A DNA stretch of 64,000 nucleotides from Parelaphostrongylus tenuis (lineage: Eukaryota > Nematoda > Chromadorea > Rhabditida > Metastrongylidae). Positions 1-64,000 of the stretch are shown here, piece after piece. The stretch covers positions 124,001 to 188,000 of the forward strand of contig JAHQIW010002239.1 of the NCBI GenBank assembly GCA_019055375.1, written 5' to 3'. Both the position numbers and the translations under genes were made by a program. Under the pieces are notes generated by a model. It made no database searches. It was not told where the DNA came from and was given only the letters and a program-made list of their open reading frames with translations. The stretch's first letter is position 1. Every line of letters starts with the position of its first letter.

Positions 1-766
1 AAGGAGGCCTTCCCAATTGACGTTTGACAGAACATCCATGATCAAAATCTGTTACAAAAGTGTAGGGAAAACGCTGTGCTCCAAAATAAATTCCGAAGAG
101 GAAGTGTTTCCAATAGAACATAAGCTGACCACAGACGCGATCGCAGTTGTCACTAGTGGGATAAACCGGTGCCATCCACTTAGATGAACATTTTAACAAT
201 CAGCTAAAATAAAGGTTGAATGAGAGCGTAAAAATTGAAGCGTATAGTAATCAGCTACCTTAGATACTCACCATGTTCTGATGTTTACTAGACGACTAGT
301 CAATATGTGGACCAGCCGCACTGAGTGTTACATTGGCTAGGAAATATGTGTCTTTCTCTGATCCACAAAAATCGACCTAAGATATGCGGCGAAGTGACGA
401 GCGATGACAAAGCATTCATCTTTCTGATTCATATTTGGATTTCTGATATAAATCCTAAATGCTTCGGAGATTTTGCGCGCTGAAGTTCTTTGTTCTTGTA
501 CGAGGATCGATGATTCTACTCAAAAGTTCACCTCCTTAGGCATCAGTGCCCTATGCCTAGTGTTTTTTAGATCAGTTTTATCCCTGTTGTCTAGGTGTTC
601 TTTGATACGAAAAGAGAGGGGTGTTTTCGTTTCTCGTATTTATTCGCCGCCGGTTTTACGGAGTACACTGTACCGATGCTCATGCAGTCACCGTCTCCAC
701 CGCTGAAGCTTATTAAACATCCCTTCGCTTTGCACAGACTGTCGTATAAGCGGTTGCGAACTAGTT
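1..766 (-). pseudogene. PLE fragment: GIY-YIG end plus 3' flank
   Basis: Reading the minus strand from about 766 to 300 gives a decayed C-terminal part of a Penelope-like element protein: a basic linker (RNRL-type), a CxxC-like stretch and the tail that follows the GIY-YIG endonuclease fold. Positions 1-300 are non-coding 3' flank. The whole block is a direct repeat of 60,918-61,682, where the same tail reads more clearly (TSARKTFEAFRI, KDECLVITRDFAPYL). Homology between the two copies stops at about 766, where the palindrome begins, so this is a sharp junction. Frameshifts and stops make it non-functional. Confidence 0.7.
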
Positions 767-3700
767 GCGATAACGTGGAATTCCTCCCTGCGGTTTATAG
801 TTGGATTGGTAATGTCAACCCAAAGTACTTCCAAATTTTTCGCGGTAATGTTTTTTGTTTTTGCGCAAGGATGGTGACTTTGATCTCAAAATCAGCTCCT
901 GTTAATAGTTAACGTTTTGCAAGTTTCATCCCAGTAATGAATGATGCAGTGTGTGGAAGTTGGATTTTACTCATTCCAAACATGTTGTAGTTCTAAAAAC
1001 TAAGAACATAATAACATTTTATTCCTTCTGCAAGCGAATGATAAATTGAAAGCACCGTCAGCGTTGTAAGATCATGAGACCTGTCATGAATTTATAATGA
1101 GTATGACTGAAGCTGGATGAGGAGCTCCGTATTTTAACACCCTTGTGCCGTCTTGTTCAAATTGCTGAGTGTCGAATAGTTTCGCCTCATCATTCTCCCT
1201 GCGTTTCATTTACGATACGCAACTTCCTTCAACATGTTGCTGAATCAAGTAAAAGAATTTCAACCAGTGCTTGTGCAAAATTGTCTTAGAGATAATCATG
1301 TGAAATGAGATGCTTTACTGCGCTAATACGTATGCGTAACTATGAATTCATTTGATAGTTTTTCTAACCACAGTGGCAATTAATTTTGAAAATTTACGGT
1401 TTGGTATGAGCTAGGTTTTCTAATTAATCACTAGAGAATATATGTTACTGTGAAGATTTAGCTGATTCCCTTAATCGAAGCACTCAAGAAAAATGACGAA
1501 CTGAATTGTCGAGATGTACTGGCTTCCTCTTCTCCAGGTAGTATTAAATGTCCGCCTAATTACAGGGATGGACATCTATTATATCGATTTACCTGTGGAA
1601 AAAAACTATTCTACTTTTAATTCTAACCTAAATCAAACAGAGATTGTGTTGCCCTCTCTGTGATGTCGAGTCACTTAGGTATGATTAGAGTCGTGCATAA
1701 AAGTTAGAAGCTAGGCCACTACTTTACATGTACTGTGTATCACTCTATTCAATTCGTCTCGATGTACCGGCTGCGAAGGTCAACATTGCGTGAAGGACAA
1801 GTGCTCTAGGCTCTGCAGGTGAATGGATGTGGCTTCAAGGAGGATGGAACCGTCGTATAGCCAAGATAAAGATTCAAAACAGCATGTGTAAATCTATCAA
1901 TAGAACAAGTTATTGATGGCCATATCGAAGGATAAAAGCGAGTATGAACGCCTTTTGTTCTTATGTATATGGCGGATTACGAATACACATAGTGTCTGTA
2001 AATGCGATATTCAAAGCTCATCGAAGCCATTTTCGAGTCCTTCCCCCTTTTTAGTACTCATTGTGTGAGTCGAATAACAGAGCGACGATCCCAAAAAATT
2101 TCAAAACGTTTCCGAGTGCTAAAAAGCGAGTCACATTAAGCGTCATACAAAGCACAGATTTTTAACATATCACGTGTGATAACGAGAATTCACCTAATCG
2201 AAAGCAATGTATTATGTTTATCTGCATATGAGTAGCGAACTTAAAGACACGTCAGCACTGTTTGGTCATCGAAAATATGCGGTTTTTAATGCGCTGTAAA
2301 TATGGTTGAGTAACCGTTTCCATGTCCTCAAATTACGATTGCTGAGCGGCGAGCAGTTTCGCAAACATTCACTTTCCGCTTCCAGTGCAAAATTTTGTTT
2401 TCAAGAAATATCGGGGAAAAGCATCACTGTTGTCTTTTTATAAACTAAGTTAATCAACGATTTTTCATGCAGCTTCTTATTGCAGGAGCAGCAGCAACAC
2501 GACGGCCATTCTAATGTAGCAAACGTGGACATGCTTTGCAATGTCATGAATATTGTGGAGATTATTTCCATTTAGTTTGGGTGCCTAATAGTATTTTCTC
2601 AGAAGATCATAATCATGCAAATTTTTATAATCATCTGTGTCAACCTCACACAGTATCTTTTTATACGACGTTTTAAAGTGAGTGTCCACCCATACTTCAC
2701 TGTGGTGAAAGAGATCTTTACCCCGATTTAACGATGATTATTTGCACCAAGATTTGATAAAACTGATTTTTTTCACAGGCATTTTTATGCTTATCGCTTG
2801 ACTATTATCTAAAGTCGGGCCCGCCATCAATTGTGTAGACGGACCAACAATAAGAGCATAATTGACCCATAAGATCGACTGTTTTCAAAACCTCGCAATA
2901 AACATTCAAAATAATTCCAAAAAGAATGTTTAAAGCCTAAACAAGGTTGGTACGTCAGGGCCATACACCCGTGAAGGGCTTAATGTGAGGTGGGGGTCAC
3001 TGACGAAGAGGCCGAAACCTCTGAAACACCGGTGTATGGCCCCGACGTACCAACATCGTTTAGCCTTTAGACATTCTTTTTTGGAATTATTTTGAATGTT
3101 CATTGCGATATTTTAAAAACAGTCGATTTTATGAGTCAATTATGCTCTTATTGTTGGTCCGTCTACACAATTGTTGACGGCCGGACTTTAGATAATAGTC
3201 AAGTGATAAGCATAAAAATGTCTGTGAAAAAAATCAGTTATATCAAATCTTGATGCAAATAATCGTCGTTTGATTAGGGTAAAGATCTCTTTCACCACAG
3301 TGAAGTACGGGTGGACACTCACTTTATAACGTCGTTTAGAAAGGTGCCGTGTAAGGTTGACACAAATTCTTATGAAAATTTGTATGGTTATGATCTTCTG
3401 TGAAAATACTATTACCCAAAGCTAAATGGAAGTAATTTTCTCAATGCATAGAATTGCAAGGCATGTCTACGTTTGCTACATGAGAATAGCCGTCGTGTTG
3501 CTGCTGCTCCTGCAATAAGAAGTTGCTTGAAGAATCGTTAATTGCCTTCGTTTATAAAAGGACAACAATGATGTTTTTTTCCACAATATTTGCTGAAAAC
3601 AAAATATTACATTAGAAGCAGAAAGTGAATGTTTGCGAAACTGCTCGTTGCTTAGCAATCAAATTTTGAGGACACGGAGATGGTTACTCAGCTATAATTA

Positions 3701-5605
3701 CAGTTCATTGAAAACCGCATATTTTCGATGACCAAACAGTACTGAAGGGTCTTTAAACTCGCAATTCATATGCAGATAAAACATGATACATTGTTTTCAA
3801 ATCGGTGAATTCTCCTTGACACACTTGACTTGTTAGGATTCTGTGTTTTGAATGACGCTTAATGTTACTCGCTTTTTAGCACTCGGAAACATTCTGAAAA
3901 CAATTTCTAATTCCCGATCAGTGAATCCTGGCTAAAGAAATTGAGTAACATACTAGAGACAAAAAAATCAAAATTCACAATCCTATATTCTACTGGTGAA
4001 ATTGCTGGACTACCAATGAGCAGTCACTTATGTAAGCGAACACTACGCCTGAGCGTTGGAGCAGACAAATCACAAAATGTGCCCGATTGATGTTCTGCGC
4101 AACACTTAGCGCATAGTCCAATCACAACGCGATATTCTATCCACTATTGAATTAGTTATCAGTAATTGATAACGAAAAGGATAAATAATTTATTGGGATC
4201 GTCGTTCTGTTATTCGATTCACACAATGAGTCTTAAAAAGCGGGAAGGACTCGAAAATGGCTTCAATGAGCTTTGAATATCGCGTTTGCAGTCACTATGT
4301 GTATTCGTAACCCAAAATATACATAGGAACAAACGACGTTCATATTCGCTTTTCATCCCTCGATGTGGGCAACCAGTAATTTGTTTTATTGATAGATTTA
4401 CACAGGCTGTTATAAATCTTTATTTTGCCTAAACCACGGTTTCGCCCCGGTTTCCACACAGTGTTGACCTTCGCAGCCGGTACATCGAGACGAATCGAAT
4501 AGAGTGAAACATGGTACAAATGAAGTAGTGCTCTAGCTCTAAACTTTTATGCACGTCCCTAATCATACCAAAGTGACTCGACACCACAGAGAATACAACA
4601 CAATCTCTGTTTGATTTAGGTTAGAATTGGAAATAGAGTGGTTTTTTTCCAGCAGGTAAATCAATAAGGTAGATGTCCATCCCTGTTATTGGAAGGGCGT
4701 TTAATACTACCTGGCGAAGAGGAAGCTAGTGCATCTCGACAATTCAGTTCGTTATTTTTCCTGAGTGCTTCGATTAAAGGAATTGACTGAATCTTCCAAG
4801 TACTGTAAATTCTCCAGTGATTGATTAGAAATCCTAGCTCATACCAAACCGCAAATTTTCAAAATTAATTGCCATTGTAATTAGAAAAACTATCAAATGA
4901 ATACAGCATAGTAACTCATACGTATTAGCAAAGTAGACCATCTCATTTCACATGATTCTCTCCAAGACAATTTTGCACAAGCAGTGGTTGAAATTCTTTT
5001 ACTTGATTCAGCAACGTGTTGAAGGAAGTTGCGTATCGTAATTGAACTGCAGGGAGAATGATGAGGCGAAACTATTCGGCTTTCGACAATCTAAAGAAAA
5101 CGGCACAAGGTGGTTAAAATACGGAAATGTTCATCCAGGTCTTACCATTACTCATAACAAAATCATGACAGGTCTCATGATCTTACAACGCTGACGGTGC
5201 TTTCAATTTATCATTCGCTTGCAGACGGAATAAAATGTTATTATGTTCTTAGTTCTAGAACTCCAACATGTTTGGAATGAGTAAAGTCCAACTTTTACAC
5301 ACTGTATCATTCATTATTGGAATGAAGCTTGCAAAACGAAACCAAGACAAGCGAGTATTCGTTCAATATGCGTTCTTAGTGAAGATTTCCTCAATATCTG
5401 ACATTGAAACCATGGCATAATGCACAGCGATTTCATGAACTGGCGAACGAGTTCTCCTATTAGCCACTAATAGGAGTTGATTTTGAGATCATAGTCACCA
5501 TGCTTGCGCAAGAACAAAAAACATCAGCGCGAAAAATTTTGGAAGCACTTTGGATTAACATCACCATTCCAACTATAAACCGCAGGGAGGAATGCCTCGT
5601 TATTA
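767..5605. repeat. ~4.8 kb imperfect palindrome with PLE-derived arms
   Basis: The left arm (about 767-2971) is the reverse complement of the right arm (about 3029-5605), with scattered differences and a ~130-base stretch near 5340-5475 found only on the right. Landmarks pair outward from the centre: 2945-2971 with 3029-3060, about 2815-2900 with 3110-3190, about 2490-2530 with 3476-3510, about 781-905 with 5480-5600. The inner part of each arm encodes a decayed PLE reverse transcriptase motif of the type INCVDGPT (plus strand near 2830, minus strand near 3160). The outer right end encodes a GIY-YIG tail. The ~57-base spacer contains the hammerhead described separately. A large part of the right arm (about 3140-4130) recurs as a direct repeat at 63,040-64,000. 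Confidence 0.85.
2993..3043 (+). ncRNA. Hammerhead ribozyme at palindrome centre
   Basis: Every element of the hammerhead consensus is present. Stem I is 2993-2999 (GGGGTCA) with 3037-3043 (TGGCCCC), seven pairs including one G-U. Core CTGACGA is 3000-3006. Stem II is AGAGG (3007-3011) with CCTCT (3018-3022) around a six-base loop. GAA is 3023-3025. Stem III is ACAC (3026-3029) with GTGT (3032-3035) around a CG loop. The cleavage-site base is A3036, so cleavage is predicted between 3036 and 3037. The 3' product would begin just inside the right palindrome arm. A competing hairpin between 2945-2965 and 3037-3058 could mask it. Activity is inferred, not shown. Confidence 0.85.
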
Positions 5606-5640
5606 CTCGTGATATGAGTCAGCATGTAGGACTGTTGTTC
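5475..5640 (+). pseudogene. PLE GIY-YIG C-terminal tail fragment
   Basis: The plus strand encodes the tail that follows the GIY-YIG nuclease in PLE proteins (LAQEQKTSARKILEALWI, then REECLVITRDMSQHV), ending near 5640. It is the outer end of the right palindrome arm and leads directly into a PLE terminal repeat (5641-5935). The equivalent tail is seen on the minus strand of the left arm near 781-905. No catalytic residues are included. Confidence 0.65.
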
Positions 5641-5935
5641 TGACGGGTAGGGTGCATTACGAGCCTATGTGATGTCCTTCCGGTGATCTCTACTTGAATC
5701 ATTCAGTAAAACACTCATGGAAAGCGGTGAGTATAATGTGACTTGATTTTGTGCTTGACGCGATTGAAATTCAGGTCTGGTATTTTTTTCTAAAGGATTA
5801 GTGGAGGAGTCTGACTAACTGGCTTGTAGACAAATTGACCTTCACAGGTTCTGAAGAAAGCGAACCGGCGAAACGTCAACTGTCAAATAAATATTAATGT
5901 AAGACCTCGTGTTTGACTCAATGAAAAAAATCAGG
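5641..5935 (+). repeat. PLE terminal repeat (type B) with HHR-like motif
   Basis: Non-coding repeat following a PLE coding tail; it recurs at about 12,270-12,560 and in part at 20,240-20,345. It carries the motif CTGAAGA...GAAACGTC at 5851-5878, flanked by GGTT and AACT that can form a short stem I. The arrangement resembles the minimal hammerheads reported in PLE terminal repeats. Here stem II is weak and stem III is only A-U around CG, so this copy is probably inactive alone. Confidence 0.5.
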
Positions 5936-7189
5936 ACAAACAGGAGTGTTGAAAATGACTAAATCCAAATCCGCGCAGCTCGTTTCTTGTACATGTCGGG
6001 ATTATAGCATCAAAGCACTTTTATATGTAAATGTTTTTGGGTTATTTCAAAATCCTAAAAATAAGTACTGAAAAGACCACTTCCGATTGAAACACTTGGA
6101 GCAATACAGGCGACAGTTTCAAAACATTTGCAGAGATAAGACAAACCATTGAAGACTGCAATTGCTGCACTAGCGGAATAACACATTACTGTGCGAAATG
6201 TACAGCAAACGCAACAACAAATTTTGTTCTATATTCAGATCACGGTACTAAATTATAAAGAATGTTTTGGGGCACTTTAATAAGCATGAGATAGCTTAGA
6301 TGCATATCATGGGAATATTACAGCTTCTTACGTGGGATTTCCTCAGTGAAGGCATAGATATTATTTGTCTTTATATTCCCATTGTTACAAACCTCTGCCA
6401 TGTCTAATGATACACTCGAACTTTGTGTTTTATGGCGTCATTATTAGAGAAAGGGTATTTCACAGCGACCTGCAGTCGATGAAATCAATGAAGTTTAAAG
6501 GAAGTCACAGCAAGCAAATCTGGCAAATCTCTTGCTGGACGATGGTTTTCACGCTTTAGTGTCGATGATCTTGACCTCGAAGATAAACTCGTTCACGACG
6601 TCTAACAAAGTTGAACAACGAATATTTGATTTCTGACTTGGAAGATGAACCGTCGTTAATTGCTCGCCCATTGGCAACTTCGACCACATACGGAACTTGG
6701 CAGACCGGTGGCAAGAGTCGTAGAAAACGACGGCTCTTATCTTAAAGAATAGCTATTATCGTATTTGTTTATAATTCGTGCAAAATTTTTCAATTTTTGC
6801 AAGAGTCACAAAATTTTCTTATCAATCTATCAATGGGTATGAAATAGACGATGCCTAACAAACCTTCACCATGGTGAGAAGTTTGGAAAAGTTTAGGAGG
6901 ATCATTAAGTTAGTCTCAGCTCAGTCTCGTGCCTGTGGTGTTCTTGAAAACATCCACTATAGTTTATCGTTCCACCTTCAACAATTCCATTAGAGTGTAG
7001 CATTCTTGTAGCTTAACCAGGACCTGATGCCATAGTGTAGTTGCCTTTTCTGCAACAAATTCTGTCATGGATGCCTCTTTTCATCCTCCACATTGGGACT
7101 TTTAGTGTAACCTCACTCCACGCCTTTTTCTAAATATTTCAGAAATACTAAAGTTTAGGTTGCTTCGATTTGAGTGTTCTATCAAGACC
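5936..7189 (+). other. Intergenic, with possible mariner fossil near 6500-6590
   Basis: No convincing gene is seen. At about 6500-6590 the plus strand reads RWFSRFSVDDLDLEDK, which resembles the N-terminal helix-turn-helix segment of mariner transposases (a WF..F..GDFDLEDKPR pattern). It is one short isolated stretch with stops on both sides and no terminal repeats were identified. The rest of the interval shows nothing recognisable. Confidence 0.3.
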
Positions 7190-7830
7190 ACGCTCAATTT
7201 TTAGACCCAGTAATCACTTTTTAAGTCAAGCATGTGGTCTTTTGAAGGGAAACTCATAGAGCCCGGTACACGAGTTTCGGCCTTGACATCCTAACCAGTC
7301 AGTCAGCACCCTTTATGTTTATTTTAGTCGATGCTCTCGGAGGAACCCAGCCCCTATTCAGTGTTGATGCAGACAAACTCTTACACTTTACAAGTGAAGA
7401 TATCATTGAATGGACAGTGCTTTACACTCGATTGTTCTTGATTCGTAGCGTTAAATATATGATATCTTTCCTTTCGAGTGTTTTTTGAGACCCGCTCAAA
7501 TTTCATTATGCCTGATATTCCTTTTCTGAGGCATGTATGTGGTCATTGGAAATAATTATCAGACATATTGAAATTTGAGTGTGACCATAAGGAACGACAC
7601 TCGGAACGAAAAGTATAAGATATTCAACGATACTAGCCAAGAGAAGTCGAGTATAAAACATGCCCAATCAGTGATATTTTCACTTAATGGGAAGTGTTTA
7701 AAGTTTGTCTGCACCAACTCTATATGGAAGATGGGTTCTACCAAGGTGAGCGGGTAAAGAAAAAGGGTACTTTTCGACTGACGAGGCTGTCGAGGCCGAA
7801 ATACGAGTGCAGGGCTCTATAAGCTCGTGT
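7190..7830. mobile_element. Inverted pair of decayed HHR foldback elements (U1, U2)
   Basis: Two diverged copies of the family seen at 19,255-19,600 and 22,426-22,774 lie head to head. U1 (minus, about 7190-7480) keeps the 3' half of the hammerhead: reverse complement of 7261-7282 reads GGCCGAAACTCGTGTACC, but its CTGANGA core is altered (CTGACTG). U2 (plus, about 7520-7830) has a good CTGACGA core at 7777-7783 and a stem II of GGCT/GGCC, but stem III and the cleavage-site base are mutated (GAAATACGAGTGC). Both share the flanking TGTGGTC and GGGCTCTAT(A/G)AG signature. Confidence 0.65.
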
Positions 7831-8527
7831 TGTTACTCGCCAGCCGTCACGCTTGAATTAGACCACCCCCATGGACGACTACCGCGAGAAGGAGGAACGA
7901 GTGGTAAATGTGCTGAAGTCCGCACAATTTATGAAGACGGACCGCCAAAGTATCCAAGTATTCAGCAAAATCATGTTTTAGCTTTGCTTTCAATCGATAT
8001 CTCAGTGAACAAAGGATTGTTGATAGAGGTACTTCATTTATGGAGTTAGTAAAAACATCAAAGTTGATCAAATGCAATTCTTGATAACCGACGGCATTTT
8101 TTTCTGTTAAAAACTATCTATCTTTAGAACAACCGGGATTTCATGCCGTAGTATCACAAATGAGAAGGAGGAACCAATTGCATGCTGTAGCACCTGATGA
8201 ATCGGCGTATTCACTCAATCCTCTGTTCAAGTGGTCTCTTCCATGCAGCTCATGCAGTTCAACACCATTACACTTTATTAACCAATTCCGTTTGCAGTTC
8301 GGAATAGCATAATCTTTTACGTAAATCATGAAAGTTTGTGCTTTCAATTGAAAGAGTTGTGAGAGCTCGAAGCTTTAATAAGATCGAAGGACTTCCAAAA
8401 AAACCAGAAGCGCTGAGTGTCAAAATTGTTGTTGCCTTGTAAATGATCTGGTGATGAAAAATTTGCCTTCGCCTGAGTTTGGTAGACTTCATTGTTTTCT
8501 AGGAGACAAAAAGAAATTCGTACAAAC
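7831..8527 (+). promoter_or_regulatory. Upstream region of gene copy 1
   Basis: No other gene is seen. A pyrimidine-rich TTGTTTTCTAG at 8492-8502 ends 25 bases before the ATG at 8528. It could be a spliced-leader trans-splicing acceptor, as is common in nematodes. That is inference only, and no TATA-like promoter was assigned. Confidence 0.25.
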
Positions 8528-8961
8528 ATGGCGAAATATTTGACCTGTTCTTCAATTATTTCGTTGCTAGCCACAGTCTCGGCGGTGCTTGGACGTGGAG
8601 TGATGCCTGCAGGTCAAGGTGATGAAAAACTTATTTTTATATGACATTTCATATGGCACTGAGTTGATTTCCATTCTTATATTGTATTTTGTGATTCTTA
8701 ATCAGAATGAACAAATTAAATACTTTACCACTACTCAGAAGCTGTCGCAATCTAATTCTGATGAACGAATTGGAATTTTATAGAAAAGAAAATAAGCCCT
8801 CAGACTGATATATTATAGCGATTTGCTTCTTGTTTTTTCTCGGCCGACAAAATACGTGATTTTCATGGAACACGTTCTGACAGCCGACATTTCGACGGTT
8901 TCGCCTGCTCTACGGTCTAGTAAGATCAGGATGACTATAATCAAGTCGACCAATTGCTTGT

Positions 8962-8997
8962 GGCTGACGTTTCGACAATTACGCCTTCTTCAGAGCC
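8962..8997 (-). ncRNA. Minimal hammerhead-like motif
   Basis: On the minus strand: stem I GGCT with AGCC, core CTGAAGA, a short GC-rich stem II, GAAA, then CGTC as a one-pair stem III and cleavage site. One unpaired A sits between the core and stem II, which departs from the strict consensus. The same motif with compensating stem II changes occurs in other PLE terminal repeats in this window. Confidence 0.45.
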
Positions 8998-9249
8998 TGA
9001 ACGTATTACTCGCTGTAACTTTATTTATATGGCCATATAATGCGAAAAAAAAGAAAATAAATTGAAGTCTAGGGTATTGATATGCGATCATTGATTCAGG
9101 GAAAACCACTCACCGTGTAATCTAGTCCAGGGACTACTTATGTTGTTAGCGCAAGGTGATGTATGAACACGGCCCTCATGTCATTAGGTCAAATTAACGA
9201 TAGGTGTCAGCTGAGACCCAGGCTAGAAAAACGATTTGGGATAAGATGG

Positions 9250-9690
9250 TCTAGAAGATTCTGTAGGAATTGTAGAAATTACTCCCGAAACACTTCGTCG
9301 TCATTTAGTTCGAAACCGCTTGTATGACCGTCTATGTAATACAAAGGACTGCGTTATTTGTCCCAACGGTAGAGACGGCGACTGCATGAGCGTAGGTACA
9401 ATATACCTTATCTCTTGCAAGACATGTGGTGGCGAATATATTGGCGAAACAGGCAGACCACTTCACATCCGCATCAAGTAACACCTAGACGGAAAAACAT
9501 TAAAGACTCAAGAAAACCTCTGGGTACAAACAGGATTCAAAGACACAACGATGAACGACTTCGAGGTAGTAGTCAAAACGTAGGGCACGAATCAAAAACA
9601 TCGGCGCGAAAACCCTTGAAGTTTCCTAGATAACTTCCAAAACCCGCAAATAAACAAAACGGAGAGTGCCTTAGCTTGACTACCCACATG
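9250..9690 (+). pseudogene. PLE linker and GIY-YIG endonuclease relic
   Basis: The plus strand reads TLRRHLVRNRLYDRLCNT, then a Cys-rich CVICPNGRDGDC, then TIYLISCKTCGGEYIGETGR: the CxxC-containing GIY-YIG nuclease of Penelope-like elements, with TIY and YIG both recognisable and the conserved Arg after GETG. An in-frame TAA follows near 9480, and a frameshift and further stops occur by 9630, so it is not functional. The reverse transcriptase part is missing. Confidence 0.75.
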
Positions 9691-9941
9691 ACACCTTATC
9701 TCAGATTGATTTTCTAGCCTGGGTCTCAGCTGACATCTATCGTTAATTTGACCTAGTGACATGGGGAGTTGGTTCATACGTCACGCTGCGCAAAGAACAT
9801 ACCTAATTCCTAGACTAGATTGCACGGCGGGTGGTTTTCCCCGAATCAGTCATCGCTTATCAACACTCTAGCATCTCGATTTATTTTTTTTCTCACGGTG
9901 TGTAGCGAGATAAGTAAAGTTACAATGATTAATACGTTCCA

Positions 9942-9976
9942 GCACTGAAGAAGGCGTATTTGCCGAAACGTCAGCC
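9942..9976 (+). ncRNA. Minimal hammerhead-like motif
   Basis: CTGAAGA at 9944-9950, stem II GGC/GCC, GAAAC and GTC at 9966-9972, followed by AGCC. It is the inverted partner of the motif at 8962-8997. The 5' strand of stem I (GCA) pairs poorly with AGCC, so this copy looks weaker than its partner. Confidence 0.4.
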
Positions 9977-10479
9977 ACAAGCAAACAACGAAGCCCATCG
10001 ACCGCTAAAGAAAAACAGTCGATTGGAAAGAATTCCAACCTCGTGAAGTTTTAGATTAACATCAGTTTCTTAAGCTTTTCTTCTCGTGTTCAAAGTTTTA
10101 TATTATTAGCATGTCGAGGTTTCAAGAAAGTCGGTCTTCGAGTTGCTTCAGAAACATCAAAAATCTTTTTGTATAGGTTCTATAAAGGATATTACAAAGG
10201 TTTTATAGAGGATGTTATATCACGTGTGATAATAACATTTCTTCTTGCGGTTTATGGATTGATGAAGTTATCTAGAATACCTTGTACATTCTACGCGCTT
10301 AAAATTTATCCTCATCATCGGCGAAGATGATGCCTTCTACTTCGAAGGTTTTTTTTCCACTATGTGTCTGCGTCATATGCGAGCTTAGTGAGCTAATCGG
10401 TTGAGTTTCAAGCTTACCATCCTGGTATTCTTTTGTACAAATGCAGGGCTGTCTTACGGCTTTTTCCAATGTGCTTTTA

Positions 10480-11450
10480 GCCGCACGCTTTACAGGAGAT
10501 TAAATTAACTAAATCCGTACCACGCAGTCATCGTCCTTACCATTAATCCATATTATGAACTCTGGAGTAGTACTTAGACGATCATTCATGCTGATGCGAG
10601 CTAGATACCGCCTCAGAGTAATCCGTGGTATCTCAAGCCCTATTACCAATTTCTCCGAGCCTGCTTCTCTAAAACATTCTTTGATAGCCGAAGTTATTTT
10701 GTTCGAAAGATCTGGCAAGGCTGACGGAAACACTTCGCTAAAATTTTTGCTTTGAACGCGTTATTTCTTTTGAATCCAACCCGAGAAGCATATTCTCGTT
10801 ACCAATAAAAATAATCAATTCATCAGGCGATTAGGGAACTTACCATCTCCTCGACGTCTGTGCACGCACTGGCTGCACTTCAATACATGCTTTTTACGAG
10901 CATCTTCTCCGTATGTGACGAGAATGAGAGAGATGATAAACTTTCATGTTTTTGTACTTGGGTTTATTCTCACTTGACAATGTGGCTGGTCTCGGATCTT
11001 TCAATTAACATATCCAGAGATGGAATCCAATTCTTGTCATGGAAGAATTTCATGTACTCTGTTTATTCGTCCAACAATCTGAAATGTCTGTTCACTTCCT
11101 CTTCTGTGATGTAATAGCGAGACAATTCTTCCCATCTTTAGTTAAGTCATGTCCAGAAGTCAATCACCAAAGTGTCTGCTTTGAAAATTAAGGTATTAGC
11201 AAGATTTGGTGGCAGCCGCTTTCCCACTGCCAACCCTCTATTCTGTGCGAAGTATTCCCTAGACTATCTAAACATTGAGCAGTTCAAACAGTCATTCAAA
11301 AGAACCACCAGCTGTTTAATAGATAAGCCGTAGATGTTTATTACTCCTTGGTGTAGTATGAAGGGTTTGTGGATGGCTTACATTGCTGAGTCAGTTGCCA
11401 GTCAGTATGAAGGGCTATAATGTCGATTGAATCCATTACAAACGCGCTGT
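10480..11450 (-). pseudogene. Decayed PLE reverse transcriptase and linker
   Basis: Read on the minus strand from 11,450 down: a remnant of the VMESFDVTALYTNVS block (VMDSIDIIALHTDWQ), then a QQLMTLL-like region and RGLAMGQRL-like region with many stops, then the conserved linker near 10,733-10,509 (ITSAIKECFREAG, ITLRRYLARISMNDRLS). No YxDD motif survives. It stands head to head with the plus-strand copy at 11,427-12,240. Confidence 0.6.
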
Positions 11451-12240
11451 TGGGAGACACGTCACGCAGAAGATTTAGGAATATTTTGGGTGTTCGCAAT
11501 ATCGGCCATAACGTGCAGTGCTAAAAAACATTCCACTCATCTTAAAAACCGTTCCCAAATGTTTTTGTTCCTAGATTGTTTATGCGATTTGTCTATAACC
11601 ATCGCATGCGTAATGGAGTCTTCTGAAGTTACCGCTCTTCAAACTAAAGTGTCGAATAACTCAGCATTGCAAGCCGCCCACGAGTTCCTACAAAACCAAC
11701 GTACAATAAACATGACTGCCGTTGATTCATAAACTTAGATGATTGGATTCTTGAACTACTCAAATTTCAGATGGTCTAGGAAATATTTTGCACAAAAGAG
11801 AAGGCTGTCAGTGGGACAGCGGTTGACATCAAGTCTAGCTACTGCTTTCATATCTGAAGTGGAACACGCGGAAAGTGACCTTCGCCCATTATTCTATCAT
11901 AGAGATATAGATAATTTTCTGGTCACCGCTTTCACATAAAAGCAAATGGACAGAGGTTCTGAATTTCCCAACGATTAGCTAAAATACATGGAATCTCTTC
12001 GTGAGGTGTCAAAAAACTTCCTTCTATTTTTGAACGTGCAGGTCAAACCATCTGAGTATAGATAGATTGCTAAGTAGTACCAAATAACAAGAATACACTA
12101 GTCCATCAACTCGCTCCTCATCCTTCAGACACAAAACAGCTGTTGAAAATATGTTCCGAAAAGCAGACAGTGTGTGTACAGGAGAGGAAACAAGGTGGAG
12201 TCTTTAAAATAAGCTTGGGAATAGGCTTCCAGTTGCTGCG
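11427..12240 (+). pseudogene. Decayed PLE reverse transcriptase, plus strand
   Basis: Plus-strand frames give CVMESSEVTALQTKVSNNSA (about 11,610-11,670), FRWSRKYFAQKRRLSVGQRL (about 11,766-11,825), LTSSLATAFISEVEHAESDL and YHRDIDNFL where YIDD should be, then VSKNFLLFLNVQVKPSEYR. The order matches PLE reverse transcriptase fingers to palm. Several in-frame stops and the lost YIDD show it is dead. It starts where the minus-strand copy ends, forming a divergent inverted pair. Confidence 0.7.
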
Positions 12241-12269
12241 AAAATGTAGGTTTTCTGAGCAAAGTGCAT

Positions 12270-12560
12270 TTGCAGTCCATGCGATCTCTGTACGGTTGGT
12301 TTCACTAGCATTGCACTGAAAGATCCATAAAAAGTGGTGATAAAGATGAAAGTTGTTGCCCTTGATGTGATTGAAACCTAGATTCGATGATTTTGCCTGT
12401 TTGAGTAGTGGAGGTGTCTGGCTAACTGAATGGTGTGGCGATCTGATCGTTGCAGTTTCTTGAAAAGGCGAAATCTCCGAAACATCATGTGTCAGAATAA
12501 ACGGCATCACAGAAACTTCGTGTTTGGCAATAAAAGACGAAAATGGAAATGTTGAACATT
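12270..12560 (+). repeat. PLE terminal repeat (type B), second copy
   Basis: Diverged copy of 5641-5935: shared GTGATTGAAAC.TAGATT.GATG-like stretch, GTGGAGGTGTCTGGCTAACTG and a CTTCGTGTTTGGC end. The HHR-like motif at about 12,460-12,500 is decayed (TTGAAAAGGCG...CCGAAACATCATG). It follows the plus-strand PLE fragment directly, as expected for a 3' terminal repeat, and ends just before exon 2 of gene copy 1. Confidence 0.5.
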
Positions 12561-13808
12561 TTCAAGGTTAATAGATAGATGGTCTAGGGAATAGCAAATT
12601 AACTTTCAACTTTACTACAAGAACAACAAAAATTCCTTGCAGCGCGCACTATCACCTTCACTGCCACCGGCTTCACTTTGCCTGTAGCCATGGCTTACAC
12701 AGAATTGCCCACAGTTCCTGTTAAATCGCCTACTATCGCAACAAGCGAAGCGGGAGCTAAAGCATTTGTAGAGCGTCTTGTAATGCAGACTGTGAGTTTC
12801 TAACTTTCAGATTCTAAATCTCCAACATGAATTCTGAAAACATGCAAGAAGCGAGTTTCAATTTTTTGACAGTTCGTGAGCTTTCTATTACTCATGCCTT
12901 ACATAGTTCTTATGATTAAGTTGAAGATACTTTCATATAGATCTACCAACTAGTGAAAAAACTTGTCCTACAGGTTTTCAACGTTCTTGAGAGTCAAGGT
13001 CGTAAAGCACTCCTACCTAATGCTGTGATCTCAACGATTTTCGGTCAACTTAGCGTTTGGACCAACTACAAACCAATGAGATACAACATGGTTCTTAGTC
13101 CTACCTATATGCGTGGGTCTTCAGTGCTAGACAGCCACTTGAAAGACTGCAAGCTGAAATATAAAAAAGAGAGCAGGGAATGTTTTCATTAAACTCAAAT
13201 CTGGATGAATATTCTTCAGTTTTATCAAAAAGCTTCTTAGAAATATAGTGAAAATTATCACCATGGCACTGAAATCAAGGCTTTCAAGTCGATGCTACTT
13301 TTTTGAGCGAGCTTTTCCATTTCTTTTGTTGAGAATGTACAGCATTAAATATGTTAATGACGATTTGAAAAGTTTTGAAGATCAGAAGAAAGTTTGCGCT
13401 CAAAACTACCGGTTTTCTATAGTCAAGGAAACGTGTTTTTTAGCACAGATAGTTTTTTGCAGTTATGATGGCGGATTCACCGAGCTGCATTACCGTCGAC
13501 AACACGGTAACAGGAATTTGCGATGTAGCACAGAGAAACCAGGCATGTACGACAACAGTACCGCACACCGGTGACAATACAGCCTGTTCCCAACACATAC
13601 CTGACAATATTAGGTTTTCCCTCGGTTACAATTGCTTTCTTCTTTGTAGATACTTGCTTTGCGGAAGAAATCTATTCAGACTACAAATATCATCATGGCA
13701 AATTGGTCGAAAGCGATGTGGCAGACTGTAGTGAACAGAGCGGTTCAAATGCTGGCATGGGGCCCATTTGGATCGCACTTCTTTTCGGTATTTGCAACTG
13801 TCAAATGA

Positions 13809-15567
13809 ATTGCGACGAGCATATAACAAACATTTTGTTGCAACTTGTTCCACCTATAACCAATGTAGCAATAGACTGGAAAATCGCAATGAACTAGCAA
13901 ATCACTTGGAAGTTGAATAGTCAGAGTAATGCAGTGAATCTAAATGCACATTATGACGAATTAGAACTTAGAGACTTTCTTAGTAAGAATGGGATAAGGC
14001 ATTCACAAAATTCAGTGCAAGGATCTGTATTCGCTTAAGAATTGAGAAAAGGCCTCCTTGTCTAGCTTACCACTGGTTGAGAAACTAATTGTATAAGGAT
14101 CGCAAGGACGAAAGCAACAAATGACTTAGAATAAATGGAGAGATTACGACCTACTCCAAGACCACTTTTGAGCAGGAGCAAATGTGTTTTCCGATAAAGA
14201 TGACTACTTATTTTCCCAGTAACATTTGTGATTGAAAAAAGGGTGAAGAAACTTTAGATTTTGCAAATTAGCGGGTTCCCAGTAGAACAGATACAGTTTC
14301 GCGAAACCTTTAAAGCTTTAGGTATGTGAGCTCTAGATTTGAAAGACATTTTGCACCATATCATTTTGATCCTGTGACTCAAGCCCTTGGGGGATTACTG
14401 TTCTGAAAATAGCATGGCTGCTTTTTCCGCGGTTTTTCCATTGGGCACAAAATTTTCACTAAACTTTTGGCGGCAATTTGATAGGTGATAGGAATAGCGA
14501 CTCTAACAATAGGTTTAGTTTATGATAGGGACTTCTTGGTCCGCTGTAGCAACGAAGTGGAGAACGCATTTTGCTTTTGCAGTACATGCTATGTTTTTGC
14601 ACTTTTGCTTCACGTTCTCTGCCGCGAGGAGCCTTTTTATTAAAGCTTTGGTAGTGAACTTAAAACTTCGCTGTTAGAATTTTTAAAACTACTTTTGACT
14701 TTTGCGTATTTTCTTGTTTTCGAAAAGATACATTTGAATGAACCTCTTTCAGACTCAGGTCTAGGTTTAGGCTGCTTTCGAAACTTTTTGTAGCGATATT
14801 CCAAAAACAGTCGACTATAAGTTTATATTATGCTATCTTACACTGGAAGACCGCCGATTGTTTTTGGACGTTTATAGCCAAGTTTCAAAAATAGCCGACT
14901 ATCAGTCCGTATTTATGCTATATAACAAACGAGGGTTGCTGATTAGAATATTGACCACCCGCATGTTTGCACCTGGCGGGCATTACGATTTGTTTTGACC
15001 TTTCTCGCCGTTAGCAGGAGCGACCTGTCGGACGCGTGGCACTGATATGGCGATGCCGCCGTAACGTATGTATATCTCAGTGTTACAAACTCTTCTTTGC
15101 TAAAGAAAGTTCTAGCAAGACATATTGAATTTTTCCATAGCGGACGTTTTGCAAACAGTTAACTACAAGTCCACATAAACGGACTCATAGAAAATAAAGA
15201 GAGGATAATGGTGCCGTTGAAGTCAGACTACAACTAACATGAATTTTCTGTTGAAATGCTAAAATGTCATCAAAACTACTATTGTATTCTCCGATGTTCC
15301 TCTACCCTTTTTGAAGCTTTTCACACCATTTTTTGAAGTGAGAATCCAAACGACGATCTCACTAAAGGAGGTAAAGTTAGTTCACAGCCGTTTTTATAAA
15401 CTAGTGATTAATAAGTTGATGAAGCTCTCAATGCGATGGCCAGCCACTCTGTGATTGGTTGGTTATCTATAGCATGGCTTATCAGCACGTATTCCCTCAT
15501 TGGGAAGCTAAGAAAGTGCAGATGAAATACTGTATTCAATCAAGAATGATGTCTACATCAAACGACT
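13809..15567. other. Intergenic, no gene recognised
   Basis: AT-rich sequence without a recognisable coding region. Two related short stretches near 14,790-14,930 (AAAAACAGTCGACTATAAG and AAAATAGCCGACTATCAG types) resemble a segment of the palindrome arm near 3110-3130 and may be an old PLE remnant. Confidence 0.3.
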
Positions 15568-16069
15568 ATGGATATTTCTTTGATTTTCTTTACAAAGGAA
15601 GCAGCTTCGGCTCGCCGAACCAAGAAAAACTTGATCAAAAATAGATATCGAAAAATTTTTTGGTGGTCTTGCAGTGAAATATACATTAATAATTTTCTAT
15701 ATCGGCTATTTATCAACTCGACATCTGCAGCAATTCCTTATTTCCTTTCCAAGTTCAACACGAGGTTTCAAAATACAACTTATCTTGGGAGATGTGGATT
15801 TGGTGTTTTACTTTTTCAGGGCCTGGAAAGACCAGGCTGCTTACTATCACAGGTCAGTCAAACATCCTCATTACTTCAACAGAAAAAAGTCGCGAAACTT
15901 AGACATCGCATCAAGCGCAAGAAAACTTTCAGCATACTCACACGCTTTTCATGAGTCGTTCACTGTCAATTCCAAATGGAAACGTTCCGCCCAGGAATTA
16001 CATGGGTTGCGAGCGTCCTTGCGAATACATCAGTGCAAAATTGCTTCTAATTTTCTTTTCAGTGGCTGA
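15568..16069 (+). CDS. Two overlapping unrecognised open frames
   Basis: Two plus-strand frames of 128 and 131 codons overlap (15,568-15,954 and 15,674-16,069). The second is rich in aromatic and basic residues (WKDQAAYYHRSVKHPHYF). I recognise neither. Frames this long are somewhat unusual for such AT-rich DNA, but no splice structure, signal peptide or repeat match supports a gene. They may be part of an old exon or chance. Confidence 0.15.
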
Positions 16070-19000
16070 TCTCAACCGTAGATTATATCATAAGAGCAAG
16101 CAGACGTTTTTTTTTTTTTGGTGAGTACTTACAGAATGGGAGCTGTGTTCATCACTCACATTATAAATCATAATCGCTTCTGGGAAGGATCAGTGGTCAC
16201 AGCTGTGCCATGCGACATGCGACATGGATGATATGCGCCAACATTATGGGTGGTAAGAACGTGAGAAAGAAACAATTTTTCTGCTAGTATGACTCATGAA
16301 AGTGAGATAATCGAGTAATGACTTAACCATTAGTTTCTCCAGTTCTCAAATGCTTTCTGCAAAAAAAGGGTTGCTGCATAGAAAAAAATTTTCATACAGT
16401 AGTTTTCATGCAATAACGTGATTCCCGCCTCTTCTTAACTCATTATGTACTGACCAGTCACTGCGTTCTATTCAAAACATCAATGATTTAGTATTTGATA
16501 AGCACTGGAGAGTCGGCGAATTGGTTTCTTGAGGTCATCGTTCTATTCTTCATTTCACAAAATGAGGATAGGGATAAAATTAATCCAAGTGGTTGATTCA
16601 TAAATACCGTGCTCATGCGCACTATAGCACACAAGCTGTACATTGTGGGCAGATGATGTGTTTATCAAACTCTTTCCTCCTGTGTTACGTCCGATGTGCG
16701 ACATCTGGAGCAAAGACATTCTACAGTCTTTATAAACCATTCTTTCTTGAGAATCAAATCTCAATGTTCGCTGTCAAAATACTCATGGTCCTCGACGTTG
16801 ACTCAGCTTTCTGGGGTTGACAGTAAAATTTATTTCATCGATTTAGAAACATGATTCAAAATCAGACTTAGCGACAGCGCTTTCCTCGATTTCGTATCTT
16901 TGATTTCAGTTTTTAGCATGTATGAGCACCAGAAAGCGGGAAACTGTGGTAGTGGTCTTGTTTACTTCGCGGACGGGTCAATCCAAACTGACCCTGATTT
17001 TAATTCACACTGACTCCACACCAGCCTTTTCATCCATTTGGCAAAGAAATTCGTATAAGACTTGTTCACAATTAGCTCATGTGTTCAAACCACGTGCGAA
17101 CTCCGCAGCATGACCTTCATAGCGCTGTAGATGGAATTGCCTCGCTCAGTATTGAATGATTTTCATGAATAAGGTAACAATTCTTGTACGTCAACAGAGT
17201 TCACTTACAGAATTCAAAGCATAAGTGGATGGTGTATGCGAAGAGACGAATTGCAAAAAGAATCGAGAATTTCCGCAGTGTGGTACATGTGATGTCAGAT
17301 CATTTAACATAATTAATTTTATGTTGTAAACACCGTCCACAGCACACTGTCTTTCTCTACTCGCATTGTGAGTTACATGTGAGTATTTCTACTTTGCCCT
17401 ATAATTTTCAGCAGTCATTTTTGGATCTTCTTTACAAAATTCAGTGTGTCCTCTACCGACTTATCTGTATTGTTGTGCTTCGGAACATTTCCACTCTCTA
17501 TGCGTGGTAAGAAAAAAGCAAACACGTTCCAACAACGATTGCTTCGGCCTCACACAGTTGACTGTTCAACATATTTTGAGTACATCAGCTACTGAACGCT
17601 GGTGAGCTTCAAACGTGAAAGGTTTCCTTGAGCACATCACATGTAATCATTCTAATGAATAAACGCAATACATGCCATCTTCTGAATATAAGAGTTCGCT
17701 CTTCAAAAGCAAAACTCTGCCCCAGACGAGTAAATTCACTTTAAAAATCATTTTTTTCTTTGTTGTATCGAGTCTGTCGCCCAAGCTTCGCCGTGATAGT
17801 ATGCTCAAAGCGTTAACGCTTCGGCGCGCTTCGCATTTTCAGATCCGATGATCGATTCGATTATATATCGTCAAACTATTGGCTCTTAAGCTGACGAAAT
17901 GCATCGAAAGTTTAGTCGAATAGAAGTTGCATTAACAATTTCGCTCCAGGCCTAATCAACAAGAAAAGTATCACATATTGATCGTGACGAGGTTAAAGAA
18001 GAGTCGGTGCAATATGTTATCTAAAATTTTTATCTCGTAGATAATCACACATGATATAATATGGTGCCTGTCGGATCGGTAACGTTAAGACATATATGGT
18101 TTGATGTTGTAAATTAGATGTAAGAGGTATATTGCAGGAACTGTGCTATGAAAGATGAGAAGATGTCCCAAATCCAAGAAACACCTTTTTTTCTCGTGAA
18201 AGGGCTTGAAGCTTTGTAAGTGGTGTAAAAAGTTGTTTTTAGTTTATACGTACAAATTTCAAGTAGACATATTTGGTCAAGAACGCTCTAATACGTGAGA
18301 ATGGTAATTCTGAGCCATCAGTTTTACACAGAATTTTTGATTATGTAATTCTAATACTAGTTTTGATGAATAAAGAGCTACTTTGTTGAATTCATTCACT
18401 GGTCGTGCTAATAAATTTAGTCCTTTAGTATTATGTTTATGTATATGTATGAACAAAAAATATTTTTTGCTGCACAGAGCTTTGTCGCCATACCTTTGAA
18501 AGTCATTCAAAGCTTGAAAAACGACTATTTCGACTCTGTGCTTAGTTTCTGAAAGAGCCTTCTTGCTGTGTCGGAGCAGCGCAAAATTGTTTTATGGGTC
18601 TTTACTAGATGTTCAACCTTTTCGGAACGCCATTAGAAATCGCTGCGCGCATCGGGAATCGCAAAGCGGCACACGCTTTTTATTTATAGTTTTTTCTTCG
18701 TTTCAAGCAGATTTTTGAGTCTAAAATTACCTGATACATCACAGCTTACTTTCACTCTTATATGCTTTGGGAACGCATACAGTTCTTATGTGTGAAGAAA
18801 TGAGCAGCTATTCTGTTCTTGGCATTCAGTCAATCGTAATCAGTTGATTGAACATAGAATATCACGATATAAATCTCTGAGATTTGATATTTATCATTAT
18901 ATACGATACCCAAATGTCATCACATCGATTGAAATCAGATAACATTGAGTAGTTGATTGAAAGTGGTGAGGAATACAGCATGCGATGTTAGTGCATCAAT

Positions 19001-19254
19001 AATTCACAATAATTTCTTCACATATTAGTGCGCATAAAGAGTTGAGACCTGGGGAGAATTTTAGTACAGATTCTTTACTTTGTTCTGTTGTTCTGTGACT
19101 TGTGACTATTTGTTATTATCATACCTTTCTTTTCAACTGATTTTGTAATCCCCTTTACGGTATGATTTGATAACTTATTCTGAGCCTTTCAAAAGATCCG
19201 CTATGGTACTATTATAGTTTGGAACATGTGCTTCGCTTCAAGCTCATTAGTCTC
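16070..19254. other. Intergenic, no confident feature
   Basis: No gene could be assigned. A stretch near 16,590-16,700 (KYRAHAHYSTQAVHCGQMM in one frame) resembles 51,245-51,330 (EYRVHGHYSVFKCVMCQ), so both may be relics of one repeated coding sequence of unknown type. Near 16,940-17,010 a frame reads GNCGSGLVYFADGSIQTDPD, which looks protein-like but has no identified family. A poly-T run lies at about 16,106. Confidence 0.25.
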
Positions 19255-19600
19255 ACAATACCTCTCATTAAATCCTTTCATTATTATTTAAGACAACTTG
19301 GCATGTGGTCTGGTAAGGGCTCTTGTACAGCTCGATACACGTGTTTCGTCCTTACAGACTCATCAGTCGGGCAGAACCTGTCGTCTTTCGATATTTTTGA
19401 AGTCAGTTCTCTCGGGAGCTCTGCTCCCTTACATAGAGTTATCGAAGACGTACGTTTTACACTCTATTTCAAGCGAAATTTTCACCTAACACAGAGTGTT
19501 TTCGCACTCGATTGCTAGCTGGCTGGTTTTTTTTTATCATATTATACCTTTCCTTCGAGCGCTTGATTAAGACCACGCTCAAATTTCAATAATCCCACCT
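19255..19600 (-). mobile_element. HHR-bearing foldback element U3
   Basis: Minus-strand copy of the family best seen at 22,426-22,774. Shared blocks in order are an end sequence CCTTTCATTATTATTT, CATGTGGTCTGGTAAGGGC, CGATACACGTGTTTCG, the CGTACGTTTTACACTCTAT block, and the AAGACCACGCTCAAATTTC outer end. It carries a canonical hammerhead (19,330-19,372). It is inverted relative to U4, with 2.8 kb between them that includes a PLE reverse transcriptase fragment. Confidence 0.75.
19330..19372 (-). ncRNA. Hammerhead ribozyme in element U3
   Basis: Minus strand: stem I GCCCGA (19,372-19,367) with TCGAGC (19,335-19,330), five pairs and one C-A mismatch. Core CTGATGA is 19,366-19,360. Stem II is GTCT/GGAC around GTAA. 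Then GAAA and the self-complementary ACACGTGT as stem III, with A17 at 19,336. Cleavage is predicted between 19,336 and 19,335. All invariant core bases are present. Confidence 0.8.
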
Positions 19601-21573
19601 CTCCACATAAAAAGGGATCGACGACGAAACGACTAACAATTGTACGGCAGTAAAGTGATAATGAAGTTTTTCTACCTCACGACAGTGTGGTGGTCTCCTT
19701 TACAGGACATCGGCTGAACCGAAATACACGGTGCAACCATATATAGTGATCAGGAACTCGTGTCTTTCACCATATAAGTGCTATAGCAGGTCTCATAAAA
19801 AGCTCAAAATATGTTATCAGGTTAATCTATGTATCTAAAACCGTGAAGATATCGTTGTAACCTATGCCAATGTACATCGGCGCTGATTTTGAATGTTCCA
19901 CATTTTCTTTTTCTCAGTTGCTTGCTCTTGAGGCATAACTTGCACTGCCCTCATATTCCAACCTCTTGCAATAAATTCAAAGTGACCACTTGTAGGTGGT
20001 TGTGGCCATCCATCAGTGTATTTCAGACCAGGTTCGCTCAGGTGCTTCTTGTGGATATCATCCTCCACTTTTCTGTCTGGATACATGAACTTCTTTGATT
20101 TCTATAAATTATCTAAATTAATATATGCGGGCACGAATGAAATATTTTCTGCTATGGAAGAGTTCTGAGAAAAAATCTACAGTAGTCTTCAAAGAAGCCA
20201 GTATATACTGCATATTTCTTGTTTGCTTATCAGTGACTCAGAATTCACTGTCTCCAGAGATGGTCGATTGAGAGATTGTTGGTCAATTTGACCTTCCGAA
20301 ACTGCGAAAAAGGAGAAATCTACGAAACTCCAACAAATATTCCTTTATTGGACCCAATCACATAGGAGGAGACAGATAAAAAAGTCTAAGAGTGGTCAAT
20401 GAAATGTGTTGTTGTCCAGAATTTTGTCCCACTATTTGATAACTGTGAAAGGCGTTTAGGGACGTAAGGTTTGAGTGCAAAAAACGAATCAATTTCTGCC
20501 AAATGTATATACCCGATGATTGGTAGTCCGATCGCAGAAGGAACATCTACATCTCATCAAATGATGAGTCGAAAAGACGGTTTCAATATTAAAAGATCGG
20601 TAGCAAGAATGTGCAGTGAGAATTGGAAGTATGTTGATCTCTAAAATTGTCGTTTTCCTCTCTGAAATACGCTTTGCTAGGACTTATTGCGTCCTTCTAA
20701 CTGAAAATACTTAAGGAATCTCCTCAGGAGCATGCCTATCCAGGAGCAAACAAAAGAGAAACAAAGCTCTGTAGCGGAATCTCCATCTCTCCAGTTATTG
20801 AATGACTACAGAAAGATTAGTGAAAGAAAAGGGAAGTACTGCTTTTTAAATGCAGGATGCATAGCTTTGAAGCAACAAGGGTGACTAATCGACCGCTATA
20901 ATGTATGATCAAAGCTAAATATTTATTGACTGATGTCGATTATATAAGCTGTTGATTGCTGAATATTTTGAGCAGGATCAGTGTCATCAGTGAGACGTTT
21001 CGAAAGTTTGGGTGAAAAAATCCTTTTTTTCAAAGATGTACTCCACAAAATGATAAATGCTAACTCTATATAGGCTTACAGTGGCTACAGAGTGAAAATC
21101 GTACGTGTAAAATACACTCATTTTCAAAAGCAATACGTTATATGGATGCGTGTAGTTTTTGAATTGCTCTCTTATAATATTATTGAAGGGAATGTGAAAA
21201 AAAAGACAAAAGGCACTTGCTACTGATCAGGCCAGAAGGTCGAAATTTACGTAAACCACCAAAAGTACCATATCAGACTGCATGAGAAGCTTGAAATATG
21301 CTGCCAAACTGTACACAGTTCTAAGCGAGGTCCTAAAAAAGTTAAGTATAAAGGTAAGTAAAGAGTAAGAAATGCCTTGATACGAAACACGCTTTTATAT
21401 TGAGAGGAAAGGATTCTTAGAAAAACGCTTGTGAAATCCTTTTTAGTAGTAATTTATCTTCCTTTAGCAGCAAAGTTTCAATAGAATGGCAAGTCCACCA
21501 AATAACTTCCAGCAAATCGTACTGTGATGTGCAAAGACGGGCTATCTATACCAATAACTAACATTATTTTCTT
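19601..21573. other. Region between inverted foldbacks, with HHR fossil
   Basis: No gene is seen. A partial PLE type B terminal repeat lies at about 20,240-20,345 (GGTCAATTTGACCTTCC, then a decayed HHR-like GAAATCTACGAAACTCC). At 21,217-21,262 a fossil of another hammerhead type is present: TTGCTA, CTGATCA (the core G8 is changed to C), stem II GGCC/GGTC, GAAA. It is followed by CCATATCAGACTG..., a block also found after the fossils at 27.9 and 53.7 kb. Confidence 0.45.
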
Positions 21574-22190
21574 CTACCATAAGAGGATCTGTGAGCATCT
21601 TTTACGGAGCAAGCTTAATATTAGGAAAGCGTCTTTCATGCTATTGAATGACCACAAAGACATAGATAAAAAGGGATAAGAATGCCCAACAATGGTTGGG
21701 AATGAATAGCTGTGCGGGACATGTTCTTCAAAAGGACGCGTTTTATGTGTGAAGGATGAGCTGATAGGTAATGAACCAAGATGTTTTTGTTGCTTGGTTT
21801 TCAGTACCATTTTGTATTGAGGGATTGTCCATCGGACAGGTTGGTCTGAACGTTCAAAAACGGGAGCCAATTTGCTTTTGGTTTTTCAAGGGTGAACTTT
21901 AAGTACTCTGACTGACTGTTCAGCAACTAAAAACATTTGTCCATCTCCTCTTGGGTTGAGCAGACGGCAGAGCAGTCCTCTATATAACTACAGTAGAGTA
22001 ACGGCCGGAAATCGATTATTGGGCTTACCACTTCAGACATAAAGGCTGAAGCAAATGTTGGCGCTAGTCGTTGTCCCATTGGCAGCCCTCTGATTTGAGC
22101 AAAATAGTTCCCGGAATATTTGAAGATTGAACAGTTTAGGAAGAGAGCGATAACCTGCCGTCGATCATCGTATTCTTGTCGCCTCCTCTA
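21574..22190 (-). pseudogene. PLE reverse transcriptase fragment
   Basis: Minus strand from 22,190: FKYSGNYFAQIRGLPMGQRL, APTFASAFMSEV, then CSYIEDCSAVCSTQEEMDKCF. The catalytic YIDD is YIED here, so the first aspartate is replaced by glutamate. A stop follows, then QSEYLKFTLEKP, NWLPFLNVQ, TKWY-KPSNKNILV and SHIKRVLLKNMSRTA. This is the palm-to-thumb order of PLE reverse transcriptase. Frameshifts join the pieces. It lies between U3 and U4. Confidence 0.75.
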
Positions 22191-22425
22191 CATTCCAAAC
22201 ACTTCGTAATTTGCATGTTCTGACTCTTTGATCAAGCCGACCATACGACCCGATAAAATTCGGCCAGGTGATCGCAATCGCCTACTGAAGGACCTATTTC
22301 ATTTATCTTGATTTGTTCATGTGTTTTACATTGGTGTATTTTATTTCTTTCTGTTTAATTACTCCCATTTCTGCTCCATTACATCAAACCAGGAAGAGAG
22401 TAGGAGATTTATTCAATAGTGATGC

Positions 22426-22774
22426 TTTCAATATGCCTGATAATCATTATTTGAGCCACGAATGTCAGTGAAAATGAAATGTCTCGAAATGAAAGATATG
22501 TTATATTAAATATACTAGCCACGAGCATTCGAGTATACAACACTCTGTGTTTGGTGAGTTCTTCACTGGACATAGAGTGTAAAACGTACGTCGTCGCTAA
22601 CTCTTATTCTGGGGACTGGAGCACCCGCAGAGATTAGCAAAAGACGAGAAAGGGCAACTGCCCGACTGACGAGATCGCAAGATCGAAACACGTGTATCGG
22701 GCTCTATAAGTCAGCCCTCATTAACAGACCACTGACATGCGTGGCTCAAATAATGATTATCAGGCATATTGAAA
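22426..22774 (+). mobile_element. HHR-bearing foldback element U4 with 34-base inverted ends
   Basis: The ends 22,426-22,459 and 22,741-22,774 are perfect inverted repeats of 34 bases (TTTCAATATGCC... inward). The element is 349 bases with no protein-coding capacity. Inside are CATAGAGTGTAAAACGTACG, a canonical hammerhead (22,660-22,702) and GGGCTCTATAAG. Its size and ends are MITE-like, but an internal self-cleaving ribozyme is not a usual MITE feature. Related copies: 7190-7830 (two), 19,255-19,600 and 59,810-60,000. Confidence 0.85.
22660..22702 (+). ncRNA. Hammerhead ribozyme in element U4
   Basis: Perfect consensus. Stem I is GCCCGA (22,660-22,665) with TCGGGC (22,697-22,702), six Watson-Crick pairs. 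Core CTGACGA is 22,666-22,672. Stem II is GATC/GATC (22,673-22,676, 22,681-22,684) capped by a GCAA tetraloop. GAAA is 22,685-22,688. Stem III is ACAC/GTGT (22,688-22,695), and A22696 is the cleavage-site base. Compared with U3, stem II differs in sequence on both strands but still pairs, so base pairing is conserved. Confidence 0.88.
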
Positions 22775-24363
22775 TTTGAGCTGTGGTCTTAAGAAAACTC
22801 TCGAAATGAATGATAAGTGATGCTTTTCTTTTTCTATTGGATATATTATAGCCCATTTTTGTGTTATTTTATGTATTTTACTCGAACTTCATCTAATTAT
22901 TTTATTCTGTTTCATTTATTTTTATCATCTTCGTGCTACAGGATCAATCTACAAACAGTATATGTTGTTTATTGATTACAAATTTAGACTGGTTCCTGTT
23001 TTTCATTTCTTATCGTTCTCACTTTCTTACTCCCCTAGGACTATTGTTTGATTTTCTGTCTTGTCGTCTAGGGGAAGATTAGACAAAATTAATGCAGAAC
23101 TGTTGACGAGAGATATCTACTACGAAAAGTTTTCAAAGGCATAGTATTAGATGTGGCCAAAATTTAACAACTTTCACAGTTCCTTCGTATACCAAAACTC
23201 GAAGTCGATTAACTGACGCAACAGCTGGCATTTTTGCGATTTCGCTTTCCCCAGAACCTCGAAAAATCTGGTTTCCCGCATCCGTGTCAGTCCAATTCAA
23301 GTACTTCACTATGGAAAAATCGGCAAGCGTTCCAGCGCAAAACAGCTTTTAACCTAACACCTCTTTTGTATGTTCGCCATTGAGTTGTTGAAGAAGAAAC
23401 CACTGGAGTGAATTCACATAAATACGTAATGCATCTCTCTTACCAAATTAAAAAATCTTATAGCAAGTTTCAAAACCGACTGTTGCTTAACCTCGACATC
23501 CTTGATTGACTTCTTTTTTCCTTAGTGAGCTCAGGACGAGCTTTTATAGCACTAATGCCTCATTTCTGTTAGACGAGTACAAATGAATATTCGGTCCAAC
23601 TTGCTGGAGAAGGATTTCTTATAAGAATGTCAGTATTTATTCTAAAGCTTCAATCTTTGGCTAGCGCCCTAAGTGTCTGTCCTCCGAAAAAACTCTTTTG
23701 CATTGCTGTAGCATTCAAATTAAATATGTTTCACACATGCCACGCTCTTTCATGTCTGTCACGCGAGTAATTCTCTAGAAGCACGAAAAGCGTATTATCG
23801 TGTAGAGAAAACCTCATAGTATCTGTGCAAATTGTTTTCCTTGGGCTTTCTCTGAAGGCGGAAGAAAAACTCTCAACTGGATAGTAAGTTGCACCCTATA
23901 TCTCTAAGCCGTTAGGTCATCGATCCATCTCCCCACCTCCTGCTCGTAGTCACTAAACAGTCCGCCCTTTATGTGAAAATCAATCACGTTTTCCCTGCTA
24001 TTTTGAAGTAAAACCATTTTTCTCAGAAAGTAAGCACAGCTTTGGATACTGAAATTGCGCGATCGAATGATCACTAAGAGTTTAAAGAAAGAGCTCTGTA
24101 TGGCGAGGTGTTAGACACAAATGGTTTCTTCCTCCTGCAGAGGTATCAAAAGAGCAGAATTAGTAATCATTTGAAAGACGAGACTTTATGCTATAGCTCC
24201 CCGTCACAGGTTTTTAAGAGAATTTTTTTGGCGTTGCTACAGGAGGAGATTTCTTGCGTTGCGGACACACATATTTCTAGCCGGAAAAAGCTCTCTCTTT
24301 GAACAGTTGCTAATCAATCATTCAATAGCTTAATCGAATTTGATGCCAAAGCTGTGCCTTCAC
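22775..24363. other. Intergenic, no gene recognised
   Basis: AT-rich sequence with a CTCGAAATGAATGATAAG stretch at 22,798 that repeats one from inside U4 (22,477). I see no convincing coding region, RNA gene or repeat in the remainder. Confidence 0.3.
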
Positions 24364-24651
24364 CCTGAAAAGACCGTTTCTCTGAAATGCGGCAAGTGAA
24401 AAGAAGTTGAAATGCCATCTGCGAGCAATGTCCTCCTTGGCCAATTCACGTGAGTGTGCATGAGGCCGCCCACGTGAACTGCTGACACCATATTTCTCCA
24501 CAGTTCATATGCCCGAAAAATCGATGTCATCACGTCATCGAGCGTGGCGGCCTCAGGTAGCCGCACGTGAGTTAGCGAAACAGGCGATTTATCGTAAATG
24601 GGAACTCAAATGATTTTGCCTCCTACGTTTCAGAGAAACGCTCTTTTCAGG
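24364..24651. mobile_element. Small MITE-like element
   Basis: Imperfect inverted ends of 25 bases at 24,364-24,388 (CCTGAAAAGACCGTTTCTCT...) and 24,627-24,651 enclose about 240 bases that are richer in G and C than the surroundings. There is a second internal inverted pair around GTGGCGGCCTCAGG and CATGAGGCCGCCCACGTG. The open frame across it is a by-product. Superfamily unknown; no clear target-site duplication was found. Confidence 0.55.
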
Positions 24652-24759
24652 TAAGCACTGCGTTAGAACCAAATTCGAGTTCTCTATCGAACAAATATTA
24701 AATAGTCCAAAGAAAGCGCTCCGTAAGGTGAGAAATATGCGCGTCTGCGCGTCTGCAGT

Positions 24760-24942
24760 TTAGCTTGGTATGATGGCGGATATCCAAAAGGTTTGCCAAA
24801 TCTTACGGGCTAAGGTCTTCTGTTCTTGAGCGATAGTGGTGACTTTTACTTCAAAATCGTTCTCGCTGTGCGTCAACGTCCTAGGCGTACCTAGAAAAGT
24901 AGTTGCATTAGCTTTCAACTTGTCATCTAGATATCGTTTCAC
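24760..24942 (-). pseudogene. PLE GIY-YIG tail fragment
   Basis: Minus-strand reading RYLDDKLKANATTFLGTPRT, then NDFEVKVTTIAQEQKTLARK and IWQTFWISAIIPS. It matches the segment between the GIY-YIG core and the C-terminal tail of PLE proteins elsewhere in this window (for example HLESKSKIDKTKPLGLHRAH near 34,100). The catalytic part is absent. Confidence 0.7.
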
Positions 24943-25732
24943 GCGGGCATAGTTGCTTAGTTCGAAATCACAAGTTTCCTAAAATTTTATTATCGAGCCA
25001 CCAACCAAAGAATGAGATACCTCGCAGCCAATCTGGCCCGCATACTTTTAGAATGTTTGACTGCTAATATTAAATCTATTCGCGCAATCGCTTCAAGCGA
25101 TAACTATTCATATAGGAGTTAAATCCAATGGACGAAAGCCGTACTCTTGAAGGCAACACCTTATTCATAGAGGATGAAAGCAGTCGACATGAGAAATGTA
25201 CATGGCCACATTACCATTTGATTTGGTGGCGCTATTCAGTATTGTTGGATTGTAGCTAAACTAGCTCAAATGTCTGACTCTCTTTGAAAATCGGCATGAG
25301 TAACAAATTGTAAGATTTCCTGCGGTGTACTCTTTTTTTTGATTGAAACTTGGGCGAAGTTAGAGCCTTTCTTTCCTAACAATTTGATGGTTAAGATTTC
25401 GACAACGGCGCCATCGGCAGAGTCTAGACGTACATATCATACCATATTTGATTACTGGGGTAATTTTTCATCTGGCATCAAGTATCCAACAGAAAACATT
25501 TTAGCAAGTACTCATTTTGAAAGCCCTACCTTATTTAAACTTGCATGTGAGAGGTCATCGGTCTTATGTGGCGCACTTCCAAAAATGAACCATACTCACA
25601 CCAGAAGATGGATCTGAAATAGGTGCCATACCAATTGTTATGTCCACGCGTTCCGCCGTTCTATTCATCTTAGGAATAGATATATACCCAGTGTTATAGA
25701 GTGATGTACAAAACATTAGCGCCAGGCGGGAT
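24943..25732. other. Intergenic, one unrecognised 92-codon frame
   Basis: A plus-strand frame at 25,339-25,617 has no recognisable motif, signal peptide or family. Nothing else is seen in the interval. Confidence 0.15.
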
Positions 25733-25807
25733 TAAAACCCGAACCTCACTCCTTCAGGGAACGCATGCTCTATCCGTTACACTATTGACGCTCATTTTGC
25801 CATCGCT
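25733..25807 (-). repeat. tRNA-like repeat
   Basis: On the minus strand a tRNA-sized stretch has an A-box-like TGTAACGGATAGAGCATG, a B-box-like GGTTTTAATCC, and ends (AGCGTCA, TGGCGCT) that partly pair like an acceptor stem. It is probably a tRNA-derived SINE head or tRNA pseudogene; the anticodon arm is not convincing. Confidence 0.45.
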
Positions 25808-25929
25808 CTTTCTGCGCTAAGGCGCACCAATCTGTCAGCCGCCAGCCGTCAACGGCCTGGCTCGGGTAGTCGGTCTCAACATTGGACCCAGTCACGCTGA
25901 CAGATATTGGGTATTATAGATCAAATGAA

Positions 25930-27650
25930 AGTGTTTTTATTTAGGTAATTCAAAAGTTAGACTTTCTCTAAACCTCGGTATAGTTGATTGTTATATGAAA
26001 ATTGAGAAAACTTATCTTGATTAGCTGACGCGAGGTTGTTAAATTAGTCGCAGAAATTCGGCTGACGTTTCGGCCACTCGCCTTCTTCAGAGCCTGGGCG
26101 TATGTAGTATTATGCTTTTATTCAACCATACCACCGCAAAAAGGCGGTTAAATAAAAACAATAGCATTTTTGGAATTTTTGCGGTTTATCTAAAAGGCTT
26201 TGAGGATTTTTTGCTCTGATTCTTTGTTTCTTGCCCCAGAATTCTTACTACCACATCGATGTCCCCATCATTGTGTTTTTCTACTCTGTGTACCCCTAGA
26301 GGCTTACTTGTGTGGCTGCTGGCTTTCTCGTTCAGATGTTTTTTGATGTGAATCCAAAGTGGCCTTTCCGTCTCACCAATGTATTCTTCACATCATGTCG
26401 TGCAAGGGATCCGGTATATTTTATTGAAACTCTTGTAATCCCCTTCTCTGCCATGGTGATAAGTTATATGGTGAAATTTCTACGGTTCTTACAAAGTCTT
26501 CCAGACCACTGTTTCTTAAACACTTGTCAATAGCGGAGCTTAGTTCATTTGTTATCGAGGGCAGTTTCAAAGTTATGTTCCTGTCTGGGTTTGGTGAAAC
26601 ACTCTTACCCTTATTTGTCCCTTATTTGAGTTATAGGACCTAGTACTTTTTATTAATCTAACTGTAGTGGCTGTTCTTTCGTAATCTTTCGAAATAACTA
26701 CTTGTCGGGCCAAGCGTGATGACTTTTCTCTCTTTTCACTCCCCGTACAAACATTTGCAGCCGTTCTCTACATATTTCAAGCAGGTGCTCTTTCCGTGAT
26801 TAAGGGGTGGGAAGAAAGGAAGTGCACGAATATATGTTTTTATTACTTGGTTGGCGATACCATCTTGTTACGTGGCCACTTTCAGATGAGTGAATTTGAA
26901 CGATCAGAAATAGGAGAAAGTTCTTTGTAGGCTTTTTCCGTGTTAACTTAATGTACTCCGACTGCCTATTCAAAGAGCAAATTATATGCTCATCTACTCC
27001 TGTGTTGAGCATATGATGATACAAACATTTTCGTATCGTAGTAGAGTAATGAGCTACGAGTGGAAACTAGAGCATCCACTTTGGGCATAAAGGCAATGGC
27101 AAGGCTTAATGCGAAGCGTTGCCGCATTGCCAGCCTTCTAATCTGTGCAAAATATCTTTCTATCCATTTGAAGATTGAACAGCTCAAGCACTCTCTCAAA
27201 AGAGTCATGAGTTGTTGAACTGACATGCCATACGTACCTATTCCCAGTACATTTTCTACTAGCGATTCGATAGTTGTTTTTATTGCGGAATCACGCGAAT
27301 TCTTCGTGTAGGGAGCACTAACATTGAATGACCTCCTTATATACATGTGGTATGGTTGTGCAAAATTTAAGTGTTCCAGAAAAAGTTTTGGTGTTTGGCA
27401 GATGGAATAGTTTCACGTTCAATGACTGCGACAAAATGAGGATCAGAGGCCATGTTATACTAACCGTTGGTCCGCCTATACAGATAATGATTGGTCCAAC
27501 TTCGAATTTTGAAGGACTGGAAGACGCTAAATCATCATTAAAATTGAGTTTTTGCATTTTGATGAGTGTGTATAGGATGGGACACGTCGGTAAATTATTT
27601 CTAAGCTGACGAATAACCAATTATTGTACACTAGTTTTGAACCATTCCCT
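25930..27650 (-). pseudogene. PLE copy with 3' terminal repeat and HHR-like motif
   Basis: Minus strand, N- to C-terminal: CPILYTLIKMQKLNFNDDLA and ICIGGPTVSITWPLILILSQ (27,590-27,430), FNVSAPYTKNSRDSAI, YGMSVQQLMTLLRECLSCSI, FAQIRRLAMRQRF, then LLYYDTKMF where YIDD should be, EYIKLTRKKPTKNF, RWYRQPSNKNIY, and a GIY-YIG region near 26,430-26,250 (YIGETERPLWIHIKKHLN-like). The 3' terminal repeat (25,930-26,200) carries an HHR-like motif at 26,060-26,094. Missing YIDD and frameshifts make it dead. Its flank matches that of the PLE at 33,690. Confidence 0.8.
26060..26094 (-). ncRNA. Minimal hammerhead-like motif (PLE terminal repeat)
   Basis: Minus strand: GGCT / CTGAAGA / A / GGC-GCC stem II / GAAA / CGTC / AGCC. 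Stem I is GGCT with AGCC. It sits downstream of the PLE coding region in the direction of transcription. Confidence 0.45.
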
Positions 27651-29089
27651 ATTTAGTTTCCGGTATTGTGCTTTATATTCCTCTCCAGAGGATGAACGAT
27701 AAAGTGTAACATTGTGAAGATGTCTTTCCGTTTTTCAACATCCATCTAAAGGATTAAGTGTTATGGTATGCTTCCTTTGGAAGGAGAAAGTCTATTGAAA
27801 CATCAGAAGAAGAAACGAAGTAAATCTTTTACATTATTAAGTTTATGAGAATTTTCGAAAAAAAAAACCGGAAACGTACATTTCGCACAATAGTGCCATA
27901 CCAGTCTTCTAAAAGGTTTGAAATATGCTGTCAGTGTGTTATATTTTGAGCGAAGTCTTCGAAAAAAGTTAAACAGAAAAGTCTACCTCATGTACTAAGA
28001 CACAATTTCGGTGCAATTATGATAGTTTTCTTATGTTCTAGAACACTTTAAAACAAATCTATAGTTTGATTCCTCTGTCTAAAGAAACCACTTTCCAGCT
28101 TTTTCAACCCTTTCGGGACCAGCAGTTGTAATAACCACACGCAGTGCAAATCGCTGTTTCTGGCATTTTATTAGAATTTTTCATCGTTTGCTAGTGATAA
28201 TTTGATAGCTTGAAATTTTCTATACACACTTGTATGCTTTTGTTGCAAATATACCGCTTATGTTTGGATAGGAAAAGCTCTCTTTTACTAGTGAAATCAC
28301 AGTGGTGTTAGCATTCTGCCAATCGTAATAAGTTGTACAAAGAATATAATGATATAAATCGATCAGTTTCGATATATTTTATTATAAACAGCACTTAAGA
28401 GAGTTATAATAGCAACTGGAAGCTGGAAAACAATGAACAGTATGTCAAAAGAAGCTGCTGTCATCGATGTCAGGTCATCGATAATTCTTACCCTAGGCAA
28501 ATTCTTATAGCAGGCATTCGTTCATTTCTAATAATTATATAATGATGCACACGTAGAAGATGGAAACATGGATTACAGTAGATTTCTGTGCAAGAAAGGT
28601 TAATCGTATTTAGGAGAACTGATAAGCATAGCAAGCTACATATTTTATCATTGTCTCAGCAAGTCTAAGTTCTATTCATAGTCTGGATGTAGAAATCTAT
28701 TCTTCCGTGACAATGTAAGCCTGATACATCGACAGTGCACTAGACTGGCTGCTGATTTAATTTCACAAATTATGTTTCAACTTTAGCAACAAGCTATACC
28801 AGATATTGCATATTGTAAGTAATGTAATTGTTTCGCGTATAATAATGTCCATTTTCTCGGTTACTGTGAGAAAGTGGATCATTACTTAAGAAAAAAATTG
28901 TAAAGATGCTATTTGTTGATGTTACCTTTTATGGAGGATATTGCAAAGCTGCTAGTTTTTGATATTGTGAGAGAAGTTATGTTTGAATTGATGCTTTAAA
29001 TAAAAGGTCTTCTACACTAGTGAAATTTGAAATTTTACACACTGCCACCAAAGACGTGTTGTGAACTTTTGCAGATATGTAGATCGAGC
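27651..29089. other. Intergenic, with HHR fossil near 27,841-27,889
   Basis: The only notable item is GAAACGTACATTTCGCAC at 27,871-27,888, followed by GTGCCATACCAG and a block shared with 21.3 and 53.7 kb. It is the 3' half of a decayed hammerhead-type motif. No gene is recognised. Confidence 0.35.
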
Positions 29090-30420
29090 AGATCCATTAC
29101 CCAGATCAAAGCCATGGTGCTGAAACCATGCTCCAAGGCCTGGCTGGAAGTGCTGACGAAGACACTGGTAACGAATCAGACGCAAGCATGGATAAAACGT
29201 GCACACTTCACAAGGTTCTAAAGATGACGTTGACGGAACTGACGATGCACAAGGAGCTCTTTTGAATGTTGACATTGTAGTCGGTGATTGGACCAACAAC
29301 GTGCAGCCACCCACCGTCCTGCCCTTTCATGACCCAGCGGCAGGGTAGCAACACAGTTTTGTTATTAAGTGCCAGTAACCAGCTCATTTCTACAAACTGC
29401 TCATGGCCGATCTTTAGGAATTGATCATAGAGCAGACATGAATATCTATGGCACTCAGAAGAACGCTGATTCTGAGGATGCCATTGTGGAAGAAATGAAG
29501 ACATTCATAGATTTGTGTGTGTAAATGAGTATTGTGAAGCTGTCACACCTGAATAATAATTGAAACAGTCATCAGTCTGTTAGCAAACCTTTTTTGCTAG
29601 TGTATTTTATGCCTAGACGTAGATTTCTGAAGATTCTGAGGAATTTGCATTTTGCCGATGACTTCAACTGGGATGGAAAGAACAGACTACACAAAATCAC
29701 AAGGCTCCTACAGCTTGTCGATAGGAACTGCCAAGCTGCAATATAGACATGGGAAGAATGTATGCATAGACAAATCAATGGTACCCTTCAAACGAAAAAT
29801 CGTTTTTCGACATTACAACTTTCCAAGCGAGAAGCACAGATACTGGATACTATTCAATCCATACTATTTCATAATTATACTATTCAAACTGCGTAGTTTA
29901 GGAGGATACACGTATAACACAATCCCATACGCAGGTGCAGGCGCAATTCCCACGCGCGTAGGACGAATTGCAGAGAGTAATGTGATGGACCTAATGGTAG
30001 GCTTCTTAGACGAAGGCCAACACGTCTACACTGACAGTTGGTACACTAGTGTTGAACTTGATGGTGAGTGCATTGTGCTGCGATATTGCTTCGCAATATC
30101 TAAATTCACAGTTCACCTACATCCGCCTGTTCTTCCACCTGATGACGCACATTTGCTCAATGAACGCGTGGAAAATTTACAAAGAGTGCGTGAAGAAAAT
30201 TTCGTTCACCAATCTCAAGGTGGAAGTTTATCTCAAATACTTACAAAATCATGTCGCTCCGCAGCCGACACCCGGGCGTCTTCTTGAAGTCAATTTGCCA
30301 CGTTGTCGACGTTGTATTGGATGTTACAGAAAATTGGTATTACGTGTATGTACTGCATGTACTCGAAACGAAACTAAACGAGTAAGTATGAGGTGCAGTC
30401 AATCTAATCAGCACCTTTAA
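29090..30420 (+). pseudogene. piggyBac-type transposase pseudogene
   Basis: Segments in family order: an acidic N-terminal part (DEDTGNESDASMDK), a second piece with stops (EEMKTFIDLC), RRRFLKILRNLHFADDFNWD followed by KNRLHKITRLLQLVDRN (from 29,609), then after a frameshift NVCIDKSMVPFK (first catalytic Asp), SLGGYTYNTIPYAG and NVMDLMVGFLDEGQHVYTDS (second catalytic Asp). About 150 residues including the third catalytic Asp appear deleted. The C-terminal end is RLFFHLMTHICSMNAWKIYK, then a Cys-rich domain (CRRCIGCYRK, VCTACTRN, MRC) ending at 30,420. Transposition function is lost. Terminal repeats and TTAA target sites were not identified. Confidence 0.8.
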
Positions 30421-31329
30421 TAACCTTGTTTCAATACCGCTCACTGGAGATGTGTTGTTAGGCGTTTTGGCATTCAACAAGCTGTATAAGTTATGTCGAA
30501 AATCATGTCATATAATACTGGAGGCTTTATAAACCGAGAACTGATTATTATGGGATTTTATGTTTATTGTTATATAAGGCATAATTTGTTGAATGCAGCA
30601 GGTAAAATTCTATGGAACTGGAGTAAATGTTGACCATACTAGTATTTAGATCGAACTGCTAATGATCGATGGTTGTTGTATGATTTAATGTATGCTGAAT
30701 AATTACTACAAACTAAAGATCAACATCATCAATGAAAAGCTTGGGAAATTTGGGTAAAGAATATGCAGTTTCTCCATATAAGTGCTTTACAAATTGATGA
30801 TTGTGGGTTTTATGAAAGCTTATTCAACTGAATACTGAGAGTAACACTACATAAGTTTCTTGAAAAAGTCATAAATTGCAAAAGATCCGTTTCAGTTTTG
30901 ATTGCTGCATAGCCCTCTGCAGACGGCACCATTTTCGTCTGGCGGGCCTCTCGGACGACTGCGATGAGAGGCTGCTGAAACCTACTCCAAGGCTGGTGTA
31001 GTAGTTTCAATGAAAATTTACTTTTACCGTCAGGGAATGAAATTTATGTGTCATTAAATGACCGAATGTAAAAGAACAGACCTCACTAAGGTCATTTTTA
31101 CAAGAAATAGCGTAGTTGCTCCATTCCTAATCCACAATTTTGAAGGAAAAACCAAGTATTCATGGAATGGTAATATTTAGAAGTTATACTTTATTGCATG
31201 AAGTTCATAAAATCAATCATGCAGGCTGAAAATTTGCAGAAATAATGGGCAGTTCGCCAAAAATAGTGCTGCTTGTTGCATGCCATGCCAATTAATCGAT
31301 AAATCTCGATATTTTTTTATTTATTAGTG
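30421..31329. other. Intergenic, no gene recognised
   Basis: AT-rich sequence. I see no convincing coding, RNA or repeat feature. Confidence 0.3.
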
Positions 31330-33660
31330 CAGTTCAAATTCCCATTCCCGCATTGGAGCATAATTTAGTTAAAACTCTCTGTCATAGTTATGCTATGAGA
31401 AGAAGAGAAGGAGGCATAGCAGTTCTTTCAAGTTCTCTTCACCCTGTTTGAGCTCTTTGGTTGAAACCTATAAAAGCTTTAGTAGTCATTCGATAGCTAG
31501 CATCAAGTTAATTTGAACGATGTGTTTTATTTTTCGAATGGCCGTTTTCTTCGCTGTAACAGTTAGAAAATTTCCGTGCAGTCAAAAGAAGACTTAGTTT
31601 TGCACGCCAAAGGATGGGTTCGCGAGATTGGCATCAAGTCACCGTGCCTTTAGCAACACATCAACTAACTGCGAAACGTAATCATCTTCTGACTGCTACA
31701 GTACAATAAAGAATTCTTTTCAAAAACAAAGTCACTGTAGAAATAATCGAGATTTGAGCTATTGAAGAATTATTAGAAGTCAAACCGAAAAGCTAAGTTT
31801 AGTGGGAGATGCTTCAATGTGAAAGTATCGAATGGTTGATATAACTCTGACAAATTCAGAAGACGCGTTTCTCCTATGAGGTGGTCAGAACAGGATGCGG
31901 ATAATGAAAGTTTTCCAAATTTGCGAAATCTAATCTTCTTTTGACCGCCGTTACAACACTCTGAGAAGTCCCTTGACAAAATCAAGTACACCGTTACAAT
32001 TGCTAAAATTTTCCCTATATAATGATTATCAACTGCTCATGAATACATCTTTATCCGGCGAGAGCAAAGCACAGCTCAATAAGGAGTCTTCCCTAAGAAT
32101 TAACAGCGCCCTTGAAATCGCTGAGATTTGCACTATCGCATGGCTGTTAACAAGTGTTCATAGAAAAAACTTTATCAGGTGAGAAATTCTTAAAAGTGAA
32201 ACAAAATTTTATTTCGACTTTTGCAGCGCAAAGATAAGCCATTTGAGAAACAGCATGCATCATTCAAGTTCACTTGATTCCAGCCAATGAATGAATACTA
32301 GTGATCGACTGTGATAGATCTTTTTCTTAAAATAAATAAAAGTCTCACGATCGCAATCCTAAAAATGCAATTGCATGTGACAGAAATAGTTTTCAAGAGC
32401 AAGGATTTTTAAGACAGTTGGACGTTATTCTTCTTAAAAATACGTTTGAAAAAGTCCTATCAATGATACTTCAAGTTTCGGCAAAAAAAGTCCATAAGAG
32501 TCGAAATATATTTATGTAGCTCAAAAAAACTGGTTTTTAGTTAGAAAATTCGTATTACCATTGAAAACGTCATCTTTTATTTTACATTAGAAAGTACTTT
32601 GAGAGTATTTTAAAGCAACAAGCTTTTTATTTGGGTCAGAATTCTTCAAGCTATTTATTGACTACAAAAATATCAAGAAGATATGAGAAAATGCCCAACA
32701 ACAGCTGGGAATATAATGCTTTTCGCGCGCGAGTACATGGTTTTTCTTCTGAGAAAGCAAAGATTTGGGGCAACAATAGCGTTAATACTGCCAAAATCAC
32801 TCATACAGGAGTTTTATCAGTGATATTTCGTCGTTTTTTGATGATAATGTTCTTCTGAGAGCTTTATCAACCCGAATGTGTATTGGAGCACGCACCACTC
32901 TTCGTAGCCCATCCGAACGGCGCGGCCAGCTCAGGGTCATATTAACCTTCATCGTCCGCAAAGGGACATCGTAGGAAAATAAGAAGTAGGAATGGAAATG
33001 CATTATTTTGCTCTTCATGTTACCTCGGTATAAATGTGGAAGTTTTTTAGAACATATGGACTTTTTTCACTAAAAAGGTCTTCTGTAGAAGGCCTTTAGT
33101 AACATATCATTCTTTCTGATCACAAATTGTCTCTGGGGTACTAATCTAACTATACACCAAAACACTGCAAAGTTCAAGAGACTAGACGTTCACTTAAAAC
33201 AAAAATGTAACCTTAGTATCCTCGCCTCAGGGCATTAAAAATCAGCTCAAAATATCAAAATAGTTTTCGAAATCAATTTTTTTCGAGCTATCGAGCGATT
33301 ATCAAAACTTTACTGTAAGGGCAGGAATCAACGATAGCGAAGCAAGCAATGCATTCCGGAAGCAAAACGCAGCTTTCATTCATTGTTCTTACAATGCTTA
33401 GAAAAACTCCGTTTGCTTTTTAATTCAAAAACTAAGTATATAATAAGAGTCATCATTTCCTAAGCTGTCGAATGATTACTGAAACTTTAGTGAAAAACCT
33501 TTGTTCTGTGAAAAGATCATGTGAACACCACTGCAAATCACACTGTACACTCCAAAGAAGAAAAACGCATTTTTCTATTCGCTGCTACAGCTCACTGAAA
33601 AGAGATTTCCAAAATCCAAGAATGCCGTCAGAGCCGTAATTTTTTCTGTTGTCGAATGGC
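31330..33660. repeat. Diverged tandem/dispersed repeat field, copy 1
   Basis: Segments recur at 38,390-40,000. About 32,460-33,000 aligns directly with about 39,480-39,990 (shared AGATATGAGAAAATGCCCAA and CATACAGGA..TTATCAGTGAT). About 31,560-31,680 is the reverse complement of about 39,045-39,145 (CCAAAGGATGGG core). A short unit with CGATAGCTCAAATC-like and AAGAAGATTA-like phrases reappears many times in both orientations at irregular spacing. No coding capacity is evident. Confidence 0.6.
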
Positions 33661-33689
33661 TGCTCAAAGTCCAGCGATAATTGTACAAT

Positions 33690-35985
33690 TCAAAAGTTCG
33701 AATTTCTATAAACCTCGGCATAATTAATTGTTATATGAAGATCGAGAAAGCTTATCTTGATTAACTGACGTGAGGTTGGTAAATTAATCGTAGAAGTTCG
33801 GCTGACGTTTCGGCGACCCGCCTTCTTCAGAGCCTGGGCGTATGTAGTATTAGTGTATCTGAATGATTCGGATGGTCTTATTTATATGCTGCCTAGGTCG
33901 AGATAGAACATCAAACGAAGAAAGGGCGCGAGATCTCGTGTGATGGTGACGCACTCGTCCTTCCGGTTCATTTCGGGATTTTGGGCGTTTATCCAAAATG
34001 CCTCAAGTGTCTTGCGCGTGGATGTTTTTGATTCCTGCGCTAGGATTGTGACAATCACATCAAAATTGTTCTTGTTGTGCTTATGTGCCCTATGTAAACC
34101 TAAAGGTTTCGTTTTATCTATTTTAGATTTACTCTCTAGATGCTCTTTTATGCCGATGAAAAGTGGTCTACCCGTTCCTCCTATATATTCTTCCCCGCAT
34201 GTTTTACATCTTAGTAAATAAATTGTGCCCGATCTCATACAATCCCCTCTTTTCCGTTAGAGCAGATCATATGGTTTTTGGTGTTGCACAATCGATCATA
34301 AAGTCTATTGCGGATCAGCTGATGGCGTAGGGTGGGAGGTGGGATTTCAGTAACTACCACGGAATTTTCAAGACCGCATCTTTTTAGACACCTTTTAACC
34401 GCGCTACTAATTTCATTTGATATAAATGACAGTTTGAAGGGAACTTTATTCAGGTGCGGAGTATTGTTCTTTCGGGACCTAATTCCACTTTTTGAATATT
34501 CCCAAGTAGCAGATGTTTTGTAGCCGTTAGAATGGCAATTTTTTGTGTCAAGTCTAATGATTCGTTCCTTTCCCTTTCTCCTGTGCACACATTTTTAGCC
34601 GTTCGAAACATGTTTTTGATTAGCGATTTTTTCATGTGTGAAGGATGAGAGAAAAGGTGACTGACCAGATTGTTTTTGTTGCTTGGTTTTCGATACCATT
34701 TTGTACTATAGCCACTATCCAAAAGCTTTACTTGGATGTTTAAGAATGGAAGCCAGCTCCCGTTTGGACTTTCTCGCGTAAAGTTTACATGCTCTGACTG
34801 TCCGTTCATGACTTCAAAACATTTGTCCATTTCCTCTTGTGTGGAACAGACAATGAAGCAATCGTCTATATACCGGCAGTAGAGAAATGGGCGGTGAACG
34901 AGAACTGGAGCTTCCACCTTATACATAAAAGCGATGGCAAGACTAGGTGCTAAACGTTGACCCATGGCTAACCCCCTGAGTTGTGTAAAGTATTTTCCGA
35001 CCACCGGGAGATTGAACAACTAAGACATTGTTTTAGGAGGGTCATTAGTTGTTGAATTGTGAAGCCATATATATTTACTTTTTGATTATTTTTAGTCAAA
35101 AGTTCGAAAATGGCTTGCATTGCAGAGTCATTTGATACGTTTGTATAGTGTGAGGTGACATCAAATGACTCCATTACGTGCGAGTTGTTTGATTTCGCGC
35201 AACGTAGATGTTACAGGAACATTTGGGTACTGGGTAGATGGGTTGGTATGAATTTGAGCACCTGAGTAAAAATAAGGTCTAGAAACCACGTTATTCTATC
35301 CGTTGGTCCGTCTATACAACTGATGATAGGTCTAAACTTGTACGTTGATGGATCGGTTGACACTAGATCATCAATAGATGTAAGTTTATGTGCTTTTATG
35401 AGAAAGTATAGGAACGGACAAATAGGATTATTGTTCTTGAGTCCAGAGATAACTGAAGTTTCCAAACCCGCTGCACTTGCCGTGTTGACCCAATCTTTGT
35501 TTAGATTTTTACATTGAAGTTTATATTCCTTCTCAGAGGATGCGCGATAGAGGGAGACATCCTAAAGATGTTTCTCCGTCATTTCGACATCCACCTGATT
35601 TGGAATTACTACGAATTCCCCACCTTTATCACTTACGGATAGACGAATAATTTTTGATCTTACGAGCTCCTTGATTTGCGACAAACTTTGTTTTTGTTTG
35701 TGTGTCAGATTGGAGCTTATCTTTCTATGCCGAAAGTGGTTGAGTATTTGCAGAACTTTGTTCGAAAAAACGCGAAAAATAGGGTCGAGTTCGCTATTTG
35801 GTTTTTCTTCTTTGTAAAAAGTTTGTGGGAAGGGAATGGGTGGTAGTGTCCCTGCTTGTTTTTCGTTACCTGACCCTTCTAATCTAGCCTTGTAGCGCCT
35901 TTTACAGTCGTAAAATTTGGATAAGGATGGATCTGACGTTCCACCGCGTCTCCCGTCCCAAATCCGGCTAATTTATCGGTGAACA
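33690..35985 (-). pseudogene. Best-preserved PLE copy (RT + GIY-YIG), broken by few lesions
   Basis: Minus strand: N-terminal IRLSVSDKGGEFVVIP; RT fingers CPFLYFLIKAHKL and CIDGPTDRITW; MESFDVTSHYTNVSNDSAMQ; YGFTIQQLMTLLKQCLSCSI; LRGLAMGQRLAPSLAIAF; an intact YIDD at 34,872-34,861; FLNIQVKLLDSGYSTKWYRK; linker LRHQLIRNRLYDRLCNT; then GTIYLLRCKTCGEEYIGGTG with TIY and YIG present; tail TLEAFWINAQNP and KDECVTITRDLAPFL. The enzyme would copy RNA at nicked or telomeric ends. Here TAG near 35,565, TAA near 35,210 and frameshifts near 35,020, 34,450 and 34,240 break it. The 3' terminal repeat (33,690-33,880) holds an HHR-like motif. Confidence 0.88.
33800..33834 (-). ncRNA. Minimal hammerhead-like motif with best stem II
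   Basis: Minus strand: stem I GGCT/AGCC; CTGAAGA; one extra A; stem II GGCG/CGCC with a GGT loop; GAAA; CGTC. Stem II is a perfect four-pair helix, better than in the copies at 26,060 or 8,962. The one-pair stem III and the extra A are the departures from the strict consensus. Confidence 0.5.
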
Positions 35986-35989
35986 GAAG

Positions 35990-36760
35990 AACAACACCTG
36001 GTCCAGAAAAGGCTAGACCAGTGCACCTGAAGTTCTCATCAACGCATCACAGCCAGTTCTCATCAACGCCCTGGCTCTACTCTTAGTACGCTACCTGTTA
36101 GAATGTAAGGTTCGCATACCGCGTTGTTGGTCGGAAAGGGAGACCTTCACGACATAGGTAATTATCGCCCTGTTTGCTTGCTGTCCATTGTCTATAAACT
36201 CTTCACTCCGGTGATCCTGAACAAGATTGACACGACACTGGACGAAGGACAGAAATACGAATAAGCAGGGTTTCGAAAAGGATTTAATACCATTGATCAC
36301 ATCCACACGATCATAAGACTTATTGAAGTTTCACGAGAGTACAATCTCCCGTTCAGTCCCACTTTCAGCATTTTGAAAAAGGCCTCCGATTTGATGGAAG
36401 CAGAAGTGATTATTTGAGGCTCTAGCCAATCAGCATCCCTCCTCGGTGCATAACCATTCTTCGTGAGCTAAATAAAGAATTCACGACCAAAATGTCGACA
36501 TTCTACAGAAATATTACCATCGATAAAAAAGAGAGGTTCGAGTAGGCGATACAGTTTTGCCAAAATTACTCACTGTCTCCCTCCAAGTTGTCATACAAAC
36601 ATTAGAATGGGACGATATAGGAATGAAAATCGACGGACGACAAATAAAACATCTTCGCTTTCTTGATGTTATCGTCCTCATAGCACCAAGCATCAGCAAA
36701 GCAGAACGGAACACATTACAATCATTCAATTGCTCATTATAATAAGCCTGTTCTTAATGA
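35990..36760 (+). pseudogene. RTE-type LINE reverse transcriptase fragment
   Basis: Plus-strand frames give VLINALALLLVRYLLECKV, then GDLHDIGNYRPVCLLSIVYK, LFTPVILNKIDTTLDEGQ, AGFRKGFNTIDHIHTIIRLI, ILKKASDLMEAEVII (the catalytic Asp of the first motif is missing), and after frameshifts QTLEWDDIGMKIDGRQIKHL followed by RFLDVIVLIAPSISKAE, where FADD has become FLDV. The order and wording are those of RTE clade LINEs. Lesions in both catalytic motifs make it dead. It abuts the upstream end of the PLE copy at 33,690-35,985. Confidence 0.85.
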
Positions 36761-38389
36761 CAATTTCAGAGATGTCGATCAGGCATGCCAAGTTTGAGTG
36801 CAAGTTGACTAAAAAATGTAAAGCAAACGTAGAGCGACTGGCTGGTCCTGTTCACTGCTCACCGCAGTGTTTCTGCCGCTGCAAAGCGATGTTTTGTTCT
36901 GAAGTTTGCTGACTAATCAGGGCTTCACTGAAAACGAAAGGAGAGCGTCACGACGAAACTGTTCGCAGCCCAACAATTCAGTCACAGCTTGAAGTTTCTT
37001 GTTTAGTTACATATCATCTGCATCACCTGTTGTTCCGCTGATCGTCGAGTGACTTGAACGGGCGCCAGCAACACTTTCGTTTTTTTCTTATTGCGTGCAA
37101 GAATAGCCCAGTGGATTAGCTACATATAAAAAGGATAAAATACTAGAAGAACTGATGACTTAACATCGCTGATTATGTCTTCGGTTTTTCATTAGCTTTT
37201 ACTATGCAAATTATAAAGTTCACGTCAACACAATGGATTTATGAGAATTGTTTATATTTGCAGGTTAGTAGCGTAATGCCATTCATATGGAAATGCAAGT
37301 TTCTCATAACAATTTCAAATCACTCAACTAGCCGAAGCTGAGGCCTTCTGAATGGAAAGATGTAAGGTTACTGTTACATTCTTCTACTATTCAAATGTAG
37401 AGATACTGAAATTATGAGTGGCAATTTATAACAATACCATGTGCGTTTGAGCGCTTAAAGCCACTAAACGAAGACTGTCGATGGTTTGCGCTTTACTGTA
37501 TTGAAATAAGAATAAGCGTTCAATTCCGATTCTTGTTAAACCTCGCTATGCAATATCTATATCTTATTTTATTAATGAACTTAGGCAAAATTGTCATGAA
37601 TCTGTAGGGGTAACATTTTGAGCGTTTTGCCGTTACCAGAGAAAGAGTGATTTGAATCGAGCAGCCACGGTAACAGGTCTTTTTATGGTGTTGGCCTTCA
37701 CAGTCGTCACATTCAGGCTAATGAACAATTCTAAGTAGCATCCAAATTAGATAGCATCCCGATGTTGCCCTTTCTTCACATTCGCAGACTCCAGTCAAAC
37801 TAAAAGTGATCTGGCGCATACTCTACGGCAATCAACGTTAAAAGAAGCTCTGAAACTATTCTGCTCATTTGATCCTTGAGAGAACAGTCTTATAAGAATA
37901 TCGATTGAGGATTGCAGACTCAGTATGGTAATGTATCTAAAGTGCAAGAAGAACGCTTTATCGAAAGTGCTCTTCTCTCAGCAGTTCATCTAAAAATCGC
38001 TTTTCATTACAGCTCCTTACTTGCAGCATTGAGTGGAATGCCTTTCGAGCAAAACATCGGAACTGTTACTCTCTGGATAGTAATTATGCGAACTGACGAG
38101 TAAAATCTTCTATTGTCTAATCGCCAAAATGTTGAAGTCATAATGCATTATTGCTGATTTTACTGAGCACAACCTCGATTGTTGTGGCTGAAATGACTTC
38201 AATCGATGTTCTACATTATACTGCATGAAATAATCAACAATACTTGTATTAGAGCAACGTTTCAGAAAATCTTACAAAGCATGAAAACCTTCGTCGGCGG
38301 TAACATCCTCAAACAAACTGGATTTTACCGGCGGTCAGGTAAATCGCCTCATATGGCATCACTTACCTCATTTTTTTAATTGCATAGCG
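36761..38389. other. Intergenic, no gene recognised
   Basis: Several short frames, none recognisable. The frame at 36,730-36,912 is Cys-rich near its end (PVHCSPQCFCRCKAMFCSEVC) but too short and isolated to call. Confidence 0.2.
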
Positions 38390-40000
38390 ATTTCTTCCCG
38401 TTACCTGCACCCTATTTGGGCTCTCTTTCAAAAAGGTATTTTTTGAATTTGTAAACTGTTTTCGATAGTCATTCTATAGCTAAAATCAAGGAAATTTGAA
38501 CGACGTATGCTGCTCTTTGAATAGCTTGTTTTCTTTGCTGTGGCAGTTTAAAGAATATTCTGTTTCACAATCAAGTATTTCTCGCCGGATAAGGCTTTTT
38601 TATAAACAGTTAATAATCATTAGATAGGCTGGATCTCAGTCATTTTCATCGACGTACTTAATTTTTGTAAAGGACTTTTCGGAGTGTTGTGACTGTCAGA
38701 AGAAGATTAAATTTCGAAAATTTGGATCGTTATCGATGGACGCGTCCTGTTTCGACCTCTTGGGAAGAACGCGTTTTTCGATTTTTTCCAGAGCTATAAT
38801 AGCCATTCAATAGCTCAAATCTTGAAAATTTTGATGGTTTTCTAAACAGCTTTCTTAGTGCTCTCAACACTAAAAATAAAAATACCTTTCGCACTCGAGT
38901 ATTTCTCGTCCAACAGAGTGCAAAGTTTTTTGCTAGACTTTAACAGTGTTTCGATAGCTTAAGTCTCGACCATTTCCTTGGAAGCTTTGCTTTTTAATGG
39001 GGCTCCTTATTTTACTGTAGCAGTCAAACGAAGTTCACGTTTTCGCGGTTAGTTGTTGTGTTGCTAGCCTGCGCAGTGACTTCGCGCCAATGTCGCAAAA
39101 TCCCATCCTTTGGAGTGCGAAATCTGGTCTTCTTTTGTCTCTCGCAGCTCCCTAAGGAGCCCTCTCCAAAAAACGAGCAAAATCATCGAAATTGCTGAGA
39201 TTTTCGAAATTGAGTGTAAAACCAAATTTTATGACTAATAGAGCTCAAAAAAACAAGCCAATCGAGCAACAAAACGTACCGTTCAGATTTACTTAATTTC
39301 AGCTAAGCGGATATCAATAATCTAATAAAATGGGTTTTTTGTAGAAAATATCAAAAGCTCACGAGTGCATTCCTTCAAATACGGTTGCATGCGACAGAAG
39401 TTAATTCCAAAAGTAGGAATTTTAAAGACAGTTGAGCGTTATTCCTATAGGAATAGGTTTACAAAAGTTCTAACAATAATAATTCTGAGTTTCTATAGAA
39501 ACAAAAGTTTATAAGGTTCGAAATATAACTATATGATCCCTAAAAATCTGCTATAAATCGAAAAAATTGGATTTCAATGGCAAAGCGTCATCTTTTATTT
39601 TTCATTGAAACTTAGTGTGGGATTATTTCAAACAACAAGCTTAGTATTAGAGTCAGAATTTTCAGAGCTATCTATTGACTAGAAAAACATGGAACAGATA
39701 TGAGAAAATGCCCAATAGCAGGTGAAAAGTAAAACCCTTTTCCCAAGTGCATGGTTTTTTTTTCTTTTGAAGAATTAAAGATTTTGGGCAGCATTAGCGT
39801 CAATCCTGCCAAAATCATCCATACAGGAATCTTATCAGTGATTTTCCATCGTTTTTTGATAACAGTGTTTCCTTTAAGAGCTTTATTAACCTAAATTTAT
39901 ATTGGAAAACGCACCACTCTTCGTAGCCCTTCCGAACGGCTCAATCAGCTGATAGTCATATTAACCCTCATTGTCCACAAAGCGTTAAAAAGTGAAGACG
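38390..40000. repeat. Diverged tandem/dispersed repeat field, copy 2
   Basis: Partner of 31,330-33,660. The segment 39,380-39,990 is collinear with 32,380-33,000, whereas 39,045-39,145 is inverted relative to copy 1. Units with TAGCTCAAATCTTGAAAAT-like phrases recur at about 38,470, 38,800, 38,950 and 39,190. No proteins are recognised. Confidence 0.55.
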
Positions 40001-41129
40001 AATGCATGACGCATCCCTTGAGGATAGGTCAATGCCGAGAGCTTTATCGTTTATCTTCTATATAACATTTGCTTTTTTAGTCTACGTTTTTGCAATTAAA
40101 TGGTAGCTTGAGAGATGACTATTTTTGTCTTATGCATGATCTATGAAAAGTCCTCCATAGTCCCCATTAACAAAAAATGCTTCGCTTTTCGAGTGCATTG
40201 TTTCAACTTCACCTGGCATTTTTTATTAAGTTGAACAGAGGGTTATGAGAAATTTTTAGGAGCATCACGTTTTGACATCTTTGTGTCGTTAAAATGTCTA
40301 TGATGTTGAAATGTCAATGACCCGTGACACTATTTGGATTTGGTCCGTACAGCAGAATTTCCTACGGAATCCTGCTTGCTCTACTGGCTGTGCTTCATCC
40401 AAACTCGTCAGCATGCGCAAAAGGATGATGTTCTCGTAGAGCTTGTAGAGCACACTCAACAGCAAGTCGGGCAATAATTACTGAAGATCCCGTCGGTCGC
40501 CCGACTGTGCGCAATGTCCTCCAGTGGTCTGGGTTTTTTTTTTTGAAGAAAGATGTCAGATGTGCTATGAGAAGTACATGCAAAATGTGACCTCCATCGC
40601 TTCGAAAGTCCGCAGTGATGTTATCTTGGGCCCTGCAGATGTTTTTATTCTTTCTATCGCAACTCGCACTTCAGGAGGTAGAACCCCGAATGGTTCCAGT
40701 GGCGATTACAGGACGGGAATGGAGTAACGAAAAATAGTGTGAAACGTTTCCGTTATTATTCACATAGCAGAACGGAAACTTTTCGTGATCTCATCTCCGA
40801 TCATCAGCGCTGACAGCGTAGTACTGTATTCACACACATTCATTTGCTCCTCTAATTAATATCCATCCTACAGCAGTCGTATTAGTATTATCTAATATTT
40901 GCTATAACATCATTCATAAAACCTCAGTGTGTATTACGAAAATTCGGCTTGGCTTGAGAAATAACACGAGGTCTTTGTAATGACTGCGTAATGTGACCGG
41001 AAAAACATAAGCTTGAAAATGCCAAAACAATAAGTGTTTTATGAAGAAGCTGTATGAATTTTGTTTATCACGTTCTTTCGCTGGATTTACGAAAGTATTG
41101 GCTGAGTATATTGCAGATTACTTCTCTTT
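40001..41129. other. Intergenic with a short repeated block
   Basis: The block at about 40,610-40,740 (TCTATCGCAAC.C..ACTTCAG, ...GGGACGGGAAT type) resembles 43,080-43,230, so both may derive from one repeat. No gene is recognised; the open frames over it are by-products. Confidence 0.3.
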
Positions 41130-42480
41130 CCAAATCTTGAAGGAGAAGATACCATCAAAACGTCAGCCATTATTCTACTGTACTGAGTTGTAATAAAAAT
41201 TCTACAAAACAAAAACATCATATCTCTTCATCAAGAAGCACTTGTTTTCATAGTATTTCTAGATCTTGTGATAGCTGATATACCAAGTAGTGTCTCATAA
41301 AACACAAATTCACTTAGGGAATTCAGTGGTAAGCAAAATTCGAGCTTTTACGGGCGCTGAACCAGCGTTTCACCCATACAGCGACTTGCGCTACCACTAC
41401 ACCACCGAGGCCACCGTTTACCTACTACTAATTCTTCAATGTCTCACTATCATTGATATCAGACATCAACTGTTAACCATTTGAGCGGGTGAGTGTATGT
41501 CGCTTTCTGAATGCAGTAGTTTAAAACGTAAGGGTTTTTAAGTAATATATCTGAACAGTGATTGTCAACTTAACTGAATTCTGAAAGCGATACGTGCTCA
41601 CCCAACCAATCCCGTTAACGGTTGGTGGCTGATACCTATGGTAGTGGAATTTGAAGAATGAGTGGTTTAAATGCTGGGGCTACGTTGGTGTAGTAATAGC
41701 ACGCGCCCCGCTCATGGGTGAAACGTAAGATCAATTCTCACCTGGGTTGGAATTTTTGCTCGCCACTCAATCCACTTACGTATATTTGAAGCATTATAAC
41801 ACTATGGATTACTTGGCTCTTTCCACGTCTTGAAAGAGGAGATACCATCAAAACGTCAGCCCTTATTTTATCACACTGAGTTGTATTGAAAAATTCTACA
41901 AAATAAAAATTTCATGCCTTTTCATCAAGAAGCACTGGTTTTCATAGTATTTGTGATCTTGTGATAGCTGATATACCAAGTAGTGTCCTCATAAAACGCA
42001 AATTCACTTTGGGAATTGAGTGGTAAGCAAAATTCGAGCTTCTTTTACGGGCGCTGAACCGGCGTTTCACCCATACAGCGACTTGCGCTACCACTACACC
42101 ACCGAGGCCACCGTTTACCCACTACTCATTCTTCAATGTCTCACTATCATAGATATCAGCCATAAACTGTCGAACGTATGAGCGGGTGGACGTATGTCGC
42201 TTTCTAAATGCAGTTGTTAGAACATAAGGATTTTTGTGTATTATATCTGCACATGGATCGTCAACTTAACTGAATTCTGAAAGCGATACGCCATCACCCA
42301 ACCAACTGATGCCCATGATAGTGGAATTTGAAGAATGAGTGGTGCAAAAGCGGGGGCTACGATGGTGTAATGGTAGTGCGCGCCCCTGGTATGGGTGAAA
42401 CGTAAGATCAATTCCCAGCTGCGGTAGAATTTTTCCTCACCAGTCAATTCACTTAGGTATATTTGAAGCATTTTTACACT
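41130..42480 (+). repeat. Tandem duplication of a ~690-base tRNA-like foldback unit
   Basis: Unit 1 (about 41,130-41,820) and unit 2 (about 41,825-42,480) are direct repeats. Each begins with an HHR-like remnant (41,130-41,168; 41,824-41,861: GAGATACCATCAAAACGTCA type) and then contains a foldback. Foldback arms are about 41,285-41,520 with 41,560-41,800 in unit 1, and about 41,960-42,215 with 42,250-42,460 in unit 2. Each arm carries a tRNA-like stretch (A-box-like TGGTGTAGT(G)GTAG or TGGTGTAATGGTAG). The B box is decayed (GATCAATTC). Confidence 0.7.
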
Positions 42481-42609
42481 GTGAAGACAATACTTAAAAA
42501 CATAAGGATTTTTGAGTATTGCAAACGTAAATTACATCAAGATGTTCGTATGATGGACAGCCGTCCTGTATATAAGACAAACGGTGAATGAGGTCCTTTC
42601 ATTCGAGCG

Positions 42610-42915
42610 GTGCTCACCAAAGAGGATTTGATTCGAGCGGCAATGGAGCCGAAAAGCACAACGAGCGCAAGCGTTTGTGGATGTTTCACTCAAATTTTCT
42701 TGCATGAAGACAATGAAAAGGTGGTATTGTTATCAGAAGGGAGCTTCATATCAATTTTGCAGCATTACCCAAATCATAAAGAAACCTGTACAGCTCTCCA
42801 TTTATTGAAACTTCTATCTAGATCTCGTGATCCAAATTGGCAATCTCACTTCATAGAGTATGTTTTACCAGCTACGCGAGCTTCAAATTCACATCTCCAA
42901 ACATTTAGAAGCTAA
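42610..42915 (+). CDS. Possible exon resembling an armadillo/HEAT-type helical repeat
   Basis: An open frame with a helical-repeat look: LIRAAMEPKSTTSASVCGCF, then VVLLSEGSFISILQHYPNHK and ETCTALHLLKLLSRSRDP. The spacing of leucines and the G-S-F-I-S-I-L pattern resembles armadillo or HEAT repeats, but I cannot name a family. Possible splice sites are CACCAAAG before it (near 42,625) and a GTATGT donor near 42,858, suggesting an internal exon of about 230 bases. No neighbouring exons were identified, so this could be an orphan exon captured in repeats or a chance frame. Confidence 0.3.
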   Translation: MLTKEDLIRAAMEPKSTTSASVCGCFTQIFLHEDNEKVVLLSEGSFISILQHYPNHKETCTALHLLKLLSRSRDPNWQSHFIEYVLPATRASNSHLQTFRS

Positions 42916-43609
42916 TTTTTCACCATTTGTTTGACATTCGTTTCTTTGATGTTATGTGCATTATTTTCAATGCACGTCTATCCCTGCCGCTCGGACGGCT
43001 TATGAAGATTTGTGAGCGCGCAATATAGACTTGGTGAATTGGGATTGTATCTGAAAGAATGTTTCAACCGCTGAAGGAGCGGTGATGTTAATAAGTCCTA
43101 GAGCTGCTCTATTCTTCATGCCTTCTATCGCAACACATACTTCAGAGAGATATAATCCTGAGTGGTTTTTCTCCAAATGGGATTTCGGTTTCCGGGACGG
43201 GAATTGTGGAACGGAAAAGGTTGGTGTAAAATTTCTTCGATATCAATTCCATGTCATAGCAAAATGTTCTAACATTTCCATAATCGTTCGTCAATGCTGC
43301 AAGCGGCTCGCTATAATCGCACAGATTCCAACGGCATTTATTTAGACAAGATCTTTTTGTGCTGCTTCAGGTAGCTTCAGAAGCTATTAACTGGGCATTT
43401 AAAGGCGACGGCCTGATGCCGATGTCGCAAATTCCATCCACAAACGGATGTAAGGCATACACTCACGTAGTTGGACACTTTCATAGCAGATTAGGTAGAA
43501 CCTATACGAAATCGTAAATTACAATTAACACCGTGATCAACTTCTCTTAAGTAGTCGCCATAATTGTTTCCTAGTCCACTAGTTAACATACAAAACAGCT
43601 GCACCGAAT
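42916..43609. other. Intergenic, repeat block only
   Basis: Contains the partner (43,080-43,230) of the repeat at 40,610-40,740. Nothing else is recognised. Confidence 0.25.
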
Positions 43610-44240
43610 GTTACGTGAGCGGAGTACGTGTTTGTCTCGGGCTCACAAAATTCGATTCAAGATATGGCGTAAAATCACGCCTGGTGGCGAGGCATTAATC
43701 TTTTAGATTCATATCTGAATTTTTAATTCAAATCCGAAAGGCTTCGACAATTCTGCGCACTAAGGTTTTGATTCCTGTGTGAGAATGATATTTCGACTTT
43801 CAAAGTTTACTTTGTCGTTTGACGAAGAAAGGCATTCCCTCTCTGCTAATATATTCGCCCCCGTGCGTTCTACCAGAGATTAGGTAGATTGTACCTACTC
43901 CCTTGCGGAACGCGTCATTTTCGGCCATACAACTTCGTTTGAAAAGCGTAGATCGATCTGGAGAAATCGGTAACCATTATTGTATTAACACCGATTGATC
44001 TAAAGAGTCAACTATTTCGCAACCGCTTTTATGACCGTCTATGTAAAAAGAAAGGATGCATAATACGCCTAACGATACAGACGGTGATTGCATGAGCAGA
44101 GGTACAGTCCATTTAGTTCTTATAATTAAGATAAATGAAAAATAATTGAAATGTAATATGATAAAAAATAATAATGCGGCTAAGAAGAAATCGGCGAAAC
44201 GGGAAGGCCCCTCTATGTCCATGTAAAAGAACACCCAGAG
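43610..44240. pseudogene. Head-to-head pair of PLE GIY-YIG relics
   Basis: About 43,920-43,610 on the minus strand reads TIYLISGRTHGGEYISREGM and a tail (VEAFRI-IKNSDMNLKD) of a PLE GIY-YIG region. About 43,945-44,240 on the plus strand reads a decayed linker, then DTDGDCMSRGTVHLVL and, after an AT-rich insertion of about 70 bases, EEIGETGRPLYVHVKEHPEK. Both are interrupted by stops. The divergent arrangement repeats that seen at 8.9-10 kb and 10.5-12.2 kb. Confidence 0.65.
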
Positions 44241-45044
44241 AAAGTTCAAAATCTTGCTAACGGATAGTGCTTCCACATTTATCATTCTGAACGTCTTTCA
44301 TGGGGCACACACTAGTTTCACAGAAAGATTGACAATTCACAAGATGCAAATGCTTTCCTCAGTCACTAACCGATTTTTACCGTGGTTATAGGAAGTCTTC
44401 ATAGTATATTTCCGTTTGAAGCGTTCAAGCAGTGTCACTTTGAAATCTATTTCAGCTATCTATTTTCTTATATTCTTTCATTGTTTTCGCCCCTTGAATA
44501 GTTCTCCAGTTGATTTCCTTATGGCGATTCTGGAAAAGAAATATCAGAGATTGAGCCACATTATCAAATAGCAGCGCTTACGTATCATTCGCACTATTCA
44601 ATTATTGAAGAAACATAAAATCCAAATTTTCTCATAAATAAGTAGATTCACAATTGGCAAAACATCGACGTTGCGGGTACACTTTTATTAGGAAATCGTA
44701 GAATAAAATATTGATGAGTGAAAACGAAACACATTTTTGGTGTAAAACGCTTTGGCATCAAATTATTCTGAGCGAGGTTTAGCGATCATCAAACTTTTCT
44801 GTTTTCATTCGCGTCAATGTTGGCTGGCCTCTGAGAAAGCTTTATTCACAACGAGCCGATTCCAGCCATTACAAGAACTGCTAAGGAATTTCACTAAAAA
44901 TTTCAGAAACAGCAGGGGCGCAATACTTCGTTTCAGGCGATTGCGACAGTGCTGCCAGGGAATAATAGGAAATCTCGCACCCTGGCAGTAAAGCTGCAGC
45001 ATGGATTCGAAGATCAATCGCATCTCGGATGACTCTTATGTGAC
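44241..45044. other. Intergenic, no gene recognised
   Basis: Overlapping frames at 44,752-45,023 on both strands have no recognisable motif. Nothing else is seen. Confidence 0.25.
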
Positions 45045-47480
45045 GTAAACAACTTATGCAAACGGTCTAGGGCCTACCTATGTTGTTAGCGCCAGGGTCA
45101 CGTATGAGCCCGCCCCCTCCCCCCATGACGAGGTCAAATTAACGATAGGTGTTACGTGTACCAAGGCTAGAAAATCAATATGAAATTGCGGGTTTCTGGA
45201 ATTTATCCGGGAAGCTTCAAGGGTTTTTCGCGCCAATCATTTCGATTCGTGCCCTAGGATTTTGACTAGTACCTCGAACTCGTCATCGTTGTGTCTTTGT
45301 ACCCTGTGTGTACGTAGAGGCTTACTTGAGTTTTTATTTGTTTTTCCGTCTAGGTGTTCTTTAATGAGAATGCAAAGTGGTCTGCCTGTTTCGCCACTGT
45401 ATTCGCCACCACATGTCTTACAAGAGATAAGGTATACTGTAGCTACGTTCATGCAGTCGAGGTCTCTGCCGTTGGGACAAATAACGTAGTCCTTTATTTA
45501 CTATTATAACTAAGAGAATTGAGTGGTGAACAAAAACACGGCCTCAGGCGGGAATCGAACCCACGTTTCATCCTATCCGGGGACGCGTGCTCTACCACTA
45601 CACCACTGAGGTACATTTGCCCGACCACTCATTCTTCAACATCTCAATGTTAGCTATCAGCCACCAACCTTTTACAGGTTTCGTCGGGTATGCGATTTCG
45701 CTTTATAAACCCAGTTGAGCTGGTAGCTATTTGTATTACATAACGGGTCATACAAGCGGTTTCGAACTAATTGACGGCGCAGTGTTTAAGGAGGAATTTC
45801 TACAATTTCTACAGAATCTTCTAGACCACTGGTTTTTAGACACTTTTTAATTACGGTACTGACTTTGTCTGTTACGAAAGGTAGTATAAGAGGTACCTTG
45901 TTGTTTAGGTGTGGCGCCCTGTCGTTCCCATTGCGAAGCTTTCCGCTCCTTTTGGGCCTAACGTTAGTTGTTGTTCTTTCTTAGTACCCATTAGAAATTA
46001 GAGAGAAAAAGTAAATATATGTCTAGTAATTCCCTTCTTTCACGTCTCTGGTACAGGCACCTACAGCTGTTCGATACATATTTCGGATAAGTGCTTTTTT
46101 AGTATGTGAGGGATGAGAAGAAATGTAATGGACCAAGACGTTTTCGTTACTAGCCTTGCGATACCATTTTGTATTGTAGCCACTTAATGAATTAAACTTG
46201 AACGTTCAAGAAGGGAAGACAGCTCTTTGAATGTTATTGTTCTCTCGGCAACTCAATAAACTCTGACTGTCCGTTCAGAATTTGGAAGCATTTATCCATC
46301 TCTTCTTGCGTAGAGCAGATGACGAAACAGTCATTTATATCGATAGTAGAGTGTTGAATGCCGATGAAGAACTGGAGCTTCCACTTTTGACACGAGAGCG
46401 ATGGCTAAGCTGGGTGCTAGTCTTTGCCCCATTGCCAACCCTCTACTTTGTTTGAAATATTTACGTGACCACCTAAATATCGAACAGCTTAGACGTGAGT
46501 TAAGGAATGTGATAAGCTGCTGGACAGACAAGCCAAACATATCTATGCTTTCTATGTTATCTATTAGTAATTCATGAGTGGCTTGTATTGCGACGTCACA
46601 TGAGACGTTTGTACAGAGCGCTGAATCATCAAACGACTCCATTATGAACATATGATTTGGACGCGCATTTTTAAGGCGCTCTAGGAATATATTGGTGTTA
46701 GAAGATGGGCTGGTATGAACTTTGATAACTGCAACAATATGAGGCCAGGAAACCATGTTATCCTATCTGTCGGCCGCCTACACAGCTAATGATTGCTCTA
46801 ACTTCGAACGTAGAGGGATCAGTAGACCCAAAATCATTAGGGGAAAGTCTATGTGTTAATGAGTGTTTAAAGGACAGGGAATGTTGGTGATTCAATGTTT
46901 AACTGACAGATAAAAGATTGTTGTAAGCCAGCAGCTTTTGCCGTTCTGACCCATTCTTCATTCAATTTTCACCATTGTGATTTATATTCCTTTTCAGAGG
47001 AACGTCGATAGAGAGAAGCGTCTTGGAGATGTTTCTCCGTTAATATCAACTTCAACTGACGGGAAATAACTACAAATTCCCCACCCAATCGCTAATAGAT
47101 AACCGGATGTTTTTTGAGTTTATCAGCTCTAGGACTTCTTTCAAGCCATGTTTTTGTTTTCTGGTTAGGTTTGAGCTGAACTTGTTTTGTCGGTAGCGAT
47201 TAAGTGCGTGGAAAAGTTTGTCCGAAAATGTACGGAAGATTGAGTCAATTTCGCTATCAGGTTGTTGCTGTTTGAAGGACGTTCGTGGAAAAGGAGGTGG
47301 TGGTAATGTTGCCTCTCTACGTTGTGCTAGAGTCAACCTTTCTTGTTTCGCTTCATAACGGAGTTGATCTAATACTTTAGGCAGATTACAAGCGGTAGCA
47401 CGCGGCGATGTTTTGGAAAAAGGGTTGAGCAGGGGAAAACTTGGCCCCAATTCTAATAATGATTGCGCACTATCCGTGAG
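45045..47480 (-). pseudogene. PLE copy interrupted by a SINE
   Basis: Minus strand: N-terminal VLDQLRYEAKQERLTLAQRR, PPPPFPRTSFKQQQPDSEID, SIFRTFSDKLFHALNRYRQN and RLSISDWVGNL; RT core MFIMESFDDSALCTNVSCDV, FGLSVQQLITFLNSRLSCSI, SRGLAMGQRLAPSLAIALVS. At the catalytic site the reading is LYYRYK-stop: a base is lost, and the first Asp codon would be AAT (Asn). Later come KWYRKASNENVL-type sequence, a linker, then a 250-base SINE (45,496-45,745), then GIY-YIG with CPNGRDLDCMNVATVYLISC and KTCGGEYSGETGRPL (YIG is YSG). A PLE terminal repeat fragment follows at 45,050-45,190. Confidence 0.85.
45496..45745 (-). mobile_element. tRNA-derived SINE nested in PLE
   Basis: It splits the PLE sequence CCTTTGTATTACATAGACGG, which is continuous at 9,322-9,345 (minus-strand view), and leaves imperfect duplicated TTTATT/TATTTG at the edges. 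On the minus strand the head is tRNA-like: A-box GTGGTGTAGTGGTAGAGC, a good B box GGTTCGATTCC near 45,556, and acceptor-like CCTCAG/CTGAGG. The tail (AACAAAAAC..TTCACCACTCAATTCTC) is shared with copies at 48,410-48,610 and in the 41-42 kb foldbacks. Confidence 0.75.
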
Positions 47481-47574
47481 GGTTATGCCTCCTAATTTGG
47501 TAACTATTCGAGTTGTTCATAGTTGGTTGCTGACAGATTGGTGCGTTTTGGCATAGAAAGAGTGGTGGTAAAAC

Positions 47575-47650
47575 AAGCGTTGGTAGTACAAATTGTCAGG
47601 CAGATTCCCCGGAAAGGGTGAAGTGCGGGTTCGAATCCTTCCTGAGATCA
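47575..47650 (+). repeat. tRNA-like sequence
   Basis: A tRNA-sized stretch with GTTGGTAGTACAAATTGTC as a possible D-arm region and a perfect B box GGTTCGAATCC near 47,628. The acceptor and anticodon arms are not convincing. Probably another tRNA-derived repeat head. Confidence 0.4.
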
Positions 47651-47689
47651 GATCTTTGCACATCAGCCAGCAACATTGTGTGTACCTGC

Positions 47690-48300
47690 GATTTTTGGCA
47701 TTGTACGACTGTTAAGAAATCCGTCAACTAAAAAGTATTCTTATGAGATTGTTTATTGTAGAATTTATCGAATACAGCTCAGTGCAATGAAATAGCGGCC
47801 GACATTTTGACGGTATCTCATCCTTCAAGACCTGGAAAGGGCTAACTGATTGGCAATATACTCAGCCAAATACTACCGTGAATCTGACAGAAAAACGCGG
47901 TAAGCAAAATTCATGCACCTTCTCTCCAAAACATTTATCGTTCGGTTGTTTATGAGTTCATTTGCTCCGTCGGTCATAATCCAGTCTAAGATTTGCAAAA
48001 ATCTCCTGTTAGCTCATCAACACAAGCACAGTAATGATAATCCACAGTGAGATTGAATGAATGGTGCTGTCCTATGTGTCAGCTGGTACTAATCTGACTG
48101 CTGTAGAATGGACTGCAATCACAGGAGCATATCAGAATCAGAAGACCTTCGGTCAAGAAGGGCCGTCACAATACTTGGTTGTCTATCAAGTGGTACAAAA
48201 TCTCTTCAGTTCAGGGCAGTTGAAATTTTGTATAAAAGGACAGCGTTGAAATTCTCAGAATTTTTAGTGTCTTTACTGCATTTTTCGCAGTGTTATGATG
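47690..48300. other. Intergenic with inverted copy of the 41.1-kb HHR-like block
   Basis: About 47,700-47,930 is an inverted, diverged relative of 41,040-41,230. Its minus strand carries GGTCTTGAAGGATGAGATAC and then CGTCAAAATGTCGGCC (47,796-47,835), the counterpart of the motifs at 41,130 and 41,824. No gene is recognised. Confidence 0.4.
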
Positions 48301-48304
48301 TTTC

Positions 48305-48612
48305 ATACATTCCTAAGAGAATTAAATGGTGAGCGAAAAACCGGGACGCGTGCTACCACTACACTACACCCTTTTGAGTATTACCTATCGCAATGGCTAT
48401 CAGCTTAGCTGTATTTATAAAGCGAAATCGCATAGCCGATCAAACCTGTTAAAGGTTGGTGGGTGACAGCTAACATAGAGATGTTTAAGAATAAGTGGTC
48501 ACGCGAATTCACCTCGTTGTGTAGTGGTAGCACGCGTCCCCGATATGGAAGGAACGCGAGTTCAACTCCCGTCTGAGGCCGTGTTTTTGTTCACAACTCA
48601 ATTCTCTTCGCG
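48305..48612. mobile_element. tRNA-like foldback / SINE pair
   Basis: A truncated inverted arm (about 48,305-48,410) faces a fuller plus-strand copy (about 48,410-48,612) with the tRNA-like head TTGTGTAGTGGTAGCACGCG, B-box-like AGTTCAACTCC and the tail CGTGTTTTTGTTCACAACTC. It matches the SINE at 45,496-45,745. Confidence 0.65.
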
Positions 48613-49229
48613 TCAAAACAGTATTTCATTTGTACGATAATCCACAATTCTTGACTGGTCACGATGCGACGACTGCAGAATCGATTATCAGAAGGAGTAC
48701 AACAGTTGTGAACACTCTGCTCGAATTATCGTGGCTCTGTCAAAAACGAAAACAACTTTGGCCATATTAGAGATTAACAAAAGCCTAGTGTCAGCTCATT
48801 ATTGAAACAGAGTAGAGGACTATGAAATAGGTTGCTGCCCACCTGGTGTCCTAGAGTGTTTAGGGTATTTCAATGACTTGAGGCCGAATACTCAAGCGAA
48901 TTACTTAAGTAGCGTTTAATAGTAGCTCCTTTTTCTTTGGAAATGAAAACAAGATAAATTTTGCTCATCTCCATCGAACTAATCGTCAGATGGAGTCGCT
49001 CTTCCTGCAAACCTAACTTAACAGCTCCCATCGTCCGCCATTCGAAATGGCTACTTTTCGTTGAGTTTACGGAACACTCCTCAAACTCTGTTGCTGTGCA
49101 CATACTCATAGCCACCAGAAAAATTTTTTCACAAGTTGGAGTCTTTTGTGTGATTGATTATGGCATGCTAATGATATAATGTTTTTAGTATTTGGCCTGG
49201 TTTTTAGCATTACTCTGTGCTGTAGCGCT
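48613..49229. other. Intergenic, no gene recognised
   Basis: Short frames only (for example 48,870-49,115 minus). No motif or repeat is recognised. Confidence 0.25.
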
Positions 49230-49870
49230 TTTGGATAGATTGAATCGAACGTTCAAGAGCGGAAGACAATTTGCTTCCGAACTCTCCCTGAAAAGTTTTG
49301 CGTATCCTGACTCTACATTAAACACTCAAAATATTTGTGCAACTTGTCTTACACATAGCAGATGACGGAGCAGTCACGCATTCGAAGTGATATAATGGCT
49401 AGAGATTGGTTACTAGTGTTCCCATTCACCATAAAGGTAATGACAAAACTTGGAGCCAGTCGTTGCACCATCGTCAACCCTCTCATTTGTGCGAAATACT
49501 GCGCAAACGATCTAAGTTGAGCAGTAACTCATCCAAAACCCGCAACGTGTGCAAGCTATCAGGCCTATGCTTCTTGGTGCTGCCTAGGGAGTTCAAGGGT
49601 ATCCTGCAAGGTCTTGTCATTTGACGTGATATAAAAGACGCTGAAAAGATGCCGAAGCCTGCACTGCGTACGCATTGTTTGAGACACATTAAGTAGACGA
49701 TTCTGAAGCATTTGCTTGTTTTCAAGATAAAATAAGGAGTCTTAAAACAACTGCAAAGCTATTAATATGTAGAAATTATAGCATTCTAAATGCTGATCGG
49801 TCTACTTAATCGATGATCGGCCAACTATGAATAGAAATAGATCAGTAGACGCAAGATCATCTGTGAAAAA
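49230..49870 (-). pseudogene. Heavily decayed PLE reverse transcriptase
   Basis: Minus strand near 49,500-49,370: FAQMRGLTMVQRLAPSF, VITFMVNGNTSNQ, then DCSVICYV where the catalytic block was. Near 49,830-49,790 an ISCID-like remnant is visible. Many stops. It leads into 49,870-49,990, which is a diverged copy of the palindrome-arm segment at 3,190-3,350. Confidence 0.55.
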
Positions 49871-51054
49871 ATCGGACTTCACCAAATCTTGGTGCAAATA
49901 ACCATCTTATTAATAACGAAAATGATCTTTCTCATCAAAAAAAGCTTCGGGTAAACACTTACTCCAGAGTCTTGTTCTATAAAAGCGCGCTGCTAAATGA
50001 GAATAATCAGGTCGAGCAATGCTTCAATTCATTGAGTTCACTTCGATGCGCATGCGGAGACTCATGCAACAGTAAAACGGATATGGGCTGCGCAAGTGCC
50101 GAAATGCTAGCCAAGCAAAACTATTTTAAAATATATTTCAATTCTAAAATACACAATATACATCAAACTTAAAGTTATTGCTCAGGTCCGCGGTGCTGAT
50201 TGTGCTTCTGGAACTGCATGAAACTCATTTGTTACATCAGTCTGCAAAAAAACAACAGCGATCTGCTTTTCTTATTGTCCGAATATCGCTGGTTAGCCAC
50301 AGCACTTTGATAGCGGAAAGGGAGTGCTGCGGTAGAACTGCTTGGCTTAACAATCAAATTGAAATGACACGAGGCTGCCTATTCGGCTAAATTTACCATT
50401 TATTAAAAACTCACAGCAGATCCGATGATCCAGCAATGCTGACTGCATTTTCAATTCACGATTCGTAGGCAAAACAAAGCACAACACTTTATTCTCCTAA
50501 TGTGTGAATTCACCGTAATATGTCTAATAAGAGAGACTATTATTTTTTACGACGTGTAGTGTCGTTCATATAGAGAAAGAATGTTTATCAAAACAAATCG
50601 AACTTCTTGTGAATGGGATCCCAACTGAAGCATTCGAGGAATAACATACTTTAAAGGAAAGAATGAGTCCTACAGTTCTACTCTCTGTTTACGACGTTGT
50701 TTAAGTACCACTGAACGTGACTTCTGCACATAACCACCGCCCTGGGCGTTAGAGCAGTACGAAGCCATGAAATGAAGGCGAGTGATGTTTCTGCGCCGTA
50801 TTTTTCAACATCTAGCGCACAAACCAATCACGACGACTTAATGGAGTAATGTTCTGCTTAGGCCAACAATTTTCGGCACTTCAATGATTAGTTTTCACAG
50901 TGTTCTTTTATTACTGTGCGGATTTCAATACTTCTAGCATTAAAATCGTTTTTTTGTCTTCACGTAGTAGATTAGTGATTGAGCGTGTCTCTCTACATTT
51001 CTGAGGATGGCCTGACTGTGACATTCCGTAAGGCATTTTTGTTGAATGCCGGAG
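49871..51054. other. Diverged remnants of palindrome-arm repeat
   Basis: Phrases match the right palindrome arm in order: ATCTTGGTGCAAATAACCAT (49,892; compare 3,249), a GGGTAAACACTTACTCC block, and AACATCTAGCGCACAAACCAATCACGACG near 50,808-50,837 (compare 4,105). The interval is an old third copy of that repeat. No intact gene is present. Confidence 0.4.
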
Positions 51055-51122
51055 AGTGCTGGAGAGGGGGGTTAGCCGCGCGCGCGCCGCGACTAGCATC
51101 ACAACCGCTCGGTTACGGAGCC
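51055..51122 (-). repeat. tRNA-like (Ser/Leu-type head) repeat
   Basis: Minus strand begins GGGCTCCGTAACCGAGCGGT and continues into TGTGATGCTAGTCGC with an alternating CG run and GGCTAACCCCC. The A box resembles class II tRNAs (Ser/Leu), but no B box follows at the right distance, so it is a tRNA-derived repeat head rather than a tRNA gene. Confidence 0.4.
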
Positions 51123-52264
51123 CTATTCAGATTAGTGAGCAATGAAGACTGAGGGATTTCATCCCATGAAATAATTAATCTCTATTTTCCACGGAATAAC
51201 AAAAGGGGTAAGAAGGAAGTAAGAGACTTGAAAATGATGTTGAAATGCGATGAATACCGTGTTCACGGGCACTATAGTGTATTCAAGTGTGTTATGTGTC
51301 AAATAACAAACATTATCCATGCTCCTTTTGAGCTGCTGAGCTTCAGTATGGTCAATCAATAGTTGATTGCATCAGCTAATAAGCATAAATAACGATGTCA
51401 TAAAACTTCATTGTGACTAACTTTATGACGCTTTCGCCTTCGTCGAGGTCTTGACGATCCGAATTTGGTGCCCACAACATTGTTCTGTTCGTGATGTTGG
51501 CCTTCGATCTTGTGCCGTAAGATGAAGCACATCACAAACAAAGTAGCGACTGACCTACCATTTTATACAGTTTTTTAGACATGTTTAGGTGAATTGACTT
51601 CACAAAGATCCTTTTGCGGCCGGCCTAGCACTGGCTGGAATTTGATAAAACATCAACGACGCTTGCATACAAAACCGTCTTGAAAGGTCTATAAATACAT
51701 CAAGATCTCGAGTTATCGCTGAGAGTCCTCAGTAGAATGCCTTATTTTCTTCACACACTAATTTCGATTAACTAACCGCGACTCTATAAATGAAAGGATA
51801 TTTACTATCAGGTGAAGAGAAAGCCAATACTTGTTTACACTTATCCACCGAGCGTTTCTGTTAGAGAAGTGATTATTTTTCCTAATCTCATAGTTCAACT
51901 TGTAATCAACGCTTGCATTTGACACAAAAACTTGTCTTGCAAAGCCATAAGTTTGGTAAACCGCATCGATACTGGTGTGTTTTCAAAAACTACTGATTAA
52001 ATACTATACAAGTTTTACTCAAATAGCGCAGTAAAACAGCTTTGCTAATATGAATATCGATAAAACACTTCTATACAAGCAGTAGTTTGAAATCTCTTAA
52101 TTGGTTTAGTATTAATTTGGAAACAGTGGAGTATTATATGAATACCCAAGGAGAATACTGTGGCAAAACTGTTCGTCGATCAGCAATTCAAATTTGATAA
52201 AGCGGTTTGTCACTCAGCGATTCAAATTTCATAAAGCGTCAGTGAACGAAAGACGAAATTCAGA
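51123..52264. other. Intergenic, no gene recognised
   Basis: Contains the partner (51,245-51,330) of the protein-like stretch at 16,590-16,700. Nothing else is recognised. Confidence 0.25.
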
Positions 52265-52720
52265 ATTGCTTATTCAGCTTCGATTATTGTTGGTGGAAAT
52301 TCATTACAGCGACAATGATTAATACAGCCCTACCGGCAATTTCGATTTATCACTCGTGTAATAGAAGGACCAGAATTCACCATGTTTCTTATATTGAGAT
52401 TTTAGCTAAGTTGTTGGAAATTGGTGAAACTTTCAATTTCGCACATTACATTACTCCCTATTGGGATGGCTTCAGTAGAGTGAAAGCGACGTGTTCCAAA
52501 ACGATTTATATGACGGCCTCCAGCTGCAAAGAGTTTTTCAATATGTGATGTCCAAGCAGGCGTATACTGCACAGCACTCTCATTAACTGGAGAACAAGTT
52601 CTGCTTATATCAATCAAAAACTTGTTGAAATCGTAGTGAATGCAGCTTTGTATGGTAGTCCTCTTCCTGCAAGAAATAAACCTGTGCTGAAGCAAGAAAA
52701 TCACAGAACCTCAACATTTT
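52265..52720 (+). pseudogene. Unknown repeated coding-like segment, copy A
   Basis: Collinear with 55,225-55,720 (copy B). Both start with a CAGAATTGCTTATTCAGCTT phrase and encode PYWDG(F/I)(S/C)RVK..CSKTI and S..WRTSSA. Here a TAG follows the first ATG region and the frames are split, so copy A is decayed. It lies directly upstream of gene-family copy 2. Function unknown. Confidence 0.4.
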
Positions 52721-52778
52721 TCAAATTTAGCAAATTAACTTCCATTCACACTACAAAAACAAAAAAATTTTGTTGTAG

Positions 52779-54333
52779 CGCGGACAGTTACCTTCACCGT
52801 CACATGCTTCACTTTGCCTGTGCCATGGTTTACAAAGATTTACCCAAAGTTTCTGCCAGAGTGCCTGATATTGCAACTTGCTGGACAGGAGCTAAAGCAT
52901 TTGTTGAACGTCTCGTAATGCAGACTTTAAGCTTATAACTTTAAGATTTCAAATTTCCTCCACAACCTTTGTAAGACATTAGAGGTCAACTCCATTATTC
53001 TAGAATCCGTCAGGCTTTTATTACTACAACGACATGTGACTTCACAGTGTTTGATTAGAGAAACTTTCGAATAGACTCTACTAGACTGGTGAAAAATTTG
53101 TTTTCGAGGTCTTTGAAGTTCTTGGAAGCCAAGGTTTTAGCGCTTTTCCATCTGATGCTGTAATCGCAAGCACCCTGTGTTAACTAATTGGTCGAGTCAG
53201 CTACAAACCAATGGACTGCAAGCTGGTTGTTAACTTTGGAGAGGCATGTGAGTCTGCAATTTTGAATGGCTTAGTTGGGAGATTACAAGCAGAGATATAA
53301 ATGCCATTTGAAAGTGGTTAATGCGTTTATTATTCTTTAAATAGAGGAGCTAAGCTGTACAATTATCATGAAGTGTCCTAAAATATTAGAAACTATAGCA
53401 ATGACACTGAAAATGTGTTCGAGTACATGAGAAAAATTTTTCTATTTGACTGCTTTTAAGACTTCGCTTGAGATTCAATACACCCTGGCAGCATATTTCA
53501 AACTTCTTAAAAGCCTCGCATAGCATTTTCAGTGCTAGACTTACGTTTCAGTTTTCTCTCAAGCCTCATTAGTAGCACATGCCTTTAAGTTCAAAAGCTT
53601 CTCTATAACTGAGGGCAGCGGTGCCGAACATGTATCACTGCGCGTCAAAGTTGAATCGTTGGCATGTACTAGTAATGAGGCTTGCGAGGAAGTCGAAACG
53701 TACATCGAGCACTAGAAATGCCATATCAGAACTCTCAAAGGCTCAAAGCATGTTATCAGATTATATGAGGGAAAATGTCATAATGGCCCTGAAATTAAAG
53801 GTTTTATATCGTTGCTATTTTTGAACGATTTCCATTTCATTTTTGAGAGTGATGTTTCAAATATGGAAATTGACGGTCTGTAATGTCTTGGAGAATATGA
53901 GAAATTAGGTCCAAAACTGTCTCACGTTTTCAGTCCTCTATTACACTATAAGAATGCTATTCTGTACAACTCAGGATCACTGTACTTGACAAAATGATGC
54001 CACACTGTATCATTGTCAGCAACCCTGTGACAGGAGTTTGCACTGCAAAGGCAAAATGACAGAAATGTGAGGCAGCAAACAAACAGGTGACGATATCAGA
54101 TTTTTCCCCCACGCATTTGTGAATTTCATGAACTATCTTGGCTATAAATAATTTCTTTTCCTCTTCAAAAGTTTTTGTTGTGAAAAGGACGATAGTTGTT
54201 CGGACCCACAAACATCATCATGGCGAGTTGGTCGAAAGCAATGTGGCAATGTGTAGTGAACCGAGCGATTCGAATGAGGCATGTGGCCCATCCGGATCGC
54301 ATTTCTTCTCAGCATCAGGAACTGTCAATTGAA
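52779..54333 (+). pseudogene. Secreted nematode-family gene, copy 2 (pseudogene)
   Basis: Homologous exons without a recognisable signal-peptide exon. Exon 2 (52,779-52,926) is one base short of copies 1 and 3, giving a frameshift in LPV-MVY, and its donor GT has become TT. Exon 3 (53,109-53,247, the same 139-base length) encodes VFEVLGSQGFSAFPSDAVIA but has TAA where copy 3 has a Gln codon. Exon 4 remnant near 53,990 reads MMPHCIIVSNPVTGVCTAK. Exon 5 remnant (about 54,208-54,333) reads NIIMASWSKAMWQCVVNRAI, but its acceptor AG is GG and an indel shifts the end. The intron between exons 3 and 4 contains a foldback with HHR fossils. Confidence 0.8.
53531..53715. repeat. Foldback with hammerhead fossils on both arms
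   Basis: Arms 53,531-53,583 (minus) and 53,661-53,715 (plus) are inverted copies. The minus arm fits a hammerhead: stem I GTGCTA/TAGCAC (perfect), core CTAATGA (G5 changed to A), GAAA, stem III AC/GT capped by GTAA, cleavage-site C. Its stem II is poor. The plus arm keeps a good stem II (GGCTT/AAGTC) but has GTAATGA as core and a mutated stem I. Both share the G5 change, so the ancestor was probably already inactive. Confidence 0.55.
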
Positions 54334-54689
54334 CTGTGATGTCTTCAAGGAAAGTTTTTCAAACCGATATATTACGGCTTTACAGTAGCAATAAACTAGC
54401 ATTTCACATGAGCGTTGAATAGCCAGAGTAATTCGACTATTCTATTCGACTAAACTATTCGAAGTTGCAAAGTGTTGAATTTGGACTTGTAACTTTCGTC
54501 AAGAAAGGCCTGAAAACCTTGATGGATTTAAGATGAATCATTTTTCAAACTCATATACTCAAGTATTCACAGTATGAGTCTCAGTGAATTATCAGGAATA
54601 GGTTCAAAAGAATGAAGGGAAAATACCTGAATATATCCAATTATACGGCACCGTATCTCAAATTTAGTGTGGACATCAGATGACACCTT

Positions 54690-54950
54690 TGTTCGATTGA
54701 CTTAGTGACATGGAGAGAGCAGGGGTCAAACGTCATCTTGCACAAACAACATAGGTAGTCCCTAGACTAGATGACACGCTGAGTGGTCTAGTTTTCTCTT
54801 AGATAAAGTAATGCTTACGAATGCCACACATTTTCACTTATACCGTAATATTTTGCATAATTATACGAATGGCGTTACAAGAATACGTTCAGGATTTGAG
54901 GAAGACGAACGTCCCGAAACGTCGGCCATCAATCTTCAAGAAGAACTATT
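54690..54950 (+). repeat. Solitary PLE terminal repeat with HHR-like motif
   Basis: Matches about 9,745-9,980 in order: GACTTAGTGACATGG, GTCATCTTGCACAAACAACA, CCCTAGACTAGATGACACG, then the motif at 54,890-54,927 (TTTGAGGAAGACG...CCCGAAACGTCGGCC). The core here is TTGAGGAAGA, weaker than in other copies. No coding sequence is attached. Confidence 0.6.
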
Positions 54951-55224
54951 GATAGTTAGGAAGAGCCAGTGATCGTGAGGAAGGTATCAATCTTGCAAAA
55001 ACTTCAAATAAAATTGAATTAACAAGCTGTTCTATTTTTTCTCAGGATTAGATTGTTTTATTGTATAGATGCTTCCCTTGTTCGCTATGTAATACGATTA
55101 GCAAGATAGAAGAGAAATGTTTGCACACGGTGATCTTCATGTGGAAATAATTCGTACCTCATAAAAGACCTCAAACGGAGGTAAAGATTCACTTGTTTGG
55201 GGCATCGTGGTTCAAAACCGATTT

Positions 55225-55720
55225 TAAACAGAATTGCTTATTCAGCTTCGATCATTAACGGTAAGAAAGTCATTATAGAGACTGTAATCATAAAGCGCTA
55301 CCGGTAATTTCGAATTACCACTCGTGTAACAGACGAAGGAATTTACCATGTTTCTGATATCGAGGTTTTACTTAAGTTGCTGGAGAACTGGTGAAGCTCT
55401 CAATTTCACACCTTACTGGGATGGTATCTGCAGAGTGAAAGAAAAGTGTTCTAAAACTATTTTTGATTTACATGACGTGCTTCCACCAGCCGAATTTTTC
55501 AAAATGCGATGTCCACGCAGTGATATACTACACAGCACATTCAGTAACTGGAGAACAAGTTCTGCTTTTATACATCAATAGAATTTTCAAATGTCGCAGC
55601 AAATGCAGTCTAATGTCTCTTCCTCTTCCTTCATGACTCAGCAATATTCCTTTGAAACGTTGTATGGAGTGAAAATTTTCGAATTGCATCGAAAACTCAG
55701 AACCATAAAATGATTTAGAT
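55225..55720 (+). CDS. Unknown repeated coding-like segment, copy B
   Basis: An open frame at 55,348-55,581 (77 codons) includes LNFTPYWDGICRVKEKCSKT, DVLPPAEFFKMRCPRSDILH and STFSNWRTSSA. The same block is decayed at 52,265-52,720, and a related phrase (HSDFMNWRTSSP type) is visible near 5,425 in the palindrome. Three Cys in the frame and an N-terminal hydrophobic stretch (FLISRFYLSCW) are compatible with a small secreted protein or an exon of one, but no family is recognised. Confidence 0.3.
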
Positions 55721-56902
55721 TGATCACTTTTCATAAAATTAACACGTCAACGTTGCAGATAATTGTCTTTAACACCTGCTGAAAAGGAGATAAGCCACTA
55801 AAGAGTTTGTGACCGTTACATGGGCGGAATGACACTTTACTGAACGGAATGTCCAACAAATTAACGACAATTTTGTTTTGCCTGCACATCGTGGGAAAAA
55901 TATTTGAAGTATACAACTTCCCATCTTGATGATAAACACAAGTTTGTAATAGAACACTTAAAGAAGTGAGTTAGGATGCCTAAGGTCAGTGTCCTGGCAA
56001 TCATGCTCTAGAACGTCCACTTTCTTTTCTCATTTCAATATTTTGGCAATTTCACCAAATATATCATTAGTGTGCTTCACAATGTTTCTCTTTCTCAATG
56101 CGATTGGTTTTCAACGACACTTCTGGACCCAGCTCTATCGTTTCGTTGGGGGATTCTTGGGGTCGTGTCATTTCCTGCCTTGATCTGAATCTTTTCGTAA
56201 AATTCGTGCCTTGTTTATTAAACTTCTCCTCTGTCAATAAGAGGATTTGATAAGGGTTATAACACTGGAAAAGCTGATAAGAAACATTGTTGAGCAAATG
56301 AAATCTCTAATTTTCGAAATTTATTGTCATAAAAGTTCAAATATGTGCACTTTTGTTTTTTTTTTTGGAAGGTCAGCAGCTGATGCCGCCACATCACAAA
56401 CAAAGAGGCGGAACAAAAATTCACCCGCACCGCCTAACGAACTGTACATTCACTCAAGCTTTTGTGTTAGTGTGTCTCTTCCACACACCTTATTGTCATC
56501 CAACATTTGACTTGTATTTCATTTCTCTGTACTTCGAAATTGCAGTATTGTTATAAACGCGCTTATAAGGTTTTCGCTTTACATTAGGAGAATCAGGAAC
56601 CCGTGAAGCTTTTGGAAAACTCAGAAAGCTCCCAAAGCGACGTTACTCAGTTATATGTGCTGAGAAGTCAAATCCGTTGTTTGCATTCGAATAATCTGAA
56701 CGATGTAAAATTTCAAAAGTGTAACTCTCTCACAATCTCGGCATGACTGCTGAAATTGCAAAATTTTTATTACTGTCCACCAAGATTTGAGAGAGGGAGG
56801 ACCAACCTCGTGTAAATTTTGATCAAAGAAAAGGACAGATGTAGAATTTGTTTTCGTTTGAGTCCTCAATAGTTTAGACTCTTTTGGAAGCCGAAAGTGA
56901 AC
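55721..56902. other. Intergenic upstream of gene copy 3
   Basis: Short frames only; none recognised. A poly-T run lies near 56,355. No promoter motif could be assigned. The bases before the ATG end in TTTTGGAAG, a weak possible trans-splice acceptor. Confidence 0.25.
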
Positions 56903-59006
56903 ATGGCAAGATTTTCGATCTATTCTTTCGTAACTTCGGTGCTAGCCACAATTTCGACAGTGTTTGGATGTGGAACGATGCCTGCAGGTCAAGGTATTGA
57001 GTAGAAGACTGCTATGATACTATAGAGGTTTCCATTCTCAGATAGCAGTTCATGAATCTAAATCAGAAAAAAGTATCAGACGTTTCATCAACCTTAAAAA
57101 TCGTCACAACGTGAGCTTTTTGATCGAACGATTTTGGATTTTATTTGAGAAAATATTGAACCTTAAAATCATTGAACATAGTATTTGTTCTTCGATTTCA
57201 CTGCAAGAACTAAGCGATTTTGTTGAAGAAAAGACAGTAAACTTCACCGTCACCGGCTTCACTCTGCCTGTAGCCATGGTACACAGTCGAAATCCCGGAG
57301 TCTTAGCTAAAGTGCCTGGTATTGCACCTAGCAAAAAAGAAGCTCAGGCATTTGTGCAACGTCTTGTGATGCAAACTGTGAGTTCGCAACTCTTGGACTC
57401 CGATTTTTTTTTCTCACTTTTTCTTGAAGGTGTCCGAAATGGACCTTTGACATTATAAATTCACTGGTCTACCAATATTTTTATGACTTACACAGCTCCA
57501 CATAATATGACCAAGGCTTCCGATTCTATTCTACAAATTAAGGAAACAAATTGTTTTTTAGGTCCTTGATGTTCTCGAAAATCAAGGTCGTAGCGCACTT
57601 CTCCCTGATGCAGTAATACAGACCATTTTGGATCAAATGAATGTCACAATCCGTTACCAACCAATGTCATGTCCGCGAGTTATCATCTTAGGGGAAAATG
57701 GTGATTCTTCAGTATTCCACATCAATTAAGATTCCATACAGAAGTGTAGGAGACACTGAAAAGCGGTATCGTGGTATGTTCTGTTCTGCTTAAATAATAT
57801 TGCACAATGTCTCAAAATATGAACAGAACTGTCATAGTGGCACTATGATGAAAAGCTTTAACTCTAAGGTAATTTTTGAACAGGTATTTGCATAATCAGA
57901 TAGCCTAGCTCAAGCCTTTTATGAAGGTTTCTTATAGCTTCTCTTGAAAACATTACGGCATTCAGTGTGCCAAGAGCGCATGTGGCGCAATGGTTAGAGG
58001 CGCTCTGTTCCGCACACGAGGACTATGGTCGATCTCGCGCTCGTGGCTCACCAAGCCATCCATCCCTCCGGGGTCGGTAAATTGGTACCGGACAAGTCTC
58101 AGTTGTCTGGGAGAATAGACAGCACACACTCGGTTCAGCGAGAGGCCACCGTGAGTCATTGTAAAATCCAGATATGCATTCAATCACCTCAATTGAAGTT
58201 TGAAATTGAAGACGATTACATGGCGCATCCCTCAGTAATTGATTAACGTCGAGAGACTCAGAGCTTCATGTTTCTTCATGCCTCCATCTATTCGTGATTT
58301 GTTGCCTATGTAAACAATAATTCACCTTCAAGATCTACCGCAAATATGTAGATCGCCAAGTTTTTAGTTATCAAAAAAATGGTGATAATATATTGCATGT
58401 GCTATCAAAAAAAAACAGCGTCTCCCCATCCCTGCTATTGCTTCATTTGCTTCAAACGAAGATAAAAATTGATGGTGAATGCATGGCGCATCCCTCAGGG
58501 ATCAATCAACATTAGGAACTTTATCCTTCAGCTTTATTCAGTGTGTAAAGCGATATTTGAAGGGCTCTAAGAAACGAAAAAAACTGCTAAGAAATCCATT
58601 TATTTTTCTTCTCCAAGTTCTCACTGTTATAGTTGTTATTATGGAGGTATATTATCAATTTTCATAGTTTCTAGCACGCGTCAGGAATAAAATTAGCTGC
58701 ATCATTGCCAGCAATACGGTGACGGCAATTTGCCCCGCGATGGCTCGTGAGTGTGAGGCAGGCAGAAATGTAGCAGAAGTTCCTTCTAAGCACTTGTCCA
58801 TTTCAGGAACACTCTCGGTTTGAATTGTTTTCTTTATTCACAACTCCTTTTCATAGAAAAAACCTTTGTAGACCACGAACATCATCATGGCGAATTGGTC
58901 GAAGGCGATGTGGCAAAATGTAGTGAACAGGGCGAATCGAATGCTAGCAACAGGTCCATTTGGATTAAACTTCTATTCGGCTTTTGCCACTATAAGCGGC
59001 ATCTGA
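56903..59006 (+). CDS. Secreted nematode-specific family protein, copy 3 (intact, 218 aa)
   Basis: Five exons with GT-AG introns: 56,903-56,993, 57,229-57,377, 57,562-57,700, 58,675-58,817, 58,872-59,006. Together they total 657 bases and keep one open frame. Residues 1-22 form a signal peptide; the mature chain would begin at Cys23 (CGTMPAGQ). Exon 2 gives NFTVTGFTLPVAMVH and AFVQRLVMQT; exon 3 VLDVLENQGRSALLPDAVIQ and a NVT glycosylation sequon at 107; exon 4 three Cys (135, 146, 153) around SNTVTAIC; exon 5 NIIMANWSKAMWQNVVNRAN and ATGPFGLNFYSAFATISGI. I recall similar sequences as a nematode family without known function; no enzyme motif is visible. Intron 3 carries a tRNA-derived SINE. 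The acceptor of exon 2 (TTGTTGAAG) is unusual. Confidence 0.82.
57975..58160 (+). mobile_element. tRNA-derived SINE in intron 3 of copy 3
   Basis: Head GTGGCGCAATGGTTAGAGGC (tRNA A box), GGTCGATCTCGC in the B-box position, then a body with CCATCCCTCCGGGGTCGGTA, AAATTGGTACCGGACAAGTC and TTGTCTGGGAGAATAGACAG. A related, more diverged copy lies at 60,232-60,430. It has the same orientation as the gene. Confidence 0.65.
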
Positions 59007-59809
59007 ATCTGAACTGCGACGTGCTCAAGATAAACGCTTTCACGATCGATATTTGTTGCAACACTATAGTACAATAAACTGACAAATCACATGGCTGTTG
59101 AGTAGACAGAGTAACAAGGTAGATTACATTGAACTGCGCAATATGAAGCTGAATGGCCACTATAAATCCTCTTCTTCAGGATTAAATATTATTTTTCAGT
59201 TCTAAGAACCGAACTACAGAACGATTGTCTGAAGGAACCATATTCATTATGCCATTTTTCCCATGGGAAATATACACTGAACACTTGTGCATCGCATTGC
59301 AGTTCAATGGAGAAACGCGCTGAGTGGAATGTGTTGAAATACAACTACTCATCTCACAAATAGGAAGTTACAAAAAAAACTTTCCCCGTTTTTGATTCCA
59401 GCAAATGCCCCATGTTTGCCTCACTGCAATTACAAGAAACTAAATGGATCAGGAATGCGAAGACGAATATAGTAAGAGATTTAGAGTGGATAACTGGAAT
59501 GCATCTTCAGTGACAGCAATTTGAAGTGAACTTGTTTACGAGTAGGATGCTTCCTACATCCACTATAAAATTGGTTGACAAGATCAGGAATGAAAAATTT
59601 TTGAGTTCTGCGAAATACCGATCTTCAAGCGGATGTGGCGCATATTTCAAAAAAAAAAGATCTTGAAAGCGATAAATACAAAACTTTTACTTGTATAAGG
59701 CATTCTTGAAACTCATCATCTTTACGTCTGCCACGTTGAAAGTTGTAGTCGTGCATTTGATGACTCAGTACGTATTACATGCAGCAATCTCAAAACATTT
59801 ATCTCGAGT
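59007..59809. other. Intergenic, no gene recognised
   Basis: Downstream of gene copy 3. No coding region or repeat is identified. Confidence 0.3.
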
Positions 59810-60000
59810 GCTTTGTTAAGACCACGCTCAAATTTCAATATATCCTTTCATTATTTTTGAAGTCACCTTGTCATGTGGTTTGTAAGGGTAAGGGTAAGGG
59901 TAAGGGTGGGTAAGGGTAAGGGTAAGGGTAAGCTCGGGCTGTACAAGAGCCCTTACCAGACCACATGACAAGGTGGCTCAAATAATAATGAAAGGATCTC
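59810..60000. mobile_element. Foldback element U5 lacking the HHR
   Basis: Outer end TTAAGACCACGCTCAAATTT, then inverted arms of about 40 bases (about 59,843-59,885 and about 59,955-59,995; CCTTTCATTATT...TGTCATGTGGT). Between them is a GGGTAA array followed by GCTCGGGCTGTACAAGAGCC. It keeps both flanks of the U-family hammerhead region but not its core. Confidence 0.65.
59883..59932 (+). repeat. GGGTAA hexamer array
   Basis: About eight units of GGGTAA with one GGGTGGGTAA irregularity. The unit differs from the nematode telomere repeat (TTAGGC) and from TTAGGG. Four or more G-triplets in a row could form a G-quadruplex. It appears to be an expansion of the TAAGGGC phrase present at the same place in element U3. 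Confidence 0.8.
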
Positions 60001-60231
60001 AAAACTGTTTACATAGGATGTATTAGAATTATCGCCATCATTGCGTGAAAGTGATACAAAGCTATTAGTACTAGGACATTGATAAAAATTTTGGTTTTTA
60101 TTTGATACAATTTCTTGGAAAAATTTACGTATATTACAAATCCTAAATGGTGCTTTATAAGATGACAAATTTCTCATTCAGATTAATATCCAGGAAATTA
60201 AGGACACATATCGAAAAACTTCCCCAAAAGG
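60001..60231. other. Intergenic, no gene recognised
   Basis: Nothing identified. Confidence 0.25.
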
Positions 60232-60430
60232 TCGTGTGTGGTGCAGTGGTTAGAGATGCTCTGTTACGCACTGGTCGATGGTTACAGATCACTAAACAGA
60301 GTTTACCAAGTCTTCCATCCCACTGGTTCGGCGTATTCGCATCGGACTTCTTTGAGAGGACTGCAACACTGATATTATGCATTGGTAGGCTACTGCAAGT
60401 GATTGTATAGGCCAGATATGTAAAGATAAG
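60232..60430 (+). mobile_element. Diverged tRNA-derived SINE
   Basis: Head GTGTGGTGCAGTGGTTAGAG, then a body with TCTTCCATCCCACTGGTTCG. It parallels 57,975-58,160 but the B box and trailing body have diverged. The minus-strand open frames across it are by-products. Confidence 0.55.
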
Positions 60431-60917
60431 TGCAAACAATGTTTGATGGAGTCGAATAGGCGGCGTAGGCGTCGTGGGCTGATCAGAGCCAAGAAGTTTT
60501 ATCTCTTATCGTTTATCGAGGCCAGATTTATCTTAATTGCGATAGGGCTGAACGATCTGCTTGTAGTAGCTTTTAGTCAAATTAAGAATAAAATTGATAA
60601 GATGTGAATCATTTAGGACCAGGGATAGAGGGAATGTGAGCATGACAGTACTGTAGAAGAGACTGTGCTTACCGCTGCATGGATATGAATATAATGTATG
60701 CCATTACTCAATACTAATATGGTCTCTAAGCAAGCTTTGCTATCATCTTCTAAGAGTGTTTTGAAAACTCTCAACTTTTTATTTCAGTGTTTGTCATGGC
60801 AGTACGTTTCATATGCTAACCATACCTTCTCTAGCAATCAAATTGAGATAGCAGTCAACTGCTGATCCCATTTTGAAACAAAAGATGGTATGAAAAGAAG
60901 TATTTTCGATAGCTGCA
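60431..60917. other. Intergenic, no gene recognised
   Basis: Nothing identified. Confidence 0.25.
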
Positions 60918-63900
60918 GGAAGGAGGCTTCCCAAATTAACGTTTGACAGAACGTTCAAGATCAAAATCTGCTGCAAAAGTGTGGGGAAAGCGCTGTGCGC
61001 CAAATAAACTCTCAAGAGAAGTGCTTTCAATAAAGCACAAACTGATCGCCGACGCGATCTCCGTTGTCAGTAGTGTGATAAACCGGTTCCATCCACTTAA
61101 ATGAACATTTTACCAAGATAAGATAAAGATTGAGCAAAACGTAGAAATTGTAACGTATAGTGATGCTATCTTGAATACCCACCGTATTCTGATGTTTACT
61201 AGTCCACTAGTCAATATGTGGGCCAGCTGCACTGCGTGCTACATTGGCTAATAAATATGTGTTTGTCTCGGATCCACATTTTCGACCTGAGATATGGCGC
61301 GAAGTCACGAGTGATGACTAGGCACTCATCTTTCCCACTCATATTTGGATTTCTAATATAAATCCTAAATGCTTCGAAGGTTTTGCGCGCTGAAGTTCTT
61401 CGTTCATGTGCGAGATCGATAATTCTACTCAAAAGTTCACCTCCTTAGGCATCAGTGCCCTATGTCTAATGGTGTTTTAGATCAAATTTATCACTGTTGT
61501 CTAGGAGTTCTCTGATACGGACATTGAGGCGTCTTCTCATCTCTCTGATATATTCGCGCCAGTTTCACGAGAGATTACGTAAACTGTACCTATGCTCATG
61601 CAACCATCGTCTCCACCGTTGGAACATATTATGCACCCCATCACTTTATACAGGCTGTCGTATAAGTGGTTGCGAACTAGTTGATTTCTCAGATTATTTG
61701 GTGGCATTTCTATGATCGTTGCCGATTGCTCCAAGTCTGTCCTTTGCAAACAGTGTTTCAAAGCTATTCTTCTTTCGTTTTATAAGAAAGAGAGAATTAG
61801 CCTCACCTTGCTTTCGCTGGAACCATCGTCAGGGAGCGCGTCATTCTCTCTAAATCTACACCAAGGAGCTACAGTTTTGTAGCCATTGGAAATGGCCATA
61901 CTCCGAGCCGGTTTAAAAGATTCTACCTTCTGATCCTTTACAATACTTTTCCACTGCGAAAAATTGCTTGTAGATTCTGCCATATATTACCCAAGAATCC
62001 GCTGCAAAGTTGCAACGACGCACTCGGAGCAAAATGTTATATTTTTTTTGTTATTTAACGTTCTACGAGGGTCGTTGCAAAAGCAAATCTTAGCTCCAAA
62101 TTAGTATTTTTCAAGATGTCAAACGATTTGAAAAAGATAGACTATCATTACTGAAACAATTGTTATATGACAGCCGCGAATGTGCTCGTTTCAGAACTAT
62201 GTGCTTTTCTCGTTGAAACATGGAAAATTTTTTTGACATATAGGTATATTCCTAATAAAAAGGCATTGTGCAAGTCTCATTTGTGATATTCCATCATTCG
62301 ATATGCTTTCTCATACCACAATTTACCTAGAAAATATTTCCATACAGCTTAAGTAAATGCAAAATTCCCGTTGCGAATGACGCACGACGTGGCAAACGGT
62401 GGTACACGTTTGAGTCACTTCATACTCAAATGGTTCAAAAAAGAACAGATCGAAGAAACTTTGTGCTGTATGCGCTTTAGAATAGTTTGACTTGAATGTT
62501 CGAAAATGGATGGTAATTTTCTTTTGGCATCTCATGGGTGAGCTTTATATAAGTTTGATTCACACAAAGCATTTAGTCTTGCCCATTTAGTCTTGCGTTG
62601 AGCTGATGATGAAACATTCACCTCTTTATGTACACTAAAAAAGGCCGCAGATTGTTTACTGGGGCTTCCACTTTGGTCATAAAGGTAATATTTGCAAGAT
62701 TTGAAGCCAGTCGCTGAGTAGTCGTGAACCCTCTCATTTGTGCAACTTCCTCCCATCGATCTAAAGATTGAACAGTCTAGAAACTCTCACAAGCGGTACA
62801 TATTCCGCTTCATCTACAAGAATTAATTCCTATTGCTTTTTGGTGCTGCATAAAAATTCAAGAGTGACTTGCAAAACGAATTGATTTGCACGACTTGGAA
62901 GACGGAAACTCGAAGTCTTTATCGGCTACGCCTGTGATGAAGATACTCATCGTAGACGAATAAAAATCATTTGTCTGTTCCTAGATGATTGGAATGTGTT
63001 CCAGTACCTGTCTAGCCATTACAGTTTAGAAATATGCTCTTGTTGACCCGTCTACACAACTGATGACGGGCCCGACTTTAGTTAATAGTCAAGCGATAAA
63101 AATAAAAATGTCCGTGAAAAAAATCAATTTTATCGAACCTTGATGCAAATAATCATCGTTTAATTAGGGTAAAGATCTCTTTCACCACATTGTGGTGTGG
63201 GTGGACACTCACTTCCAAAACGTCGTATAAAAAGGCACTGTGTGAGGTTCAAACAAATTCTTATAAAAAATTGCATGATTATTATAATCTGAAAAAATGC
63301 TCTCAGGCACCCCAAAGCTAAATGGAAATAGACTTCACAATAAGCACAAAATTGCATGGCATGTCTACCTGTTAGAATGGCCGTGGTGTTGCTACTTGAA
63401 AAATCGTTGATTACCTTAGTTTATAAAAAGACAACAATGATGTTTCGTCCCCCGATATTGGCTGAGAAACAAAATATTGCATTGAAAGCTGAAAGTGAAT
63501 GTTTGTGAAGCTGCTCGCCGCTCATCAATCAAATTGGGAAGACACGGAGGTGGTTACTCAGCTTTATTTACAGCTCATCAAAAACTCATATTTTCGATGA
63601 CCAAACAGTGTTGATGTGCCTTTAAATTTGCTATAATAAGTAAATAAAGCATAATACATTGCTTTTAAATAGGTGAATTCACTTTAACAATGTGATTTGT
63701 TAGAAATCTGTGCCTTGCATGATGTTTAATGTTACTCGCTTTTCTAGCACCTCGGAAACGTTTTGAAAACAATTTCTATTTCCATACCAGTGGATCCCGG
63801 CTAAAGAATTTGAGAGATTAACATGCTGCAGAAAAAAGATTGAAATTCACAATTCTACAATCTACCGGTGAAATTGCCGGACCACCAATGAGAATTCACT

Positions 63901-64000
63901 TACGTAAGAGAACACCACGCCTGAGCGTTGGAGCAGGCAAAATCAGAGAAAGGTGCCCGATTGATGCTCTGCGTAACACCTAGCGCATAGACCAATCACA
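60918..64000. repeat. Direct repeat of the window's left end
   Basis: 60,918-61,682 matches 1-766 and 63,040-64,000 matches about 3,140-4,130, both in the same orientation with moderate divergence. Between them (61,683-63,040) is a continuous minus-strand PLE body that in the left copy is replaced by the palindrome's left arm. The repeat runs off the end of the window. Confidence 0.8.
61211..63090 (-). pseudogene. Degraded PLE copy in the right-end repeat
   Basis: Minus strand: VGPVISCVDGSTRAYF (63,080-63,035, RT fingers), RT core remnants near 62,790-62,640 (IDGRKLHK-EGS, LASNLANITFMTKVEAP-like), a region equivalent to the LPFLNIQVKL block near 62,500, then NGYKTVAPWCRFRENDALPD, LKHCLQRTDLEQSATIIEMP, NLRNQLVRNHLYDSLYKVMG, CIICSNGGDDGCMSIGTVYV (the GIY position is TVY, and the YIG position is disrupted), and the tail TSARKTFEAFRI with KDECLVITRDFAPYL. 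Multiple frameshifts and stops. It supplies the uninterrupted reference for the left-end fragment. Confidence 0.75.

Follow-up and report, generated by a model that had tools for sequence, protein, structure and literature searches.

A short hammerhead-bearing element of the nematode Parelaphostrongylus tenuis fits the metazoan retrozymes and carries insertion scars like those of Penelope-like elements

What kind of element is the short non-coding sequence with inverted ends and a hammerhead motif found in this Parelaphostrongylus tenuis contig, and what copies it? The window, meaning the whole stretch of DNA analysed here, comprises 64,000 nucleotides (JAHQIW010002239.1, positions 124,001 to 188,000, assembly GCA_019055375.1). 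A sequence-only reading had described positions 22,426-22,774 as a MITE-like foldback element encoding a complete hammerhead ribozyme, and had suggested either a non-autonomous element mobilised by a Penelope-like element (PLE) or the terminal repeat of an uncharacterised PLE.

The complete hammerhead matches that description base for base. Hammerhead A, a type I motif at 22660..22702 on the plus strand identified by a motif descriptor scan with shuffles and folding, has stem I GCCCGA/TCGGGC, the core CTGACGA at 22,666, stem II GATC-GCAA-GATC, then GAAA and a palindromic stem III, ACACGTGT, with cleavage predicted at 22,696|22,697. Across the whole window the descriptor scan found three complete hammerheads (A, B and C), whereas the same descriptor gave 7 matches over 600 dinucleotide shuffles, or 0.012 per window, which rules out a chance hammerhead. 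The second hammerhead reported earlier in a related copy is present on the minus strand as hammerhead B, which has its core at 19,366, cleavage predicted at 19,336|19,335 and one mismatch in stem I. Hammerhead C (2990-3046, plus strand, core at 3,000, predicted cleavage 3036|3037) was absent from the earlier description; it lies midway in a palindrome whose arms are related to PLEs (within 770-5603). In the Rfam check proposed for these motifs, hammerhead A of the window was not called at the gathering score or at E values up to 10 and hammerhead B matched RF00163 at 22.4 bits, below the gathering score of 34.

Stem II varies by subfamily and still pairs, as GATC/GATC in A, GTCT/AGAC or GGAC in B and GGCT/GGCC in D; the compensation read earlier between A and B is real, and it recurs in copy D and in genomic copies. 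Across four aligned copies, 85.5% of pair cells are retained in the hammerhead plus two additional hairpins, compared with 30-41% after sliding, and 8 pairs have changed on both sides, a count drawn from few, related sequences. RNAalifold on four copies retains stems I and II and also draws non-hammerhead pairs in the core. For single units the hammerhead fold was compared with the minimum-energy fold, giving -19.2 versus -22.8 kcal/mol for A, -10.4 versus -16.4 kcal/mol for B and -16.6 versus -23.3 kcal/mol for C, while the best fold of a predicted A dimer is a double hammerhead (-53.5 versus 2 x -22.8 kcal/mol). Because stem III is a palindrome, a monomer could form a two-pair stem with a four-base loop. 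Ribozyme action of hammerheads A and B is given here as predicted.

The boundaries of the element around hammerhead A differ from those first read. An 11-bp direct repeat, AGTGATGCTTT, lies at 22418..22428 and at 22816..22826, and since duplications of at least 11 bp occur in 0.014% of random flank pairs (n=200,000), this repeat, with profile and unrolled-unit alignments, places insert A at 22,429-22,815 on the plus strand. Within it, a 42-nt antisense arm (22429..22470, minus strand, from a profile match at 22470-22426) has its 3′ end at the first of the two end sites defined below, and a sense arm of ~1.05 units (22471..22815, plus strand) crosses the unit end, continues into the beginning of another unit and has its 3′ end at the second site. 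The sense arm folds with a z score of -4.07 relative to shuffles. Insert A is thus a non-coding unit of ~317 bp lying head-to-head with a short inverted piece of itself. The 34-base perfect inverted ends seen earlier were close, as the inverted repeat spans 45 bp (22,426-22,470 and 22,730-22,774) and contains a single mismatch, but it is the duplication that sets the bounds of the insert, and the inverted ends are the junction of two arms and not the end of a MITE.

Further copies in the window were located by profile and alignments, with a unit profile derived from copies A, B, D and E. Insert B (19267..19596, minus strand, hammerhead core 19366) is a single arm of about one unit. The 7-bp repeat ACCTCTC beside it may be its duplication, although 1.8% of random flanks show a match of this length. 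Copies E (minus) and D (plus), placed by the profile and unrolled-unit alignments at 7166..7866, are head-to-head with decayed hammerheads, and around them no duplication was found, the best being 4 bp. Copy F (59797..59995) consists of head-to-head partial arms between 10-bp duplications, ATCTCAAAAC, at 59787-59796 and 59996-60005, and its sense arm begins at 59934, the first base past the predicted cleavage site. A GTAAGG-type microsatellite at 59882-59932 within copy F has perhaps grown from the unit's own CCCTTAC. Copy G (21185..21272, plus strand) is a remnant around the hammerhead detected by a profile match. The unit end is joined to the unit start without an intervening ORF in copies A, D, E and F. 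Elsewhere in the window, a fragment at 29640-30287 (plus strand) matches PF13843 (DDE_Tnp_1_7), which we take to be a piggyBac-type transposase. A tRNA above the Rfam gathering score lies at 45540-45612 and a weaker tRNA-like relative at 25718-25791, both on the minus strand, and repeated exon-like stretches at 12592, 52728 and 57178 (plus strand) belong to a protein family of unknown function with many P. tenuis relatives. One ORF of the window shares 98% identity, across 36% of its length, with a P. tenuis protein.

Genomic copies were sought in the window's own assembly of 481.5 Mb, with at least 228 matches for query A (from 40 scored among 3,481 candidates) and at least 114 for query B (from 40 scored among 5,365 candidates). 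The unit is mostly 315-320 bp long with a GC content of 0.41-0.42, and its longest stop-free stretch in doubled units is 67 codons for A and 94 codons for B; an ORF with RT and GIY-YIG endonuclease is absent from the doubled A and B units, and no LTR was seen in the element. In contig C3631, 13 or more units follow one another head-to-tail, and no ORF lies between units in the genomic arrays. At the loci searched, 45/52 A-type places and 28/45 B-type places retain the hammerhead core and stem III in full. Three patterns gave 0 matches against viral contigs, and a 16-base pattern gave 27 matches against prokaryote contigs.

The insertion signature was read from 30 loci per query. After four A-type rows (L035, L036, L043, L056) and four B-type rows (L065, L079, L084, L085) judged to duplicate another locus's insertion were dropped, as with L079, which shares its duplication and arm starts with L072, 26 A-type and 26 B-type inserts, 52 in total, were distinct. 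The layout is head-to-head in 24 A-type and 15 B-type inserts, single-arm in 2 and 10, respectively, and tail-to-tail in one B-type insert (L086), with arms ranging from 0.10 to at least 4.9 units. Counting u1 as the first base past the predicted cleavage site, 86 of 90 outer 3′ ends (A-type 48/50, B-type 38/40; L086 has no outer 3′ ends and is excluded from the 40) fall inside two windows, site 1 at u57-83 and site 2 at u103-138, which were fixed after both sets had been seen and cover about one fifth of the unit. Their centres lie about +67 and +115 nt past the position of predicted cleavage. When narrower windows were taken from the A-type set alone (u57-78 and u112-138), a hand count placed 32 of 40 B-type ends inside, and 6 of the 8 outside were at u106-110.

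Head-to-head inserts have one end at each site in 34 of 39 cases (A-type 21/24, B-type 13/15). The exceptions are L048, with both ends at site 1 and no duplication; L055, L063 and L069, each with one end elsewhere; and L030, which is cut by the locus. Duplications of 8-14 bp flank 31 of the 39 (A-type 21/24, B-type 10/15), and where the duplication is at least 8 bp the one-each rule holds in 21/21 A-type and 8/10 B-type inserts, with duplication-anchored medians of u68 and u119 (A) and u65.5 and u112 (B). Among single-arm inserts, duplications of at least 8 bp occur in 0/2 A-type and 3/10 B-type cases; at displaced boundaries, used as a control, their frequency is 0.7% for A-type and 0.9% for B-type. 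Head-to-head architecture, two end sites and duplications are observed properties of these insertions. At the other end of the arms, cDNA 5′ ends lie within 3 nt of the predicted cleavage site in 0/50 (A) and 3/44 (B) cases and within 8 nt in 2/50 (A) and 7/44 (B), so templates do not usually terminate at a cleaved end. The idea that cDNAs mostly stop at the cleavage site is weakened; copy F agrees with it to the base, but the 5′ ends of genomic copies seldom do. The frequent arms of 1.0-1.2 units might be taken as one turn of a circle, but this argument is weak since the search was biased towards near-complete units, and read-through is equally well explained by an uncut multimer.

Near-identical copies of the retrozyme coexist in the P. 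tenuis genome with intact-looking PLEs, which gave at least 150 matches scored among 11,049 candidates. An open frame of exactly 893 aa was found in 8 of the 150 PLE matches listed, and some of the PLEs among these matches are in tandem with a spacing of about 2,985 bp. One tandem carries the frame and a minimal hammerhead-like motif ~70 nt before the next start codon. All nine close opposite-strand PLE pairs among the 150 matches listed are head-to-head. Three of the nine (C240, C406, C1771) are fully resolved. Measured from the predicted cleavage site, their ends fall at +59 to +65 and +110 to +114, and the duplications are 10 bp in C240 and 12 bp in C406; in C1771 the right flank is the contig end. 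In C2112, C3665 and C3803 one end lies at +107 to +120, the other departs from the template at +53, and no duplication longer than 6 bp was found; C2158, C2201 and C1257 make up the nine, without resolved ends. The start regions of PLEs and retrozymes show little or no similarity in sequence (A-type, 15/1000 shuffles as good; B-type, 399/1000 shuffles as good). Retrozyme and PLE agree in the geometry from hammerhead to end sites. Within the window, the minimal motif CTGAAGA-AGGCG..GCC-GAAACGTC is found at 5851, 9945 and 54896 on the plus strand and at 33830, 26090 and 8993 on the minus strand, with one copy of the six degenerate. Several of these motifs lie directly downstream of PLE coding fragments, and the intact PLE tandem carries this motif too. 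RT matches were to strongylid nematodes.

Because the scars match Penelope-type insertions, Penelope-type machinery is indicated as the copier. The purified Anolis PLE cuts and extends both target strands, and its RT starts internally at two neighbouring sites, which delimit the genomic tail; insertion is unaffected by ribozyme mutants (PMC11167929). In our view this is very probably a non-autonomous retrozyme of ~315-320 bp without coding capacity, with a type I hammerhead and tandem or circular RNA units, copied in trans by the RT/endonuclease of a PLE. A multi-unit array would be transcribed, and the hammerhead could trim the RNA to monomers, perhaps closed into circles. The PLE protein would then recognise a stretch ~60-120 nt 3′ of the cleavage site, cut both target strands and prime one cDNA on each, as the head-to-head products suggest, one cDNA presumably starting from site 1 (~+67) and the other from site 2 (~+115). 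As the inserts show, both cDNAs run 5′-ward, often at least once round the unit, meet head-to-head and are joined, in most cases leaving a duplication of 8-14 bp. Insert ends at sites 1 and 2 are observed; we infer that each strand uses its own site, that a PLE protein is the enzyme and that the template is multimeric or circular. Against this mechanism, the one-each rule is unlike the Anolis PLE in vitro, whose start sites were alike on both strands, without strand difference (PMC11167929). The weak or absent similarity of the start regions, the scarcity of cDNA 5′ ends at the cleavage site, the exceptional inserts (those that break the one-each rule, the tail-to-tail L086 and the 12 single-arm ones) and the better non-hammerhead folds of the monomers also count against it.

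Other origins account less well for these scars. If the units were solo or truncated pLTRs of an autonomous PLE bearing this hammerhead, with no separate retrozyme, one would expect what PLE pLTRs also have, namely hammerheads, a head-to-head layout and a tail (PMC11167929, PMC3846280), and the hammerhead-to-end-site geometry is indeed similar. However, the PLE tail enters an ORF whereas the retrozyme tail enters its own unit body and the arrays are ORF-free, and the one PLE tandem read whole carries a different, minimal hammerhead motif. We regard this origin as very unlikely, and the related suggestion of a terminal repeat of an uncharacterised PLE is not supported, as the end of the unit leads directly into its beginning in an array of 13 or more units that lacks intervening ORFs.

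A retrozyme mobilised by a LINE-type element through twin priming is also unlikely. LINE twin priming can yield inversions, but L1 twin priming is expected to leave one fixed and one variable end, whereas the outer ends here lie at two fixed unit positions, one of each, and the matching pattern is found in PLEs of the same genome. Nematostella retrozyme repeats are reported with 15-bp duplications that were likened to LINEs, in the accessible part of one report (PMC4918200), which speaks for this route. As for a MITE or foldback DNA element with an incidental hammerhead, insert A does have inverted ends, but they are head-to-head copies of varying length (arms of 0.10 to at least 4.9 units), 12 of the 52 inserts are single-arm, the duplications range over 8-14 bp and units form head-to-tail arrays; neither the constant terminal inverted repeats nor the fixed-length duplication of a MITE is found, and the MITE-like label is almost certainly wrong. 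The earlier suggestion of a PLE-mobilised non-autonomous element is, by contrast, supported by the ends of the 52 distinct inserts together with PLE inserts of the same genome.

PLEs have been proposed as helpers of animal retrozymes from shared traits and co-occurrence, as far as the accessible text of these papers goes (PMC7229834, PMC7761336). That the scars match those of co-resident PLEs in their distances from the hammerhead is strong structural evidence for this unproven proposal. The retrozyme class itself is already known; the new part is the PLE-type insertion scar. The one-each rule suggests an asymmetry of PLE integration that is absent from the in vitro work (PMC11167929). We lean towards a broader view in which retrozymes would stand to PLEs as SINEs do to LINEs, exploiting the PLE protein through a kept hammerhead-to-start-site geometry, PLE integration would be asymmetric with its own start site for each target strand, and the template would often be circular or an uncut multimer. 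The work also adds a nematode to the retrozyme hosts, and its genome offers a setting for testing the PLE-retrozyme link.

As to class, the element fits the metazoan non-LTR retrozymes, a known kind (Cervera and de la Pena 2020, PMC7229834, as described in its accessible part). Its unit lies within 150-450 bp, bears a type I hammerhead, occurs in tandem, has a GC content under 50% and no coding capacity, and is flanked by duplications of more than 4 bp. The earlier statement that no such class is known in nematodes thus stands in part: the retrozyme class fits, and no nematode retrozyme was recognised in literature searches of open papers, which is no proof of absence. The accessible text of PMC7229834 likewise describes non-coding units of 170-400 nt that carry a type I hammerhead, are found in tandem and contain less than 50% GC, with duplications exceeding 4 bp, coexisting PLEs and, for invertebrate hammerheads, a two-pair stem III with a tetraloop. 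The present element differs in its nematode host, in being known from genome sequence, with cleavage and circles predicted, and in its mostly head-to-head layout with two fixed 3′ ends, which were not met in that text. Schistosome hammerhead repeats, or W-elements, also come from a parasitic worm, are short, transcribed and tandemly repeated, and in some cases carry type I hammerheads, but their host is a flatworm and PLE-type ends were not met in the accessible part of that account (PMC8490949). Plant LTR retrozymes share the non-autonomous, hammerhead-bearing character but, in the accessible text, have type III hammerheads in LTRs, units of ~700 bp and 4-bp duplications (PMC4918200). PLEs share the head-to-head or inverted layout, the hammerhead upstream of the start sites, a tail that may be present at one end and is delimited by two starts of RT, and duplications of about 8-13 bp (PMC11167929, PMC3846280). 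Unlike PLEs, the element has no RT/endonuclease ORF, its tail enters the unit itself, and its hammerhead is larger with a palindromic stem III. The PLE-like combination of head-to-head arms, a tail at one end and a short duplication is nevertheless seen in these inserts (34/39), as in the PLE controls (3/9 resolved).
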